NCBI RefSeq assembly: GCF_900104675.1
Contig: NZ_LT629945.1
Location: forward strand, 2,532,756-2,596,755
From: Angelakisella massiliensis
Lineage (GTDB): Bacteria; Bacillota; Clostridia; Oscillospirales; Ruminococcaceae
Length of the DNA: 64,000 nucleotides
Direction of reading: 5' to 3'
In this document: positions 1 through 64,000 of the stretch, in pieces
Layout of the letters: every line of letters begins with the position of its first letter
Position numbering within the stretch: the stretch's first letter is position 1
Notes under the pieces: model-generated
Database searches by the model: none
What the model saw: only the letters and a program-made list of their open reading frames with translations
What the model was told of the DNA's origin: nothing
Made by a program: the position numbers and the translations under genes

Positions 1-467
1 GCGTTTTTGAAACCGTCAAAAAAGTGCTCCGCATCAAAAATGACATGGCGGCCATGGGCCCGGAAAAAAGATACCGTATCCCGGATCATCGCCAGGTTTT
101 CTTCCAGAGTGGTGCGCAGCACATCCCGCACATGAAGGTCCCAGCTCTTGCCGAAAATAACCACCCAAGAGGTTCCTGCATCCAGAAGGGACCGGACATT
201 CTGGTCCTCCTCCACAGGGATCTCCTTTTTTCTGGTGGCGCCAAAGGCACAGATATTGGTTTGGTCCGTATCCATCCCGGATACACGCTGAAAATACTGG
301 ATATCCTTGGGGTTGGAAGCAGGGTTTCCCGCCTCTACAAAGGAAACCCCCAGTTTGATCAGCTTGCGGGTGATGTTCAGCTTATCTTCCAGGGAAAAGC
401 TGATTCCCTCCCCCTGGGCCCCGTCCCGAAGGGTGGTATCCAGAATTTCAATATTCCGCTGTTCCAT
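1..467 (-). CDS. cimA: (R)-citramalate synthase, 3' part cut by window edge
   Basis: The N-terminal 155 residues are visible and the gene runs off the left edge. They open with the HMGL-family signature ILDTTLRDGAQGEG, followed by SLEDKLNITRKL and the FVEAGNPASNPKD segment. These are typical of the CimA/TIGR00977 branch, which condenses pyruvate and acetyl-CoA to citramalate as a threonine-independent route to 2-oxobutyrate and isoleucine. The LeuA branch would instead read GEQAPG and EAGFP. The ATG lies two bases after the leuA stop, with a GAGG ribosome site inside the leuA end, so the two are very likely translated from one message. Pfam would assign the whole HMGL superfamily. The CimA sub-call rests on those motifs and on the pairing with leuA. 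Confidence 0.85.
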   Translation of the reverse strand, partial: MEQRNIEILDTTLRDGAQGEGISFSLEDKLNITRKLIKLGVSFVEAGNPASNPKDIQYFQRVSGMDTDQTNICAFGATRKKEIPVEEDQNVRSLLDAGTSWVVIFGKSWDLHVRDVLRTTLEENLAMIRDTVSFFRAHGRHVIFDAEHFFDGFKN

Positions 468-469
468 CC

Positions 470-1969
470 TCAGCCCACCACCTTGTTGACCGCGTTGAGA
501 TATGCCTTGATGCTGGCCTCAAAAATATCCGTGGAGATGCCCCGGCCGGTGACATTATTGCCATCCTTGCGCAGCTTTACCACGACTTCTCCCAGGGCGT
601 CCTCACCTTCGGTAACAGCATGGATGTTGTAGCTGACCAGCTGGCAGCCGGTTTTGGTGATCCGCTCAATCGCTTTATAAGCAGCATCCACCGGTCCGTC
701 TCCCCGGGCCACATGCTCCATCTCTTCGCCATTTTTCAGCAGCTTGACCACCGCTGTAGCGGAAATGACCGTGCCGCTGTTGACCACAAAGCTGTGCAGA
801 CGGTAGGTTTCAGGCAGCGCATACCCCAGCCCTGCCACAATGGCTTCAATATCTTTATTGGTGACGCTCTTTTTACGGTCTGCCAGGTCCAAAAAGCGCT
901 TGAAGGCTCGCTCCAGCGCTTCGCCCGACAGCTGGTATCCCAGCTCCTCCACCCGCTCCTCAAAGGCATGGCGGCCGGAGTGCTTGCCCAGCACCAGATC
1001 GCTTTCATAAATACCGATGGTAGCAGGAGACATGATCTCATATGTAAGAGGATTTTTCAGCACACCATGCTGATGGATTCCCGCCTCATGGCTGAAGGCG
1101 TTGCGGCCCACCACCGGCTTGTTGGCGGGGATCTTGGCGCCGATAATGGTGGAAATCAGCTTGCTGGTGCGGTAAATCTGCCGGGTATTGATCCCAGTCT
1201 CCATCCCCAGGGTGTCTCCACGGGTATGGATGGCCATAATCACTTCTTCCAGCGCGGCGTTTCCTGCCCGCTCCCCAATGCCGTTGATGGTACCTTCCAC
1301 CTGGTCCGCGCCGGCCCGAAGCGCGGCCAGAGAATTGGCCACCGCCATTCCCAGATCATTGTGGCAATGGACAGACAGACGAACCTTTTCCTTCTGATGG
1401 AGGTTGTCCCGGATATAGCGGATCAGGTCATACATTTCCTCCGGGGTATCGTAGCCCACTGTATCGGGGATATTGATGGTGGTAGCGCCGCAGTCCACCG
1501 CCAGATTGCAGCACTCCAGCAAAAATTCCCTGTCGGAGCGGGTGGCGTCCTCTCCCGAAAACTCCACATCCTCACAGAGGCTTCTGGCATAGGTGACGCA
1601 TTCCCGGATCTTTTCCAGAGCCTGTTGGCGGGTGATATTCAGTTTGACCTCCAGGTGCAGGTCGCTGGTGGCGATAAAAACATGGAGACGGGGATGAGCC
1701 GCTTCCTTCAGCGCCCGGGCCGCTGTATCGATATCATTCTGAACACAGCGGCAAAGAGCCGCTACCGTACATTCCCGCACCTCCCGGGCAATGGTGGAAA
1801 CCGCCTCAAAATCATCGGGAGAGGCCACGGGAAATCCCGCTTCTATCACATCCACGCCCAAGCGCTCCAGCTGTTTGGCAAACTCCAGCTTCTCCCGGGT
1901 GTTCATGGTGCAGCCCGGGGCCTGCTCCCCATCCCGCAGGGTGGTATCAAAGACAGTAATTTTTCTCAT
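470..1969 (-). CDS. leuA: 2-isopropylmalate synthase
   Basis: 499 residues, normal for LeuA, which makes 2-isopropylmalate from 2-oxoisovalerate and acetyl-CoA, the first committed step of leucine synthesis in the cytosol. The TIM barrel starts with [13 protein letters not shown] (about residues 5-17). The metal-binding [10 protein letters not shown] and the glycine-rich [13 protein letters not shown] motif follow. The last ~125 residues form the leucine-sensing dimer domain, so feedback inhibition is expected. An open frame extends 273 bases further upstream, but ATG 1969 is chosen: it has an AAGGAGG site nine bases before it and begins exactly at the family start [10 protein letters not shown]. 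The next gene is cimA, almost contiguous. Confidence 0.95.
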
Positions 1970-2080
1970 CTGTCCAAGCCTCCTTTTAACACACCGGACA
2001 AAACGCTTCTTCACGCTCTGCCGATAAAGCCCCAACGCCAGTAATGGAGCCTCATTACCGCCGCAATGGTGTTTGCAGTT

Positions 2081-2109
2081 ATGATACCACAAACTTCCTC
2101 TCCCCGCAA
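2081..2109 (-). promoter_or_regulatory. Probable sigma-A promoter of leuA-cimA
   Basis: On the minus strand: TTGCGG (-35), 17 bases, TATCAT (-10), about 110 bases before the leuA ATG. It lies downstream of the terminator of the preceding gene. No T-box core (GGTACCGCG) is visible in the leader. Confidence 0.5.
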
Positions 2110-2186
2110 CGGCCATCTGCTTCCCAAAAGCCCAAAAGATCTGCTTATATCCTCGTATTCTATTTGGGAGCACTCTTTTGGGCAGC

Positions 2187-2227
2187 AAAAAAGAGCGGCG
2201 CGCATTCAAAACAGCACGCCGCTCTTT
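2187..2227 (-). terminator. Rho-independent terminator
   Basis: On the minus strand, AAAGAGCGGCG pairs with CGCCGCTCTTT and is followed by a T run. It lies 18 bases after the stop of the small membrane protein gene and separates it from leuA. Confidence 0.85.
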
Positions 2228-2245
2228 GCAGACAGATGTCATTTA

Positions 2246-2611
2246 TTACAGCACAACCCATTGGGAATAGCCTTCCCCTATTTTCAGCTGAACAGTAGCC
2301 AGGGAATTTCCTTTGGAGAAAACCCATTCTCCTGCATCCGCCAGCTCAGGCATACAGCTGTAACCGTTTTTCCGCATACATTGAATCAGGCTTTTTTCCG
2401 CTCCATCGGAACGGGCAACATAAACCGCCGGCTCCTCCTGTATCTGTTCATAGGGAGAATCGGTGAACATCACCTTGGCCAAGCCAATACCGGCCGATAT
2501 GGGATTGGCCACCCCCAGCTGCTGGACGGAAATACAGACCGACCATACCGATACTACCAGAATCACTGCAAGAATAGAAATAAAAACCTTTCCGCTCTTC
2601 TGCTGCTGCAT
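2246..2611 (-). CDS. Small membrane-anchored protein, function unknown
   Basis: 121 residues. Residues about 8-28 form one hydrophobic helix after a short lysine-bearing N-terminus, so the protein is probably anchored with its remaining ~90 residues outside. The exposed part has two cysteines (MRKNGYSCM region and QCMRK) but no motif I recognise. An AAGGAG site lies eight bases before the ATG, and a strong terminator follows, so it appears to be a single-gene unit. It is not part of the leu operon despite its position upstream. I do not recognise a family. Confidence 0.7.
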   Translation of the reverse strand: MQQQKSGKVFISILAVILVVSVWSVCISVQQLGVANPISAGIGLAKVMFTDSPYEQIQEEPAVYVARSDGAEKSLIQCMRKNGYSCMPELADAGEWVFSKGNSLATVQLKIGEGYSQWVVL

Positions 2612-2864
2612 ACCATCCGCTCCTTTTTTCGGCCTGAATCAGCCTTTGATTGTTGTTTCTTCTATTTATTACAACGCAAAAGTCCCACATTTTATTGCAG
2701 CTTTTTATCATTGTTTTCAAAATATTCATAATCCCGCCTTTGCCACGCCCAAAGCACAAAATAAAACAAGAATATTTCCTGCTCAGGAAGGCTGAAAAGG
2801 AAAAAATAAGCCGGCCAGTTGTATCCGGCAGCCATCATAACAGCGGCGTATTTTCTTCCTTCCA

Positions 2865-2893
2865 TTGTCCCTGTTCAAAAGTTGTGCTACAAT
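2865..2893 (+). promoter_or_regulatory. Probable promoter of the amidohydrolase gene
   Basis: TTGTCC (-35), 17 bases, TACAAT (-10), about 130 bases before ATG 3021. The rest of the 2612-3020 divergent gap shows no gene. Confidence 0.5.
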
Positions 2894-3020
2894 AAATGCG
2901 ACGATACAAAGCAAAAATCCCTATGATTTTTGAGGCTCATTGCCTGCTGCGGCAAACTTTTTTCGGGTAATGGCCGCTGCAAAGACAGTACGTTTACCCA
3001 TTGAGACGGAGGCTCTTTAT

Positions 3021-3809
3021 ATGATCATTGATTTCCATGCACACCTTTTTCCCGATTCTCTCGCTTTTCGTACCATTCCCCATCTCCAAAGGATCTGCGG
3101 TTTGACCCCCACCTCCGACGGCACCCGGGATACTCTGCTTGCCCGAATGGAGCAGTGGGGAGTGGATCTGGCTGTGGTACAGCATATTGCAACAAAACCC
3201 CATCAGCAGCAAACCATCAATGATTTTGCCGCCTCTCTCCAGGGGGAAAAGCTTCGCTGTTTCGGCACCGTCCATCCCGACAGCCCGGAGCCTGAAAAAG
3301 AGGTGGAGCGTATCCATCGCCTCGGATTAAAAGGAGTCAAGCTGCACCCTGACTACCAGGGCTTTTTCGCCGATGATCCCAAGGCAGACCCCATCTATGA
3401 AGCTTGCCGGGCGCTGGGGCTGCCGGTGCTGTTCCACGCCGGCTGGGATTATATTTCCCCCGAAGTATCTCATGGCAGTCCCAAAGCCATTGCAGCGGTT
3501 CTGGACCGTTTTCCCGGCCTGACCATTATTGCCGCCCATCTGGGGGGAATGGCACGCTGCAAAGAGGCAGAAGAATATCTGATTGGACGTCCGGTATATA
3601 TTGATACCTCCATGGCCTGGAATTTTTCCTCCCCGGAGGAGGCAAAACGGATTCTGCTCCATCATGACCCCCAACGGATCCTCTACGGCAGCGACTGCCC
3701 CTGGGGTTCCCTGGAAAAAGATCGTCCTTATCTGGATGCCTTGGGCCTTCCGGAAGATCTGATGGAAAAAATCTGGTTCAAAAACGCTCTTGCGCTGTTG
3801 GGGGAATGA
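3021..3809 (+). CDS. Amidohydrolase-family (PF04909-type) TIM-barrel hydrolase
   Basis: 262 residues. It has the metal-binding pattern of amidohydrolase-2 proteins: DFHAH at residues 4-8, KLHPDYQG, FHAGWD, AAHLGGM and YGSDCPWGS near the C-terminus. Members hydrolyse or decarboxylate ring compounds and small metabolites using one divalent metal. The substrate cannot be read from the sequence. ATG 3021 is preferred over the longer frame from 2940 because a GGAGG site lies eight bases upstream and the HxH motif normally sits at the very N-terminus. It has its own promoter and terminator and no evident partner genes. Confidence 0.85.
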   Translation: MIIDFHAHLFPDSLAFRTIPHLQRICGLTPTSDGTRDTLLARMEQWGVDLAVVQHIATKPHQQQTINDFAASLQGEKLRCFGTVHPDSPEPEKEVERIHRLGLKGVKLHPDYQGFFADDPKADPIYEACRALGLPVLFHAGWDYISPEVSHGSPKAIAAVLDRFPGLTIIAAHLGGMARCKEAEEYLIGRPVYIDTSMAWNFSSPEEAKRILLHHDPQRILYGSDCPWGSLEKDRPYLDALGLPEDLMEKIWFKNALALLGE

Positions 3810-3923
3810 TTCATCCCCAAAATGGAACCAGAATCAGATCAACAAAAATTTTTCCCTGTTTCCTGTCTCTTTTTCATTTCTTCATCTCATTTCAAAACAG
3901 GCTGCCGATGAGAAAAAACAGAA

Positions 3924-3971
3924 AAAGCCGCTCACTGCTTCTTCCCCATAAAAAGCAGTGGGCGGCTTTTG
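3924..3971 (+). terminator. Terminator after the amidohydrolase gene
   Basis: AGCCGCTCACTGCTT pairs (one G-T type mismatch) with AAGCAGTGGGCGGCT and is followed by TTTT. It can also act on the minus strand because the left arm is preceded by A residues. Confidence 0.8.
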
Positions 3972-4264
3972 TGCTGCCATGATTCTTTTTCTGTCAGCAG
4001 CCAATGGATGAAAACAGATCATCCTTTTTTCCCATTTTCAGATGGAATACAGATATACCTTTATATAGTAACGGGAATCAGACCAAAACGGCCGAACCAT
4101 CAGCATCCGCTTACGCCAGCTTTCACAGACGGCTCCTGTTCTGTCTTCATTAAAATGTAAAGCGTTGTCTTCAAACATCCTATAACGCTTTTCCTTTTTG
4201 CTGACGCGTCGGTCAGTAAACAGACAGCCTCGCCCCAAAATGACAGCTTCATCTTTGTCAGCTT
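3972..4264. other. Intergenic stretch without a recognisable gene
   Basis: Between the terminator and the TetR stop codon. It contains CTGAC-N6-GTCAG at 4201-4216, an operator-like inverted repeat placed behind rather than before the TetR gene. I see no convincing coding frame. Confidence 0.4.
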
Positions 4265-4885
4265 TTATCCCTGGGGACATACAAGAGCTTTCCTCTGCTC
4301 CTCTTCCAGAAAGCCCACACCTTTCCGTGTCATCTGCTCCATCATGAAAGCCACCTGCTCCGGCTGCTGCTTCATTCCCTCATTGAGCCACCGGTACATG
4401 ACGCCTACACATCCGGAAACGATGTAACTGCCGCAGTATTCCCGCTGCTGCGGGGTAGTGGCCTTATAAAGGCTCATCCAGTCAGTGACGCATTTATCCT
4501 GCAGCATCCCTTCCAGCCTTTTATAAAAGGTCATATCACCATTGCGGCTCAGCAGCATCCGGCAGAGATCGGCATTTTCCTGAATATATTGAACCATCGC
4601 TAAAAAAATGGCATATAACGAATTCGTCAGCTTTTCTGCCGGAAAGCGCTCCAGAATCTCCCGGACATCTGCCACGGTTTCTTCCTCGATCTGCTGGTAA
4701 AGGTCATAAATATCCCGATAGTGGACATAGAACGTTGCCCGGTGCAGATCTACAAAGTCCGTCAGCTCCCGCACCGAGATATCTTTCAGTTTTTTCTGTG
4801 TCAAGAGATAAGACAGCCCCTGTCGCAGCATTTTTTTCGTCCTGCGGACCCGGCGATCACCATGTTCCTCTCTTTTTTCATTCAT
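4265..4885 (-). CDS. TetR-family transcriptional regulator
   Basis: 206 residues. The N-terminal ~60 residues are a TetR DNA-binding domain, running DRRVRRTKKMLRQGL, then the ISVRELTDFVDLHRATFYVHY helix-turn-helix region. The C-terminal part resembles the TetR_C ligand domains common in Clostridia, with a TKGVGFLEEE-like tail. The longer frame begins 36 bases upstream, but ATG 4885 has an AAAGGAGGT site nine bases before it. The gene is divergent from an MMPL exporter operon. The usual arrangement is that such a regulator represses its own promoter and that of the exporter. The ligand is unknown. Confidence 0.88.
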   Translation of the reverse strand: MNEKREEHGDRRVRRTKKMLRQGLSYLLTQKKLKDISVRELTDFVDLHRATFYVHYRDIYDLYQQIEEETVADVREILERFPAEKLTNSLYAIFLAMVQYIQENADLCRMLLSRNGDMTFYKRLEGMLQDKCVTDWMSLYKATTPQQREYCGSYIVSGCVGVMYRWLNEGMKQQPEQVAFMMEQMTRKGVGFLEEEQRKALVCPQG

Positions 4886-4919
4886 AAAAAGTTTACCTCC
4901 TTTGCCCAAGATAAAAGAC

Positions 4920-5035
4920 ATAAACTGTATATCTGTCTATTAACAGTCCAACATAACAGTTTATTGTTTATGGATTTTCTTCAATAACTCTATTATAATA
5001 TCAGCAGAACATTTAATCAACATTTGTCTATTAAC
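4920..5035. promoter_or_regulatory. Divergent control region with repeat sites
   Basis: This A/T-rich region holds an inverted repeat ATAAACTGT (4920-4928) / ACAGTTTAT (4956-4964). Between its arms is a shorter one, CTGT-N6-ACAG (4933-4946). The 11-mer TGTCTATTAAC occurs twice in direct orientation (4935-4945 and 5025-5035). TATAAT at 4994-4999 is a likely -10 for the rightward operon, with a weak -35 (TGGATT). The repeats are candidate binding sites for the TetR protein, which is an inference. Confidence 0.5.
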
Positions 5036-5063
5036 TTTATTGTTATTCAGGGAGTGACCCCAC

Positions 5064-7139
5064 TTGCAGAAACTGACAACATGGATGCTCAAAGCCCGTT
5101 ATGGGATCGTGGCCTTCTTTCTGGCAGCAACCGTCGTATGCGGCGCACTGACGATGCTGGTCTCCGTCAACTACGATATGGTGGACTATCTGCCTGACGA
5201 AGCCCCATCCACCATCGCTTTGGACGTGATGGACAACGCTTATGAAACCGCCGTTCCCAACCTGCGGGTGATGGTGCCAGATGTATCCATCCCCCAAGCA
5301 CTGGAATATAAGGAACGTCTTGCCCAGGTTCCGGGGGTAGATGATATTCTGTGGCTGGATGATCAGGTAAGTCTGACCGTCCCCCTGGAAACGCTGGATC
5401 AGGAAACTGTATCCGACTGGTATTCCGATGGCTGTGCTCTGTTCTCCATTACCGTTGCGGAGGAGGGGCAGCTGGAAACCTTGGAGCAGATCCGCCAGAT
5501 CATCGGTGATGGCGGCGCCATCAGCGGAAACCCCATGGATACCGTCAACGCTCAGGTAACCACCAGCTCTGAAGTGAAACGGATGATGTCCTATATCATT
5601 CCCATCCTGTTTCTCATCCTGCTGCTGACCACCACCTCCTGGTTTGAGCCGGTGCTGTTTATGGTCAATGTAGGCATCGCCATTGTACTGAATACGGGCA
5701 CCAACCTGATTTTCGGCGAAATTTCCTTCATTACACAAACCACCGGCGCTATCCTGCAGCTGGCCTGCTCCATGGATTATGCCATCTTTTTGCTGGATCG
5801 CTTTGAAGAGATCCGTAAGGAAAATGTTCCTCCCATGGAGGCTATGGCCCAGGCAGTGGTCAAATCCGCTTCCTCCATTCTCTCCAGCGGTCTGACCACC
5901 GTGGTGGGCTTTGCCGCTCTTATTGCCATGCGCTTTAAAATCGGGCCGGATATGGGCTTTGTGCTGGCCAAGGGAATCGGTCTTTCCCTGATCACCACCC
6001 TGATCTTTATGCCCTGCCTGACCATGTGCTGCTACCGGCTGATTGACAAAACCATGCACCGCTCCTTTATGCCCACTTTTGAGCGGACCGCCAGAGCCAC
6101 CAGCCGGATCAAAAGCTTTGTCACCATTATGGTGGCGGTGCTGCTGATTCCCTGCTGTCTGGCTCAGCAGAATCTTTCCTTCCAATACGGAATGTCCGGT
6201 ATGGCGGCTCCCGGCTCTCAGGTAGCCAATGACCGGGATGCTATCAATGAAAAATTCGGAGAATCCGCCTCCTTTGCCCTGATGGTCCCAGAGGGCAATT
6301 CCGCCGCTGAAAAGGCCCTCAGCGAGGAGGTCAAAGCGCTGCCCCAGGTTGCCAGCGTGATCTCATACGCCGAAACGGTGGGCAGCTCCATTCCTGACCA
6401 ATATGTTCCGCCGGATCAGCTCAAAGAGCTGAATTCAGGAGGATATACCCGGCTGGTGATCACTGCCCGCATCCCTCCGGAAAGCCCGGAAACCTTCGCT
6501 TTTGTCAAAACATTGCGTCAAACCGCTCAAAAGTATTATCCCGATTCCGCTCTGCTGGCAGGGGAATGCGCCAATGTTTATGACATGAAGGAAACCATCA
6601 CCGCCGACAGTGTAAAAGTCAATGCCATCGCCATCGGCGCCATTGCCCTGATCCTGCTGGTCAACTTTCATTCCATTACCCTCCCCTTCTTCCTGCTGCT
6701 GACCATTGAGTCCTCCATTTTCATCAACATCGCCGTTCCCTATTTCACCGGCAGCTCCATGAACTACATCGGCTATCTGATTATCAGCTCGGTACAGCTG
6801 GGAGCTACTGTGGATTACGCTATTCTTTTTACCAACCGCTATCTGGAAAACCGGGCACAGATGCCCCGGAAGCTCTGTCCCGCCAAAACCATCCAGGATA
6901 CTGCCGGCAGCATTCTTACTTCCGGCGGCATCCTCACTGTGGCCGGCCTGATTCTGGGGCTCATTTCCACCAATGGCGTCATCAGTCAGCTGGGTATCCT
7001 GGTGGCCCGGGGCGCGGTTCTTTCCGCCATCCTTGTGCTGGTGTTCCTCCCTGCGCTGCTGACCGCCTTTGAACCCCTCATCCTGCGGACCACCCGCAAG
7101 CTGCATTTCTATCAGGAGAAAGGAGCCGCCCAAACATGA
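5064..7139 (+). CDS. MMPL/RND-superfamily membrane exporter
   Basis: 691 residues with two similar halves. Each half has one N-proximal transmembrane helix (first about residues 13-33), an extracellular domain of ~130-150 residues, then five clustered helices. This is the MMPL/hydrophobe exporter plan. Motifs such as GAILQLACSMDYAIFLLDR in the first half and SVQLGATVDYAILFTNR in the second carry the conserved D-Y pair implicated in proton coupling. The start is TTG with GGGAG nine bases upstream. The stop overlaps the next start (ATGA), so the two are coupled. The substrate is probably a lipid or other hydrophobic compound, from family knowledge only. It is divergent from a TetR gene. Confidence 0.9.
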   Translation: MQKLTTWMLKARYGIVAFFLAATVVCGALTMLVSVNYDMVDYLPDEAPSTIALDVMDNAYETAVPNLRVMVPDVSIPQALEYKERLAQVPGVDDILWLDDQVSLTVPLETLDQETVSDWYSDGCALFSITVAEEGQLETLEQIRQIIGDGGAISGNPMDTVNAQVTTSSEVKRMMSYIIPILFLILLLTTTSWFEPVLFMVNVGIAIVLNTGTNLIFGEISFITQTTGAILQLACSMDYAIFLLDRFEEIRKENVPPMEAMAQAVVKSASSILSSGLTTVVGFAALIAMRFKIGPDMGFVLAKGIGLSLITTLIFMPCLTMCCYRLIDKTMHRSFMPTFERTARATSRIKSFVTIMVAVLLIPCCLAQQNLSFQYGMSGMAAPGSQVANDRDAINEKFGESASFALMVPEGNSAAEKALSEEVKALPQVASVISYAETVGSSIPDQYVPPDQLKELNSGGYTRLVITARIPPESPETFAFVKTLRQTAQKYYPDSALLAGECANVYDMKETITADSVKVNAIAIGAIALILLVNFHSITLPFFLLLTIESSIFINIAVPYFTGSSMNYIGYLIISSVQLGATVDYAILFTNRYLENRAQMPRKLCPAKTIQDTAGSILTSGGILTVAGLILGLISTNGVISQLGILVARGAVLSAILVLVFLPALLTAFEPLILRTTRKLHFYQEKGAAQT

Positions 7140-8713
7140 TCAAACGCTTTTGTTCCCTGCTTTTATCGCTGATGCTGGGGATATCCGCCGTTACCATCTC
7201 CTATGGGGCTGAGAGTGAAAAACCTCAGCTGTTGGATGTGGTCCTTTATGAAACCTCTGTCTGCCCCGGACAAAGTGTTCATGTGGGGATGGACGCCTGG
7301 TGTTCCGGAAATCCGGAACAGCTTTCCATAACCTTCCTCCAGGAGGAAACCGGCTCTGTTCTGGCCCTTTCCCTTCGTTCCACCGCTCCCGGTTCCATGG
7401 TGGGCCAGCGGTATGAAGGAAATCTCACCCTGCCGGAAAACGCCGCTCCCGGCCGCTACAGTCTGCGGACAGTAACTCTGATGGACAGCCAGGGCAACCG
7501 GATACGGTATACCTCCTGGGACAGCGGTGAGGAGCTGCTGTCGGATGTGCTGGATGAACTTCCCGCTTTCACTGTGGTATCCGGTTCAGGACGTCCGCTT
7601 CTGACGGGATGCTCCGTTTCCCCCGCTTCCCTGACCCCCGGTGAGGAGGCTACTGTCAGCCTTCAAACCTCTCTGTCCTCCAGCGAACTGGAGCGCGCTT
7701 CCCTGCTGTTTCGCAATGAAGACAACGGCCATGTGCTGGTCCTTTCCCTGGAGGAGGAGGACTGGGTCGGAGATGGGATGTATCAGAAAACGCTGGAAAT
7801 TCCTCCTTATGAGGAAGCGGGCAGTTTCCAACTGGTAAAGGCAACCATCAAAAACTCCGCCTCAGGGGAACAAACCTGGAGCCATCGCCTTCATTTGGAC
7901 GATGAGGACGCTCCGGATCAGCTGCCCATCCCTTTCCAGTGCGGCTTTCAAGTAACAGGCACCAGCCGGAGCGACGCTTCCGCCCCTGTTCTTTCCTCTG
8001 TAACCGTCACCGATATTCGACAGAAAATCGACAGCGGAGACCTGGAATATCATTTGGAAGCCCGGGCTTCCGATGATCGCTCAGGAGCGGCCAGAATCAC
8101 TCTGCTATTCCGCAACAGTGCCAATGACCGAACTCTCTCCGCTGTGCTGTGGCCTGATGACGAGGATTCCCAACTGTTTACCGGCACCATGACCGTCAGT
8201 TCCTGGGAACCGGCGGGGGCATTTTTCCTGGAACAGGCAGGCGTCACTGATGAAGCCGGTAATTTCCAGAGCTATCGCAATGCCTGGGACCTGGGACAGG
8301 CCGGCACGGATCTTCCTCTCCCCCAGGAGCTCACGATTGAGGTGAATACAGGCAGCGAGGCGGCCGATGACACGGCCCCTGTTCTGGAAAGCCTGTCTCT
8401 TGACCGTCAGACCATCTCCCGGGGAGAGACTGTCGCAGTCACCGCCAAGGTGTCCGATGACCTCTCAGGGGTCAAGGACGTTTCCCTCCAGTTCCGCAGC
8501 CGAAGTGACAGTCCCCTTTCCCTGGTACTCTATCAACAGGGAGATGCCTGGGTGGGCACCATCAAGGACACTCAAAAGCTGGAACTGGGCCAATACCGTC
8601 TGACCCGGGTCACCCTCCGGGATGAAGCGGGCAACCGCCGGGGCTACTACGAATCCCCCGGCAGCTACAGTGAAGGGCTCCCCGTTTCTCTCACCTTTGT
8701 GGTGGAGGACTAA
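7136..8713 (+). CDS. Secreted multi-domain beta-sandwich protein, unknown
   Basis: 525 residues with a signal peptide (positive N-terminus, hydrophobic LLLSLMLGISAVTISYGA, then AES). The mature part is built from four repeats of ~115 residues, each ending in a segment like LxxVTxxDxxGN-xxx-Y. Examples are LRTVTLMDSQGNRIRY, EQAGVTDEAGNFQSY and LTRVTLRDEAGNRRGYY. These recall Ig-like or bacterial beta-sandwich repeats. There is no LPxTG, TM helix or catalytic motif. It overlaps the exporter stop by 4 bases and precedes the DG-repeat protein, so it is probably an extracytoplasmic partner of the exporter. No known family name is claimed. Confidence 0.7.
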   Translation: MIKRFCSLLLSLMLGISAVTISYGAESEKPQLLDVVLYETSVCPGQSVHVGMDAWCSGNPEQLSITFLQEETGSVLALSLRSTAPGSMVGQRYEGNLTLPENAAPGRYSLRTVTLMDSQGNRIRYTSWDSGEELLSDVLDELPAFTVVSGSGRPLLTGCSVSPASLTPGEEATVSLQTSLSSSELERASLLFRNEDNGHVLVLSLEEEDWVGDGMYQKTLEIPPYEEAGSFQLVKATIKNSASGEQTWSHRLHLDDEDAPDQLPIPFQCGFQVTGTSRSDASAPVLSSVTVTDIRQKIDSGDLEYHLEARASDDRSGAARITLLFRNSANDRTLSAVLWPDDEDSQLFTGTMTVSSWEPAGAFFLEQAGVTDEAGNFQSYRNAWDLGQAGTDLPLPQELTIEVNTGSEAADDTAPVLESLSLDRQTISRGETVAVTAKVSDDLSGVKDVSLQFRSRSDSPLSLVLYQQGDAWVGTIKDTQKLELGQYRLTRVTLRDEAGNRRGYYESPGSYSEGLPVSLTFVVED

Positions 8714-8828
8714 TTTCTCAGACGCTGAAAGTGAAATTTGCGGCTGATATTTTGTTTTACTTTGTTCAAAAGACTGCCTTTGCAGTCCCCTATTTATCTC
8801 TGTCAGTTCATCAAAGGAGGAACCTTCC

Positions 8829-10619
8829 TTGTTCTACAAACCTTTTCATGCCTGCCTGTCCCTGACACTGGCGGCAGCGTTGGCGGTATCTCCCGTCACC
8901 GCCTGGGCTGAGGCGCCCCAGGAAAAAAACACGCCAAAAGAAGAAGTGATTTACGTCAACCTCAAAACCGACGGTTCCGTGGATCAGATCTATGTGGTCA
9001 ATCAGTTTGATCTCACCGGGCAAACCCAGGTGGTAGATTACGGTCATTACAGCAGCGTGCGCAACCTCACCACCACTGACCAAATCGTGGTGGATGGCGA
9101 TCAGGTCACCTTTACAGCCCCCCAGGGCAAATTCTATTATCAGGGAAATCTGGAGAGCAAAAATATCCCCTGGGATATCTCCGTTGTCTACACGCTGGAC
9201 GGCAAACCGGTCCAGGGAGAAGAACTGGCGGGAGCCAGCGGACATCTGGAAATGACCCTGAGCTTTGCTCCCGCCCCCGGTTCCGATCCTGTATACAGCG
9301 ATCATTTCGCACTCCAGGCAACTGTACTGCTGGACAGCGAGAAGTGTACCAACATCTCCGCCCCCAACGCCACTCTGGCCAATGTGGGCAGCGACAAGCA
9401 GATGTCTTACATCATCCTGCCGGGCAAGAGCAAGAGCTACACGATTTCCGCCGATGTCACCGACTTTGAAATGAGCGGAATTCAGATCAACGGCATCGCT
9501 CTGCAGCTGGATATCGATGACCCCGACACCACCGAGCTGAAAGACAAAATCTATGAGCTTCAGGACGGTGCGGTGGAACTGGACGACGGCGCGGTACGGC
9601 TGGACGATGGCGCGGCGGAGCTGTATGACGGAATCACCCAGCTGCAAGATGGCGGCAGCGATCTGAAGGACGGAGCGGAGGATCTGTACGATGGCGCCAA
9701 GGACCTGCAAAAGGCAGTCCGCCAGCTGAAAGGCGGCAGTGCGCAGATCGTTCAGGGCGGAACTGAGTTGTCTGACGGCTTTGGACAGCTGAACCAGAAC
9801 ACACCCCAGCTCAAAGGCGGTATCGCCTCCTTCCAGGATCAGGGGGCGGGATTGTTGGCTCTGGCAGGCATCAGCGTTCAGCTGCCCCAGCCTCCTAAGG
9901 ATGATCCGCTGAATACCCAAATTCTCATTGAGCGCGGCGCTGTTCTGGACCAGGCTCTGAAGGAACTGGCAGACCAGTTGGCCAAGGAGAAAAAGGAACC
10001 CGTACCTGGAGCTTCACAGCTGATGGTGGGGGCATCCTCTCTGAATGGATCATCCCGCTCTCTTTTGGACAGTCTGCTTCCTCAGCTGGTTTCTCAGCTG
10101 CGCCAGCTGAACGCCTTGATGACCGGAACACTTCAGTACATCGCCGGTACAGAGGCACTGGAAACCGGCTACAGTCAGCTTTATCCCTTCCTGCTGGAGC
10201 TGGATGGCGGCCTTGGGCAGCTTTCCGGAGGTACTGATGAGCTGAAAAGCGGCTCCAAAAAGCTCTATGATGGTTCCTCGGAGCTGAAAGACGGCACAGA
10301 TCAGCTGAAAGACGGTGCAGTCCTGCTGCGGGACGGCACCATCCAGCTGACCGACGGCACCCTGGAACTGCGGGATCGCTCTCAGGATATGGAGGGAGAG
10401 GTGGATGACCGCATTGATGAAATGATGGATGAATACCGCACTACAGATTTCACCCCTGTCTCCTTTGTCAGCGCCAAGAACACTCAGGTACAGGAAGTAC
10501 AGTTTGCCATGAAGACCCCTGACATCCAGAAGGATGAGACGGTGCAGGAAACCCCGGTGGACCAAGGACCCCAAAATCTGTGGCAGCGGATCCTGTATCT
10601 CTTCGGCTTTGATTTCTAA
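8829..10619 (+). CDS. Secreted YhgE-like 'L-x-D-G' repeat protein
   Basis: 596 residues beginning with a TTG start that has AAAGGAGGA eight bases before it, then a signal peptide ending near VTAWAEA. Residues ~35-235 form a globular domain. Two blocks (~237-315 and ~460-520) repeat a heptad-like L-x-D-G-x-x-x pattern, for example ELQDGAVELDDGAVRLDDG. Such runs occur in YhgE/Pip-type proteins that travel with MMPL exporters. Unlike full-length YhgE/Pip proteins, it has no C-terminal bundle of membrane helices and ends in a short aromatic tail (LYLFGFDF). It probably acts outside the membrane with the exporter. The 115-base gap before it contains a hairpin (8772-8787) but no strong terminator. 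Confidence 0.75.
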   Translation: MFYKPFHACLSLTLAAALAVSPVTAWAEAPQEKNTPKEEVIYVNLKTDGSVDQIYVVNQFDLTGQTQVVDYGHYSSVRNLTTTDQIVVDGDQVTFTAPQGKFYYQGNLESKNIPWDISVVYTLDGKPVQGEELAGASGHLEMTLSFAPAPGSDPVYSDHFALQATVLLDSEKCTNISAPNATLANVGSDKQMSYIILPGKSKSYTISADVTDFEMSGIQINGIALQLDIDDPDTTELKDKIYELQDGAVELDDGAVRLDDGAAELYDGITQLQDGGSDLKDGAEDLYDGAKDLQKAVRQLKGGSAQIVQGGTELSDGFGQLNQNTPQLKGGIASFQDQGAGLLALAGISVQLPQPPKDDPLNTQILIERGAVLDQALKELADQLAKEKKEPVPGASQLMVGASSLNGSSRSLLDSLLPQLVSQLRQLNALMTGTLQYIAGTEALETGYSQLYPFLLELDGGLGQLSGGTDELKSGSKKLYDGSSELKDGTDQLKDGAVLLRDGTIQLTDGTLELRDRSQDMEGEVDDRIDEMMDEYRTTDFTPVSFVSAKNTQVQEVQFAMKTPDIQKDETVQETPVDQGPQNLWQRILYLFGFDF

Positions 10620-10716
10620 AAACCTCCACTTTTTCCCTCTTCCCTTTAGTTACTCAGCTGAAGGGAAAGTGGTGGCCCATTGTGTTTGGCGCTTTCCACC
10701 GAAAAGATAACAAAAG

Positions 10717-10772
10717 CCCCCTCGCTTTGGGACCATGTCATTGACAAGGTTCCAGAGCAAAGGGGTTTTTTT
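10717..10772 (+). terminator. Terminator of the exporter operon
   Basis: CCCCT-CGCTTTGGGACC pairs imperfectly with GGTTCCAGAGC-AAAGGGG and is followed by seven T. It lies about 100 bases after the DG-repeat gene. Confidence 0.8.
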
Positions 10773-10850
10773 CTTCTTTCTATCAGGCTGTTCCATGGGC
10801 CTTGAAAGACTACAATTTTAACAGCCTTTATCCGCCGGCATTGTTCTTCT

Positions 10851-11282
10851 TCAGGCCCGGACAGTTTCCGCGGCTCTGCGGCGGATCATCAGCAGCAGAC
10901 GGCAAAGGCCTATGGCCAACAGGATGTGTCCAATTCCCGCGATGCCGGAGATGGAAGCATCCAGTCCCCGGGAAAGCGGGGACCCCAAGACTTGAAATAC
11001 ACCCCGGATCAGCAGCAAGGCGGCAGTCAGCCCCAAACCGCAGTGATAAAACAGCAGGCTGCGCTTCAAGCTCCGTTCCTCGCCGTTTAAAAGCAGTGCC
11101 GGTTCCAGAGCAATGAGCAGAAGCATCACTCCCGCCCCCAGAAGCAGTAAGTGAGGATGGACCAGTCCCAATGCGGTACGCCCGGAAAATCCCTGGAACT
11201 TGGTAAACTCCCGATAGAATACCCCGGCAGCCAGCCCGGCGATCACATAGATAAAGGCAGCGTCAGCAAGTTTTTTCTTCAT
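10851..11282 (-). CDS. DUF2871-type integral membrane protein
   Basis: 143 residues with four predicted membrane helices. The FYREFTKF motif lies near residue 22, followed by HPHLLLLGAGVMLLL, and both fit the DUF2871 family. The function of that family is not known. The start overlaps the stop of the upstream gene by four bases (ATGA), so the two membrane proteins are translationally coupled. They lie directly after a TetR regulator gene on the same strand and are presumably controlled with it. Confidence 0.75.
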   Translation of the reverse strand: MKKKLADAAFIYVIAGLAAGVFYREFTKFQGFSGRTALGLVHPHLLLLGAGVMLLLIALEPALLLNGEERSLKRSLLFYHCGLGLTAALLLIRGVFQVLGSPLSRGLDASISGIAGIGHILLAIGLCRLLLMIRRRAAETVRA

Positions 11283-11947
11283 TTCAGATTCCTTCCTTTC
11301 TCATCCTTCCAGCCCATCCAGACAATCCAGACATAGGCCAGGGTTTTGGGAATCATCAGTGTTCCCACCAACGGGTAAATATCCGACCACAGCACCACCG
11401 GGATATAGAAGCCAAAGGACAGGGTGATAGCAAGCCACATCCATTTCATGGCGGGATCCCGATCACCGGAGGCTTTGCGATAAAACAGCACAATCATCAG
11501 CAGTCCCAAAATGGCAAAGGGGATGTTCCGCCAGATGCCCCAGGACAGGGGCGGCATGGGAGAAAGCCAGTCATTCTGCGGCATCAGACACAAAATGATC
11601 CGCACTCCGGCCAAAATCCCCACCACGGCATCCAAACCTCTGGAATTTTTTACCTCATAGCGTTTTTTCCACACCAGATACAGCAGCAGATAAAAAATGG
11701 TCATTGTCACTGAGGTGACCAGCTTGCCGAAGCCCAGGGAAGCGGCATGGGCTTCCAGTCCTCCATTCCACAGTGCCCAGGCTCTGGGAACCAGATGAAA
11801 AGCGTCTCCGCAGCCCAGTACCACCGCCATGGTGCCAAAACCCCGGCGAAGGCTGCCCGGCTGACCCTGGCGGATCATCAGTACCCCCAAGGTGATAACC
11901 GTGGTCAAATACCAGATATCAAATAAAGTCTCCATAATAGCCTGCAT
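11279..11947 (-). CDS. Seven-helix integral membrane protein, unknown
   Basis: 222 residues, almost entirely hydrophobic, with about seven helices separated by short basic loops (KKRYEVKNSR, RKASGDRDPAMK). It contains GDAFHLVPR in the second helix and a Trp-rich C-terminus. It starts three bases after the TetR stop and overlaps the DUF2871 gene, making a tight three-gene unit. I do not recognise a characterised family. A TetR-controlled pair of membrane proteins suggests a stress or export role, but this is only inference. Confidence 0.7.
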   Translation of the reverse strand: MQAIMETLFDIWYLTTVITLGVLMIRQGQPGSLRRGFGTMAVVLGCGDAFHLVPRAWALWNGGLEAHAASLGFGKLVTSVTMTIFYLLLYLVWKKRYEVKNSRGLDAVVGILAGVRIILCLMPQNDWLSPMPPLSWGIWRNIPFAILGLLMIVLFYRKASGDRDPAMKWMWLAITLSFGFYIPVVLWSDIYPLVGTLMIPKTLAYVWIVWMGWKDEKGRNLK

Positions 11948-11950
11948 GGC

Positions 11951-12562
11951 TTATTCCTCCTTGTTTTCTTGCTTTTTCACTCCCGCCTGTGTGGAGCGGC
12001 GATATAAAGAGCTTTCCAACACGGCGATAAAAAATTCCGGTGATTCCTCCCCCCGCAGCAATGACAGAAGAAGATTATCAAAAATCCACTCCGCTGCCCG
12101 TGCCGGATTCATCACCTGATTCCAGGTTTCCGTGGAAATATCAGGGTCCGCCAGCAGCAGCTGTTCCAGCCCTTTGGTCACCTGATCAAAGGGCGGACGG
12201 CGGCTCAGGGGTGTTGCGCTCCCCTGACGATCATCCGGCAGCAGCGCCCGTATCCGTTTTGGTCCCAGGGGCCGCAGACTTTCCCACAATCCCTGATAAA
12301 TGATATGGATATGGTGCACCAGATCCGGCCTGCCGCCTCCCCTCGGACCGGGCATGGAGGTAAACAATCCCTTCCAGAATTGCTCCACCACTGCCAGAGT
12401 AAGCTCCTCTTTGTCCCGGAAAAAATTGTATACCGTACCTACCGAAACGCCGCAGCGGGCGGCAACCCGGCGGATGTTCAGCCCTTCAGGACCCTCCTCC
12501 GCCAGAACCGCGGCAGCCGCTTCCAGCAAGGCTTCCCGGGGACGGTCAGAAAAAGGATTCAT
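11951..12562 (-). CDS. TetR-family regulator, probably autoregulated
   Basis: 203 residues. The N-terminal segment REALLEAAAAVLAEEGPEGLNIRRVAARCGVSVGTVYNFF is a textbook TetR helix-turn-helix domain. The C-terminal ligand domain is not recognisable. ATG 12562 is chosen because GGAGGTGA lies just upstream. A longer frame adds 17 residues that would run through the operator. The promoter is flanked by two TTGAAC-N3-GTTCAA palindromes, so the protein most likely represses itself and the two membrane protein genes that follow within three bases. Confidence 0.9.
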   Translation of the reverse strand: MNPFSDRPREALLEAAAAVLAEEGPEGLNIRRVAARCGVSVGTVYNFFRDKEELTLAVVEQFWKGLFTSMPGPRGGGRPDLVHHIHIIYQGLWESLRPLGPKRIRALLPDDRQGSATPLSRRPPFDQVTKGLEQLLLADPDISTETWNQVMNPARAAEWIFDNLLLSLLRGEESPEFFIAVLESSLYRRSTQAGVKKQENKEE

Positions 12563-12577
12563 TGTGTCACCTCCATT

Positions 12578-12649
12578 TGAACATTGTTCATATCCATAGA
12601 ATATCCCATTCATCTGCTTTTGTCAAGAAGAATTTGAACTTTGTTCAAA
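12578..12649 (-). promoter_or_regulatory. Promoter bracketed by two TetR operator palindromes
   Basis: The minus-strand promoter TTGACA (12621-12626), 17 bases, TATTCT (12598-12603) is close to consensus. Upstream is the 17-bp palindrome TTTGAAC-TTT-GTTCAAA (12633-12649). Downstream, before the ribosome site, is TGAAC-ATT-GTTCA (12578-12590). Two like palindromes on both sides of one promoter are strong evidence for repression by the adjacent TetR protein. Confidence 0.85.
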
Positions 12650-13024
12650 TGCAATATTTGCCGTCTTCCTCACTTGAGTAACCAATTTTCTTTTGCTATG
12701 ATAAAAAGTATCCCCAAATTGAGGACGAAAAGTTCTTTTTTATCACCAGTGGGCCAAAAGAGTACAAAACTTATTTTTCACAGGACAGTTTTATTAAAAT
12801 CACAAATATCCGACCTGCCCACCACCCACTGCAAAGGGACCAAAAGCGGGAATATGGGCACAGGTTTCATTGGAATCAAGAAAAGTTCTGTATATTCTGG
12901 CAGTGTATCAAGCTTTGGGGTATTCCAGCTTCTGTATTGCAGAAAACAGGAAGCCAAGGGGACAGTATTGCTCCCTTTTGAGGACAGCACGAAAAGGATT
13001 TGACTGAGAGGAGCCGAAGAACAG
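12650..13024. other. Divergent intergenic gap
   Basis: 375 bases between the TetR operator and the next rightward gene. I see no gene and no clear promoter with both hexamers. The ribosome site GAGGAG lies just before 13025. Confidence 0.5.
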
Positions 13025-14092
13025 ATGGAAAATTTCCTGGCACTGTGGAACCGGCCATTGGAAAATACAGAAATACTGGCGATCCTTGGGGCAATCGCCC
13101 TTTTGATTTTATTGAGTATCTGGAGAGATTCGAGACGCCGCGCCGCAAATGCCAAGCGATTTTCCCGCAAGCATCCCGGAGCGGCGCTCATCTGCCTGTA
13201 TTTTGGCGGCCAGCCTGCATACAAAGGCGATTTGACCTGTGAGGAGGGAATCGTCTGTTCCCCTTTTCTCCTTTCCGCTGCCCACCATCCCGGGAGAGAA
13301 AAAGGGCTGGCTTTTTATGCCTCTCCGGGGCTGACGACTGTACGGCTGATGCTGCGGGCGCCCAAGGGCGCTTCCGGCGGGGCGGCAGTATCGGGACGCA
13401 TTTCTTTTCAGGCTGAACCCAATGGCGTATACCGTGCTCAGATTTGGCCTGATGGCCGCACAGAGCTATCTTTGCTCAAAGGACGGGAATTTCATTTTGT
13501 GGTGGAAGAACAAAAGCCTGCCCCACAGCATGAGTTTCCGCTGTCAGAACCGACCCGCCCGGAAATCCTGTCGGATTTTCATTTCCGTGAATTTCGGCGG
13601 CTTTTAGGCTCCTGTCTGTGCCTTCTTCTGCTGCTGGGTTATCTAGTGGCAATAGGAGGACTGCCCGCCATTGTACTGGCAGCGCCGCCGGCCTTATGGA
13701 TAATGATGCTGATGGTAGCCTTCACAGTGGGGACCCGCAGCTTCCATCAAACCTGGGACACGCTCCCCCTGCAGCGGCAGGAGCAGATCCAGCTGGAGTT
13801 CCAGCAGCCGCACCCCATCTGCAAGCTGTTTATGGGAGAGGTCCACCTTCTTTCCCATTGCCTGATCTGCCGTCACGGCGGCCGCCTGTCTTTGATCCTT
13901 GTTGATGAAATCGTTTCGGTCCGAAGCCTTCGTTATGGCAAAACCTACGGCATGGCCAAAAGTTTAATTCTCCAAACCACATCCGGGAAAACCTTCCAAC
14001 TGGAATTTTGGGCCGGAGGGCAGGCGGAACTGCCCAAGGTGGAAAGCTGGATCATGGAACAGAACCCCCGTGCAACTGTGATGGACAGTTAA
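13025..14092 (+). CDS. Membrane protein of unknown function
   Basis: 355 residues. There is one helix near the N-terminus (~18-32), a ~160-residue soluble domain, a pair of helices at ~198-245 (LLGSCLCLLLLLGYLVAIG and IVLAAPPALWIMMLMVAF), and a second soluble domain of ~110 residues. The last part (ILVDEIVSVRSLRYGKTYG, LILQTTSGKTFQLEFW) reads like a small beta-barrel (PH-like) domain. An AGAGGAG ribosome site precedes the ATG. There is no operon partner and no recognised family. Confidence 0.7.
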   Translation: MENFLALWNRPLENTEILAILGAIALLILLSIWRDSRRRAANAKRFSRKHPGAALICLYFGGQPAYKGDLTCEEGIVCSPFLLSAAHHPGREKGLAFYASPGLTTVRLMLRAPKGASGGAAVSGRISFQAEPNGVYRAQIWPDGRTELSLLKGREFHFVVEEQKPAPQHEFPLSEPTRPEILSDFHFREFRRLLGSCLCLLLLLGYLVAIGGLPAIVLAAPPALWIMMLMVAFTVGTRSFHQTWDTLPLQRQEQIQLEFQQPHPICKLFMGEVHLLSHCLICRHGGRLSLILVDEIVSVRSLRYGKTYGMAKSLILQTTSGKTFQLEFWAGGQAELPKVESWIMEQNPRATVMDS

Positions 14093-14179
14093 CTTTCTTT
14101 GCTGCGATCATATCCAAACAAATCCCGGAGCAAAAATAAAGCGAAGTGAAACAGCCACAGGTTCCATTTTTCTAAATAC

Positions 14180-14485
14180 TTAGTTATACCCGATCATATT
14201 TTTTGTGTTTGTATGTGGGACTAAATCCATATGAAAAGCCCATGAGAAGCGTAACCTGCCCTGAACTCCAGCCCGGAAGAAAAACATCGCCGTTTCCACT
14301 TTCTCCGGACGCGGGCCGCAATTGCAGGCAAAAAACCAATTGGGCGCGCGACTTGGCGCCGGGCCCGTGCCCGGTTCTCTGAAAACGAGAGCGGATTCTC
14401 GCGCTTTGGGGTGGCGTTCCGGTAGACAAAAAGCTAGAATCAGGGCAGAACCATCCCAAAAATCAAAACCCACGCAGGAGGAATC
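14180..14485. other. GC-rich structured non-coding stretch before the XRE gene
   Basis: Between 14330 and 14425 four short stems follow one another on the plus strand: GGCGC/GCGCC, CCGGGC/GCCCGG, CTCT/AGAG and CGAGA/TCTCG. They are enclosed by a possible longer pairing GCGCGCGA/TCTCGCGC. The block is much more G/C-rich than the flanks. A minus-strand frame crosses it but has no ribosome site and no family resemblance. It could be a leader RNA of the XRE gene, a small RNA or a decayed repeat. Confidence 0.4.
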
Positions 14486-14489
14486 AGTT

Positions 14490-15776
14490 ATGGAATCAAA
14501 CGCCATGGGGGCTTTCATTGCCGCTTTGCGGAAAACCGCCGGTCTTACCCAAAAAGAGCTGGCAGACAAGCTTCATGTTTCGGACAAATCCATCAGCCGA
14601 TGGGAACGGGGAGAAGGGGCGCCAGACCTTTCCCTGATCCCGGTCATCGCTGAACTGTTCGGCGTCACCAGCGACGAACTGCTCCGGGGACGCCGTCAAA
14701 ATGTTCCTTCATCGGAACAGGAGGAACCTTCCCTCAGCCCCAAACTGCGTCAGAGGGTACTGGCAGCCAGCTTTTCCCGCTATAAAAGCCGCAGCGCCAT
14801 TGCCGCCGGACTGTCAGGATGCGGCTTGCTGGCGGCACTGACTGGGAATCTGGCTTTTCTTCGTGCCTATCTGGGCTTTTTTGCCGGAGCGGTCTTTTTT
14901 CTGGCGGCAGCGATAACGCAGCTTATCTGTCTCAACAGTGCTTTCTTGGCGGTCAGCGGTGAGGAATTTCAGCAGCCCCAGGTGGATGACTACCGGTATC
15001 GGTGCGTTCTTTGGGCGGAGGGAATCCTTGGACTGACAGCGGTACTGTTCGCTTTTACTCTTCCTCTGGTACTGCTGACGGGGGACGCCTATCTGGGTCT
15101 GAGCGGCGACAGCCTGATGGCTTATGGTCTTCCCTTTTCCCTGGCAGCAGTAATCTTTTGGTGCTGCGTGGTGTGGCTGGTCAATCACCAGCTGATACGA
15201 AACGGCAGACTGCGGCCCTGTAATCCGGAGCAGGCACGGTATCGGTCCTCCCTCAAGGGTTGGTGCGCCGCGGGATTGGCAGTTCTGCTTACCGTAACAG
15301 GATTCGTTCATCAAGGGCTCAAGGGCTTTGGGGACCCCACCCTCATCTCTGAAAAGATCGTCTTTGAGGACTTTGATTCCTTCAAAGAATTTATGGAACA
15401 GGATATTCCCTGGGACCCATCAGACACTGCGGCAGATCAGGCAGTCCCTCCTGCTCCCGTGGGGCCGGTCCAGTATTATGATGAAAGCGGCAATCCCATC
15501 ACTGAGGAGGAGGCTCTTACTGAAACCATCACCGATAATCAGGGAAACATTTTATGTACCTTTCTGCGCCGCAACCAATCTGTCTGGAGCTGGAAATACG
15601 GTCATTTAGATGGAGAAATTCTGCCCATCACCGTTTACACACAGCAGCATCTTGAACAGGCCCGAAGAAGGATGGCGCTGATGGACCAGGTGTTCGGACC
15701 CATATACTGCCTGGAGACAGTGGGCGCGGTGTTTGTTTATTTCCGCCTTCGGCAGAAAAAGCGGACCAAAGTATAA
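14490..15776 (+). CDS. XRE-type DNA-binding protein with membrane domain
   Basis: 428 residues. The first ~65 are an HTH_3 domain (FIAALRKTAGLTQKELADKL, then SDKSISRWERGEG). This is followed by a linker and four or five membrane helices between ~110 and 290. An acidic extracellular region and a last helix come next, with a basic end (RLRQKKRTKV). XRE-plus-membrane proteins are common in Clostridia and may sense membrane signals. The target is unknown. The longer frame from 14322 would translate the structured GC-rich stretch. ATG 14490 has AGGAGGAATCAGTT in front and is chosen. Confidence 0.8.
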   Translation: MESNAMGAFIAALRKTAGLTQKELADKLHVSDKSISRWERGEGAPDLSLIPVIAELFGVTSDELLRGRRQNVPSSEQEEPSLSPKLRQRVLAASFSRYKSRSAIAAGLSGCGLLAALTGNLAFLRAYLGFFAGAVFFLAAAITQLICLNSAFLAVSGEEFQQPQVDDYRYRCVLWAEGILGLTAVLFAFTLPLVLLTGDAYLGLSGDSLMAYGLPFSLAAVIFWCCVVWLVNHQLIRNGRLRPCNPEQARYRSSLKGWCAAGLAVLLTVTGFVHQGLKGFGDPTLISEKIVFEDFDSFKEFMEQDIPWDPSDTAADQAVPPAPVGPVQYYDESGNPITEEEALTETITDNQGNILCTFLRRNQSVWSWKYGHLDGEILPITVYTQQHLEQARRRMALMDQVFGPIYCLETVGAVFVYFRLRQKKRTKV

Positions 15777-15824
15777 GATCATCCGGGAATGGGCCCGGCG
15801 AAAACATTCCTTTTCCCAGTTCTC

Positions 15825-15943
15825 TTGACATTTTCTGCCCGTTGTGATATGTTAACGGCAGTTTCATTATTTTGCCGCCGGGTAAACGCCAGGAACCATT
15901 CCGTCAGGCCTCAGCAGGGATGGTTTACAGGCGTTTTTTATTT
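15825..15943 (+). promoter_or_regulatory. Promoter and leader RNA ending in a terminator before the PNPOx gene
   Basis: TTGACA (15825-15830), 17 bases, TATGTT (15848-15853) is a near-consensus promoter. The transcript would soon form an outer stem AAACGCC (15884-15890) / GGCGTTT (15930-15936). Inside it is a second stem AACCATTCC (15894-15902) / GGGATGGTT (15917-15925) with a 14-base loop, and the structure ends in TTTTTTATTTT. A full intrinsic terminator between promoter and coding start implies attenuation, or a separate small RNA of about 80 bases. It matches no riboswitch consensus I know. Confidence 0.6.
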
Positions 15944-15972
15944 TCATATTTCAAACAGGAGGTTTATCAGTG

Positions 15973-16467
15973 ATGTTTCGGGAAATGAGAAGAAAAAAAC
16001 AAGCCCTCTCCCATGAAAAAGCCGTGGAGATCCTGCAGCGGGGCAGCTGCGGTGTTCTGGCTTTGCTGGGGGATGAAGGATATCCCTACGGGGTTCCTCT
16101 CAGCTATGTGTGGGATGATGGACGGATTTATTTCCATTGTGCAAAAGCGGGACACAAACTGGATGCCATCCGGGGCTGTGAAAAGGCTTCCTTCTGCGTC
16201 ATCGATCAGGACGACGTCAAGCCGGAAACCTATACCACCTGGTTCCGCAGCGCCATCGCCTTTGGCCGGATACACATTCTGGAGGAAGATTCCCGGAAAC
16301 GGGCCGCCATTGAAAAATTGGCTCAAAAATATGCCCCCAATGATACAGCTGAAAATCGCAGCAGGGTCATTGATTCCGAGTGGGGGCCCTTGTGCCTGCT
16401 GGAAATGACCGTGGAGCATCTTTCCGGCAAGGAAGCCATTGAGCTTGTCCGGGGCGGTAACGCATGA
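15973..16467 (+). CDS. Pyridoxamine-5'-phosphate-oxidase-fold flavoprotein (NimA-like)
   Basis: 164 residues with the split-barrel flavin-binding fold. The N-terminal MRRKKQALS and AVEILQRGSCGVLALLGDEGYPYGVPLSYVW are followed by GRIYFHCAKAGHKLDAIRG and ASFCVIDQDD. This is the pattern of PNPOx-like and NimA-type proteins, which bind FMN or F420-like flavins and reduce small molecules. Some confer nitroimidazole resistance, but this cannot be inferred here. AGGAGG precedes both an in-frame GTG (15970) and ATG 15973. A leader with an internal terminator lies upstream and no partner gene follows. Confidence 0.85.
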   Translation: MFREMRRKKQALSHEKAVEILQRGSCGVLALLGDEGYPYGVPLSYVWDDGRIYFHCAKAGHKLDAIRGCEKASFCVIDQDDVKPETYTTWFRSAIAFGRIHILEEDSRKRAAIEKLAQKYAPNDTAENRSRVIDSEWGPLCLLEMTVEHLSGKEAIELVRGGNA

Positions 16468-16529
16468 TTTTTCATGATGGCTGTGAGGCGCTGAACCATA
16501 CCTGATTTCTTTTTCACTGGACGGCAAAA

Positions 16530-16578
16530 AACAAGCGCACAGGAGGATATCTGTCCATACCCTTCTGTGCGCCTGTTT
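16530..16578. terminator. Bidirectional terminator between convergent genes
   Basis: ACAAGCGCACAGGAGG pairs with CCTTCTGTGCGCCTGT, with A-rich sequence on the left and T-rich on the right. It serves the flavoprotein gene and the convergent lipoprotein gene. Confidence 0.75.
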
Positions 16579-16660
16579 CATTGTGATGCTGAATCTTTTT
16601 CTGTCAGCTTCTTCCGGCTTTCCGCCTTATTTCAAGTGTCATCGGCTTACATCCATATGA

Positions 16661-17332
16661 TTATTCCATCGGCTTCATGGTCTCCAGCAGACTATCCAAA
16701 GGCTCCGCTGAGGTCACTGCCACACCGGCGATCTGCATCAGCCAGCCATCCCGCACCTGTACCCAGATCACCTGCCGGGCACTTGTGCCGGTGGGAGTAA
16801 GGGTAACCCCACATTCCATCCGCAGCCAGGTGCTGCCTGCAATGGTGACCGCTGAAGGTTCAGATAAATCGGGAAAGTATTCCAGCAGACTTTGACGGAG
16901 CGTATCCGCAGCCTGTACACTGTCCCCTTCCGCCCAGGACATACACTGGAACTGGAGACTGGCCGCCAGCTCATCATTGATGATGGTCAATTGGGTCAGC
17001 GCCTCGCTGTCCTGACGTTCTCCATCGATCTCCTTTTGCTCCATCTGGCTTTCCGCCAGACTGCTGGCGGTGTCCAGCTCCCCGGAGGACAGGAATCGCC
17101 ATCCGCTGGAAAGCTCAAGGGAAAAGTCAAAAAAGCTGCTTTCCAGATGAGTTTCCCCCACCCCTTTGAGCAGCTCCTCGGGCGTGGGAGCTTTCTCCTG
17201 TTCAGAGGCGGACGAACTGGGGGTGGATAAAGACGGCTCACTGGAAGCGGATGAGGAGGCTTCCTCCTTTGTCCCGCAGGCGGCAAGGGTCAATAATCCA
17301 AAAATCAATACCAGTGAAATCAACTGCTTCAT
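16661..17332 (-). CDS. Surface lipoprotein of unknown function
   Basis: 223 residues. A lipoprotein signal peptide ends in the lipobox LAAC (Cys ~19). A Ser/Glu/Pro-rich linker (~20-52) follows, then a ~170-residue globular domain. The domain contains FSLELSSGWRFLS and ends in the segment DGWLMQIAGVAVTSAEPLDSLLETMKPM. That plan resembles lipoproteins that carry a PsbP/DUF1795-like or LpqN-like fold, though I cannot name the family. It is a single gene, divergent from ybaK, with a shared terminator at the far end. It probably sits on the outer face of the membrane. Confidence 0.75.
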   Translation of the reverse strand: MKQLISLVLIFGLLTLAACGTKEEASSSASSEPSLSTPSSSASEQEKAPTPEELLKGVGETHLESSFFDFSLELSSGWRFLSSGELDTASSLAESQMEQKEIDGERQDSEALTQLTIINDELAASLQFQCMSWAEGDSVQAADTLRQSLLEYFPDLSEPSAVTIAGSTWLRMECGVTLTPTGTSARQVIWVQVRDGWLMQIAGVAVTSAEPLDSLLETMKPME

Positions 17333-17561
17333 GGAACTTCCTCCTGTTCCGTTTTTTTACATGAAATCTTGCTGTTAGTATGAGATGGAAAGGCGAAAAA
17401 ATACCTTGTACGGATATTTTCACACAGACGAAAAGTACTGTTTCTTCCCTTTCCTTCTGTCTGTCTATCATATCACAGTTTTCCGCTGCTGTCCCCCCCT
17501 TTTTCGACGGCGAAGTCTGTGCTATACTGGTGGACAGGACCATGATCAAGGAGGAAGAAAC

Positions 17562-18029
17562 ATGGGAATGAATGAAGCAAAAGAACATTTGAGGGCCATG
17601 GGGCTGGAGGAGCGGATCATCGTTCCTGAGGCGGATACCGCCACCGTGGAACTGGCGGCTCAGGCTCTGGGGGTGGAACCGGGCCGCATCGCCAAAACCC
17701 TCACCCTGCAGCATGGAGAAAGCGCAATGCTGCTGCTCACCGCCGGAGACACCAAGATCAATAACGCAGCTTTCAAGGCCCGTTTTCACTGCAAGGCCAA
17801 AATGCTTTCCCCAGAGGATGCCCTGCGTTTTACCGGCCATCCCGCCGGCGGAATCTGTCCCTTTGGACTGCCGGCTCCGCTGCCGGTGTATCTGGACGTT
17901 TCCTTAAAGCGCTTTGACACTGTTTTCCCCGCCTGCGGCACTGCTCATTCGGCAGTTCGTCTGACCTGTGAGGAGCTGGAACGCGCTTCCGGAGCTCTGG
18001 AATGGGTGGAGGTCTGTGTATTAAAATAA
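17562..18029 (+). CDS. YbaK/EbsC-family aminoacyl-tRNA deacylase
   Basis: 155 residues in the INS/YbaK fold. The motifs are VELAAQALGVEPGRIAKTL, the AGDTKINNAAFK segment and GGICPFGLPAPLPVYLD. These proteins hydrolyse mischarged tRNAs such as Cys-tRNA-Pro or Ala-tRNA-Pro. The exact tRNA cannot be assigned. An open frame reaches back to 17385, but ATG 17562 has AAGGAGGAAGAAAC just before it and matches the usual family length. TATACT at about 17523-17528 is a plausible -10. The gene stands alone between the lipoprotein and the MATE pump. Confidence 0.88.
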   Translation: MGMNEAKEHLRAMGLEERIIVPEADTATVELAAQALGVEPGRIAKTLTLQHGESAMLLLTAGDTKINNAAFKARFHCKAKMLSPEDALRFTGHPAGGICPFGLPAPLPVYLDVSLKRFDTVFPACGTAHSAVRLTCEELERASGALEWVEVCVLK

Positions 18030-18204
18030 CCGTTGCCCAGCCGACACGTTTTTTGCGGAAGGCTTTATGGGTTCCCTGTAAATTTGGGGGAACAACGGCA
18101 TCGTTTAAAAAGAAACGGGAGCCCTTCTTTTCAGCTACTTTTTCACTCTTAAAGGATGAATGAACAACACTCTGACCAAAGTCAAACAGAAGGAGGTTTT
18201 ACGG

Positions 18205-19572
18205 ATGAGCAGCCAGCAAAGCAGCCATGGCATGACCGACATGACTCAGGGCCGCCCTGCCCGTCTGATTTTCTTTTTTGCCCTGCCTCTTTTGGTGGGA
18301 AACATTTTTCAGCAGCTGTACAATATGGTGGACAGCATCGTGGTGGGCCGGTATGTGGGAACCATCGCCCTGGCCGCCGTCGGGACAGGCTTTCCCCTGA
18401 TTTTTATGCTCAGCTCCCTGTTCATGGGGCTGGGCATCGGCGCAACTGTCATGGTAGCGCAGTATTACGGCGCTCAGGATCATGAAAAAGTGCGCCGCAC
18501 AGTGGACACCATCTATACCGCCCTGGTGGTGGGCGCCATTCCCCTGACCGTCATCGGACTGCTTCTGACCGACCCGCTGTTATGGCTGATGAACGTTCCC
18601 GCCGATACCATGGCTGACGCCCGGACCTATGTTCTCATCGTCTTCGGCGGCATTGTGGGAACTTTGGGCTATAACGTCAACGCCGGTATCCTTCAGGGAT
18701 TGGGGGACAGCCGTACTCCCCTGCTGTTTCTGGCCATCGCCTGCGTGATCAATATCGTGCTGGATCTGACCTTTGTCATCGTCTTCCACATGGGCGTGGC
18801 AGGAGTGGCCATCGCCACCATCATCGCTCAGATTTTCAGCTGGATCTTCGGCATCTTCTATATCAACCGCAAGTATCCCATGCTTCAGATCCACCCCTTC
18901 AGCTTCCGCTTTGAACGGCAGCTTTTTTCCCAGCTGATCCGCCTGGGTATTCCCGCCGGAATTCAGCAGGCCCTTTTCTCCCTGGGCATTATGACCCTTC
19001 AGGCTCTGGTCAACCGCTACGGTGCGGACTTTATTGCCGGTTTCAATGGCGCAAACAAGCTGGACACCTTCGCCTTTATGCCCATCCAAAGCTTCTGTAC
19101 CGCCGTGACCACCTTTGTGGGACAAAATATCGGCGCCGGACGAATGGACCGGGTCCGTTCCGGAACACGCTCCGCACTGGTGATGTCCTGGGGCTTCTGC
19201 CTGGGCGCAAACCTGCTGCTGCTCCCTTTCGGCCCGGTATTCATGCGGATGTTCAGCACCTCCCCCGCCGTTATTGACGCGGGTATGGCCTATCTCAACC
19301 GGGTTCTTCCCTTCTATTTTCTGCTGGCGCTGTTTTTCACCCTTTCCAGCGTCATGCGGGGAGCCGGTGAAATGATGATCCCCATGATCAGCAGTATCCT
19401 TTCCCTGTGGCTGGCCAGAGTGCCCGCCGCTTATCTGCTGGACGCTTTGTTTGGGCGGGACAATATGTTCTTCTGCTATGTGGTGGGCTGGCTGGTGGGC
19501 GTCATTGTCTCCGGTGTCGCTTATTTCCATGGAGGCTGGCGGAATAAAGCCGTGGTGACACAGCAGTCCTGA
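18205..19572 (+). CDS. MATE-family efflux transporter
   Basis: 455 residues with twelve predicted helices in two homologous halves. The N-terminal signature is MTQGRPARLIFFFALPLLVGNIFQQLYN, then VDSIVVGRYVG. The second half has the matching GADFIAGFNGANKLDTFAFMP segment. MATE proteins export cationic drugs or metabolites in exchange for Na+ or H+. The start at 18205 has AGAAGGAGGTTTTACGG upstream. A frame from 18160 also has AAAGGATGA before it but adds a charged tail that is unusual for the family. It has no regulator beside it. Another MATE gene lies at 48.1 kb. Confidence 0.92.
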   Translation: MSSQQSSHGMTDMTQGRPARLIFFFALPLLVGNIFQQLYNMVDSIVVGRYVGTIALAAVGTGFPLIFMLSSLFMGLGIGATVMVAQYYGAQDHEKVRRTVDTIYTALVVGAIPLTVIGLLLTDPLLWLMNVPADTMADARTYVLIVFGGIVGTLGYNVNAGILQGLGDSRTPLLFLAIACVINIVLDLTFVIVFHMGVAGVAIATIIAQIFSWIFGIFYINRKYPMLQIHPFSFRFERQLFSQLIRLGIPAGIQQALFSLGIMTLQALVNRYGADFIAGFNGANKLDTFAFMPIQSFCTAVTTFVGQNIGAGRMDRVRSGTRSALVMSWGFCLGANLLLLPFGPVFMRMFSTSPAVIDAGMAYLNRVLPFYFLLALFFTLSSVMRGAGEMMIPMISSILSLWLARVPAAYLLDALFGRDNMFFCYVVGWLVGVIVSGVAYFHGGWRNKAVVTQQS

Positions 19573-19603
19573 AGTCTGTTTTTGCCTTTGAGAAAAAAAT
19601 TGA

Positions 19604-19632
19604 TTGCAATATGGGGAAAAATGGAGTAAACT
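19604..19632 (+). promoter_or_regulatory. Probable promoter of metF
   Basis: TTGCAA (-35), 17 bases, TAAACT (-10), 70 bases before the metF ATG. No SAM-riboswitch core is visible in the short leader. Confidence 0.5.
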
Positions 19633-19701
19633 TTTCACCATGAATCGTGACAGCGTTCCGGAGTCGTGGAGTATTTCCCGCCCGGTGAGAAAGGAGTCCC
19701 C

Positions 19702-20574
19702 ATGAGCATCGCAGAAATTTTCGCCCGCAAAAAGACCGAGGGCCGTCCGGTATTTTCCTTTGAGATCTTTCCGCCCAAGAAAGACAGTCCGGTGGATACC
19801 ATCTATCGTACCCTGGACGGTCTCCAGGGAATGTCCCCGGATTTTATCAGCGTCACCTTCGGCGCGGGAGGCTCCGGGAAGGATCAGCCCACCCGGGATA
19901 TCGCTGCGCTCATTCAGGGACAGTACCATATCCCGGCTCTGGCCCATCTCACCTGCGTCAACTACAGCCGCCAGGAGATCGCCTCCCTGCTGGAGGACCT
20001 GAAAGCAGCGGAAATCACCAATATTCTCGCTCTCCGGGGAGATATCAATCCCAACATTCCGCCCCACACAGATTTTCATTACGCTGCGGAACTGATTTCC
20101 TTTATCAAAGAGCAGGGAGATTTTCACGTCTCCGCGGCCTGCTATCCTGAAGGACATTGTGAGTGCCCCGATCTGGTCACTGATGTGCTCAACCTGCGCA
20201 AAAAGGTGGACGCCGGGGCGGAACACCTGGTCAGCCAGCTGTTCTTTGATAACAACCTCTTCTATTCCTTTGTGGAGCGGGCCCGTATCGCAGGGATCAA
20301 CGTTCCCATCGAAGCGGGTATCATGCCGGTGGTCAACAAACGGCAGATCGAACGGATGGTTTCCCTCTGCGGAGCCAGCCTTCCCGCCAAGTTCAGCCGG
20401 ATGATGAGCCGCTACAGTGATCGCCCCGAAGCCCTTCGGGACGCCGGCATCGCTTACGCTGTGGATCAGATTGTGGACCTTATTTCCAATGGTGTGGAAG
20501 GTATCCATCTGTACACAATGAACAATCCCCAGGTGGCTCGGCGGATCTGGGACAATGTTTCTTCCCTGCTGTAA
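19702..20574 (+). CDS. metF: 5,10-methylenetetrahydrofolate reductase
   Basis: 290 residues, the usual bacterial MetF length. The motifs are FSFEIFPPKKDSP, SVTFGAGGSG, HLTCVN, the NILALRGD segment, SAACYPEGH and EHLVSQLFFDN. These line the FAD and folate sites. The enzyme reduces methylene-THF to methyl-THF in the cytosol, supplying methyl groups to MetH and, in some Clostridia, to the Wood-Ljungdahl pathway. GAGAAAGGAG precedes the ATG. A terminator-like hairpin follows before the two methionine-synthase genes, so expression of the three may be only partly linked. Confidence 0.96.
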   Translation: MSIAEIFARKKTEGRPVFSFEIFPPKKDSPVDTIYRTLDGLQGMSPDFISVTFGAGGSGKDQPTRDIAALIQGQYHIPALAHLTCVNYSRQEIASLLEDLKAAEITNILALRGDINPNIPPHTDFHYAAELISFIKEQGDFHVSAACYPEGHCECPDLVTDVLNLRKKVDAGAEHLVSQLFFDNNLFYSFVERARIAGINVPIEAGIMPVVNKRQIERMVSLCGASLPAKFSRMMSRYSDRPEALRDAGIAYAVDQIVDLISNGVEGIHLYTMNNPQVARRIWDNVSSLL

Positions 20575-20715
20575 AAAAATCATTTCCTCCATCTGATGGA
20601 TTTTTCATAAGGGATGAAGGGCGGCTTATTCGCAGATTGTTTTCTGAAAGAAAGGAAACATACGGCTGCGGCAAACAATGCCTTCCTTCTTTTCCCACCA
20701 TCAGGGGATTCCAGC

Positions 20716-20756
20716 AAAAAGCGCCGGGAGTTCTTTTTGAATTTCCAGCGCTTTTA
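20716..20756 (+). terminator. Terminator-like hairpin after metF
   Basis: AAAAAGCGC / GCGCTTTT encloses GGGAGTTC / GAATTTCC and is followed by a short T-rich tail. It lies in the 336-base gap before the MetH activation gene. No gene is seen in the gap. Confidence 0.55.
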
Positions 20757-20910
20757 TCAAATGGCGGAATGCGCCGAAGCTTTTGCCGCGGGACATCCCT
20801 CAAAAGGCATTGGCCGCCACCGTTTTAAGGTCAAACCCGTGCATTGGTGGGACTTTATTCCCTGATTGACGGTAAAAGTTTGATTTTTTCAGCTGAAAGG
20901 AACACTGCCC

Positions 20911-21585
20911 ATGGAAATTACTCTCGACTTTGAAACCTTTCCTGTTGGAGAGGCTTTGCGTTATCTGGGCTGTGCCCAGCAGGACGAGGATTCCCGGCGT
21001 CTGGTAACAGAAGCTCTTGGACCTTTGCTCTCATCGATCCACCCCCGCTACCTGTGGCGCCTGCTGCCCCTGGAACGCATCTCTGACAAGCTGTCCGCGG
21101 GAGGACTGCCTCTGGAGGGCTCTGATATCCGCCGCCACCTGGAGGGGTGTGACCGGGCGCTGCTTTTTTGCGCCACCCTGGGTCATGAAGCAGACCAGCT
21201 GCTGCGGCGGACGCAGGTGGAGGATCTGTCCAAAGCCGTGGTATTGGACAGCTGCTGTACCGCCGCCATCGAAGAGGTATGCGACAGAGCGGAGGAACAA
21301 ATGAAAGCCCGCCTGCCGGGAGCTTTCTTTACCACCCGTTACAGCCCTGGTTATGGAGACCTGCCTCTTACCATTCAGGAGGCCTTTCTGTCCCTGCTGG
21401 AGGCCCCCAAGCGGTTGGGATTATGCGCCAGTGACAGCTCTATTCTGACCCCCCGCAAATCGGTCACCGCCATCATCGGCGTATCGGAGCACCCTCTCAC
21501 CCCTGCAGGTCAGCGGCGTTGTGAAAGCTGCTCCGCACGGGAAAACTGCCCTTACCGGAAAAAGGAGGAATATTGTGGACGTTAA
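20911..21585 (+). CDS. Stand-alone methionine synthase reactivation domain
   Basis: 224 residues matching the MetH activation domain (PF02965) fold. It has ALLFCATLGHEADQLLR, then VVLDSCCTAAIEEVCD, and the SAM-binding TTRYSPGYGDLPLTIQ segment (the RxSPGYGD motif). A C-terminal cysteine group (CESCSARENCPY) follows. In E. coli this domain is fused at the MetH C-terminus and uses SAM to remethylate oxidised cobalamin. Here it is a separate gene whose end overlaps the metH start by 11 bases, so the subunits should be made together. The Cys group could bind a metal but this is unproven. Confidence 0.9.
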   Translation: MEITLDFETFPVGEALRYLGCAQQDEDSRRLVTEALGPLLSSIHPRYLWRLLPLERISDKLSAGGLPLEGSDIRRHLEGCDRALLFCATLGHEADQLLRRTQVEDLSKAVVLDSCCTAAIEEVCDRAEEQMKARLPGAFFTTRYSPGYGDLPLTIQEAFLSLLEAPKRLGLCASDSSILTPRKSVTAIIGVSEHPLTPAGQRRCESCSARENCPYRKKEEYCGR

Positions 21586-23941
21586 TACTTTACTGAGTTT
21601 GGACCGGCCCATCCTGCTGGACGGCGCCATGGGCACCATGCTGCAGCAAAAGGGATTGCCCGCCGGGGCCCCTCCAGAATCGGCGGCCTTGGAGCATCCC
21701 CAGTGGCTGCTGGATATCCACCGTGCCTATCGGGAGGCTGGCTCAGATATTTTGTATGCCGACACCTTCGGCGCCAGTGAAAAAAAACTGGCTCGCTGGG
21801 GGCTGACCCCGGAGCTGGTGATCCCCGCCGCGGTGGATCTGGCCCGTCAGGCAGCAGCCGGAAAAGCCCTGGTAGCGCTGGACCTGGGACCTATCGGTCA
21901 GCTGCTGGAACCGGCGGGGACCCTCTCTCCTCTGGATGCCTATGAAATATTCGCCCGACAGGTACGGGCTGGAGCCGCCGCCGGGGCCGACCTGGCGGTC
22001 ATTGAAACCATGACTGATCTGGCGGAAATGCGGATGGCCTTGCTGGCTGTGAAGGAAAACAGCTCCCTGCCGGTGCTGTGCACCATGACCTTTGAGGAAA
22101 ACGGCCGGACCTTCACCGGCTGCTCCGCCGCCGCCATGGCCCTTACCCTCACCGGAATGGGAGCGGACGCCATCGGTCTCAACTGCTCCCTGGGACCCGC
22201 CCAGCTGGCCCCTATTCTGGAGGAAATGGCCCGCTATACCAATCTTCCCCTCATTGCCAAACCAAATGCCGGTCTGCCGGACCCTCTCACCGGCGTTTAC
22301 GATGTGACCCCAGAGGAATTCGCGGGGCAGATGTCCCTGCTGGCTGACCGGGGGATCCGGTTCCTGGGCGGCTGCTGCGGCACCTCTCCCGCCACCATCG
22401 CCGCTCTCCGCCAGGCTGTCTCTGGCAAGGTCAGCCGCCGGAAGGTGGTGGAAGTGCCTGCGGCTGTGTGCAGCGCCACCCAGGTGGTGCCCCTGGACCG
22501 GGTGCGGGTTATCGGCGAGCGGATCAATCCCACCGGCAAAAAGAAGTTCAAGGAAGCGCTTCTGCGGGAGGATATGGACTATCTTCTGGGACAGGCTTTG
22601 GAGCAAACCGCCGCCGGAGCTGATATTCTGGATGTGAATGTGGGGCTGCCGGGCATCGATGAAAAGGAGATGATGGTCCGGGCAGTAAAAGCGCTGCAGG
22701 GTGTGACCGGCGCTCCCCTTCAGATCGATTCCACCAAGCCGGAGGTTCTGGAAGCAGCCCTGCGGGTTTACGCCGGAAAGGCCATTGTCAACTCAGTCAG
22801 CGGCGAGGAACGCTCCCTGTCCACGGTGCTGCCGCTGGTAAAGAAATATGGAGCGGCAGTGGTGGGCCTGACCCTGGATGAAAAAGGCATTCCCAAAACC
22901 GCCGCAGAAAGGTTCGACATTGCCCGCAGGATTCTGGACCGGGCTGTTTCCCTGGGGATTCCCCGCCAGAATGTGTACATTGATTGCCTCACCCTCACCG
23001 TTTCCGCGGAACAGGATTCCGCTGTGGAGACCCTGGAGGCGGTTCGCCGGGTGCGTCAGGAGCTGGGGCTGCAAACGGTACTGGGGGTATCCAACATCTC
23101 CTTTGGCCTGCCTGCCCGGCCTCTGGTGAACCAGGCTTTCCTCACCATGGCCATGGCGGCCGGACTGACACTGCCCATCCTCAACCCCAACCTGGACGCC
23201 ATGATGGCGGCGGTGCGTTCCTTCCATCTCCTCACCGGCAAGGACCGGGATGCCCGGGAATTTGTAGCTGCATACGGCGGCGACACCTCTCCCGCCCCTG
23301 CCGCTTCTCCATCCTCCCCTTCCTCCGTAACGCTGGAATACGCTGTGGAACATGGCCTGAAAACAGAAGCCGCCGCAGCGGCCCGAACCCTCTTGGAAAC
23401 TGAGGAGCCGATGACGGTAGTCAACACCCGGCTGATTCCCGCCCTGGATGTGGCAGGCAGCCGTTTTGAAAGTGGAAAAATCTTTCTGCCCCAGCTGATC
23501 CAGTCCGCAGGCGCCGCCCAGGCCGCCTTTGAGGTAGTCAAGGAGAAAATTTCCACCTCATCCGGCTCGGTGAGCAAAGGGACAGTGGTTCTGGCCACCG
23601 TGAAAAACGATATTCATGACATCGGCAAAAATATCGTTAAAGTGCTTCTGGAAAACTACGGCTATACGGTGGTGGACCTGGGACGGGATGTTCCCAAAGA
23701 ACAGGTTGCCGACGCGGTGGAACGGCACCATGCCCCCCTGGTGGGACTGAGCGCTCTGATGACCACCACCCTTGGGAGCATGGCGGAAACCATCGCTCTG
23801 CTGCGGCAGCGGGAACTTCCCTGCAAGGTGATGGTGGGAGGCGCGGTGCTTACCGCCGATTATGCCGCCTCCATCGGCGCCGATTTCTATGCCCGGGACG
23901 CTAAGGAAGGGGTGGACATCGCCCGACAGGTAATAGGATAA
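21575..23941 (+). CDS. metH: Cobalamin-dependent methionine synthase, lacking the reactivation domain
   Basis: 788 residues from a GTG start with AAAGGAGGAATATT before it. An upstream ATG in frame would add 18 residues inside the previous gene. The homocysteine domain (~1-290) has ILLDGAMGTMLQ and the zinc-site FLGGCCGTSP. The pterin domain (~310-565) has VIGERINPTGKKKFKEAL and PLQIDSTKPEV. The B12 module (~590-788) has NDIHDIGKNIV, where His681 is the lower cobalt ligand of the DxHxxG motif. The fourth domain of long MetH proteins is supplied by the preceding gene. Product: methionine from homocysteine and methyl-THF. Confidence 0.95.
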   Translation: MDVNTLLSLDRPILLDGAMGTMLQQKGLPAGAPPESAALEHPQWLLDIHRAYREAGSDILYADTFGASEKKLARWGLTPELVIPAAVDLARQAAAGKALVALDLGPIGQLLEPAGTLSPLDAYEIFARQVRAGAAAGADLAVIETMTDLAEMRMALLAVKENSSLPVLCTMTFEENGRTFTGCSAAAMALTLTGMGADAIGLNCSLGPAQLAPILEEMARYTNLPLIAKPNAGLPDPLTGVYDVTPEEFAGQMSLLADRGIRFLGGCCGTSPATIAALRQAVSGKVSRRKVVEVPAAVCSATQVVPLDRVRVIGERINPTGKKKFKEALLREDMDYLLGQALEQTAAGADILDVNVGLPGIDEKEMMVRAVKALQGVTGAPLQIDSTKPEVLEAALRVYAGKAIVNSVSGEERSLSTVLPLVKKYGAAVVGLTLDEKGIPKTAAERFDIARRILDRAVSLGIPRQNVYIDCLTLTVSAEQDSAVETLEAVRRVRQELGLQTVLGVSNISFGLPARPLVNQAFLTMAMAAGLTLPILNPNLDAMMAAVRSFHLLTGKDRDAREFVAAYGGDTSPAPAASPSSPSSVTLEYAVEHGLKTEAAAAARTLLETEEPMTVVNTRLIPALDVAGSRFESGKIFLPQLIQSAGAAQAAFEVVKEKISTSSGSVSKGTVVLATVKNDIHDIGKNIVKVLLENYGYTVVDLGRDVPKEQVADAVERHHAPLVGLSALMTTTLGSMAETIALLRQRELPCKVMVGGAVLTADYAASIGADFYARDAKEGVDIARQVIG

Positions 23942-24049
23942 GCTGAGGTTCCTTCCAAGGTGCGTGGACAATCTTTGTTTTCCGTTTTTCCTGCCAACGC
24001 CTTCTTTTGCTGTCCGGCTAAATCAGCCGCCAAAATATTCATGATTTAA

Positions 24050-24087
24050 AAAGCCCCTGGAAAGACTTTTTTCTTTCCAGGGGCTTT
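24050..24087. terminator. Bidirectional terminator after metH
   Basis: A perfect 15-base stem, AAAGCCCCTGGAAAG / CTTTCCAGGGGCTTT, with an A-rich left flank and a T-rich loop. It can stop transcription in both directions. Confidence 0.85.
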
Positions 24088-24134
24088 CAGCCTGTAAAAA
24101 AACTGCTTCAAAGAAGAATTAAATCTCCAAACCA

Positions 24135-24163
24135 TAAAAATCAGGACTTGCATCTGATTTTTA
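24135..24163. repeat. Perfect inverted repeat in the metH-isomerase gap
   Basis: TAAAAATCAG and CTGATTTTTA with a 9-base loop. It lies between two near-identical terminator hairpins and its role is unknown. Confidence 0.5.
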
Positions 24164-24289
24164 CACCACGATCTGTTTTCACCGGGGCGCGAAACCGGGG
24201 ATATCGCCGCTGATTTCTTCAGAAACTGGCGGCGTATCCGGAGGACACCCAATACTTCGAAAACGTGTCCAAACTTTTTCGATACCCTC

Positions 24290-24330
24290 AAAGCCCCCGG
24301 AAAGATTTTTGGCGTCTTTCCAGGGGCTTT
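24290..24330. terminator. Second hairpin nearly identical to the one at 24050
   Basis: AAAGCCCCCGGAAAGA / TCTTTCCAGGGGCTTT, one mismatch. It lies 17 bases beyond the stop of the minus-strand isomerase gene and probably ends that operon. Confidence 0.7.
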
Positions 24331-24347
24331 GCCTTTGATGCAGAAGC

Positions 24348-25157
24348 TTACAGCTGCTCCATCAAATAATTCATATAAGTATTGTAGTGATAGAACACGA
24401 TGCCCGGTTCCTGCAGCTCCTGATTCCATCTCTTGACCCACTCCAGGGTGATAAAGCCGTCATAGCCATTGTCTTTGAGCAGTTTGAGGATATCAAAGAC
24501 CGGCAGATCGCCATATCCCATCATCCGGTAGACCACTTTGCCGTCATGATAGACAGAATCCTTTACATGGGTATATTTGACATATTTTCCAATGTTGCGG
24601 AAGGTGACCTCAGGAGTTTCGTTGCAGAAGCGGTAAGGATGGTGGAAATCCCACAATACGCCCGCCGCCTGGGGATCAGTCCCCTCCATAAAGCGGGCCA
24701 TGGTGGTGGAATCCGCCAACACACCGTTTGTCTCAATCAGCGCGCAGGTACCGTGGGCTTTGGCGAAATCAACCAGCTCCAGATACGCCTTTTTGGCCAT
24801 CTCCAGGTCCACTGCTTCCGGCTGCGGCTGGGGGGAAATCATAATGCGGACATAAGGTACCTTCAATCGTCCCGCCAATTCCAGGTAGTCCTTTGCTTCC
24901 TGCATCCCGCTTTCCAGACGTTCAGGCATACCGATGACCGCGCCCGAGGTGAGGGTGGGAATCTCCAGACCCGCTTCCTTCAGGCTGCGCAGGGTTTCAG
25001 GAGCCTGCTCAGGGCTCAGCTCCGGGATGCGGGGAGCATACATCTCACTGCCTACGCCACGGATCTCGATCCCATCAATCTTCATATCCTTTGCTGTCGC
25101 AAAAATTTCCTTCCAGCTCCAATTGGGACAGCCTAAGGTGGAAAAAGCAAATTTCAT
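24348..25157 (-). CDS. Sugar phosphate isomerase/epimerase-like TIM-barrel protein
   Basis: 269 residues of the AP-endonuclease-2 / xylose-isomerase-like barrel (PF01261). It opens MKFAFSTLGCPNWSWKEIF. The metal ligands are in the motifs CALIETNGVL (Glu), GVLWDFHHPYR (Asp-His), KYTHVKDS (His) and FITLEWV (Glu). Family members isomerise or dehydrate sugars and inositols, so the substrate is open. ATG 25157 has AAGGAG ten bases before it, and the longer frame start is discounted. It sits 57 bases after the pseudokinase gene on the same strand, possibly the last gene of the T-box-controlled unit. Confidence 0.85.
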   Translation of the reverse strand: MKFAFSTLGCPNWSWKEIFATAKDMKIDGIEIRGVGSEMYAPRIPELSPEQAPETLRSLKEAGLEIPTLTSGAVIGMPERLESGMQEAKDYLELAGRLKVPYVRIMISPQPQPEAVDLEMAKKAYLELVDFAKAHGTCALIETNGVLADSTTMARFMEGTDPQAAGVLWDFHHPYRFCNETPEVTFRNIGKYVKYTHVKDSVYHDGKVVYRMMGYGDLPVFDILKLLKDNGYDGFITLEWVKRWNQELQEPGIVFYHYNTYMNYLMEQL

Positions 25158-25214
25158 CTTAATCAGCTCCTTTTGTGTTAATCGCACAAGCATCCGCTGC
25201 TGTAACTTTCCGGG

Positions 25215-26882
25215 TCAATCCTTTTCCGGCCTGCTGTAGGAATATTCGCCGCCCACTGAGGATTCTTCCTCTTCGGACGTTTCCTCTTCCTCAGGGATCT
25301 GCTTGATGGTCAGAATAATCTCATCGCTCTCCCGGGAGATGCGGGCGTTATATCCTTTGTTGGTGGCAATCACTGTACCGGGAACACCTTCGCTCTCAGG
25401 ATTGGCATCATAAATAAACTCGTAATCAACCTCCAGGTTGGTGAGTATCCGACTGGCGAAATCCTGGGAACTGCCGATGAGATAAGGCATTGTTACATAT
25501 TGGGAGCCCTTGCTCACCTTCAGATGGATGGTTCCATCCTCCGGCATCGGCTGCCCTACAGCAACGGACTGCTCAAAAATCACGTTTTCTGGATAGACTT
25601 CATTATATTCATACTCTGCCTCATAAACGAGGCTGCCGAACAAGTTCAGATTCTGCTGGACAAAGGGATAATAAACCCCCACCAGCTGCTGCTCCATCAG
25701 TGCCGGTTCCTCCACCGGCTCGGAAACGGGCTCCTCCGGCTCCATCGCCAATCCCCCGGGCGTAGAAAACAACAGCCCCAACAGCATCAGGTTCACCACA
25801 GCGCTGATGGCCAGGCCTATCAGCCAAACATTTCCCTTGCCCTTTCCGCTTCCGCTTTTGGAAGGCTCCTGCAGCTTGGGATGCTCCTGCTCCGAAGCCT
25901 CCGGGCGAAAAACCGCGGTGTTGGAGGAGGATTCCTCCAGCAAAGCCGCTGTGAATTCATCCACCGACTGATAACGGTCCTTTTTGGAAAAGCGCATAGC
26001 CTTGGCGATGGCATCAGACACATATTCCGGGATGGCCGGATTTTCCTCCACCGCATCCTTCATAGGGTCTCTGCGCTCCCGCTGAAGGGCCGGAAGGGGT
26101 TCTTTTCCCGTCAGCACCCGGTAAAGCACTGCCGCCAGGGAGTAAACATCGGTCCACTCTCCCTGCCACAGGTTTTTGGAATACTGCTCCGGCGCACTGT
26201 ATCCACCGTAAAGCTCAGCAGTCAGGCCGCTGCCCATGGTGCGTACTTCCGGCAGGGAAAATCCTGTCAGTACCATTTGTCCCCGCTTGTTCAGAAGGAT
26301 GTTTTCCGGCGCGATGCCGCAGTGAAACATTCCCTGATTATGCAAAGAGGATACCAGCGTCATCAGCGGCATAAAGGCGGTGCGGGCCTGGGGCCATGTC
26401 ATGGGCCCTTCCTCATCCAGCCAGTCCTCCAGTGTATGCCACCCCACATAAGATGTGATGCGATACTGGGTCTCCCCCCATTGCAGCAGCTCCCTTGTTT
26501 TAAGCAGGCACCGGCTGTCCATGCGCTCCAACCGCTTCCAACGGTCGGAAAGATCGGAATAAAGGGTGGAATAACGAACACGGTTCTGTTCCTCTACCAC
26601 CACTCCCACGCCATCCTGACGGCGTCCTGCCAGGGATTGGGGAAAAAATTCTTCAATATAAACCCGGACCTTCTTGTGCAAGTGATAGCCCAGATATAAA
26701 ATGGTCAGATCATTCTGATGGATCACCGTTCCCACCAGGTAGGTGTCCGCCAGTACCGTTGCGGCAGGCAGCGCTCCCTTGGGATTTGGGATCTGATTAT
26801 CATAGGCGCAATGAGGGCAGACTGTAACTCCCGCATCCAGGGGAGACATACAGCCCATGCAGAGCCTTTTTTCTTTGTCCAT
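25215..26882 (-). CDS. Membrane-anchored Ser/Thr pseudokinase with zinc ribbon and PASTA-like domain
   Basis: 555 residues. The parts are a zinc ribbon (Cys8, 11, 22, 25), a kinase-fold domain (~45-310), a Ser/Lys-rich linker, one membrane helix (~352-374), an acidic stretch and an extracellular region. The latter holds a PASTA-like domain at ~455-530 (VTMPYLIGSSQDFASRIL). The fold is clear (IAPENILLNKRGQ, YSAPEQY, WTDVYSLAAVLYRVLTG), but every catalytic residue is changed. The VAIK lysine is Tyr75, HRD reads H187-C-G189, and DFG reads G207-F-S. It is therefore probably a phosphoprotein- or muropeptide-sensing pseudokinase. ATG 26882 has GGAG eight bases upstream, 25 bases after the ligase stop. 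Confidence 0.85.
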   Translation of the reverse strand: MDKEKRLCMGCMSPLDAGVTVCPHCAYDNQIPNPKGALPAATVLADTYLVGTVIHQNDLTILYLGYHLHKKVRVYIEEFFPQSLAGRRQDGVGVVVEEQNRVRYSTLYSDLSDRWKRLERMDSRCLLKTRELLQWGETQYRITSYVGWHTLEDWLDEEGPMTWPQARTAFMPLMTLVSSLHNQGMFHCGIAPENILLNKRGQMVLTGFSLPEVRTMGSGLTAELYGGYSAPEQYSKNLWQGEWTDVYSLAAVLYRVLTGKEPLPALQRERRDPMKDAVEENPAIPEYVSDAIAKAMRFSKKDRYQSVDEFTAALLEESSSNTAVFRPEASEQEHPKLQEPSKSGSGKGKGNVWLIGLAISAVVNLMLLGLLFSTPGGLAMEPEEPVSEPVEEPALMEQQLVGVYYPFVQQNLNLFGSLVYEAEYEYNEVYPENVIFEQSVAVGQPMPEDGTIHLKVSKGSQYVTMPYLIGSSQDFASRILTNLEVDYEFIYDANPESEGVPGTVIATNKGYNARISRESDEIILTIKQIPEEEETSEEEESSVGGEYSYSRPEKD

Positions 26883-26907
26883 GCGCCTCACTCCAATTCA
26901 AGCGTCT

Positions 26908-28569
26908 TTACGCGGTCTCCTCGGAGTCATCAAGGTTAAACTGTTCCACCGCCCATTCACGCAGACGGAACTTCTGGATCTTTCCGCTGGCGGTCATGGG
27001 GAACTCATCCATAAAGGCAATGTACTTGGGCACCTTATGTCTGGCCATATGGCTCTTGACTGCCGCCTTGATCTCATCCTCGGTGCAGGAGCCCTTTTCC
27101 TTGAGGATAATGCAGGCCATCACTTCTTCCCCATACTGTTTGCTGGGTACACCGATGACCTGAACATCCTGAACCTGAGGCAGGGTATAAAGAAACTCCT
27201 CGATCTCCTTGGGATAAATATTCTCTCCACCGCGGATGATCATATCCTTGATTCTTCCGGTAATCTTATAATACCCTTTTTCGTCCACAGTTGCAAGGTC
27301 TCCGGAATGGAGCCAGCCATCTTTGTCAATTACCTGGCGGGTGGCTTCCTCCATCTTATAGTACCCTTTCATGGTGTTATAGCCTCTGGAGCAAAACTCT
27401 CCGGGCTGTCCGGGCCCCAATGTCTCCCCGGTCTCGGGATCGATGATCTTGGTTTCCACAAAGGGCATGGAGCGTCCAACGGTGCTCACCCGCAGCTCGA
27501 TGCTGTCCTCGGTGGTGGTCATGGTGGTGGCGGGAGACGCCTCCGTCTGACCATAAGTGATGGTGATTTCCTTCATGTGCATCTGATCCACCACCTGCTG
27601 CATCACCTTGATGGGGCAGGGAGAACCGGCCATGATACCAGTGCGGAGGCAGGTAAAATCATACTTACTGAAATCCGGATGCTCCAGCATGGCAATATAC
27701 ATGGTGGGAACGCCATGGAAGGCAGTGCACCGCTCCGAAGTGATGGCGTGCATCACCTTTACCGGAGAGTATACATCCACAGGAACCATGGAGGTGCAAT
27801 GGGTCAGACAGGCCATCACCGCCAGCACCATGCCGAAGCAGTGGAAAAAGGGCACCACGATGCACAGCTTGTCGTTCTCGGTAAATTTCATGCAGTCGCC
27901 GATGCTGCGGCCATTATTGACGATGTTGTAATGGGTGAGCATCACGCCTTTGGGGAAGCCGGTGGTACCGGAGGTGTACTGCATATTCACCACATCCTGG
28001 GGATCAATGGAATACTTGCGCACCTCATACTCCGCCACAGAGACCTTCTCTCCATCCGCCTCCAGCTGCTTCCAGGGGGTCATCCCGGCAGGACAGTCCC
28101 CACCGCCGGCATAGACGATCTCCTCCAGACAGGGGAGCATGGGATTGAGCTTCTCACCAGCTTTGCCCAAGCCCTTGCAGAGGCTCTGAACAATTTCCAC
28201 ATAATCGGCGTCCTTGAAGCGGTCGATCATCACCAGCATCTTGGTATCCGACTGACGCAGCAGATATTCCAGCTCAAAAACCTTATAAGCAGTATTTACC
28301 GTTACCAGAACCGCACCCACTTTTGCTGAGGCAAAAAAGGTCAGCAGCCACTCGGGCACATTGGTGGCCCAGATAGCCACTTTATCCCCCGGCTCAATGC
28401 CATGGGCCATCATTCCCCTGGCAATACGGTCCACTTCCTGGTCAAACTCCCTCCAGGTGCGGCGGTAATCCCGGTCTGTGTATTTGACCGCTTCCTTATC
28501 CGGAAACCGGTCCGCCACCTGCTCCAGGAGATCTCCCACTGTAATGGACATTAATTCCTGCTTGCTCAT
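26908..28569 (-). CDS. AMP-forming acyl-CoA synthetase
   Basis: 553 residues of the ANL superfamily. The motifs are the P-loop YTSGTTGFPKGVML, ITYGQTEASP, the hinge region GYYKITGRIKDMIIRGGENI and the C-terminal catalytic lysine in PMTASGKIQKF. The enzyme activates a carboxylic acid as acyl-AMP and then forms its CoA thioester in the cytosol. The closest family type by eye is the medium-chain or FadD-like ligase, but the acid is unknown. GGAGGAAGAAAC precedes ATG 28569. The message begins with a T-box leader whose specifier reads as leucine, so a branched-chain or fermentation-derived acid is a reasonable guess. Confidence 0.92.
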   Translation of the reverse strand: MSKQELMSITVGDLLEQVADRFPDKEAVKYTDRDYRRTWREFDQEVDRIARGMMAHGIEPGDKVAIWATNVPEWLLTFFASAKVGAVLVTVNTAYKVFELEYLLRQSDTKMLVMIDRFKDADYVEIVQSLCKGLGKAGEKLNPMLPCLEEIVYAGGGDCPAGMTPWKQLEADGEKVSVAEYEVRKYSIDPQDVVNMQYTSGTTGFPKGVMLTHYNIVNNGRSIGDCMKFTENDKLCIVVPFFHCFGMVLAVMACLTHCTSMVPVDVYSPVKVMHAITSERCTAFHGVPTMYIAMLEHPDFSKYDFTCLRTGIMAGSPCPIKVMQQVVDQMHMKEITITYGQTEASPATTMTTTEDSIELRVSTVGRSMPFVETKIIDPETGETLGPGQPGEFCSRGYNTMKGYYKMEEATRQVIDKDGWLHSGDLATVDEKGYYKITGRIKDMIIRGGENIYPKEIEEFLYTLPQVQDVQVIGVPSKQYGEEVMACIILKEKGSCTEDEIKAAVKSHMARHKVPKYIAFMDEFPMTASGKIQKFRLREWAVEQFNLDDSEETA

Positions 28570-28647
28570 TGTTTCTTCCTCCAATCTGTTTTGGCGCCCC
28601 CTTCCCGCAATGGGGATGGCGGCAACGGCTGGAAGCAGAGGAGAAAA

Positions 28648-28921
28648 CAAAAAAGCCTTCGTCCTCTGCAAAGAAGACGAAAGCTGAAAACTTCCGCGGT
28701 ACCACTTCTGTTGACGGCAAAAAAACCGCCCACTCTGTCTGTGTCCAACAACACAGCCTCCCGTTAACGCTGGAGATGCGTCCAAGCCTACTTTGTTCGG
28801 TTGACCACTCAGGAGCCAGTTCACATCCCCGAATACCGCTGCTTTTCAGCTGCCGCAGCTCTCTGTAAGGCTTCGCGTGGGTGCTACTACTCTCCGTCAT
28901 CGTGTTCTGGGTTTTTGATTT
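28648..28921 (-). promoter_or_regulatory. T-box leader (specifier probably CUG, Leu)
   Basis: On the minus strand the conserved T-box core AGAAGTGGTACCGCGG lies at about 28709-28694. An 11-bp terminator stem follows (28683-28673 with 28666-28656) and then six T. Upstream, stem I carries AGAGAGCTGCGG and the specifier segment GTGAACTGGCTCCTGAGTGG. By the usual GAA-codon-N5-UGAG spacing the specifier codon is CTG at 28819-28817. If shifted by one base it would read TGG (Trp). Uncharged tRNA would stabilise the antiterminator and switch on the ligase gene and anything co-transcribed with it. Confidence 0.88.
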
Positions 28922-28927
28922 TTTATT

Positions 28928-28956
28928 ATATTATCAGCTTTATTTCTGATTGTCAA
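28928..28956 (-). promoter_or_regulatory. Consensus promoter of the T-box transcript
   Basis: TTGACA, 17 bases, TAATAT on the minus strand. The -35 box overlaps the stop codon of the upstream pseudouridine synthase gene. Confidence 0.8.
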
Positions 28957-29930
28957 GGGTCCTGGGGCAAAAAAATTTCTCCTCTGGGAACAATAAAATC
29001 CCCCTCCAGTTCCTCCAAAGGCGGCTGTTTTTCCATCAGCCGCGATGGATCCCAGGTAAGTCCCCGTTTCTCCAGCAGCTGCAAAAAGTCCTCCGGAGGC
29101 GGAGCATCCACTGCTGTACAGGTCCCTGTAAGAGGATGAGGGAAGAAAACCCGGGCGCAGTGGAGAGCCTGACGGCCAGTATCCTCACTGGGCGCGCCAT
29201 ACAGCGGGTCCCCCACCAAAGGGTTTCCCAGACAGGACATATGGACCCGGATCTGATGGGTACGGCCTGTATAAAGGAGAAACTCCAGCAATGCACACTC
29301 CTTCCCCTCCTCCAACACCCGATACCAAGTGACTGCGTCCTGTCCCTCCGGTGTGACGATCCGCTTCAGCTCCATGGGACGTTCCCGCTCAATGGGCAAA
29401 CGGATCAGGCGGCGGGAATAGCGCGGGATCCCCTCCACCACCGCCACATACCGCTTGGTGACAGCCTTCCACAGCTTTCCCGCAGCAATCTGGTTCCGGG
29501 CCGCTACCACCGCTCCGGTAGTATCCTTGTCCAGCCGGTTGATGGGGCGAAAGGGCGTCACCTGGCCTGTAGCAGCACAGTGGGCGGCATAGACCCCGTC
29601 CAGCGTACCAAAAATGTGTCCTCCGGACTGATGAACAGGCATCCCGGCAGGCTTGTTGTAGACAATAACGTCCTCATCCTCCAGCAGGATATCCACAGGG
29701 ATTTCGCACAGCGGCATCCTTTTGGCGGTTTCCGGCAGATTGATCTCCAGCAGGTCCCCTGCCTGGAGCAGGTCCACCGTCCGGGTATGGACCCCATTGA
29801 GGAGCATCCCTTCCGGCAGCTTTTTCAGCGCGGTGATGACACGGCGGGAGAAGCCCTGCTTTTTCATCAAAAACTCCTCTACCTTTTTTCCCGTATCCTC
29901 CGGCTCAATGGTATACTGAATGGTTCGCAT
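28953..29930 (-). CDS. RluA-family pseudouridine synthase
   Basis: 325 residues. An S4-like N-terminal domain (~12-70, VEEFLMKKQGFSRRVITALKK) is followed by the RluA catalytic domain. The catalytic motif is RPINRLDKDTTG, with Asp134 as the nucleophile. KRYVAVVEG and the YTGRTHQIRVHMSCLGNPLVGDPLYG segment follow. The enzyme isomerises uridine in rRNA or tRNA. The RluA/RluC/RluD or YlyB target cannot be told from sequence alone. The gene has its own short leader. A consensus promoter for the next operon begins inside its stop codon. Confidence 0.92.
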   Translation of the reverse strand: MRTIQYTIEPEDTGKKVEEFLMKKQGFSRRVITALKKLPEGMLLNGVHTRTVDLLQAGDLLEINLPETAKRMPLCEIPVDILLEDEDVIVYNKPAGMPVHQSGGHIFGTLDGVYAAHCAATGQVTPFRPINRLDKDTTGAVVAARNQIAAGKLWKAVTKRYVAVVEGIPRYSRRLIRLPIERERPMELKRIVTPEGQDAVTWYRVLEEGKECALLEFLLYTGRTHQIRVHMSCLGNPLVGDPLYGAPSEDTGRQALHCARVFFPHPLTGTCTAVDAPPPEDFLQLLEKRGLTWDPSRLMEKQPPLEELEGDFIVPRGEIFLPQDP

Positions 29931-30377
29931 TGGTTCCAGCCTTTCTGCGTACTGCTTTTAAGCAGTCAGCAAATCATGAGGTGCACACCAGGATAAAAAC
30001 AAAAAAATCAAAACCTTTCGCTTCCGCTGAAAAACAGGGGGCATCCCGGCTCGCATCGGTCAAACGGTTCCGGTAAACTTTTCCTTTTTTCCCTTGTCAT
30101 CCTCAAAAGTATTTATTGCATTATTTTAGCGAAAAAACTTGCCGGACGCAATGGAGAGGGAAAACGAAAATACGCACAAAACAGTTTCTCTCATACCCGT
30201 TGGAGGAAAATGGACCATAAAAAGGAGCGCTCCCTTCCCGCGGCAAATAGATTGATGCCGCTTTTCCCCTTCCAGCAATAGCAGGAAATCAACTTTGCCG
30301 CAAGCTGATTCCCACCCCGGAAAGCGCCTGAAAACAAACCTTGCAAGAAAAAACAGACAAAGATCACATACCTGTTT
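29931..30377. other. Gap between the pseudouridine synthase and the zinc-ribbon gene
   Basis: 447 bases, both neighbours on the minus strand. It contains only a short ACTGCTT/AAGCAGT hairpin near 29953 and A/T-rich patches. I see no gene and no clear promoter. Confidence 0.5.
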
Positions 30378-32429
30378 TCACTTCTGCCGGCACTTTGGCT
30401 TTTGGTCCGCCGGGGGCGTTCCATGCTCCTGTCTTTTTCGCAGATATTTTGTCCTGTCCGCAACGCTGGCGGGCCTTTGCCGGTCGGTCCACCACACCTT
30501 TTGAGGCGTGGCGGGCGTCACATCCCTTGGGGTCAGGGGCGCATTCTTCTGAGCGTCCCATTTCTCCGCCAATTCCGGGAACGCGGTTTGCAGGTCATTA
30601 AATCCCGGCAGCACCTTTTTGTTGGCGCAATAGGGGCAGCCTGAACTGCGGTTGGTACGGCTGTTGGGAGAAGCCTGCCAGCTGTGAACCCAGATTTTCC
30701 CAAAGCGGTCTGTGACCGTATGCTTCCACCATACCTTTTTGGCATAGCCATAAGAAACCTCTGTGGGCAGCAGCTCATTTTTCTCCTGATCCCATTGGGC
30801 GGCCAGCTGGGGATGGGTGGTGGCAAGATCATTAAAACCGGCCAAAATGATTTTTCCATCACAGACCGGACAGCCTGTCCCACTGACCCTGGCCCGCACC
30901 GAAGCTCTCCAGGAATGAACGCTCTCCCCATGCTCCGTTTTGACTGTATGCTTCCACCAAACTGATTTTTGGCTGCCGGGAGTAATCTGGTCTGGTTTCA
31001 AAGGCTGATTTTTCTCAAAATCCCACTCCCTCACCAGCTTGGGAAAGGTGCTGGCCAGGTCATTGTAACCGGCAAGCACCTGTTTACCGCCGCAAATGGG
31101 GCAGCCATCTCCACGAAGGGTGCGGCTGCATACCTGACTGCTCCAGCGATGAACAAAAGTGATTCCATCTCTGGTAACCGTATGTATCCAATGAACCTTC
31201 GCCCCGCTTCCGGCCAGTACGGCGTAGGGAGACAGCCCACCGTTTCGCTGTGTGTCCCATTGTTCCAGCAGCTGAGGATACAGCGCCCCCAGACTTCTTT
31301 CTCTGATAGAGCCCAGATACTGACCATAGATCTTCTGTCGGTCCCGCTCCAAACAAACAAGAATGGGCTGTCTCAGATCCCCCCGCTCCATCAGTTCACT
31401 GCTGATGGCATCCATCACCGGAATGAGATGAGAATAGTCCTGCCGCTCCACGCAATAAATCTGATGTCGCTGAGGATCGTGGCAATTTTTGTTTTTGGAT
31501 TCATTGACCTCTATGAGCAGGATTCCCTTTTGCTCACAAAGCTTCCGTTTTTGCCGGTCCAGCTCTTTTTTTCTGGGGGTACTGTGGGACCACAGGCCAT
31601 TATACTCCACCGCCACGCCGATGGAGGGGAGATATAAATCCAATTCATGGCCTTCCAGGGCCGTGGTGTCCCTGTTCACACAATCGGGAAAAACCTGCTT
31701 GAGATAAAAATATAGTGCCTGCTCAGCAAAGGAAGTGCCATACCGCTGGGCGCATTTGGGGCGTCCCGCCCCCATCACCCGGTTATGTACCGATGCCGCC
31801 CACCGATGGCCGCAAAGATCACAGACCCAATGGACCTTCCGGTTGGAGCCAAAGGTAATTTCCTGCGGCGAAAGATCCTGATTGCGCTGCCAGTCCCATT
31901 GAGCGGCCAGCTCCGGCGCGGCGGAGAACAGATCGTTGTACCCTGGCATACATTGGCTCCCGTGGCAAACAGGACAGCTCCCCAGCCGTACATACTGGGG
32001 AAACGCCTGCCATTCGTGAATATAGGTTTTTCCGTCTTTTTCCACTGTATGACGCCACCAGAACTTTTTTTGGGCACAGGCGAAAACCATGTCCGGAGAA
32101 AGGGAGCCATTCTTCTCCGGGTGCCACAGTGCCGCCACCTCTGGATTGACGGAGGCCAGATCATTGAAACCCTTCATCAACTTTTTGGGAGGGACCGATG
32201 TATAAGGACAACCGGCTCCCCCGGCACGGTTGGATATCAGCGCCTGCCATTCCAGCAAAAAATGTTTGCCGAACCGAACCTCCTCCACCTGCCACCAAAC
32301 CTTCCGTGAGCTGTAGACACAGACGTCAGAAGGGGTCAGTTCCCCGTTGCGAAATGGATGCCACTGCTTGGCCAGATCCGGGCGTACCGTTTGCAGATCA
32401 TTGACCCCTTGAATCAATTTGCCGCCCAT
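30378..32429 (-). CDS. Zinc-ribbon repeat protein with inserted nuclease-like domain
   Basis: 683 residues. Seven copies of a ~70-residue unit have the pattern NDL-x-P-x-L-A-x-W-D-x-x-K-N-x-x-L-x-P-x-x-V, then KVWW and usually a CPxC zinc knuckle, as in the DUF4379 (probable zinc-ribbon) family. Between units three and four (~232-345) lies a Vsr/PD-(D/E)xK-like core, with SFAEQAL, ELDLYLP (Asp264), VAVEYNG (Glu275) and LLIEVNE (Glu307). That suggests DNA cleavage. Two knuckles are degenerate (CPYT at ~74-77 and RPKC at ~223-226). GGAGG precedes ATG 32429. It has no obvious partner gene. Confidence 0.82.
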   Translation of the reverse strand: MGGKLIQGVNDLQTVRPDLAKQWHPFRNGELTPSDVCVYSSRKVWWQVEEVRFGKHFLLEWQALISNRAGGAGCPYTSVPPKKLMKGFNDLASVNPEVAALWHPEKNGSLSPDMVFACAQKKFWWRHTVEKDGKTYIHEWQAFPQYVRLGSCPVCHGSQCMPGYNDLFSAAPELAAQWDWQRNQDLSPQEITFGSNRKVHWVCDLCGHRWAASVHNRVMGAGRPKCAQRYGTSFAEQALYFYLKQVFPDCVNRDTTALEGHELDLYLPSIGVAVEYNGLWSHSTPRKKELDRQKRKLCEQKGILLIEVNESKNKNCHDPQRHQIYCVERQDYSHLIPVMDAISSELMERGDLRQPILVCLERDRQKIYGQYLGSIRERSLGALYPQLLEQWDTQRNGGLSPYAVLAGSGAKVHWIHTVTRDGITFVHRWSSQVCSRTLRGDGCPICGGKQVLAGYNDLASTFPKLVREWDFEKNQPLKPDQITPGSQKSVWWKHTVKTEHGESVHSWRASVRARVSGTGCPVCDGKIILAGFNDLATTHPQLAAQWDQEKNELLPTEVSYGYAKKVWWKHTVTDRFGKIWVHSWQASPNSRTNRSSGCPYCANKKVLPGFNDLQTAFPELAEKWDAQKNAPLTPRDVTPATPQKVWWTDRQRPASVADRTKYLRKRQEHGTPPADQKPKCRQK

Positions 32430-32864
32430 CTGTTTTCCTCCCTTTTCCCCAGCGCCCGCTTTTCACTTCGCACCGTTTTTTTACTGTCCCAATGCCGCTG
32501 ATATCCCATCTTCAAACATCTTTTAAAAACCATGCTTTCTGGTCGTTCACGATATTGTATGTAATCTCCGCAAGCGAAAACAGACAGCAGATAAAAAACA
32601 GGCGCCGCTCCTGTCCTCATCTTTACATCCTCTGTTTTCCCCTCGTCCGGCTCCCAGGAAGTTGGAGAAGTTTGGATACCTTCCCTACAACTGATGGCTC
32701 ACCGTATTTTCAGAAGCAAAAGAAAAATCAGTATCAGAGACAGGTCCACTTTCATAAAAGCATCCGTCCTCTGTCTGCCAAGGACAGCTGTATCAATGGA
32801 TACAGCAACAGCCCCGCCCGGACATCCATTTCCCAGACGGGGCCGCTATTTGCATTTTATCGTC
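32430..32864. other. Gap upstream of the zinc-ribbon gene
   Basis: 435 bases. Near 32812-32852 the sequence GCCCCGCCCGG...CGGGGC can fold into a stem that may end the ROK kinase message on the minus strand, though its T tail is weak. I see no gene. Confidence 0.45.
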
Positions 32865-33803
32865 TTACCGACGGGCAAACAGTGCCGCACCGATGATTCC
32901 GGCATCATTTCCCAACTGACAAACCTCGATCCGGGTCACACGGCCATCCCCCATGGGGAACTGATCCGCCTGGACCAGCTTGCGCAAAGGCGCCAGCAGC
33001 ACCTCTCCCGCTCCGCTGATACCGCCGCCGACACAAACCATCTCCGGCTGCACCAGATTGACGATGTTTGTAATGCCGCAGGCCACATAATGAACATAGG
33101 CATCAAATACCTCTTTTGCTGTGGCGTCCCCCAAAGCCAGGGCGTCGAACAGAGTCTTGCCTGTCACATTTTCCAGCTCGCCGCCGCAAATCTCCCACAG
33201 GCGGGATTGGGGAGCCTTGACCATAGCGATCTTGGTCTGACGAATCAGGGCCGTGGCGGAAGCATAGGCTTCAAAACAGCCTTTCCGCCCACAGGTGCAG
33301 GGGTCGCCATCATAAACGATGACCATATGTCCGCCCTCTCCCGGACGGATGACGCCCCCGGGCAGAACCACACCGCAGCCCACACCGGTACCCAGGGTGA
33401 TGGTTACCGCTGAGGCGGCTCCCCTGGCCGCGCCTGCCGCAACTTCACCATATGCCGCGGCGTCAGCATCATTGAGGACTACCGTATGCATCCCCAGCCG
33501 CTTGCTCAGTTCCTCCACAATGGGGGCATTGCGCAATCCCAGATTGCCGGCAAAAACGATCACGCCATTATCCATATCGATCTGCCCGGGGCTGCCCAGA
33601 CCTACCCCGGCCACCTCTTCGGCAGACAAAGCCATATCCTCCATCAACCGGCGGCAGAGATCCGCAATGGCCTCCGCCAGCTGGCCGCAGGGAACATTTT
33701 TCGGGGTAGGAGCCGACATCTTCCGCAGCAGCCGGGCCTCCTCATCCACAACACCTACAGCAATATTGGTTCCTCCCAGGTCAATTCCCAGATAATGCTT
33801 CAT
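32865..33803 (-). CDS. ROK-family sugar kinase (glucokinase type)
   Basis: 312 residues. The phosphate-1 motif GIDLGGTNIAVGVVD is at the N-terminus. VVLNDADAAAYGE holds the catalytic Asp, TITLGTGVGCGVV follows, and the ROK zinc signature EGGHMV...CTCGRKGCFEAYAS is intact. It lacks the N-terminal HTH of ROK repressors, so it is an enzyme rather than a regulator. Glucose or another hexose is the likely substrate. ATG 33803 is chosen because the motif starts five residues later and GGAG lies upstream. A GTG four codons earlier is possible. It is a single gene with its own promoter. Confidence 0.92.
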   Translation of the reverse strand: MKHYLGIDLGGTNIAVGVVDEEARLLRKMSAPTPKNVPCGQLAEAIADLCRRLMEDMALSAEEVAGVGLGSPGQIDMDNGVIVFAGNLGLRNAPIVEELSKRLGMHTVVLNDADAAAYGEVAAGAARGAASAVTITLGTGVGCGVVLPGGVIRPGEGGHMVIVYDGDPCTCGRKGCFEAYASATALIRQTKIAMVKAPQSRLWEICGGELENVTGKTLFDALALGDATAKEVFDAYVHYVACGITNIVNLVQPEMVCVGGGISGAGEVLLAPLRKLVQADQFPMGDGRVTRIEVCQLGNDAGIIGAALFARR

Positions 33804-33881
33804 TTTCTTCCACACTCCATCTTATTGATGATCTGTTTGAAGGACGCCGCAGAACGTCTCAAAGGGGAACTTCCGGTCCTT

Positions 33882-33910
33882 ATTATAGCATAGTTTACCA
33901 CTGTCGCCAA
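33882..33910 (-). promoter_or_regulatory. Promoter of the ROK kinase gene
   Basis: On the minus strand TTGGCG, 17 bases, TATAAT, about 80 bases before the ATG. The remaining 33911-34189 stretch shows no gene. Confidence 0.65.
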
Positions 33911-34189
33911 CAGCCTCCAAATGGAAGGGGATGTACTTTTTCCCCAAAGGTGAGCAATACGTCTCCCTCAGCGCTGTGCCCCTCCGTTCCAGCCGTGAAA
34001 GCTTTCCAAAATAAACATAAAGAGCTGTTTTCCATTATCGTCAAAGTTGGTACCATGCCGGTAAAAAGCTTCCAAAATCTCATTTCAGCGTATGTCAAGC
34101 CTGTTTTGGTTTCTGCAATTCTCATCCCTGCCGCCTGTAAAGGGCCGCTGCTTATGGTGCCGCAGGTTCTCGGACAGGCGGACAGGATA

Positions 34190-34229
34190 TAAAAAACTCC
34201 CACAGGGCCGCAAGGCTCCCATGGGAGTT
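34190..34229 (-). terminator. Terminator of the PfkB kinase gene
   Basis: On the minus strand AACTCCCA pairs with TGGGAGTT, with an inner GGGAGCC/GGCCC pairing, and is followed by TTTTTTA. Confidence 0.8.
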
Positions 34230-34309
34230 CTCCTCTGTTTCATTGAACTGAATCTTTCGCCTTTTGGGGCAGAAAGTGTTCTCATAAAAAGCCGGTTGCT
34301 TTTTACCCC

Positions 34310-35257
34310 TCAGGCAAGGTCCATCTCCCGCAGCTTTACCTGCTGGAGGATGTTGGCTGTAGCCAGCCTTGCGGGAGGATTGGTACCGTCGGTCAGACAG
34401 GCCGCCGTACCGAAAGCCGTCGCCATCCGCACACAATTTTCCAGATCTCTGCCCTGCTGCATCGACATAATGAATCCAGCCAGTGCACTGTCTCCGGCGC
34501 CTACCGATGACACAACGTCAATTTCCGGTACCTCCGCACGGATGGCTCTGTCATGGCCCACATACATCAGCCCCTCCTGACCAACGCTGATGATGCAGTG
34601 CTCCACACCGTGGGCGTTCATATCCCGGCCAATTTCAACCATTTCTTTCCAGTTGACCATCTTTCTGCCTACGATGCCGCAAAGCTCCGCGTAATTGGGC
34701 TTGATGGCCCATGGCTTGATCTCATAAATATCCTCCTGCACCAGCGAGGAGGTATCAAGGGCGATCTTTGCTCCCAAGCTGTGAATATGGGCGCAGATCT
34801 GCTTGAAAATACGGGAATTGATCCCCTTGGGCAAACTGCCGGAAATCACTACCAGACTGCCAGCCTCCACAGATTCGGCCAATACCTTCTGGATCTCATC
34901 CACAGCCTCGTATTCCACATAAAAGCCTTCCCGCAAAAGTCTGGTAACAGTGCGGTCCGGCTGAACGATGCTGATATTTTCACGGATGTAGCCTTCAATG
35001 GTGATAATGCGGTAATGGACCCGTTCATTGCGCAGCTGCTGCTCATAGCGGTGGAGATTATGACATCCCGCCAGAACAATCGCCAAATTGTCCACATCAT
35101 AATACCGCAGGGTGCGGGAAACATTTACAGCCTTGCCTGCGGCGTCATACCGCTCGTCCTGTACGATGTTGTCGCTGTCCGGCATCAGTGTTTCGGTCCA
35201 CAGGGTCACATCCAGCGCCGGATTGAGGGAAAGGGTGATTATCTTACTAAACATCAT
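34310..35257 (-). CDS. PfkB-family phosphosugar kinase (1-phosphofructokinase type)
   Basis: 315 residues. It begins IITLSLNPALDVT, the signature of the FruK/LacC branch. Then come the glycine-rich AAGKAVNVSRTLRYY, VISGSLPKG, the KPNYAEL segment and the catalytic SSVGAGDSALAGF. Most relatives phosphorylate fructose-1-P or tagatose-6-P. No PTS genes are nearby to decide. GAGG lies seven bases before the first of two adjacent ATGs. The leader contains a G/C-rich hairpin with a T-rich tail just after a TATAAT box, which may be an attenuator or the terminator of the upstream operon. Confidence 0.88.
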   Translation of the reverse strand: MMFSKIITLSLNPALDVTLWTETLMPDSDNIVQDERYDAAGKAVNVSRTLRYYDVDNLAIVLAGCHNLHRYEQQLRNERVHYRIITIEGYIRENISIVQPDRTVTRLLREGFYVEYEAVDEIQKVLAESVEAGSLVVISGSLPKGINSRIFKQICAHIHSLGAKIALDTSSLVQEDIYEIKPWAIKPNYAELCGIVGRKMVNWKEMVEIGRDMNAHGVEHCIISVGQEGLMYVGHDRAIRAEVPEIDVVSSVGAGDSALAGFIMSMQQGRDLENCVRMATAFGTAACLTDGTNPPARLATANILQQVKLREMDLA

Positions 35258-35315
35258 TCGCCATCCTCTTCATCTGATCAGGTACGGTTTTTCTGCCATT
35301 CCGGTATAAAAGAAG

Positions 35316-35358
35316 GGCGGCCGCCTGGACGCAGCCGCCAAAAGCTATTTCTATTATA
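35316..35358 (-). promoter_or_regulatory. TATAAT box followed by a terminator-like hairpin
   Basis: On the minus strand TATAAT (35358-35353) has only a weak -35 (AGGCAG, 17 bases away). A GGCGGC / GCCGCC stem (35339-35334 / 35321-35316) with CTTCTTTTAT behind it follows. The hairpin ends the activase operon or attenuates the kinase gene. Confidence 0.45.
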
Positions 35359-35491
35359 CAAAATCCGGAGCCCCACTGCCTATGAGCAAATCTGTCAAAG
35401 AAACTCAAATTTCCCGCGAAGTTATGGTAAAAAAGTAGGTGGGGCGGATTCTCTCTTTTCCTTACCACTTCCACAGTACACAAAAAGGAAG

Positions 35492-36400
35492 TTAATGGGA
35501 AGGATACACCCCTTCCAGGTGAAAGGACGGGGTATAATCGGCTGTTGCGGAGCTTTTTTCCTGCATATAGCCGGGCATACCCAGTTCTGCCGCACGGTTG
35601 ACCACCTGATTATACTCATAGCTGCTCACCGGACGGGTCAGCTCCTTCCAGGGGCCCTGATAGAAAGAAGGCGTGTACTGGCTCATCAGGCTCAGCAGAA
35701 CGGTTTCACACCCAAAACGCTGCCACAGCCATTCCACCACCGCGGCGGAATCCTTCCGGCCTCCGGGAAGCACCAGATGCCGCACCACCACGCCCTTTTG
35801 GAGAAGGCCGTCCTCTCCCAGGCGGAAGGGTCCGGTTTGACGGACCATCTCCTCAATGGCGGCGGAAGCTGCCGCGAAATAATCCTCCGCACCGGAATAT
35901 TTTTTCCCCCGGGCACTGTCCACATATTTCAGATCCGGCAGATAAATATCCACCGCTCCCTCCAGCATCCGCAGCGTTTCCACCCGCTCATAGCCGCCGG
36001 TATTATAGACAATGGGAATGCTCAGCCGTGGACGGGCCAGCTCCAGCGCTTCCAGAATCCAGGGAACATACTGAGTGGGGCTGACCAGATTGATATTGTG
36101 GGCTCCCTGCTGCTCCAGCTCCAGAAAGATGTCCGCCAAACGTCGGGTGGTAATGGCCGCTCCGAAATTTTCCCGGCTGATCTCCCTGTTCTGACAAAAA
36201 CAGCATCGTAAAGGACAGCCGGAAAAAAACACCGCACCGGAACCCCGGCTGCCGCTGATACAGGGTTCCTCCCACTGATGAAGGGCAGCCCTGGCGATGC
36301 GCACCTCACTGCCGCCGCCGCAGAAACCCGCTGTCCGGGTCCGGTCCGCCCCGCACAACCGTGGGCAAAGAGTACAGTGGGAAGGGACAAGTGATTCCAC
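35492..36400 (-). CDS. Radical-SAM protein, PflA-like activating-enzyme family
   Basis: 302 residues. The N-terminal cysteine pattern CTLCPRLCG...GFCG precedes the radical-SAM cluster motif FSGCPLRCCFCQNREIS (CX3CX2C). Later come NTGGYERVETL, DIYLPDLKY and RHLVLPGG. This is the 'putative pyruvate formate-lyase activating enzyme' group, whose clients are mostly unknown. The start is GTG with AAGGAGG eleven bases upstream. It sits 15 bases after the ECF S-component gene, as the third gene of a minus-strand operon. No glycyl radical enzyme is present in the window. Confidence 0.87.
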   Translation of the reverse strand: MESLVPSHCTLCPRLCGADRTRTAGFCGGGSEVRIARAALHQWEEPCISGSRGSGAVFFSGCPLRCCFCQNREISRENFGAAITTRRLADIFLELEQQGAHNINLVSPTQYVPWILEALELARPRLSIPIVYNTGGYERVETLRMLEGAVDIYLPDLKYVDSARGKKYSGAEDYFAAASAAIEEMVRQTGPFRLGEDGLLQKGVVVRHLVLPGGRKDSAAVVEWLWQRFGCETVLLSLMSQYTPSFYQGPWKELTRPVSSYEYNQVVNRAAELGMPGYMQEKSSATADYTPSFHLEGVYPSH

Positions 36401-36415
36401 TAAAACAAAACCTCC

Positions 36416-36919
36416 TTACAGCTGGGAGCGCAGCGCCCGATACACCAGCGCCGCCACCAGGGTATTGGCGATTCCACCCACCAGCAAAGACGGGATATAA
36501 GCGAAGTAAAGGGCCCATCCCCCTACCGGCAGCACCAGCAGCGCCGCTACAAAGCTGTTGCCCAAAGAAGCCAGCACCACCGCCGCCGCCAAAGAGGGGA
36601 CGCTTCCCTTCCGGCCCACCAGGCGGAACAGCAGCGCCAGCAGCGCCATTACCAGAGCGAGAGCCAGATGCATGGGCAGGCTCATGGGAAAACCGGAAAG
36701 AGCGGAGGTGAGCAAATGTCCCGCCGCAATCACCACTGCTCCCTGCCACCCTCCCATGGCCAGAGCCGCAAAATATCCCGGGCAGGAATCAAAGGCCACT
36801 GTTCCAAAGGGACTGGGAATCTTAATGAGAGCGCCGACAGCGCTCATGCCTACCAGCAGGCCCATCCAGACCAGTGTGCGGGTAGCGGTTTTGGTCATCT
36901 GCATCGTCTTGTTCATCAT
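36416..36919 (-). CDS. ECF transporter S component (vitamin uptake, substrate unknown)
   Basis: 167 residues with five or six membrane helices. The first helix begins TRTLVWMGLLVGMSAVGALIKIP, with the loop GTVAFDSCPGYFAALAMGGWQGA. These are typical of S components that bind a vitamin and dock on a shared EcfAAT module. The energising genes are not in the window. The start ATG overlaps the stop of the upstream gene (ATGATGA), so the genes are coupled. Vitamin identity cannot be read. Cobalamin precursors or thiamine-type substrates are possibilities only. Confidence 0.85.
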   Translation of the reverse strand: MMNKTMQMTKTATRTLVWMGLLVGMSAVGALIKIPSPFGTVAFDSCPGYFAALAMGGWQGAVVIAAGHLLTSALSGFPMSLPMHLALALVMALLALLFRLVGRKGSVPSLAAAVVLASLGNSFVAALLVLPVGGWALYFAYIPSLLVGGIANTLVAALVYRALRSQL

Positions 36920-38412
36920 CTTTCTCCCTTTCCTTGTTCATCTTTTTCCAAAGGCCGCAAAGCCCCATTCTCACACCAGGCTGCCGGTCCATGGCCCCCG
37001 CAGAGAAGCACCGGCTGCACTGGGGACTGCCCCAGCAGCTCCAGCACTCCAAAGCGCATAGCCTTTGCCTTTCTGGAATCCAGGTTGACGCTGGTCATCA
37101 GTTCCGGAGCCAGCTTGCTGAACTCCCGCAGTTCCGGGGAAAATCCGGCGATATTCACCACAATATCCCCGGTAAAGGCCACACCCCGGTCCCGGCAGAA
37201 AAATGCCATCTCCCCCGGCAGATGGCCGCCGCTGCCTTCCCAGACCTCAAAGGTCATATCCCCCACCTGGAAAGACCCGATCTCCAGCAGCTGGTCGTGC
37301 TCTCCGCAGTCCTTTTCATCAAAATAGTGGAACCGCTCCGGCGCTGGGGGATGATACCAGGATACGATACGGCTCAGGCGGCTGTAACCCATACACTGCT
37401 CTTTCTCTTCCCGCTTGTCCGGCAGCCCCGCTGCCTGAAGGGCCAGCGCTTCGCCGCTTTTTCGGTTGAGCCAGATCTTCCCTTCCCCCAGTACCGACAA
37501 AAGCCCGCAGTGGTCCACATCGGCGTGGGTGATGAGCAGCCGCTTTTTCTGCTGCTGCCACTGGGGAAACAGCTGCCGCAGCAGCGCCAGCATCTCCTCC
37601 GCGTAAACAGCAAAGCCGCTGTCAATGAGGGTCAGTCCTTCCGGGGACTCCAATATATAGGTATTGCTGCCGCAGGGCGGCTCGATGACGGTCATGCGCA
37701 CCTGGGGCGACAGGCGCATACAGGACAGCTGCGCGTGAAAAGCCGCTCCCTTTCTGCTATGTACAAAGCGGGCAAAAGACCGCACATCCTCAAATACCTG
37801 CCGCTGTTTTTCTCCCCGGGCGTCCAGCACCTGAAGAATGCGGTCCGTCTCCGCAATAAACTGGAGGGTGGCTTCCCGGCTCAGCCCCGCGATCCGGGCC
37901 ATCTCTCCCCCAAAGCGGAGATAAAAAACAGTGTTGTCCAGCGTGGTCTCACTGTCGTCATAGTCCACCACCGACACCGGATAAAGGGCGCTCAGCTCCT
38001 CCAGCACATGACGAACGGCATCCGGCTGGCTGACAAGCAGCCCCATCCGAAACCGCCGGTCCGGTGAGCCGCCGGAATAATAGTTGAGATAGGAAATATT
38101 GATCTGATGCCGGTCCAGCACCTCCAGCGCCGGATACAGCTCCCCCGGCGCGTCCGGAATCTGAAGATCCACCACCAGCACCCTGGTCTGCTCCCCCGGG
38201 TCGGTCAGGTAGCCGATCTGAGCCAGCATACGCTGAATCTCCTTATGAGCTTCCTCTGTGGCTGTCACATCCAGAAAAATGGTGTGGGCATCCACCGCCT
38301 TGTTGTAGCTGACCCGGGCCAAATTTCCCCCCTGGGCGGCAATGATCCCTGCCGCGGCTTTGAATGCCCCTGCCCGGTCAGGAGTTCGGGTGACATAGGT
38401 TCTTGTTTCCAT
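36916..38412 (-). CDS. ACT-ACT-metallo-beta-lactamase fusion protein
   Basis: 498 residues. Two ACT domains occur in tandem (~3-70, RTPDRAGAFKAAAGIIAAQGG, and ~76-150, PDAPGELYPALEVLDRHQINI). ACT domains bind amino acids. A helical linker and a metallo-beta-lactamase fold (~235-480) follow, with metal motif THADVDHCG (residues 295-303), a later GSGGHLPGEMAFF and LCGGHGPA. The HxHxDH motif reads H296-A-D298-V-D300-H301, so one usual histidine is Asp. GGAGG lies seven bases before ATG 38412. It leads an operon with the S component and the radical-SAM activase. Confidence 0.82.
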   Translation of the reverse strand: METRTYVTRTPDRAGAFKAAAGIIAAQGGNLARVSYNKAVDAHTIFLDVTATEEAHKEIQRMLAQIGYLTDPGEQTRVLVVDLQIPDAPGELYPALEVLDRHQINISYLNYYSGGSPDRRFRMGLLVSQPDAVRHVLEELSALYPVSVVDYDDSETTLDNTVFYLRFGGEMARIAGLSREATLQFIAETDRILQVLDARGEKQRQVFEDVRSFARFVHSRKGAAFHAQLSCMRLSPQVRMTVIEPPCGSNTYILESPEGLTLIDSGFAVYAEEMLALLRQLFPQWQQQKKRLLITHADVDHCGLLSVLGEGKIWLNRKSGEALALQAAGLPDKREEKEQCMGYSRLSRIVSWYHPPAPERFHYFDEKDCGEHDQLLEIGSFQVGDMTFEVWEGSGGHLPGEMAFFCRDRGVAFTGDIVVNIAGFSPELREFSKLAPELMTSVNLDSRKAKAMRFGVLELLGQSPVQPVLLCGGHGPAAWCENGALRPLEKDEQGKGER

Positions 38413-38769
38413 ACCATTCCTCCCCCACAGCAAAGCTCAAACAAAAATGCCCCGCCGTGAAGCCTTTTCTCTTCCTTCCACCCATTTTCCGCTGCTCCAT
38501 GGGCAGACTCGCTTCCATCTTTCCCCAAGCCGCCTGGTATAAAATATTTCCATACATTTTCCGGCATCCGATCTTGTGGAAACTCTTTTTTGAAATCTTA
38601 TTCAATATACCATATTTTCAGCTCTTTCCGCAACGCTATTCCAAGGATTTCACCAAAAGCCGCGGAATATTTTATCGTTAAATAGACAAATTTTACCTCT
38701 TTGCAGTCTGATCTCCTTTTTGTTTTCGCTGAAAAAAGAAACAAAATGCGAAAAACAACAAAAACGCTC
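38413..38769. other. Divergent gap left of the riboswitch promoter
   Basis: 357 A/T-rich bases between the ACT-MBL start and the rightward molybdenum leader. TATA-like boxes occur on both strands (for example near 38539 and 38605) but none with a good -35. No gene is seen. Confidence 0.45.
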
Positions 38770-38798
38770 TGGCATTTTTTCTCCTTTTCCTGTATAAT
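38770..38798 (+). promoter_or_regulatory. Promoter of the molybdenum-cofactor cluster
   Basis: TATAAT at 38793-38798 with TGGCAT 17 bases upstream (or CTGGCA at 18). Confidence 0.6.
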
Positions 38799-38804
38799 AA
38801 ATAA

Positions 38805-38972
38805 CAATCAATCCTCGAGCCTGCTGTCCTACGGGACCGCCTATGGAAAGCAGGCCGGATGGCTTACCGCTGTCCAAAGGGTGTTCCGGGAAACCGGGGC
38901 GCCTTCCGCTTTGAAAAGGGGAGCGTAACGGGTAAATTCTGCCTGTCCCTTCCCGGGGCAGGTTTTTTTATA
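38805..38972 (+). promoter_or_regulatory. Probable Moco-family (MOCO_RNA_motif) riboswitch with terminator
   Basis: The leader contains CCTCGAGCC, the hairpin GTCCTACGGGAC, GGCCGGATGGC, and TTCCGGGAAACCGGG forming a GAAA-type capped stem, the mixture of short paired segments seen in Moco RNAs. It ends in a strong intrinsic terminator (38942-38969: CCTGTCCC / GGGGCAGG plus seven T), 72 bases before the first gene. The downstream genes are all for molybdenum cofactor, which supports the call strongly. Molybdenum versus tungsten cofactor (Moco versus Tuco) cannot be settled by eye. Confidence 0.75.
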
Positions 38973-39041
38973 CCCGGAAATGATCCGCGTTCAAATCCAG
39001 CCGGCGGCATCTCCACGGCAGAAAGAAAGGAAGCGACCCTG

Positions 39042-40067
39042 ATGAAACTCATCAACACCACCGACGCGGTAGGTCATGTTCTGTGCCACGACATCACCCA
39101 GATCATCCCCGGCGTCACAAAAGACGCTGTATTCCGCAAGGGGCACATTGTCACTGAGGAAGACATCCCGGTGCTGCTCTCGGTAGGCAAGGAACATCTT
39201 TACGTCTGGGAAAAGGACGAAAATATGCTTCATGAAAATGAAGCGGCACAGATTCTTTACGAAGTCTGCAAAAACGAGCATATGAGCCCCACCCCCGTCA
39301 AAGAGGGAAAAATCGAACTGATCGCCGACGTGGACGGCGTGTTCAAAGTGGATGTGGAACGTCTGGAAGCAGTCAACAGCCTGGACGACATCATGATTGC
39401 CACCCGCCACAACAACTTCCCCGTCAAAAAGGGAGACAAACTGGCGGGCACCCGGATCATCCCCCTGGTGATCGAAAAAGAGCGGATGGAACAGGTGCGT
39501 CAGGTGGCTGGGGACAAGCCCCTGCTGGCGCTGCTGCCCTATCAGAAAAAGAAGGTGGGTATCGTCACCACCGGCAGCGAGGTCTACCACGGCCGCATCA
39601 AGGACGCTTTCGGTCCGGTCATCCGGGACAAGCTGGCGGAATATGACGCTCAGGTACTGGGGCAGACCATTGTGGACGATAACCAGGAAATGATCACCGG
39701 CGCCATCCGCTCCTGGCTGGACCAGGGAGCCGACATGGTGGTATGTACCGGCGGCATGAGCGTGGACCCTGACGACCTGACCCCCAGCTCCATCAAGGCC
39801 CTTGGGGGAGAGATCGTCACCTATGGCGCTCCCGTGCTGCCGGGCGCCATGTTCCTGCTTTCTTATGTAAACGGCAATATTCCCGTCATGGGGCTGCCCG
39901 GCTGCGTCATGTACGCCGCCCGCACCATCTTCGATCTGGTGCTGCCCCGGGTGATGGCGGGAGAACAGCTGACCAAAAAAGACCTGGTCAAGCTGGGGCA
40001 CGGCGGCCTCTGCCTGGGGTGCAAGCCTTGCCATTATCCCTATTGCAGCTTCGGCAAAGGAGAGTAA
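39042..40067 (+). CDS. Molybdopterin-binding protein (MoeA-like) with C-terminal Cys cluster
   Basis: 341 residues. The N-terminal ~160 residues resemble the MoeA substrate-handling region. The following MoCF_biosynth domain has GIVTTGSEVYHGRIKDAFGP, DMVVCTGGMSVDPDDLTP and VMGLPGCVMYAARTIFD. The last 20 residues hold four cysteines spaced C-x2-C-x2-C-x4-C (LCLGCKPCHYPYCSF), able to bind iron-sulfur or zinc, which ordinary MoeA lacks. The start follows AAAGGAAG and begins at MKLINTTDAVGHVL. A longer frame would read into the riboswitch. It is the first gene after the leader. Its job is probably molybdate insertion or cofactor maturation. Confidence 0.85.
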   Translation: MKLINTTDAVGHVLCHDITQIIPGVTKDAVFRKGHIVTEEDIPVLLSVGKEHLYVWEKDENMLHENEAAQILYEVCKNEHMSPTPVKEGKIELIADVDGVFKVDVERLEAVNSLDDIMIATRHNNFPVKKGDKLAGTRIIPLVIEKERMEQVRQVAGDKPLLALLPYQKKKVGIVTTGSEVYHGRIKDAFGPVIRDKLAEYDAQVLGQTIVDDNQEMITGAIRSWLDQGADMVVCTGGMSVDPDDLTPSSIKALGGEIVTYGAPVLPGAMFLLSYVNGNIPVMGLPGCVMYAARTIFDLVLPRVMAGEQLTKKDLVKLGHGGLCLGCKPCHYPYCSFGKGE

Positions 40068-40073
40068 GGACCT

Positions 40074-41279
40074 ATGGAAACGCGCATTTCACTGGAGCGG
40101 GCCATCCAACTGCTGCTGGAGCGGTTCTCTCCTATTACCGACACCGTTCTGCTGCCTTTGGATGAAGCGAATGGCCGTATTCTGGCTCAGGACGTTTATT
40201 CCCCCATCGCCCAGCCTCCCTTTGACCGCTCCCCTCTGGACGGCTACGCTCTGCGGTCCAAGGATATCGCCGGTGCTTCCCCCGACTGTCCCGTTACCCT
40301 GGAGGTCATCGGAGAAAATTGTGCCGGAAGCGTGTTCGATGGCGTTGTGGGACCGGGACAAGCTTTGCGGATCATGACCGGGGCCTGTCTGCCCAAGGGC
40401 TGTGACTGCGTTATCCGTCAGGAGGACACCGACTGCGGAGAGAAAATGGTAGCAGTGTACCGCCCTGTCCGTCATCATCAGAACTACTGCTTTGCCGGAG
40501 AGGATATGAAGCAGGGACAGCTGCTGATGAAAGCGGGAGAAAAGCTGAACTTTGCCCATCTGGGGGTTCTGGCTGCCGCCGGAATCGACCGTGCGCTGGT
40601 TTACCGTCCCCTCCGGGCAGCGATCCTCAACACTGGCGATGAAGTGATGCTCCCCGGGCAGCCTTTGCTTCCGGGTAAGATCTATAACGCCAACCGGCAG
40701 CTGCTGGCCTCCCGTCTTCAGGATCTGGGCATCCGATTGGTGGATGACCGTCAGGTGGGAGATGATCCGGAGCTGGCTGCTTCCTTCCTGCGGCAGATGC
40801 TGCCTCAGGTGGATTTCATGATCACCACCGGCGGCGTTTCGGTGGGCAAAAAGGATATTATGCATCAGGTGCTGCCCCTCTGCGGCGCGGAGCAAATTTT
40901 CTGGCGTTTGCAGATGAAACCTGGCACCCCCATGATTGGCGCCTGTCTGGAAGGAAAGCCGGTACTGTGTCTGTCCGGCAATCCCTTCGCCTCCATCGCC
41001 ACCTTTGAACTGGTGGTTCGGCCGCTGCTGGCCCGGTTGGGTTCGGATTCCTCTCTGACTTATCAAACAGTCACCGGGGTGCTGGCAGAGGGCTTTGATA
41101 AAGAAAGCATGGGTCGCCGCTTTATCCGGGCCCGCTATGAAAACGGAACCGTTCATCTTCCCCAGAACCATTCCTCCGGGGTGCTGGCCTCCCTCATCGG
41201 CTGCAACGCTCTGGTGGATATTCCCGCCGGAAGTCCTCCCCTCCCCTCAGGGACGGAGGTTCAAACCATCCTGCTGTAA
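40074..41279 (+). CDS. moeA: Molybdopterin molybdenumtransferase
   Basis: 401 residues, normal MoeA length. Domains I-II have PFDRSPLDGYALRS and PGQALRIMTGACLPKGCDCVIRQED. Domain III has AILNTGDEVMLPG, MITTGGVSVGKKD and CLSGNPFAS. Domain IV forms the last ~75 residues. The enzyme inserts molybdate into adenylylated molybdopterin with release of AMP. GGAGAGTAAGGA precedes the ATG, six bases after the upstream stop. It is therefore the second MoeA-type protein in the same operon. Confidence 0.94.
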   Translation: METRISLERAIQLLLERFSPITDTVLLPLDEANGRILAQDVYSPIAQPPFDRSPLDGYALRSKDIAGASPDCPVTLEVIGENCAGSVFDGVVGPGQALRIMTGACLPKGCDCVIRQEDTDCGEKMVAVYRPVRHHQNYCFAGEDMKQGQLLMKAGEKLNFAHLGVLAAAGIDRALVYRPLRAAILNTGDEVMLPGQPLLPGKIYNANRQLLASRLQDLGIRLVDDRQVGDDPELAASFLRQMLPQVDFMITTGGVSVGKKDIMHQVLPLCGAEQIFWRLQMKPGTPMIGACLEGKPVLCLSGNPFASIATFELVVRPLLARLGSDSSLTYQTVTGVLAEGFDKESMGRRFIRARYENGTVHLPQNHSSGVLASLIGCNALVDIPAGSPPLPSGTEVQTILL

Positions 41280-41294
41280 AGGAGTATTTCCCCT

Positions 41295-41804
41295 ATGGAA
41301 CAAAAACTCACCCATTTTGACCAACATGGCAACGCCATTATGGTAGATGTTTCTGATAAAGAAGTTACCCAGCGCATCGCCACCGCCCGGGGCTCCATCC
41401 ATGTCAACCGCCCCACCTTTGAAGCCATCCAAAACGGCACTGCCAAAAAGGGCGACGTGCTGGGGGTTGCCCGTGTGGCGGGCATCATGGCCGCCAAGCG
41501 CACCTGGGAACTGATTCCCATGTGTCATCCCCTGATGCTGACCAAATGTACCATCGATTTTGAGCTGCACGAGGAGGACCTGCGGGTGGACGCCTTCTGT
41601 ACCGTCAAGGTGGGAGGCAAAACCGGCGTGGAGATGGAAGCCCTCACCGGCGTCAATGTAGCGCTGCTGACCATCTACGATATGTGCAAGGCTATGGACC
41701 GGGCCATGGAGATCACTCAGGTTTACCTCTGCCACAAGGCGGGAGGCAAGAGCGGCGAGTTCATCTCCCCCCGGCTGCAGCAAACCGATCATTATCAAGA
41801 GTAA
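41295..41804 (+). CDS. moaC: Cyclic pyranopterin monophosphate synthase
   Basis: 169 residues. The motifs are [43 protein letters not shown] and [26 protein letters not shown]. Together these are the complete MoaC active-site set. It converts the MoaA product 3',8-cyclo-GTP to cPMP. AAAGGAG lies before the ATG, 15 bases after moeA. Next comes moaA, so both halves of step one are adjacent. Confidence 0.97.
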
Positions 41805-41817
41805 GGAGGCGGCCTGA

Positions 41818-42807
41818 TTGCTGGACCGTCAAAACAGAACCATTGATTATCTGCGCATTTCCGTTACCGATAAATGCAATCTTCGCTGTACTTATTGTAT
41901 GCCCGCCGATGGCGTGGAGGATCTGACCCACGAGGAAGTTCTTTCCTTTGAGGAGATCCTCCGGGTGGTAAAAGCCATGGTGCCCCTTGGGGTCAAAAAG
42001 ATCAAACTGACCGGCGGAGAGCCGCTGGTGCGGAAAAACCTGGTGTACTTAGTGGAGCAGCTTCATCAGCTCCCCGGCATTGAAGATATCACCATGACCA
42101 CCAACGGCCTGCTGCTGGAAGAAAATCTTCCCGCATTGCTCAAAGCCGGTCTCACCGCTGTCAACATCAGCCTGGACACCCTGGACCCGGACCGCTTCCG
42201 GCAGATCACCCGCCGGGAAGGATTGGACAAAGTCCTTTCCGCTCTGGATGCCGCTTCCCGCAGTTCCCTTCGTTCAGTGAAAATCAACTGCCTGGCGGTG
42301 AAGGAATTTAACGAGGAAGAGCTGCCCCGGCTGGCTCTGCTGGCCAAGGACCGGGAAATTGAGGTGCGCTTCATCGAGCTGATGCCCATCGGTTTCGGCA
42401 AAACTCTCACTCCTATCCCCAATACCCAGATCCTGGAGACGCTGGAACAGGTGTACGGCAAGTCGGTTCCCTATGAGGGACGCCTGGGCAACGGTCCCGC
42501 CGTCTACTATCAGCTTCCCGGCTTCCAGGGAAAAATCGGCTTTATCAGCGCCGTCAGCCATCGGTTTTGCAGCCAGTGCAACCGGGTGCGTCTGACTTCC
42601 AGCGGTTTTCTCAAGCTCTGCCTGCATTATAATAACGGCATCGAGCTGAGGCCCTTACTGCGGGACGGCATCAGCGACCATCAGCTGACCGAGACCCTGC
42701 GGGAAGCCATCTACAACAAGCCCCTCCACCACAGCTTTGACGGCGTCAAGCCGGAGGGCGAGGATGACCAGCTGGAGCTGAAGAATATGTCCCAGATCGG
42801 CGGTTAA
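41818..42807 (+). CDS. moaA: GTP 3',8-cyclase (radical SAM)
   Basis: 329 residues. The N-terminal [4Fe-4S] motif is Cys20, Cys24, Cys27 (CNLRCTYCMP). The glycine motif KLTGGEPLVRKNL and ITMTTNGLLL follow. The C-terminal second cluster site is FCSQCNRVRLTSSGFLKLCL. The enzyme turns GTP into 3',8-cyclo-7,8-dihydro-GTP. The start is TTG with AAGGAGG nine bases before it. The extreme C-terminal GG needed for activity in many MoaA proteins is present (SQIGG). Confidence 0.97.
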   Translation: MLDRQNRTIDYLRISVTDKCNLRCTYCMPADGVEDLTHEEVLSFEEILRVVKAMVPLGVKKIKLTGGEPLVRKNLVYLVEQLHQLPGIEDITMTTNGLLLEENLPALLKAGLTAVNISLDTLDPDRFRQITRREGLDKVLSALDAASRSSLRSVKINCLAVKEFNEEELPRLALLAKDREIEVRFIELMPIGFGKTLTPIPNTQILETLEQVYGKSVPYEGRLGNGPAVYYQLPGFQGKIGFISAVSHRFCSQCNRVRLTSSGFLKLCLHYNNGIELRPLLRDGISDHQLTETLREAIYNKPLHHSFDGVKPEGEDDQLELKNMSQIGG

Positions 42808-42874
42808 TCCTCCGCCGGTCTCACATCAATCGCGGCATACCGCCATCCCCTATTTTCAAAAAGGAAGGTCAATC

Positions 42875-43327
42875 ATGGAACAAAAACAAGGCAAAGTCAT
42901 CGCCGTCTGTCTCTCCAAGGAGACCGGCACCAATAAAGTCAACGTGGGCTCCGCCCGCTTCATCGAAAACTGGGGTCTGGAAAATGACGCCCATGGCGGC
43001 AACGGTCACCGTCAGGTGAGTTTGCTCAGTTACGACAAGGTTCAGGAGTTCAACGCCCGGGGCGGCAACGTCAAGGATGGAGACTTCGGGGAAAACCTGG
43101 TGGTGGAAGGCTTTGACTTTAAGAATCTGCCGGTGGGGACTGTCTTTGCCTGCGGCGATGTGGTGCTGGAAATGACCCAGATCGGCAAAAAATGTCATCA
43201 CCACTGCGCCATCTTTGAACGGATGGGCGACTGCATCATGCCCCGGGAAGGGGTCTTCGCCAAGGTGCTTCACGGCGGAGTCATCTCCAATGGGGACATC
43301 ATGACGCTGGTCTCCATCCCTGAGTAA
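42875..43327 (+). CDS. MOSC-domain protein
   Basis: 150 residues forming one MOSC beta-barrel. The motifs are FIENWGLENDAHGG near residue 28, QVSLLSYDK, GDFGENLVVEGFD and the conserved cysteine region EMTQIGKKCHHHCAIFERMGDCIMPREGVFA. MOSC domains bind molybdenum cofactor or sulfur carriers, for example in MoaB/MogA partner genes of Clostridia. It is often next to mogA, as here. AAAGGAAGG lies before the ATG. An enzyme role is not certain and sulfur carriage is an inference from MOCOS-type proteins. Confidence 0.9.
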   Translation: MEQKQGKVIAVCLSKETGTNKVNVGSARFIENWGLENDAHGGNGHRQVSLLSYDKVQEFNARGGNVKDGDFGENLVVEGFDFKNLPVGTVFACGDVVLEMTQIGKKCHHHCAIFERMGDCIMPREGVFAKVLHGGVISNGDIMTLVSIPE

Positions 43328-43374
43328 GGGAAAGCATTTCTTTTTGATTTTCACCGAACAGGAGTGTATCATCC

Positions 43375-43869
43375 ATGTCTTTTCGTGTAGCGATCCTCAC
43401 TTCCAGCGACAAGGGCTATGCCGGACAGCGTGAGGACGTCAGTGGAGCTGTCATCCGGGAAATTGCAGAAAACGCCGGATATGAAATAACTGCTTATAAG
43501 GTTCTTCCCGATGAGCGGGACCAGTTGGCAGAACAGCTGCGGCTGTGGTGCGATGAGGACCAGGCGGACCTGATCCTCACCACCGGCGGCACCGGCTTCT
43601 CCCCCAGGGACTGTATGCCTGAAGCCACCATGGATGTGGTGGAGCGTGCTGTCCCCGGTATTCCCGAAGCCATGCGCTGGGCCAGCCTTCAGATTACCAA
43701 GCGTGCCATGCTCTCCAGAGCTGCCGCTGGTATCCGGAAACAGACCCTCATCATCAATCTCCCCGGCAGCCCCAAGGCGGTCCGGGAGAACCTGGAGTTC
43801 ATCATGGACAGCCTGCACCATGGACTGGAGATCCTCAAAGGCCAGACTGGAGAATGTGCCAGAACCTAA
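43375..43869 (+). CDS. Molybdopterin adenylyltransferase, MogA/MoaB family
   Basis: 164 residues of a single MoCF_biosynth domain. The motifs are FRVAILTSSDKGYAGQREDVSG, LILTTGGTGFSPRDCMPEAT and INLPGSPKAVRENLEF. The protein adenylylates molybdopterin before MoeA acts. MogA and MoaB cannot be separated by sequence alone. AGGAG precedes the ATG. It closes the biosynthetic half of the cluster. A 425-base gap then leads to modA. Confidence 0.93.
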   Translation: MSFRVAILTSSDKGYAGQREDVSGAVIREIAENAGYEITAYKVLPDERDQLAEQLRLWCDEDQADLILTTGGTGFSPRDCMPEATMDVVERAVPGIPEAMRWASLQITKRAMLSRAAAGIRKQTLIINLPGSPKAVRENLEFIMDSLHHGLEILKGQTGECART

Positions 43870-44294
43870 GGACTCATTTGCAAAGCAAATCTGCCCCCTG
43901 AAAAGGGCTTGCGGGTAAATCCTTCCGGGACAGCAGTCCCTCAAAGGCTTTTCCTGCTGTTTTATACCACAGGGAAAATGTACCTTTTGGTGATGGGGCT
44001 CAATGACGTTTTTTCTCTTTCTTTGTCACGCCGCGCAAACAGGACGGAGAATAGGTTTTCCCCTTCCTACTTTCCATAACAGCGGCTTTCTATGAGAATA
44101 AACCTTTCCCAACAGGTTTTCTGGCAGTGTATATCTGATTTCCATTTACATCTCTTTTCTTACTTTATGGATGAAAAGCACCTTTTTCCCTCTCCATGGC
44201 GCCAGGAGGGGGTGTGATTGGTATCGCTTTTTCATAAAATAAGCCGCCCTCTCCTCTTGGGTATGGGGACGGAACAAGAAAGGAACTTTTTACA
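43870..44294. other. Gap between mogA-type gene and modA
   Basis: A stretch with no gene. Short T-rich runs occur, but I see no second Moco element and no clear promoter or terminator. A separate promoter for modABC is likely but not identified. Confidence 0.4.
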
Positions 44295-45161
44295 ATGAAA
44301 AAAATATTTTCCTTTTGTCTGGCCGCTCTGCTGATTCTGGCGGGCTGCGGCAGTCAGCCTGCTTCCTCTGCGGCGGAATCCTCCGGCACTACTGAATCGG
44401 TTTCCAGTGAGGCCGCCGGCAGCGCCTCCAGTGAGGTATCCTCCAGCGAAGAGGCTGCCTCAGAGGAGCCTGTCACTATTCTGGTAGCTGCCGCCGCAAG
44501 CCTGGAATATTCCTTTGTGGATGAGCTGATTCCCATGTTCCAGGAAAAATATCCCTACATCACCGTAGAAGGAACCTATGACAGCTCCGGCAAGCTTCAG
44601 ACCCAGATCGAGGAGGGGCTGGAAGCGGATGTGTTCATGTCCGCCGCCACCAAGCAGATGAACGCTCTCAAAGACGAGAGCCTGGTGGATGCCGATTCCA
44701 TTGTCAATCTGCTGGAGAATAAGATCGTTCTCATCACCGCTGCTGATTCCACTTCCCCTGTCACCACCTTTGAGGAGATCGGCAACGCTCAGTCTATCGC
44801 TTTGGGCGATCCCGCCAGCGTTCCTGTGGGGCAGTACGCTCAGGAGGCTCTCACCACTCTGGGATTGTGGGATGCCATTCAGCCCAAGGTAAGCCTGGGC
44901 ACCAATGTTACCGAAGTGCTCAACTGGGTGGCCGAAGGCAGCGCTGACGCTGGCATCGTTTACGCTACCGACGCCGCCACCACCGATAAAGTGACCGTTG
45001 TGGCGGAAGCTCCCGAGGGCAGTCTGGCAGAGCCGGTGATTTATCCCGTGGGAGTGGTATCCGCTTCCCAGCACAAGGACGCCGCCGCGCTGTTTGTGGA
45101 GTTTCTCCAAAGCCCTGAGGCCTTGGCTGTCTTTGAGGCTTACGGCTTCTCCGCGGCCTGA
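44295..45161 (+). CDS. modA: Molybdate ABC transporter substrate-binding lipoprotein
   Basis: 288 residues. The lipoprotein signal has lipobox LAGC (Cys19), followed by a Ser/Glu-rich linker (~20-60). The binding domain begins TILVAAAASLEYSFVDELI, with YDSSGKLQTQIEEGLEADVFMSAATKQMN and ALGDPASVPVGQYAQEAL. These are hallmarks of ModA, which binds molybdate and tungstate outside the cell. GAAAGGAAC lies upstream. A terminator follows 26 bases after the stop, so modB and modC may be partly uncoupled. Confidence 0.95.
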   Translation: MKKIFSFCLAALLILAGCGSQPASSAAESSGTTESVSSEAAGSASSEVSSSEEAASEEPVTILVAAAASLEYSFVDELIPMFQEKYPYITVEGTYDSSGKLQTQIEEGLEADVFMSAATKQMNALKDESLVDADSIVNLLENKIVLITAADSTSPVTTFEEIGNAQSIALGDPASVPVGQYAQEALTTLGLWDAIQPKVSLGTNVTEVLNWVAEGSADAGIVYATDAATTDKVTVVAEAPEGSLAEPVIYPVGVVSASQHKDAAALFVEFLQSPEALAVFEAYGFSAA

Positions 45162-45186
45162 TCTGTAATTTTTCCTTTGATGATGG

Positions 45187-45222
45187 GGCGGGGGCCGTTT
45201 CAGTCGGTTCCCGCCTTGTTTC
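45187..45222 (+). terminator. Terminator after modA
   Basis: GGCGGG-GGCCG / CGGTT-CCCGCC with TTGTTTCATTTATTTTT behind it. It sits between modA and modB and would lower modBC relative to modA. Confidence 0.65.
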
Positions 45223-45470
45223 ATTTATTTTTCCCTCCTCCCGCCGGTGCGGCAATCAGAACGAAACATTTATCCCAGCCTTACCAGCGTAACGGGTAAA
45301 AATGACCTTTCAGTCATAGAAAATAACTTTTCAAAGCAAACGGCTTTTCCACTTTCCTCAGACAGCCCTTTTTATCCTGGTCCTGAAGCTGTCTGCTTTT
45401 GATACTCTTTTTCCGGCTTCGACTCTGTATCCCGGTACTTCCAGCATCCAAGCACAGGAGGGATTTCACC

Positions 45471-46163
45471 ATGGATGTTTCCCCTATTCTCATTTCCATG
45501 AAAACCGCGTCCGTCACCATCGTCATCACCTTTTTCCTGGGGGTGGCCGCCGCCCGCTGGGTGGTGGGACTGCGAAGCAAACATCTGCGAACCATAATGG
45601 ACGGTTTGCTGACGCTGCCGCTGGTACTTCCCCCTACGGTGGCCGGATTTTTCCTGCTGTACATCTTCGGAGTCAAGCGCCCGGTGGGGGAATTTTTTCT
45701 CAATTACTTCGGCTATAAAATCGCTTTTTCCTGGAGCGCCACAGTGCTGGCCGCCACAGTGGTGGCCTTTCCGCTGATGTACCGCTCCGCACGGGGAGCC
45801 TTTGAACAGGTGGATGAAAATCTCATCTTTGCCGGACGGACCCTGGGACTGTCGGAACGGGAGATTTTCTGGAAGATCATGATGCCCAACGCCGTCCCGG
45901 GGGTCCTCTCCGGGGGAGTGCTGGCCTTCGCCCGGGGACTGGGAGAGTTCGGCGCCACCGCTATGATCGCCGGAAATATCGCCGGAAAAACCAGGACCCT
46001 TCCGCTGGCCATCTATTCCGCCGTATCGGCGGGTGATATGGACAAAGCCTGGGATTATGTGGCCATTATTGTAGTGATTTCCTTCCTTACTGTGGTAGGG
46101 ATGAACTACTTCTCCGGCAAAGAGAAAAAACAAGCAAAGAGGGGGCAGCGGCATGTCTCTTGA
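45471..46163 (+). CDS. modB: Molybdate ABC transporter permease
   Basis: 230 residues with five or six helices. The inner-membrane EAA loop signature is GAFEQVDENLIFAGRTLGLSEREIFWKIMMPNAVPGVLSG, with ARGLGEFGATAMIAGNIAGKTRTLP nearby. This is the ModB/CysU pattern. ATG 45471 has AGGAGGG nine bases before it. The longer frame from 45399 lacks a ribosome site. The stop overlaps modC by 11 bases. Confidence 0.95.
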   Translation: MDVSPILISMKTASVTIVITFFLGVAAARWVVGLRSKHLRTIMDGLLTLPLVLPPTVAGFFLLYIFGVKRPVGEFFLNYFGYKIAFSWSATVLAATVVAFPLMYRSARGAFEQVDENLIFAGRTLGLSEREIFWKIMMPNAVPGVLSGGVLAFARGLGEFGATAMIAGNIAGKTRTLPLAIYSAVSAGDMDKAWDYVAIIVVISFLTVVGMNYFSGKEKKQAKRGQRHVS

Positions 46164-47232
46164 AGTGGCATTGGAGAAAAAATTAAAGGGCTTTTCCCTG
46201 GATCTCGCTTTCCAGGTCCATTCCGGCTGTTTGGGGATTCTGGGAGCCTCCGGCTGCGGCAAAAGCATGACCCTCAAATCCATTGCCGGAATCGTGCGGC
46301 CGGACCGGGGGCGAATCGTACTCCATGACCGGGTACTGCTGGATACAGACAAAAGAATCGACCTTCCTCCCCAGAAGCGGAAGGTGGGCTATCTCTTCCA
46401 AAACTATGCCCTGTTCCCCAATATGACAGTGGAAGAAAATGTGGGCATTGGTCTGCGTCTCTCCCGCCAGGAAAAGGAACCGGTGGTGCGGCAGATGATC
46501 TCCCATTTTCGGCTGGATGGCCTGGAGCAGCGCTATCCATGGCAGCTCTCCGGCGGACAGCAGCAGCGGGTGGCCTTGGCCCGGATTTTGGCCTACCATC
46601 CTGATGTTTTGCTTCTGGACGAACCTTTTTCCGCTTTGGACGCCTACCTGAAGGAGGAGCTTCAGATGGAGCTGGCCAGGCTGCTGCGGGAATATGACGG
46701 CCTGGCTATTCTGGTAACCCACAATCGGGATGAGGTCTATAAGCTCTGCGGCAACCTGATGACCATCCATCAGGGGCGGATGATCTCCTTTGGGGATACC
46801 CGGGAGACCTTCCACAATCCTGTCCATCCCCAAGTTGCCCGTCTGACCGGCTGCAAAAACCTGTCCCGGGCGCAGGCCGTGGGCGAAAATCAGGTGCGGG
46901 CGCTGGATTGGGGCGTGACCCTCCAGACAGCTCAGCCGATTCCCCCGAAGCTGACCCATATCGGTATCCGGGCCCATGACTTTTATCCTGTGGGAGAACA
47001 GGAGAATGTCATCAATCCCATTCCTTTGCTGACGCCGGAGGTATCTGAGGCTCCCTTTGAATGGAATGTCATCTTCAAGGCGGACCCTTCTCTGGGGGAC
47101 GGCGGACAAATCTGGTGGAAGCTGACCAAGGATATCTGGAGCGCCTATCTTCAGCATCCCCCCACCCGTCTGGCAGTGAAGCCGGAGCATATTCTCCTGC
47201 TGTCGGAAAAGACTGGGAATCCGCCTGTTTGA
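46153..47232 (+). CDS. modC: Molybdate ABC transporter ATP-binding protein
   Basis: 359 residues. Walker A is GASGCGKS (~32-39). Then come QNYALFPNMTVEENVG, the signature LSGGQQQR, Walker B VLLLDEPFSALD and the LVTHNRDEV His switch. Residues ~240-359 form a C-terminal substrate-sensing (TOBE/Mop-like) extension. It energises ModB uptake. The start overlaps the modB end by 11 bases. The last 40 residues drift from the usual Mop domain pattern, so the regulatory role is uncertain. Confidence 0.93.
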   Translation: MSLEVALEKKLKGFSLDLAFQVHSGCLGILGASGCGKSMTLKSIAGIVRPDRGRIVLHDRVLLDTDKRIDLPPQKRKVGYLFQNYALFPNMTVEENVGIGLRLSRQEKEPVVRQMISHFRLDGLEQRYPWQLSGGQQQRVALARILAYHPDVLLLDEPFSALDAYLKEELQMELARLLREYDGLAILVTHNRDEVYKLCGNLMTIHQGRMISFGDTRETFHNPVHPQVARLTGCKNLSRAQAVGENQVRALDWGVTLQTAQPIPPKLTHIGIRAHDFYPVGEQENVINPIPLLTPEVSEAPFEWNVIFKADPSLGDGGQIWWKLTKDIWSAYLQHPPTRLAVKPEHILLLSEKTGNPPV

Positions 47233-47332
47233 GCTTGTTTTCTCTCTTGTCCCATGGTACAATGAACCCGCAAAGAAAAGCCTCCGGCTTTCCCAAGGAG
47301 CTGTCGCCAACAGCTCTTCTTGTCTGGGATAG

Positions 47333-47371
47333 AGCCGCCTTGTTGTTTCCTTTACGGCGGCTGTTCTTCTT
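47333..47371 (+). terminator. Terminator-like hairpin after modC
   Basis: AGCCGCC pairs with GGCGGCT and is followed by GTTCTTCTT. A second hairpin (GAGCTGT/ACAGCTC) lies just before it. Confidence 0.55.
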
Positions 47372-47450
47372 CAAAACAGCTTGCCTGAGGCCGTTATAAA
47401 AGCTTTTGCGGCTGTGCGGAACCTATGTTTGGGGATTGGAGGGATGAGAT

Positions 47451-47693
47451 ATGGACGAAAAAGAATTGCAGGCTTTTTCCCAGCTGTTGGACAGCAAGCT
47501 TTCTCCCTTCCACCGCAAATTGGATCAGCTGGATATCCGTCTTTCCAATCTGGAAAGGCAGCTGAACACCCTGTCTGGGACAACCGGGGAGATTCATCAG
47601 GATACCAGCCGGATGAAGGAGCAGCTGGACATTCTCTACGGTTGGGTGGATGAAATGGAGCTGCGTATCAAAGCACTGGAACAGCTGACATGA
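47451..47693 (+). CDS. Small coiled-coil protein, unknown
   Basis: 80 residues, nearly all helical and charged. Heptads of Leu/Ile run from about residue 8 to 76 (for example LDQLDIRLSNLERQLNTL, then EMELRIKALEQL), so an oligomeric coiled coil is likely. GGAGGG precedes the ATG at usual distance, which supports real translation. No family is recognised. Confidence 0.6.
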   Translation: MDEKELQAFSQLLDSKLSPFHRKLDQLDIRLSNLERQLNTLSGTTGEIHQDTSRMKEQLDILYGWVDEMELRIKALEQLT

Positions 47694-48071
47694 GAATTTC
47701 AAAAGCTTTCCACCATACAGCGATTTTTAACTTTTTCCTTTGCGATAACTTCATCCTCTCACTGGTTTGATATCTCTGCCTTTTCTGATTGACGCACTCT
47801 TTTGCGATGCCCTCCATGATGAGGGGGCCGCAGATGAGTGTTTCTTTTTACACATTTTTTACAATCTTTTGGTCACTGTTAGCTTTTTCTTATATGATTC
47901 TGATAATTTTCTGTATTTCCTGACTTTTGAAGCAAAATTGCTCTTGCCTTTTTGGGCATAAAGGAGCAAAATAGGACTATTCGTTTTGCCGTATTCCATT
48001 GGGAGAAGCGGCTTTTTTCTTTTTGTGCCCCGATTTGTCGGCGCTTTGACAAAGGAGAGGATCATTCCGTC
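47694..48071 (+). other. A/T-rich gap before the second MATE gene
   Basis: 378 bases with no gene. An open frame continues leftward from the MATE start to 47952 but lacks a ribosome site. No complete promoter pair was found. Confidence 0.4.
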
Positions 48072-49409
48072 ATGTTGTTCAGCAGAAAAGATCTGGTACG
48101 ATTAATTTTGCCTTTGATGGTAGAGCAGCTTCTGGCCATCACCATTGGCCTGGCTGATACCGTCATGGTCTCCACCTGTGGTGAAGCAGCTATTTCCGGT
48201 ATTTCACAGGTAGATTCCATCAACGTTCTTCTGATTAACATCTTTTCCGCTTTAGCCACCGGCGGAGCTATTATTTCCGCTCAATATCTGGGCCGCAATG
48301 AAGACGATAACGCCAGCGTCGCTGCCAAGCAGCTCGTCTATACCACCGGCTTTTGCGCTGTAGTGGTGGCAATCCTCTGCATCATCGGCAACCGCTTCAT
48401 TCTCTCCCTTCTTTTCGGTCAGGTAGAACCGGAGGTCATGAGCAATTCTGAAATCTACTTTTTCTGGTCGGCTCTGTCTTATCCTTTTCTGGCCCTGTAT
48501 AACTGCGGCGCCGCCCTTTTCCGCTCCATGGGCAACTCCAAAATCTCCATGTTTGCGTCCTTGATCATGAACATCATCAATATCTCCGGCAACGCTCTGC
48601 TGATCTACGGCGCTGGTCTGGGAGTTGCGGGCGCTGCCATTGCCTCCCTTGCCTCCAGAATTTTCGGCGCGATCGTGATGCTTCGCCTCCTGCACCACCA
48701 GGAAAACCGCATTTATATCCACGATATGCGTCATCCCCATTTGAATCCTCAAATGATCCGCAACATTTTGGGCCTGGGTATCCCCAATGGTATGGAAAAC
48801 GGCATGTTCCAGATCGGCAAAATCCTGGTCCAGGGGCTGATTGCCAGCTTCGGTACCGTCTCCATTGCCGCCAACGCTGTAGCCAACAGTGTCTCCACTA
48901 TTCCTCAGATCAGCGGTGGTGCTATCGGTCTGGCAATGATCACTGTGGTGGGACAATGTGTGGGGGCCGGAGATTATAAGCAGGCCAAGCAGTATATTTT
49001 AAAGCTGGTGGGACTTACCTATATTTCCATGGGCCTGCTGCATGTTTTCATTCTTATTACCGCCCCTTTCATCGTTTCCGTTTTCGGCAACCTTCAGGCG
49101 GAAACCGCGGATCTGGCCGTCCTTCTCATACGCAGCTGCAGCCTTTTCGCCATCCCCTTCTGGCCCGCCTCCTTCACCCTGCCCAATGGTCTGAGAGCTG
49201 CCAGCGATGTAAAATTCACCATGACAGTTTCCATTTTCAGTATGTGGGTATTCCGCATCTGCTTCAGCTTCCTGCTGGCCCGCTATATGGGACTGGGAGT
49301 ATTGGGCGTCTGGCTGGCAATGTACATTGACTGGATCTTCCGGCTCATCTGTTTCATTATCCGTTTTGTTCGCGGAAAATGGCAGCACCAGCAGGTTGCG
49401 GCGGCATAA
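48072..49409 (+). CDS. MATE-family efflux transporter
   Basis: 445 residues, about twelve helices in two halves. It starts LFSRKDLVRLILPLMVEQLLAITIGLADTVMVS. The mid-loop motif ISGISQVDSIN and the second-half IAANAVANSVSTIPQISGGAIGLAMITVVGQCVGAG are typical of the DinF/NorM superfamily. The ATG is preceded by GGAGAGGATCATTCCGTC, a rather long spacing, so the exact start is less sure. Eighty bases further is a MarR gene in the same direction, a common pairing of drug efflux and regulator, although regulators more often come first. Confidence 0.9.
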   Translation: MLFSRKDLVRLILPLMVEQLLAITIGLADTVMVSTCGEAAISGISQVDSINVLLINIFSALATGGAIISAQYLGRNEDDNASVAAKQLVYTTGFCAVVVAILCIIGNRFILSLLFGQVEPEVMSNSEIYFFWSALSYPFLALYNCGAALFRSMGNSKISMFASLIMNIINISGNALLIYGAGLGVAGAAIASLASRIFGAIVMLRLLHHQENRIYIHDMRHPHLNPQMIRNILGLGIPNGMENGMFQIGKILVQGLIASFGTVSIAANAVANSVSTIPQISGGAIGLAMITVVGQCVGAGDYKQAKQYILKLVGLTYISMGLLHVFILITAPFIVSVFGNLQAETADLAVLLIRSCSLFAIPFWPASFTLPNGLRAASDVKFTMTVSIFSMWVFRICFSFLLARYMGLGVLGVWLAMYIDWIFRLICFIIRFVRGKWQHQQVAAA

Positions 49410-49489
49410 GCTTTCCCGCCATTAAGGCTTGCGCTCACTGGCACCAGTCATTATAATGAATAGTATCATGCACAGGGGGAGGACCATCT

Positions 49490-49933
49490 ATGGATACACA
49501 AGCCGTTACAAAGGAAATGATGGGAACTTTTCCTTTACTGTTCAAGCTGGTTTTTCAGCCCTGCGGCTGCGATACGCCTCTGCCCACTACTCAAATGCAG
49601 GCGCTGCTGCTGCTCAGCCTTCAGGGGCCGATGAATATGACCCAGCTGGCCTCCAGACTGATGATCTCCAAACAGCAGCTGACCAAAATAGCGGAGGCTT
49701 TGGTGGAAAAGGAGCTGATTGAGCGTGTGGGGCACACTGCCAATCGCCGTGTTATTTTTCTTTCTCTGACAGCTCAGGGGCATCACTTCTTACAGCATCA
49801 GCTGGATCAAAAAGCCGCTTCCCTCTCGGCCTTTCTGGCTCTGTTGTCTGAAGAGGAGCAAAAGACCATTTTGGAGGCTTTTCAAATCCTTCAGTCCACC
49901 CTGAAGCGGATGAATACAACCACAGAATTTTAA
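49490..49933 (+). CDS. MarR-family transcriptional regulator
   Basis: 147 residues. The winged helix spans ~45-105, with MNMTQLASRLMISKQQLTKIAEALVEKELIERVGHTANRRVIFLSLT. The N- and C-terminal helices form the dimer. It has an unusual CGCDTP segment near residue 25. AGGGGGAGGACC precedes the ATG. It follows the MATE pump by 80 bases, so control of that pump is plausible. Confidence 0.9.
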   Translation: MDTQAVTKEMMGTFPLLFKLVFQPCGCDTPLPTTQMQALLLLSLQGPMNMTQLASRLMISKQQLTKIAEALVEKELIERVGHTANRRVIFLSLTAQGHHFLQHQLDQKAASLSAFLALLSEEEQKTILEAFQILQSTLKRMNTTTEF

Positions 49934-49969
49934 AATTCCGCCTGTCGCCGCGCAAACAGATATCACAAA

Positions 49970-50022
49970 GCGCCTCGTTTTATCCGGATTTTCCATCCTA
50001 TAACCCGGATAAAGCGAGGCGC
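49970..50022. terminator. Long bidirectional terminator
   Basis: GCGCCTCG-TTTATCCGG pairs over 17 bases with CCGGATAAA-CGAGGCGC. It is shared by the MarR gene and the convergent methyltransferase gene. Confidence 0.85.
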
Positions 50023-50043
50023 TCGTATTTTATGTCTCAATGT

Positions 50044-50871
50044 TCAGGATCTGCGGTATACAGTGAGAATAAACTCTCCATCGGTGGTCAGGTGTTCCAC
50101 TGTTTCCAGACGTTCCCTTCCTTCTTTGGGTGTGCGCCAGAAATAAGGAGTCATTTGAAACAGCGCTTTGATCTGCTGCCGGCCTTCCAATTCCATTGTT
50201 TGCCGGATAGTAAGCCGTTGTGTCTGCACAAAACCCGGTACCGCAATAGGCTCGATATCGTTGCGGTAGGGCTGGGGATAAAGAATCTGCTTCATCTCAA
50301 AAAGATGTTCCGCACCAGGGGTCACCGTCACAAGATATCCCCCCGGGCGAACCACCCGGGCAAACTCTTCTGCCGCCAGCGGCGCAAAAATATTCAGCAC
50401 CAGGTCCGCTGACGCTGTTTCCAACGGCATATCAAAGATGGAAGCTACCGCCCAGGTAATACTCTTGTCCTTTTTTCCGGCGCTGCGCAAAGCGAATTTA
50501 GAGATATCAAAGCCAAATATTCCCCCCGGACTTTGCTGTTCCCGCAGCGCTTGGGATACACCACAGGTATAATACCCTTCTCCACAGCCTGCATCCACCA
50601 CAACAGGCACACGCCGGTCCTGCATCAAACGCACACAGAGCTGTGCCGCTTCCCTTCGCAAAAAGCCGTATGCGCCGCTTCCCAAAAACTGTTCCCGGGC
50701 CGCCACCATCTCTTTGGAATCCCCAGGTACCGCCGTATGCTTTTTGGAGGAAAGAAGAAGGTTGACATACCCCTGTGCCGCCAGATCAAAGGAGTGGTTC
50801 TTCCCGCACCGGTATTCCTTTTCTCCCCGAATCAGCGGCTCTGAGCAAACCGGGCATTTCATTGTTGTCAT
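50044..50871 (-). CDS. 23S rRNA (guanine-N1)-methyltransferase, RlmA type
   Basis: 275 residues. An N-terminal zinc-finger (CPVCSEPL...YRCGKNHSFD) and NLLLSSKKHTAVPGDSKEMVAAR match RlmA. The SAM motif is VVVDAGCGEGYYTCGV. Later come SIFDMPLETASADLVLNIFAPL and PGGYLVTVTPGAEHLFEMKQILY. The enzyme methylates G745/G748 of 23S rRNA, and the exact site depends on the subgroup. GGGAGG lies eight bases before the ATG. The nearest neighbour upstream on the same strand is the SPFH pair on the other side of a 70-base gap, so co-transcription is uncertain. Confidence 0.93.
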   Translation of the reverse strand: MTTMKCPVCSEPLIRGEKEYRCGKNHSFDLAAQGYVNLLLSSKKHTAVPGDSKEMVAAREQFLGSGAYGFLRREAAQLCVRLMQDRRVPVVVDAGCGEGYYTCGVSQALREQQSPGGIFGFDISKFALRSAGKKDKSITWAVASIFDMPLETASADLVLNIFAPLAAEEFARVVRPGGYLVTVTPGAEHLFEMKQILYPQPYRNDIEPIAVPGFVQTQRLTIRQTMELEGRQQIKALFQMTPYFWRTPKEGRERLETVEHLTTDGEFILTVYRRS

Positions 50872-50940
50872 TCCATTGCCTCCCAGACGTCAAAGAGGAC
50901 CGAAGCAAAGTCCTCCGGTCCTCCGATTTTTTATTGTTTC

Positions 50941-51906
50941 TCAGCCCTCAGGCAGCTGCTCCGCACCGGCTGCAACCACATCTTTGGGATCTGAGCTCAT
51001 CAGTTCCTTAAGAGATACCGCCAAACCTGCCACAGACTGAATCTCGCTGGGAATGATAATCTTGGTAGCCTTGCCATCCGCCACCTTCACCAGGCTCTCA
51101 AATGCCTTGAGGGCAAGGACACGGTCGGAGGGACTGGCTTCGTTGAGCATCCGGATGGAATCCGCCAGCGCTTTCTGAACCAGCATGATGGACTCCGCTT
51201 CGCCCTGGCCTTCCCGGATCTTCTGCTCCTTGACAGCATCCGCATGAAGGATGGCAGCCTGTTTTTCCGCCTCGGCGTTGAGGATCTGGGATTCCTTGTT
51301 GCCTTCCGCCACCAGGATCTGGCTGCGCTTTTCGCCTTCTGCCCGGAGGATGGATTCCCGGCGCTCCCGCTCCGCTTTCATCTGCTTCTCCATGGCATCC
51401 TGGATCTCTCTGGGCGGGATAATGTTTTTCAGCTCCACCCGGTTAACCTTGATGCCCCACTTATCGGTAGCCTGATCCAAAGAGGAGGTGATGCGGGTGT
51501 TGATCACATCACGGGAAGTGAGGGTATGATCCAGCTCCATCTCACCGATGATATTACGCAGGGTGGTGGCGCTCAGGCTCTCAATAGCCAGGATGGGACG
51601 CTCTACGCCATAGGTATACAGCTTCGCGTCAGTTACCTGATAAAACACGATGGTATCGATCTGAATGGTGACATTATCCTTGGTAATCACAGGCTGAGGA
51701 GGAAAGTCCATCACCTGCTCCTTCAGGGAAATCCGTTTTGCGACTTTGTCAATGATGGGAACCTTGAAGTGGATACCTGTCTCCCAGGTGCCGTAATAAG
51801 CACCCAGACGCTCCACCACATAAACAGAAGCCTGGGGAACAATCCGTACATTGAAAGCCAAGATCAAAATTACCAACAGCAGCAGAATCGCGAAAAAGTA
51901 GATCAT
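50941..51906 (-). CDS. SPFH/band-7 protein (stomatin/QmcA type)
   Basis: 321 residues. One N-terminal membrane helix (~2-22) precedes the band-7 domain, with VYVVERLGAYYGTWETGIHFKVP and VTKDNVTIQIDTIVFYQVTDA-type segments. A long Ala/Glu helical coiled coil (~190-270) and an end rich in LKELM follow. These proteins form membrane rings in lipid-raft-like domains, usually with an NfeD partner, which is the next gene upstream here (22 bases apart). Precise function is not established. Confidence 0.93.
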   Translation of the reverse strand: MIYFFAILLLLVILILAFNVRIVPQASVYVVERLGAYYGTWETGIHFKVPIIDKVAKRISLKEQVMDFPPQPVITKDNVTIQIDTIVFYQVTDAKLYTYGVERPILAIESLSATTLRNIIGEMELDHTLTSRDVINTRITSSLDQATDKWGIKVNRVELKNIIPPREIQDAMEKQMKAERERRESILRAEGEKRSQILVAEGNKESQILNAEAEKQAAILHADAVKEQKIREGQGEAESIMLVQKALADSIRMLNEASPSDRVLALKAFESLVKVADGKATKIIIPSEIQSVAGLAVSLKELMSSDPKDVVAAGAEQLPEG

Positions 51907-51928
51907 TGTACAGCCTCCTCTTGTTTCC

Positions 51929-52393
51929 TCATTTTATTTTGGGGGACACCACCAGTTTTACACCTTCGATGCGCTCCACCATTACTGTTTGACCCACGGG
52001 GATCTGTTCTCCCGCGGCGCTGCGGGCCGTCCAGTCCAGGCCATTGGCCCGTACCCGTCCCGTTTCCTCCAGGTTATCAATGGCCTCCAGCACCGTACCT
52101 GTCTGGCCAATGACACTGTCCGCGTTTGTGGCCACTCTTTTGACCCGGACCGAATCCCTTGCTGTACGGCCAACCACCGCCAGCAATACACCGGAAACCA
52201 CCACAAACACCACCAGCTGCACCGCGCTGCCCGCGCCAAATATGGCCGCAATGGCGGCTGCCAGTGCTCCGGCGGCAAACCAGATGCTCACCAGCTGGGT
52301 GGTAGCGGCTTCCACCACCACCAGCGCAACCATTGCCACCAGCCAAAGCAGCGGAACCTGATATTGCGTGAGAAATGCGATCAGACCATCCAT
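51929..52393 (-). CDS. NfeD-family membrane protein
   Basis: 154 residues. Three helices (~13-72, with WLVAMVALVVVEAATTQLVSIWFAAGALAAAIAA) are followed by a C-terminal OB-fold (~85-154, VIGQTGTVLEAIDNLEETGRVRANGLDWTARS). This is the short NfeD form without the ClpP-like protease domain. It pairs with the SPFH protein that follows 22 bases later. GGAGG seven bases before ATG 52393 supports the start. Confidence 0.9.
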   Translation of the reverse strand: MDGLIAFLTQYQVPLLWLVAMVALVVVEAATTQLVSIWFAAGALAAAIAAIFGAGSAVQLVVFVVVSGVLLAVVGRTARDSVRVKRVATNADSVIGQTGTVLEAIDNLEETGRVRANGLDWTARSAAGEQIPVGQTVMVERIEGVKLVVSPKIK

Positions 52394-52510
52394 ATCCTTC
52401 CTCCTTTCCCATTACCGGAAGCTATACTGTTTTGATCTCCGTTTCAGTGTATCCCAAAATTTTTACCCCTGAAAAAGCATCCGGTGAACAAAAGGTGAAT
52501 TTCCGCCGTC

Positions 52511-53965
52511 TCAGTGGCTGCCCATCTCCTCCAGCAGCTGCTGCTTGACATCCCACAGCTTTTGGGACAGATCCACATAATACCGGTGAGGATACTCAAA
52601 GCGCTTGCTTTCATCCCATAGGGTGTCCAGCTGAGCGGCGCAGAAGCTGCGGATCTCTTCCACCGTGGGGGACTGATAGCACAGCTTGCCATGATCAAAA
52701 ATCTGATGCAGCAGCTTTTCCGCCCGGAAATCGTAAACCTGCTTCCGTTTCCATACCGCGTTGGGGTCGAAGATGGTCAAATCCTGTGTATCGTCCACTT
52801 CCTCCCCTCTGAGGGTGATATAATCTGCCAGCGCTTTGCCATTCTCGCGGCTGTACAAGCGATAAACTTCCTTGAAGCCAGGTGTGGTGATTTTTTCCAC
52901 CGATTCGCTGATCTTGATTTTGGGATGATAATTTCCCTGAGCATCCTGAACCGCCGCCAGCTTGTATACACCGCCGAAAACAGGCTCCGATTTACTGGTG
53001 ATAAGATTTTCTCCCACACCAAATAGATCCAGCTTGGCGCCCTGGAGCAGCAGATCCCGTACAATATACTCATCCAGGGAGTTGGACGCCATGATCTTTA
53101 CATCAGGATATCCCGCGTCATCCAACATTTTTCTGGCCTTCTTGGAGAGATAGGCCAGGTCGCCGCTGTCGATCCGTACCGCCTTGGGACGGAAGCCGGC
53201 AGGAACCACCACTTCATTAAAGACCCTGATTGCATTGGGAATACCGGATGTAACAACATTATAGGTATCCACCAGCAGCGTGCAATTATCGGGATAGGTT
53301 TTTGCATAGGCCTTGAATGCCTCATACTCATTGTCAAACACCTGCACCCAACTGTGGGCCATGGTGCCGGAAGCAGGAATGCCAAAATCCCGGTCCACGA
53401 TGGAACAGGCCGTACCGGCACACCCGGCAATATAAGCTGCCCTGGCGCCAAGGATAGCGGCGTCGTAGCTTTGTGCCCGGCGGGAACCGAACTCCACTAC
53501 GCCCCGTCCCTCCGCCGCCCGGACGATGCGGTTGGCTTTGGTTGCCACCAACGTCTGATAGTTGATGGTCAGCAGCAGCATAGTCTCCACCATCTGCGTC
53601 TGAATAAGAGGACCCCGTACGGTGACGATAGGCTCATAAGGAAACACCGGGGTACCTTCCCGAATGCTCCATACATCACACTCAAAATGGAAATTGCGCA
53701 GATAATCCAGGAATTTCTCGCTGAACTGCTTTTTGGAACGGAAATATTCAATATCCTCCTCGGTAAAATGCAGGTCCTTCATATAAGAGATCAGCTGATC
53801 CAATCCCACAAAGACGGCAAAGCCGCCTCCGTCAGGAATCCGGCGGAAAAACATATCGAATACCACGATCTCATCCGCGATGCCGTTTTCCAGATATCCG
53901 TTGGCCATGGTAAATTCATAAAAATCCGCCAGCATGGTCAGATTACGCTGTTGCTCCAATGACAT
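52511..53965 (-). CDS. pncB: Nicotinate phosphoribosyltransferase
   Basis: 484 residues. The motifs are MLADFYEFTMANGYL, GRGVVEFGSRRAQSYDAAILGARAAYIAGCAGTAC, and the GTMAHSWVQVF site with the phosphorylated His. It joins nicotinate and PRPP to make NaMN in the NAD salvage path, coupled to ATP hydrolysis. The start is ATG 53965 (GGGGA upstream), and a TTG one codon earlier is possible. The gene has no evident partner. The next gene upstream on the same strand is an anchored acidic protein. Confidence 0.95.
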   Translation of the reverse strand: MSLEQQRNLTMLADFYEFTMANGYLENGIADEIVVFDMFFRRIPDGGGFAVFVGLDQLISYMKDLHFTEEDIEYFRSKKQFSEKFLDYLRNFHFECDVWSIREGTPVFPYEPIVTVRGPLIQTQMVETMLLLTINYQTLVATKANRIVRAAEGRGVVEFGSRRAQSYDAAILGARAAYIAGCAGTACSIVDRDFGIPASGTMAHSWVQVFDNEYEAFKAYAKTYPDNCTLLVDTYNVVTSGIPNAIRVFNEVVVPAGFRPKAVRIDSGDLAYLSKKARKMLDDAGYPDVKIMASNSLDEYIVRDLLLQGAKLDLFGVGENLITSKSEPVFGGVYKLAAVQDAQGNYHPKIKISESVEKITTPGFKEVYRLYSRENGKALADYITLRGEEVDDTQDLTIFDPNAVWKRKQVYDFRAEKLLHQIFDHGKLCYQSPTVEEIRSFCAAQLDTLWDESKRFEYPHRYYVDLSQKLWDVKQQLLEEMGSH

Positions 53966-54058
53966 CAAAATTCCCCGCTTTCGGTGGGCCGCTGCCGCAG
54001 TCCTCTTTAATCAATTCATTCTGTGGATAATACCTATTTAAAAGAGAAACCTTTCTGC

Positions 54059-54799
54059 TCAGAAAATACCCAAAAACTTTTTGCGCTTGACACGAATGAC
54101 AATATCCTGGGAAAATGTTGTGATTGCTTCCATAGACTGGTCATCATATACCGTCAATGTGGCCGTTACATCATAAAATCCTTCCTCGAGTGTTACCGAC
54201 AAACGATCTTTCTGGATGCTTTGGCCCGGTTTGAGCATCGCTGAAGTATAAATCAGCTCTCCTGTATCCGTCAGCCGATACTGCAGCTGCATGGGGTACA
54301 TATTGCCCGGGGTATTCTCCACCATAATGTCCCCTTCTCCCCCCGGTTGGTCAAAGGTGACGCCGCTGTTGAGAAGGTAATTGAACGCATCGGCATTGGT
54401 GTTGATCTCCTGATCTTCATATCCCGGCAGCCGGCCATCCACCACAGCCTCTTCGTTGCCTCCGGGATAGCCTCCCGTGGGAGCGTCAATACCGCTGTTT
54501 CCCTGTTGGCTGGAAGAACTCTCCTGCTGGGAGGAATCCTCATCTGAATCACCTTCCGGCAGGGAATCATTTTCCTGGCTTTCCTCTCCGGACGTCTCCT
54601 CTTCTTCCCCTGAGGATGAAACCTCATCTTCCTTTTCCTCTTGCGCCGATATAGAGGATTCTCCAGCAGGCCCCACAGGCAAACTGTCCTCCGGAGTGAG
54701 CGCCGACAGGGCCGCGGCAAGGCCAACAGATACCGCGATGATCAAAATAGAAATGATCGTCAGTTGAATCCCGCCTTTGTTCACATTCAACCTCCTCAT
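54059..54799 (-). CDS. Membrane-anchored protein with Glu/Ser-rich linker, unknown
   Basis: 246 residues. One helix near the N-terminus (~12-34, TIISILIIAVSVGLAAALSAL) is followed by a very acidic, Ser-rich linker (~45-105). A ~130-residue domain ends in a basic motif VKRKKFLGIF. The last domain contains the beta-rich segments ITTFSQDIVIRVKR and MLKPGQSIQKDRLSVTLEEGFYDVTATLTVYDD, a shape seen in bacterial sheath/adhesin-associated domains. A strong promoter (54949-54977) and a 150-base leader with a CCGG-type hairpin precede it. No family name is given. Confidence 0.65.
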   Translation of the reverse strand: MRRLNVNKGGIQLTIISILIIAVSVGLAAALSALTPEDSLPVGPAGESSISAQEEKEDEVSSSGEEEETSGEESQENDSLPEGDSDEDSSQQESSSSQQGNSGIDAPTGGYPGGNEEAVVDGRLPGYEDQEINTNADAFNYLLNSGVTFDQPGGEGDIMVENTPGNMYPMQLQYRLTDTGELIYTSAMLKPGQSIQKDRLSVTLEEGFYDVTATLTVYDDQSMEAITTFSQDIVIRVKRKKFLGIF

Positions 54800-54948
54800 C
54801 CCCGCAATGCCGGAAAAACCGGTGTGCTGGATAATATAACGACGGGCAGCACTGAAATATTTACTCCCCGCCGTAAAATCTTATTTCATATCCTGCTCCG
54901 GCAAAAGTGCCTAAAAATCCTCCGGAGCCGCTTATCAGGATGAACCAT

Positions 54949-54977
54949 ATTATACACCATTTTGCCCCGCCTGACAA
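54949..54977 (-). promoter_or_regulatory. Promoter of the anchored acidic protein gene
   Basis: TTGTCA, 17 bases, TATAAT on the minus strand, a near-consensus pair. Confidence 0.75.
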
Positions 54978-55100
54978 TCTTTTGGCTGTTTTTCCCTGAT
55001 GTAACCATCTTCTGCCGCCTTTGAAACCGAAAAAGAAGGAATGGTTTTGTCATAAAAGGGATAAAATGTTAGAAAGAAAAGAGAAAAAGCATTTTTTTGG

Positions 55101-55129
55101 TTTACACCATGTAGAAATCATATTATAAT
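55101..55129 (+). promoter_or_regulatory. Promoter of the carboxypeptidase gene
   Basis: TTTACA, 17 bases, TATAAT, about 100 bases before the ATG. A small CGGAA/TTCCG hairpin sits near the ribosome site. Confidence 0.75.
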
Positions 55130-55231
55130 AAAATAAAATGTCTGACAACAAGTGTTGCCTGGCGTGGCCACCGCATAAGGTCCGCTGTTCTCGGAAAGCT
55201 TTTTTCCGCTTGTAATAAATGGAGATGTGTG

Positions 55232-56824
55232 ATGAAAAAAGGAACCCTCTTCCGGCTGCTGGCCAGATTGGCCGCCTCTTTGATCGTGGCAGCCGCTTTA
55301 CCTGTGACGGCTTTGGGATTGACCCCTGATCTGAATATCTATTCTGACGCCTATGTGGTGATGGATGCCGCATCCGGTCAGGTTTTGATCGAGAAAAACA
55401 TGAACAAACAGAAAGCTCCCGCCAGCATCACCAAAATCATGACGCTGGCACTGGCGCTGGAGCGGTGCAATATGGATGACACCATCACTGTCAGTCAGGA
55501 AGCAGTCAATTCCATCGAGCCCGGCAGCACTCATATCGCTCTGGTCCCGGGGGAAGTCATCACTTTCAGGGATGCTGTCATGGGCACTCAGCTGATTTCC
55601 GCCAATGACGCGGCCAACGTGGTGGCGGAACACGCCGGCGGCAGTATCAGCGCCTTTGTTGATTTAATGAACGCCAAAGTGGCCGAGTTGGGACTGACAG
55701 GAACTCATTTTGTCAACCCCAACGGGCTGGATGCCGACGGACACTATGTTACCGCTTATGATATGGCAGCCATCACCCGATATGCCATTTCCGTTCCGGG
55801 CTTTCGGGAGGTATTCGGGGAAACGGAATACCAAATGCCCCCTACCAATATTAAATCCAGAGATTATGTTTTTTATGCCCAAAACGCCGTGATGTTTCCG
55901 GAAAACGCAGAATATTATGAAGGTATCGAGGGCAGCAAGCTGGGCTATACCTATAATGCCAACCATACCTTGGTAGCCCTTGCCAAGCAGGGAAACATGG
56001 AACTGATTGTGGTGGCCCTGGATTCCACCGGTAAGGATCAGAAATATGAGGATATGGCCACACTGCTGGACTATTGCTTTGCCCGTTACGAAACCATGAC
56101 CCTGCGGGCGAAGGAACTGCAGACCATGGAGGTCCCCATTGCCAGTATCGAAAGGCCCACTGACATGGTAGAGGTGGCGGCGGATGAGGACTACACCTTC
56201 GTGGTGCCTCTGGGAACCGCCAAAAGCAGTCTGGAAATCCGATACAACATCCCGGATCTGTATAAAAGCGAAAGAACCGTAGACCCCTCCTTTTCTGTAT
56301 ATGGCTCCAATGGCGAATTGCTGTTCTCAGCACCCCTGTCCTATACCATCCAGCCGGTAGAACGCCCGGCGGAAGCAGCTCCCACCGAATCAGTACCAAA
56401 GGATGACCGTCTTCTGGCGCTGCTGATTTTGGCTATCAAATGTCTGTGTGTGCTTCTTGGCGTATTGGTGGTGCTTTTGCTGGTGGTACGCACTTGTATT
56501 ATGATGAACTATCAGAAAAAGCAAAAGGAAATCCAGCGGAAAAAGCAGGAGGCGATTGCCCGCCGCAAAAAAGCCCTTCAGCGGCAGCAGGATGAGCTTC
56601 GCCGCAGAGAGATTTCCGATCTGGCGAAAGGACGGATCATCCATAACGATCCCCGAATTGAAACACCTCCCCCGGTTCCCGGCCTGCCTGATAACGTAAC
56701 CATCATCCATCCCAACAGGCGGGTTCCTCAGCAAAATACAAGGAATCGTCAGCAAAGCGGCGGCCAGCGCCGTCCCCAGCCCCAAAACGGAAAGGTTTCT
56801 TCCGGACAGGGCAGCAGAGGCTGA
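55232..56824 (+). CDS. D-alanyl-D-alanine carboxypeptidase (DacF/PBP5 family), with C-terminal helix and basic tail
   Basis: 530 residues. A signal peptide is followed by the penicillin-binding core. SxxK is Ser65-I-T-Lys68, the second motif is Ser123-Ala-Asn125, and the third motif reads Lys236-Leu-Gly238 where KTG is usual. The enzyme trims D-Ala from peptidoglycan. After a PBP5-like C-domain comes a membrane helix (~391-413), then a ~115-residue Lys/Arg/Gln-rich tail predicted to be cytoplasmic. Most PBP5 proteins end in a short amphipathic anchor instead. GGAG seven bases before ATG 55232 supports the start. Confidence 0.9.
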   Translation: MKKGTLFRLLARLAASLIVAAALPVTALGLTPDLNIYSDAYVVMDAASGQVLIEKNMNKQKAPASITKIMTLALALERCNMDDTITVSQEAVNSIEPGSTHIALVPGEVITFRDAVMGTQLISANDAANVVAEHAGGSISAFVDLMNAKVAELGLTGTHFVNPNGLDADGHYVTAYDMAAITRYAISVPGFREVFGETEYQMPPTNIKSRDYVFYAQNAVMFPENAEYYEGIEGSKLGYTYNANHTLVALAKQGNMELIVVALDSTGKDQKYEDMATLLDYCFARYETMTLRAKELQTMEVPIASIERPTDMVEVAADEDYTFVVPLGTAKSSLEIRYNIPDLYKSERTVDPSFSVYGSNGELLFSAPLSYTIQPVERPAEAAPTESVPKDDRLLALLILAIKCLCVLLGVLVVLLLVVRTCIMMNYQKKQKEIQRKKQEAIARRKKALQRQQDELRRREISDLAKGRIIHNDPRIETPPPVPGLPDNVTIIHPNRRVPQQNTRNRQQSGGQRRPQPQNGKVSSGQGSRG

Positions 56825-56844
56825 TGCTTGCCTCGATCTGTTCT

Positions 56845-56878
56845 CAGGCTCTCCCCTTCCGGGAGAGCCTGATTTTTG
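56845..56878 (+). terminator. Terminator after the carboxypeptidase gene
   Basis: CAGGCTCTCCC / GGGAGAGCCTG with a 5-base loop and ATTTTTG. Confidence 0.85.
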
Positions 56879-57026
56879 TGAAGCTGCCATCTATCAGCGG
56901 AAAATTTGCGAACCTGTCCGCGGCACTGCGTTTTCTGTTTCTTCACAGCCCTTGGGCAGGCTTGCGCCTGATGATAAATTGTGCTAGACTGAAACAGGAT
57001 TTTGCAAACCAAGTGGAGGATTTTGT

Positions 57027-57356
57027 ATGAAAATCATTCTTTGTGATGAAGAGATGCCTCAGGTGAGCATTTTTATCACCGCGGCAGTAGAAAAGGAAAC
57101 AGGACTGGATATCGCTGTTCTGGAGCAGGAAAATGAAGATTTTCCCGGCAGCCTTGGGCGTGAATTCCACTATCATCTTCATGTGGAGCCCCAGTATCTG
57201 GATAAGCTGACGGAGGCGCTGATGGTTTCTTCCCGGCTGACCCGCCTGGAAGAGCTTCTGCTGGAGCGCTTCTCCGGAATCAATGGTCTTGCCCGCATTC
57301 AGGCTTTTTGTGAAGAGGCTCAAGTCCCTTTTTCCTGCGAAGCACCGGAGCTGTGA
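57027..57356 (+). CDS. Small conserved-looking protein, unknown
   Basis: 109 residues starting MKIILCDEEMPQVSIFITAAV. It is acidic, with mixed alpha/beta character and two helices near the C-terminus (LTRLEELLLERFSGINGLARIQAFC). GGAGGATTTTGT precedes the ATG and a strong terminator follows, so it is probably expressed as a single gene. I do not recognise a family. Confidence 0.65.
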   Translation: MKIILCDEEMPQVSIFITAAVEKETGLDIAVLEQENEDFPGSLGREFHYHLHVEPQYLDKLTEALMVSSRLTRLEELLLERFSGINGLARIQAFCEEAQVPFSCEAPEL

Positions 57357-57391
57357 GATTCTCAAAAGCAGAATCTTCTTTTCATCCATTC

Positions 57392-57431
57392 AAAAAGGCC
57401 GGAGCTGCCACTTGGCAATTCCGGCCTTTTT
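57392..57431. terminator. Bidirectional terminator
   Basis: AAAAAGGCCGGAG / TTCCGGCCTTTTT separates the small protein from the convergent DUF3810 gene. Confidence 0.9.
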
Positions 57432-57454
57432 GCTGCTTTATGCGCATTTATTCA

Positions 57455-58612
57455 TCATTCAATACCATGGCGTGTTCGATAATCCGCCAGAAGCAGATCT
57501 ACCATCCGCCCATAGCTGGCCACCCCGTCACTTTGACTGTTGGCTTTCAGGTACACATCGTTGACCTTGGTGGAGAACTCTCCAAAAGAACTTTTATGCG
57601 CCTGATAATATTCTGAATCCGCCTGCAGATCCAGCATCACCTGATCGGAGAGCGCAGCCATTACCTGCCGATAACTTTCGGTATCCACTCCATAAAGAGC
57701 ATTGGTCGCGTGAATCAAAGCGGTCATGGTGCCGCTGTACTGAAAATCTTTACTGGCACTTTCCCTGCAGGCAAGATAAGCGATAAAATTTGCCTCATCC
57801 TCCCGCATGAAACCGACAATATGGCACAGCTCATGGCACATAGCATGAGGGATATCAATATCAGAGGTATGTATATTAACGTTAGCCTCCATTGTATAAG
57901 GGAAAAACACACCCACAATCTGCATATAGGACATAGCTTCTGAAAAAAAGACAGGCTTTGGCCGCACTCTCCCCGCCAGTGTCAACAGCTGCTCCCATTG
58001 TGGATTGGCATTTATCAATGCCTGATAGCTTTCCATCGCCTGTTCAGACATCTCCCAATGGCTTGCAGGGGCGTAGGTGTAAACTCCCCGCTGATCCTCC
58101 TGCAGACCGCTGCGCAGTTGGTTGGCTGTATCGGCCAGCTCCTGACACAGCGCTGTCAGCTGGGATACCGGAGATTCTTTGACCTCAAGACCACTATAGA
58201 AGGAAAATGGGTATCGGTAATAATTGAGCCCGCCGGACAAAGTAAAGAAAAACAGGACCAAGGCTGCCGCTCCTCCTGCCCGAAACAGCATCAGCAGCAA
58301 TAAATAGCTTCTCTCACCTTTTTTATGTGCGATTATCCATATGGAACGGATCAGAAACGCCAGCGCTCCCACCGCCGCCAAAATTACAATCCACTCTGCC
58401 AGAGAAAAAGGAACCGGTGTTGTCAACGCAGCCAAAACGCCGGCCCATCTGGGATAGAACCACAGGCTGTAGTATTGTTCCACCCAGTCTGGATGACCTT
58501 TGGCCCACCAAACCAGTCCCAAAGCCAATGCCCCCAGCAACCAGCATATTGTAAAAAACAGCCGTTCTTTTCTCCCCAGTCTGGAGAAAAAAGTGATTTT
58601 GGTCCCCTTCAA
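57455..58612 (-). CDS. DUF3810-type membrane protein with zinc-protease motif
   Basis: About 385 residues. Three or four N-terminal helices (~18-130) are followed by a large soluble domain. The motif is His260-Glu261-Leu-Cys-His264 (HELCH), followed by MREDEANFIAYLACRES, which offers acidic third-ligand candidates. This suggests a metallopeptidase in the DUF3810 family. The start is uncertain. TTG 58612, with AGGGGG nine bases upstream and 13 bases after the Smr stop, is preferred. ATG 58651 would overlap the Smr gene and has a poor ribosome site. The two genes form one operon. Confidence 0.78.
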   Translation of the reverse strand: MKGTKITFFSRLGRKERLFFTICWLLGALALGLVWWAKGHPDWVEQYYSLWFYPRWAGVLAALTTPVPFSLAEWIVILAAVGALAFLIRSIWIIAHKKGERSYLLLLMLFRAGGAAALVLFFFTLSGGLNYYRYPFSFYSGLEVKESPVSQLTALCQELADTANQLRSGLQEDQRGVYTYAPASHWEMSEQAMESYQALINANPQWEQLLTLAGRVRPKPVFFSEAMSYMQIVGVFFPYTMEANVNIHTSDIDIPHAMCHELCHIVGFMREDEANFIAYLACRESASKDFQYSGTMTALIHATNALYGVDTESYRQVMAALSDQVMLDLQADSEYYQAHKSSFGEFSTKVNDVYLKANSQSDGVASYGRMVDLLLADYRTRHGIE

Positions 58613-58625
58613 TCTGTGTATCCCC

Positions 58626-58961
58626 CTATAAAACGACAATTGTAATCCCATGATTGATTCGTGCGTAATCCTGGTCCCTGCACAAATAAGGATAACGGGC
58701 AATCGCCCATCGGCTACTTTCATCAAAGGGGGAAAAATCCTCACCGCAGATATAGCAGCGAATCTCCCCAGCCTCCGCGCGAAGGTTCAGCTCCCGACGG
58801 ACCGCGCTGCGGATAGCGCCTCCCTTTCCGGTGGAACCGTAGCCATGAATCAATTTGATCACATCGGTTCTTCTGCTTTTGGCAGTCAACAATGTCTGCC
58901 GCAGCTGAATCATTGCCCGATCCACTGTGGGCATACCCGATTCCAAATTTACAACGATCAT
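58626..58961 (-). CDS. Smr (MutS2 C-terminal type) domain protein
   Basis: 111 residues. VVNLESGMPTVDRAMIQLRQTLLTAKSRRTDVIKLIHGYGSTGKGGAIRSAVR matches the Smr core, with the HGxGxGxLR-like motif (HGYGSTGKGG). The C-terminus carries a CYICGE segment and tends toward another fold. Stand-alone Smr domains nick DNA or bind RNA. GAAGGG lies before ATG 58961 and a GTG nine bases earlier is less likely. It begins a two-gene operon with the DUF3810 gene. Confidence 0.8.
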   Translation of the reverse strand: MIVVNLESGMPTVDRAMIQLRQTLLTAKSRRTDVIKLIHGYGSTGKGGAIRSAVRRELNLRAEAGEIRCYICGEDFSPFDESSRWAIARYPYLCRDQDYARINHGITIVVL

Positions 58962-58970
58962 TTTTTCCAC

Positions 58971-59447
58971 CCTTCTGCCAGCGGCTCAGCAGCAATTTTT
59001 TTCATTATAACTGCAATTGATGAACAAGTAAACAGAACCACTGATCATAAAATATGATTTTGTCAGCTATCATGATTTCATAGCGGAACTTGACCGAAAA
59101 AGTGTATTCTGTCAGCAAACACTTTGTATCATTTTGTTTTCTTCACAGGGATGTTTCCTGTCGCTGGTTTAACCTCAGGCACTAGTCTAATTGCCGATTT
59201 TTTTGTAGATAATTGTCTAATTTTACGATTTCATTGTATTCTTGAATAAATTTTGAACATTGAATTTACAAATGGTTCAAAATTGATTATGCATTTTGAC
59301 CACTAAACACCAGTTTATAATAGGCAATGTGTATATATTGAAACAGATGATACAAAGTTTATCCTGCTACAGACAAAAGGGGCAATTTCTGTTATCTTAT
59401 TCACAGGTGATTTTGTGCCGCAATCAATTAAAGGAGTGAAATCAAAC
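58971..59447 (+). promoter_or_regulatory. A/T-rich control region before the YfcC gene
   Basis: A long A/T-rich gap. GTCTAATTgccGATTT (59185) and GTCTAATTttaCGATTT (59215) are direct repeats exactly 30 bases apart. TTTTGAAC (59251-59258) and GTTCAAAA (59275-59282) form an inverted repeat. TTGACC about 20 bases further (59298-59303) with TAATAG 16 bases on is a plausible promoter. The repeats look like activator and repressor sites for the strongly codon-biased genes downstream. Confidence 0.45.
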
Positions 59448-60890
59448 ATGGCAAAAGAAAATGCACCTGTCATGAAAGAAAAGAAGAAAAACCGCTTCCC
59501 GGATGTATACGCTCTGCTGTTCATCCTGTGTATCGCGGCAATGGTACTGACCTGGATCATTCCAGCCGGCGCCTTTGACCGTGTAGCTGAGGGAAGCATC
59601 AATCGCGTAGTGGCCGGCAGCTTCCACTACATCGATGGCGTTCCTCAAAACCCCTGGGATATGCTGCAATGTATCTATCAGGGCTTTATTAACAGCTCCT
59701 CCACCATCTTTATGATCTTCTTCTGCGGCGCTGCTATCGGTATGCTGGAGGAAAGCAAATCCCTTTCCACTGCTTTTACTGTTATGGCCAACAAGCTCCG
59801 CGGCAAGGAAGCCATCTCCATGGCCGTTATCATGTTCGGTCTTGGTCTTGGTAACTCCGCCGGCGTGTTCGGCAACCTGGGTATCGCTATCGTTCCCATC
59901 GGTATCTACCTTGCCCGTGCTATGAACGGCGATGACTTCCTGGGCTTCCTGATCATCTACTTCGGCCTGATGTCCGGTTTCTCCATCGGTTTTGCCAACC
60001 CTGGTATTCTGGGTGTTGCTCAGACCATTGCCGAGATTCCGATTTTCTCCGGTACTCTCCCCCGTCTGATTTGCTGTGTGGCTAACATCACCTTCCTGTA
60101 CATCGTTACCGTTTTCTATTACAAGCGCATTCAGAAGGATCCCACCTGCAGCCTGAACTACGAGCCCGGTATGCAGCCCTATCAGTATATCGGTAATGCC
60201 CGCAGCGGCGGCAACGCTGAGGATCCCAGCAAGCTGAAGCTGAATAAGCGTCAGGCCATCGTTGTGGTCTTCTTCCTGGTTGCTGTTGTTGCCTGTGTTT
60301 CTCTGACCATCATCAACAGCTGGGGCACCAAGCAGATTTCCGCCTGGTTCCTGGGCACTGCTGTGATCGTCGGTATCCTCTCCGGCTTTGACATGAACGA
60401 TATCGCCAAGAAGTTTATCAAGAACTGCGCTCCCATGGTTTCCGCTTCCTTCGTTGTCGGTATTGCCAGCTCTGTGGCGCTGATTCTCTCCAACGGTCAG
60501 GTTATGGATACTATCGTTAACGCTCTGAGCGCTCCTCTGGCCCAGATGGGTGCCGTTGCCGGTGCCGGCTTCATGGTAGTTATCAACGCTCTGATCAACA
60601 TCCTCATTCCTTCCGGTTCCGGTCAGGCCGCTGTGGTTATGCCTCTGATGACCCCCATCGCGGACCTGGTTGGTATCACCCGTCAGGTAGCTGTTCAGGC
60701 CTTCCAGTTCGGCGATGGTCTGAGCAACCTGGCTACTCCCCTCAATGGACCTCTGATGGGATGCCTGGCCATTGCTGGCGTAAGCTTCCCCAAGTACTTC
60801 AAGTGGGCTATCAAGTTCATTCTTATTGAGATCGCTGTCTCCACTATCGTAACCATGGGCCTGCAGGCCGCTGGCTGGGTCGGCTATTGA
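59448..60890 (+). CDS. YfcC-family membrane transporter
   Basis: 480 residues with about twelve helices. It begins RFPDVYALLFILCIAAMVLTWIIPAGAFDR. Typical motifs are FMIFFCGAAIGMLEES, GLGNSAGVFGN, and the conserved INILIPSGSGQAAVVMPLMTPIADLVGITRQVAVQAFQFGDGLSN. YfcC/ArcD-like proteins move amino acids, peptides or dicarboxylates, often as exchangers. AAAGGAG precedes ATG 59448. It is followed by peptidase-like hydrolases, so the cargo is probably a dipeptide or N-acyl amino acid. The codons are heavily C/T-ending, suggesting high expression. Confidence 0.92.
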   Translation: MAKENAPVMKEKKKNRFPDVYALLFILCIAAMVLTWIIPAGAFDRVAEGSINRVVAGSFHYIDGVPQNPWDMLQCIYQGFINSSSTIFMIFFCGAAIGMLEESKSLSTAFTVMANKLRGKEAISMAVIMFGLGLGNSAGVFGNLGIAIVPIGIYLARAMNGDDFLGFLIIYFGLMSGFSIGFANPGILGVAQTIAEIPIFSGTLPRLICCVANITFLYIVTVFYYKRIQKDPTCSLNYEPGMQPYQYIGNARSGGNAEDPSKLKLNKRQAIVVVFFLVAVVACVSLTIINSWGTKQISAWFLGTAVIVGILSGFDMNDIAKKFIKNCAPMVSASFVVGIASSVALILSNGQVMDTIVNALSAPLAQMGAVAGAGFMVVINALINILIPSGSGQAAVVMPLMTPIADLVGITRQVAVQAFQFGDGLSNLATPLNGPLMGCLAIAGVSFPKYFKWAIKFILIEIAVSTIVTMGLQAAGWVGY

Positions 60891-60908
60891 TCTCCCCTCT
60901 GTGGTTAT

Positions 60909-60954
60909 AAACGCCCGGCCTCTTCTGCTCGAGGGGGCCGGCGTTTGTATTTTG
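60909..60954 (+). terminator. Hairpin between transporter and M20 gene
   Basis: AAACGCC-GGCC pairs with GGCCGGCGTTT and is followed by GTATTTT, a partial terminator likely to lower downstream expression. Confidence 0.6.
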
Positions 60955-61004
60955 CATGGGGACAATCCCCAAATATTTTTGATCATGAAAAGGAGATGTT
61001 TGTG

Positions 61005-62195
61005 ATGATTGATGTTCGTGCGGCAGTAAAGGAGATCACTCCTGAAATCACTGCAATGCGCAACCATATCCATGAATATCCGGAGCTGAGCATGAAGGAG
61101 TACAACACCTGTGCTTACCTGGAAGAGTATGTGAAAAAGAACGTACAGTATGATCGCCTGAAAAGAGTGGGTGAAACCGGTCTCTTCTTTGAAATCAAAG
61201 GTACCAAGCCCGGTCCCGGTCATGTGATCGTTTTCCGCGGCGATATCGATGCGCTGCCCATTCAGGAAGATCCTTCCATGTCCCCCTGCAGCAAGGTTCC
61301 CGGAGTTATGCACGCCTGCGGTCATGACGTCCACGGCACCATCAATGTGGGCGCTGCCAAGATCCTCAGCCAGTGCAAAGATCAGTTCTCCGGCTCCATT
61401 TACTTCTTCATTCAGCCCGCTGAAGAGACTCTTTCCGGCGCTAAGCTGTTCCTCAATGATCCTGAGATTGATTTTGATAAGATCGACGCTGTTGCCGCTC
61501 TTCATTGCTCTGCGGAACTGGATGCCGGCACCGTTGGTATGCGTTATGGCGCTATTCTGGCCAGCGCTGACGAATTCAAAATCACCGTTAAGGGCAAAGG
61601 TGGCCACGGCGCTCACTGCCACACTGTGCGGGATCCCATCGTAGCCGCCAGTGCTATTGTCACCGGCCTCCAGCCCCTGGTTTCCAGAGAGACCAATCCT
61701 GCCAACTCTGTTGTTGTTTCTGTCTGCACCATCCATGGCGGAAATGCCCACAACATCGTGCCTGACACTGTGGAGCTGACCGGTACTGTCCGTACACTGA
61801 ACGCTGCTGATCGTGACCGTGTGGAAGAAAGCCTCAAGCGTGTTGCCACCAGCGTTGCAGAAGCTTATCGGGTTACTGCAGAGGTGGATTATATGCGCGG
61901 TGTTCCTCCCTTTGTTTGCGAGGATGAGTGGGTTGACCGTGCGCTGAGAGCCAGCAAGAAGATGCTGGGCGCCGACAACGTCAAGATCATGCCTTATGCT
62001 GCTATGGGCGGCGAGGACTTTGCCTTTATTAAGGAAAAGAAACCCGGTATCTTCATCCGTCTGGGTTCCCGTACTCCTGGTGGTCCTTACGGTTCTGCTC
62101 ACTCCTCCACCTTCTACAGCGATCCCCTGTGCATTCCCACCGGTATGCTGACCATCATTGGTCTGGCGGCTGATTATCTGGGCTTTGAGGTGTAA
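61005..62195 (+). CDS. M20-family amidohydrolase (aminoacylase/peptidase)
   Basis: 396 residues. The motifs are FRGDIDALPIQED, MHACGHDVHGTINVGAAKIL, the FIQPAEE segment, KGKGGHGAHCH and YAAMGGEDFAFI. These hold the two-metal site, with Cys and His in the ACGHDVH cluster. Substrates of this IAA-amino-acid/hippurate-hydrolase group are N-acyl amino acids or dipeptides. ATG 61005 is chosen, as AAAAGGAG ends nine bases earlier. An upstream ATG (60996) directly abuts the Shine-Dalgarno and is unlikely. It sits between the transporter and the M24 gene in the same strongly biased codon style. Confidence 0.92.
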   Translation: MIDVRAAVKEITPEITAMRNHIHEYPELSMKEYNTCAYLEEYVKKNVQYDRLKRVGETGLFFEIKGTKPGPGHVIVFRGDIDALPIQEDPSMSPCSKVPGVMHACGHDVHGTINVGAAKILSQCKDQFSGSIYFFIQPAEETLSGAKLFLNDPEIDFDKIDAVAALHCSAELDAGTVGMRYGAILASADEFKITVKGKGGHGAHCHTVRDPIVAASAIVTGLQPLVSRETNPANSVVVSVCTIHGGNAHNIVPDTVELTGTVRTLNAADRDRVEESLKRVATSVAEAYRVTAEVDYMRGVPPFVCEDEWVDRALRASKKMLGADNVKIMPYAAMGGEDFAFIKEKKPGIFIRLGSRTPGGPYGSAHSSTFYSDPLCIPTGMLTIIGLAADYLGFEV

Positions 62196-62220
62196 GCCGT
62201 TTCCAATCAACTGTTCAAAT

Positions 62221-62256
62221 CTGTCCGGAGGGCTGAAAAACCGGTCCTCCGGACAG
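62221..62256 (+). repeat. Strong hairpin in the M20-M24 gap
   Basis: CTGTCCGGAGG pairs with CCTCCGGACAG with no T tract after it, so it is more likely an mRNA-processing or stability element than a terminator. Confidence 0.5.
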
Positions 62257-62285
62257 GTGATATGATAACAAAGGAGTGTGTTGTG

Positions 62286-63434
62286 ATGATTCCATTTCCC
62301 GCTCATGAACGTGCCGTAAAGCTGAGAAATATAATGGCTGAACAAGGCCTTGACTTTTGTCTCCTTTCCAGCCCTGAGAACATGGAATATTTCAGCGGTT
62401 TTCAGGCCATTACCTACACTCGTCCCATTCGTCTGGTGGTTACCGGGGACTGCACCCATCTGATCGTGCCTGCCTTGGAGGAAGAACACGCCACTCTGGA
62501 TTCCACAGTGGTGGATCACCTCCACATCTATTATGAGCATCCCCCCAAGGCCCAGGAGAATCCGGGAGCCTTTGCTATCCTCAAAAATATTCTTTCTGAG
62601 AAAGCCAATGCCGCTGTTGGTGTTGAAGCGGGTTCTCTCAGCCTGGCACAGGCGCAGATGCTGGAAAGCTGGGGCTGCCGCCTGAAGGATATCTCTGCCC
62701 TTCTGGTACGGATGCGTGCCATCAAGGATGAGTACGAAAAGGACTGCATTCGTGAGGCGGGCCGCCTGTGCAGCTATGCCATGGGCGTTTCTCTTGAGCA
62801 CGCCCGTCCCGGCATCAGCGAGTTGGAATTTGAGCAGTATGGTACTACCGCTCTGTACAACCTGATCTCCGGCGATGATTATCCTTATGTGTTCTCTTCC
62901 CCCACCTGCTTTACTCCTTCCGGAATCAAACGCACCAATATGCCCCATGTGTTCTCCGGTCTGAGACAGTTCCAGGACGGCGATATGGTCATCCATGTGC
63001 GCAAGCCTGCCATTAACGGCTATCATGGTGAGCTGGAGCGTACCTTCTTTGTGGGACATCCCAACGAAAAGGCAAAACGCGCCTTCTCCGCCATGGTGGA
63101 AGCTCAGATGACCGTGCTGGATGCCATTCGTCCCGGTGTTACCGGCGGCGAAATGGATGCTCTGGCCCGGAAGGTACTGAATAAGTATGGCTATGGGGAA
63201 TACGCCATCCATCGGGTTGGCCACGGTCAGGGTCTGGGCCGCCATGAGGAACCCTTCCTGATTTATGATTCCAACCTGGTGCTGGAAGAAAACATGGTCT
63301 TTACTGTGGAGCCCGGTATCTACATCCCCGATGTGGGCGGTTTCCGTCATTCCGATACCCTCATTATTACCAAGGACGGCTACGAAAACACCACCCCCTT
63401 CAAGCGGCTTCCTGAGGAATTGACCTTCGCCTGA
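62286..63434 (+). CDS. Creatinase/prolidase-fold (M24) protein with altered metal ligands
   Basis: 382 residues. The N-terminal creatinase-like domain spans ~10-140 and the pita-bread catalytic domain ~150-382. In the M24 five-ligand set (Asp, Asp, His, Glu, Glu) this protein has His237, Glu249, His313, Glu342 and Ser356. Three of five are replaced. ELERTFF, GGFRHSD and DGYENTTPF resemble the metal-free creatinase branch. It may therefore hydrolyse or rearrange a C-N bond of a small molecule rather than cut Xaa-Pro peptides. AAAGGAG nine bases before ATG 62286 supports the start. It follows the M20 gene closely. Confidence 0.85.
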   Translation: MIPFPAHERAVKLRNIMAEQGLDFCLLSSPENMEYFSGFQAITYTRPIRLVVTGDCTHLIVPALEEEHATLDSTVVDHLHIYYEHPPKAQENPGAFAILKNILSEKANAAVGVEAGSLSLAQAQMLESWGCRLKDISALLVRMRAIKDEYEKDCIREAGRLCSYAMGVSLEHARPGISELEFEQYGTTALYNLISGDDYPYVFSSPTCFTPSGIKRTNMPHVFSGLRQFQDGDMVIHVRKPAINGYHGELERTFFVGHPNEKAKRAFSAMVEAQMTVLDAIRPGVTGGEMDALARKVLNKYGYGEYAIHRVGHGQGLGRHEEPFLIYDSNLVLEENMVFTVEPGIYIPDVGGFRHSDTLIITKDGYENTTPFKRLPEELTFA

Positions 63435-63530
63435 TCCTCATTTGTTGGCCTGCACCGAATGGAAAGCACGAAACTCCCTCCATCCATGCAATTGATTCCT
63501 CTCGCTTTTCCGTTCCGGTTTCGGCATATA

Positions 63531-63577
63531 ACCGCTGTCGTGATTGCTCTACCCTTTCACGACGGCGGTCTTTTTTA
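63531..63577 (+). terminator. Terminator after the M24 gene
   Basis: ACCGC-GTCGTGA / TCACGAC-GCGGT followed by CTTTTTT. Confidence 0.85.
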
Positions 63578-63819
63578 TTGCGTCATTTTCTTTACTGGAC
63601 AATTTTTGTGGGCATCTGGCATGAAAATGTTGGAAGCCTTGCTTCCCCGGAGTTTTTATGCCATAATTAAAACATACTTGGGCAGCTGCTTGTCCTTGTG
63701 TATTTCCTTCTTTCAAGGTTGTTTATATTGGTTCAATCAGCTGCATCCAGAAAAAATGAAATGTTTCCTATGGGGTCCCCATTCCATAGTCAGAGAAATA
63801 TAGAGAGGAGCTTGTTACA

Positions 63820-64000
63820 ATGAATCCCCAGCAATGCCGTGAAGCGGTGGTGTATGCCGCACACAAAATCTATGAGCGCCAAATGGTCAATACCAACGAA
63901 GGAAATGTATCTGTCTGCTACGACGGACGGGTTTACATCACTCCTTCCCAAGTGTGCAAAGAACTGCTGACCCCAGAAATGATCGTTGTGACCAACCTGG
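63820..64000 (+). CDS. Class II aldolase/adducin-family protein, cut at right edge
   Basis: Sixty residues are visible, reading MNPQQCREAVVYAAHKIYERQM then VNTNEGNVSV with the GRVYITPSQ continuation. N-x-G-N-x-S is the class II aldolase phosphate loop and TPS is the conserved metal-site lead-in. Such proteins cleave sugar phosphates (fuculose, rhamnulose, ribulose types). The ATG follows AGAGGAGCTTGTTACA. The role cannot be set without the C-terminal ligand residues. Confidence 0.85.
   Translation, partial: MNPQQCREAVVYAAHKIYERQMVNTNEGNVSVCYDGRVYITPSQVCKELLTPEMIVVTNL

Follow-up and report, generated by a model that had tools for sequence, protein, structure and literature searches.

The gene at positions 62286..63434 (forward strand) of the window, by which we mean the whole 64,000-nucleotide stretch of Angelakisella massiliensis DNA analysed here, encodes an M24-fold hydrolase of 382 amino acids whose two-metal (binuclear) site is, judging from the alignments, broken. 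The same dismantled pattern defines a clade of 18 proteins, hereafter the core, and is not peculiar to the window strain. Tentatively, we read the window protein as a catabolic hydrolase that splits an imported, most likely proline-containing amide without the usual metal pair, and the core as an undescribed M24 clade on the creatinase side; we found no prior report of it in the open-access literature. That reading is provisional when taken whole; that the enzyme is a transporter-coupled amide hydrolase is, on its own, likely.

The reading frame is intact and contains Pfam domains Creatinase_N (E 7.6e-22) and Peptidase_M24 (E 8.4e-47). The start codon is served by a good ribosome-binding site, AAAGGAG, with which an alternative in-frame ATG at 62262 overlaps. 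Compared with a 95%-identical ortholog (L006) over 381 codons, 160 differences fall at third codon positions and 35 at first and second positions together; the gene is real and under strong purifying selection. The 4.04-Mb genome encodes three M24 proteins, this one included. Besides L006, the close orthologs in Angelakisella (Oscillospiraceae) are L007 and L008, both at 79% identity, and carriers make up 4 of 10 genomes in the genus search (the window's own counted), 2 of 198 in a family sample and 1 of 394 in an order sample. An antisense open frame of 1302 codons (59442-63350, reverse strand) spans this gene and the yfcC and M20 genes upstream of it; because related strains have only shorter frames there, each broken differently, it is most likely an artefact of codon usage.

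The five canonical M24 metal ligands are documented, for example, for the P. horikoshii dipeptidase (PMC2814137). We located their columns by phmmer alignment to P. furiosus prolidase 1pv9 and among ~115 M24 sequences, and further alignments gave the same register. In the window protein these columns hold Val238, Glu249, His313, Glu342 and Ser356. The column of prolidase Asp209 is Val238 in every alignment (elsewhere in the core, Ser or Thr), Asp220 is conservatively replaced by Glu249, and the bridging Glu327 is replaced by Ser356 within a GGFRHSD motif (codons 351-357, 63336..63356, forward strand); His313 and Glu342, which bound codons 313-342 (63222..63311, forward strand), are kept. Two of the five ligands are gone and a third is altered from Asp to Glu. 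The initial annotation, whose named residues are all present at the numbers it gave, had likewise counted three changed ligands and was right about Glu249, Ser356 and the retained His313 and Glu342, but the first ligand is Val238 and not, as it had stated, His237. The alignment register rules out His237 as a substitute ligand. It lies one residue before Val238 on the same predicted strand (233-239), and because it directly precedes the ligand position there, it most likely points away from the metal site. His237 is invariant in all 18 core proteins and absent from both broader relatives and creatinase, and is therefore a real signature with another role. It opens the stretch IH(S/V/T)(R/H)...E249-x-E251-R-T (codons 237-253, 62994..63044, forward strand), which takes in Val238, Glu249 and Glu251. 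Glu249 is invariant in the core and is Ala at that position in creatinase; because of this invariance, a single-ion site formed together with His313 and Glu342 is possible. Catalysis without metal is likely for the window enzyme, though short of certain because these three residues might bind one ion.

The core proteins were gathered from searches of genomes and plasmids. Members other than the window protein are 38-79% identical to it, and the hosts are Bacillota and one Acidobacteriota (a metagenome bin); the gene was present in 5 of 219 genomes of one Bacilli order and in 9 of 398 Bacilli genomes. All 18 proteins share Y44, R46, H68, R216, H221, H237, E249, E251, R252, H309, R310, H313, H320 and E342, as well as RHSD at 354-357, which includes H355 and S356. 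This conservation bears on the idea that the protein is a degenerate, non-enzymatic member of the family. Two ligands are indeed lost, and non-catalytic M24 folds of the Spt16 type exist and appear among the structural matches; against this, the polar pocket residues are invariant across 18 distant proteins, selection is strong and the gene remains coupled to transporters, and we regard a pseudoenzyme as highly improbable.

A broader group with the pattern '...SELERT...GFRHSDT...', annotated as 'Xaa-Pro peptidase family protein', occurs in Halobacteria, Deinococcus, Thermomicrobiota, Bacillota, alphaproteobacteria and on a Bacteroidota plasmid. It has E249, E251, H313, E342, RHSD and the loss of the metal site in common with the core, but lacks H237, R239, Y44 and A41, and several of its genes adjoin genes for oligopeptide ABC transporters and membrane dipeptidases. 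On two haloarchaeal plasmids (L131:7000-11350 and L135), a GFRHSDT-type M24 gene sits beside dipeptide ABC transporters with a second M24 gene alongside that retains the metal ligands, and L131 also carries proline dehydrogenase. The opine-type region of Agrobacterium pTi_CFBP2788 (L128:8941-10146 and 18514-19128) encodes two divergent M24 proteins with further altered ligand motifs (FDRP and RFGD/RYGD), a separate non-canonical M24 branch.

In a tree rooted with methionine aminopeptidases (MetAP), the core, the broader group and creatinase form one clade (99/99) apart from the metal-dependent prolidases, pointing to the metal site having been lost only once. Our careful trees omit the very long branches of DoeA and of the Ti-plasmid and rhizobial M24 proteins. 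In the unrooted one the canonical metal-dependent sequences split off at 100/100 and the core is its own branch at 100/100; taking out all active-site columns leaves the canonical split at 99 SH-aLRT. Creatinases make up a long branch of their own (100/100), and the core is a separate branch (95/96 to 100/100) that is not nested inside it. No firm branching order of the three lineages emerged within the clade, and one quick unrooted tree even placed the core beside the canonical group (89). The initial annotation had allowed for clustering with standard Xaa-Pro peptidases that carry the same substitutions as the outcome contrary to its proposal; the window protein clusters away from the metal-dependent peptidases, and the annotation's doubt about an ordinary Xaa-Pro metallopeptidase was justified.

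Resemblance to those peptidases is nevertheless considerable. Metal-dependent prolidases (M24B; 1pv9, 3q6d) share ~30% identity with the window protein, along with domain order, the region of His221 and His320, H313 and E342, and some core relatives have proline-linked neighbours. They differ in the ligand substitutions described above and in belonging to the canonical clade, from which the window protein is excluded, and its score against the NCBIfam PepQ model is 179 bits where the cut-off is 630. A modified metallopeptidase that cleaves Xaa-Pro peptides with a single residual ion on E249, H313 and E342 would fit the invariance of these three residues in the core, the presence of E249 in the broader group as well, and the proline-related neighbours. 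The loss of Asp209 and of the bridging Glu327, the grouping of the clade with creatinase and not with metal-dependent prolidases, and the additional E251, which matches a substrate-binding residue of creatinase, make such an enzyme unlikely.

The closest solved structures are creatinases. An AlphaFold2 model of the window protein (m77604baf65f2; pLDDT 89, 19 sequences) matched best to 7yto, 1kp0 and 1chm (Z 42.9, 42.8 and 42.7; rmsd 1.9-2.0 Å over 371-372 residues), ahead of the best prolidase (Z 40.5) and DoeA (Z 38.9) in the same search. Mapped onto the Shinella creatinase whose gene adjoins creatininase, His232 corresponds to H221 (codon 62946..62948, forward strand), Glu262 to E251, Glu358 to E342, Arg64 to R46 (codon 62421..62423, forward strand) and Phe62 to Y44. 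Creatinase Arg335, which falls in a deletion, and His376, which is Ser356 in every core protein, are without counterpart. The catalytic and substrate-binding roles of the creatinase residues (1chm) are established, and we take them to apply to the equivalents in the window protein, where R46 would bind the substrate carboxylate from the partner subunit. The proteins are alike in whole-chain fold, in having no binuclear metal site, in the His232, Glu262, Glu358 and Arg64 equivalents and in their common rooted clade. They are unlike in sequence (identity at most 27%), in the core's own H237, R239 and E249, in branch and in gene context, the core genes having no creatinine-pathway neighbours. Because the four equivalents are matched and Arg335 and His376 are not, the window protein is a relative of creatinase and not a creatinase. 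Phylogeny, structure comparison and residue mapping thus all support the 'creatinase-like, non-metal active site' of the initial annotation, the absence of metal itself being inferred.

Shared residues, shared clade and structural proximity would all suit a guanidino (amidino) hydrolase, converting creatine, guanidinoacetate or a similar guanidino acid to an amino acid and urea. Such an activity is nonetheless quite unlikely, given the missing Arg335 and His376, the position of the core outside the long creatinase branch, the lack of any creatininase-family gene in the window genome, and the fact that we recognised neither urease nor creatininase beside core genes, both of which adjoin true creatinases. 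Having found no creatininase in the genome, we also reject the classical creatine pathway.

Upstream in the window, and conserved as neighbours in Angelakisella in the order yfcC, M20, M24, are genes for a YfcC/DcuC-family transporter of 479 amino acids (59451..60890, forward strand) and an M20 family amidohydrolase of 396 amino acids (61005..62195, forward strand), both noted in the initial annotation and confirmed by domain search. The class II aldolase that it had added to the locus is present, starting at 63820 and running past the window end, but has no counterpart beside M24 in the three Angelakisella loci with several kilobases of downstream sequence (L006, L008/L125 and L126; L007 and L079 stop just after the gene), and for that reason lies outside the conserved cassette. 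One Angelakisella lineage (L008:3894-6306 and L125) has two tandem M20 genes between yfcC and M24, 79% and 87% identical to the window M20. A terminator-like hairpin separates yfcC from the M20 gene (60915..60941, forward strand), and a strong hairpin of 17 predicted pairs with no T-run separates the M20 gene from M24 (62219..62258, forward strand). Because of these strong hairpins, a single transcript for the three genes is not certain. In L007 and L008 hairpins of unrelated sequence occupy the same two places, and in L006 the first alone is present, which suggests that the transcript is attenuated or processed there. No Rfam element was found within 54000-64000. In C. difficile, a yfcC-M20D pair lies downstream of a lysine riboswitch (PMC11477304), which argues for yfcC-M20 as a self-standing module for amides or amino acids.

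The M20 neighbour also raises the question of compatible-solute catabolism, in which the M24 protein would hydrolyse a cyclic amidine or amide, as ectoine hydrolase does, and the M20 enzyme would act as deacetylase in a pair like DoeA and DoeB2. The window M20 scores 235 bits against the DoeB2 model. BCCT and PucR neighbours in Bacillota recall the putative 'EutD' clusters that a 2026 paper describes from that phylum, likewise with BCCT and PucR genes alongside (PMC13188858); ornithine cyclodeaminase-family genes occur in one core locus (L118). Ectoine hydrolases (DoeA/EutD; 6twk, 6yo9) have the M24 fold, depart from the canonical metal ligands, serve solute catabolism and in some species have an M20-type partner. 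Yet the M20 score is below the DoeB2 cut-off of 550, and the window M24 protein reaches only 84 and 74 bits against DoeA models with cut-offs of 575 and 613. In the structural comparison, creatinases and many prolidases come ahead of the DoeA structures, and the active-site signature of S. meliloti EutD (FEIAG, VPLSRT, TGYPIG, FMTG, ETTES) is wholly different. On the cut-offs and motifs we reject identity with ectoine hydrolase, and consider a pathway of this kind very unlikely. No true DoeA was found on five plasmids searched with the DoeA model. The DMSP lyase DddP, which retains its metal ligands (PMC4108388), was rejected too: the window protein scores 33.5 of 600 bits and its ligands are not intact.

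Evidence on the substrate comes mainly from the neighbours of other core genes. A transporter is adjacent or near in all 17 core loci examined: an SSS symporter in eight (L009, L124, L152, L155, L192, L195, L196, L198), a BCCT carrier in four (L118, L123, L153, L154), an MFS transporter in three (L194, L197, L199), a peptide ABC system with DPP-IV, which releases Xaa-Pro dipeptides, in one (L193), and YfcC in one. Proline dehydrogenase (ProDH) occurs in L118, with PruA as well as the ornithine cyclodeaminase family; in L124; and in L192, with P5C dehydrogenase and a PrdR-like regulator. Amidohydrolases of the prolidase/arginine-carboxypeptidase type occur in L124, L152 and L192. ProDH is present in 3 of the 17 core loci and in 1 of 79 M24 loci used as controls (Fisher p 0.017), SSS in 8 of the 17 and in 1 of the 79 (p 1.5e-6), both p values being optimistic because the profiles were partly built from the same loci. 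In L192 (5542-8340), a transposase-like ORF (6765-7991) interrupts the symporter gene that separates P5C dehydrogenase from M24. Between pruA and BCCT in L118 (5413-6663) lie a short fragment resembling aconitase X and an incomplete frame of the ornithine cyclodeaminase family, which may be what is left of a hydroxyproline route. A search for PF07355 (glycine/sarcosine/betaine-reductase family) gave zero matches, but as it did so in the controls too, this result carries no weight.

This context does not support the initial annotation's view that a guanidino compound is a plausible substrate and Xaa-Pro peptides less so; nothing beyond the residues shared with creatinase speaks for the former. 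An N-acyl compound, its other suggestion, may still be the substrate. Because core relatives sit with ProDH, DPP-IV and amidohydrolases, proline amides are likelier than guanidino compounds, and if one substrate is to be named, a proline-containing one is the best choice, with moderate confidence. The link to proline involves a minority of core loci and none in Angelakisella, and one locus has HyuAB instead. BCCT carriers are of the betaine/carnitine type and would not be expected to import dipeptides; that of L118 is best matched by a CaiT-like NCBIfam model (498 of 541 bits). Because of this BCCT-linked branch, substrates may differ within the clade. It is doubtful, though worth entertaining, that the core as a whole is a metal-independent prolidase-like family in which the His/Glu machinery of creatinase cuts a proline imide or amide bond.

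Under the reading we favour, that of a catabolic amide hydrolase on the creatinase side, YfcC would bring a small amide into the cell. Probably as a homodimer, the M24 enzyme would hold the substrate carboxylate with R46 of the partner subunit and cleave the C-N bond by acid-base catalysis through H221, assisted by E251 and E342 as in creatinase, with the usual metal pair absent. The clade-wide substrate would most likely be a proline-containing amide, of Xaa-Pro type or an N-acylproline, and the M20 enzyme would handle a companion amide bond. The core-specific H237 and R239 are left unexplained by this scheme.

In automatic annotation these proteins go under the names 'Xaa-Pro peptidase' or 'metallopeptidase' despite their dismantled metal site, and the latter label is now open to question whichever substrate applies, for a core and sister group that together span several bacterial phyla and the haloarchaea. 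Hydrolysis of proline amides without metal would mean that one fold performs the same chemistry whether or not metal ions are present, and would allow a route of nutrient use to be assigned in gut and soil bacteria. Should the substrates be guanidino or betaine compounds, new reactions would be added to the creatinase side of the family.
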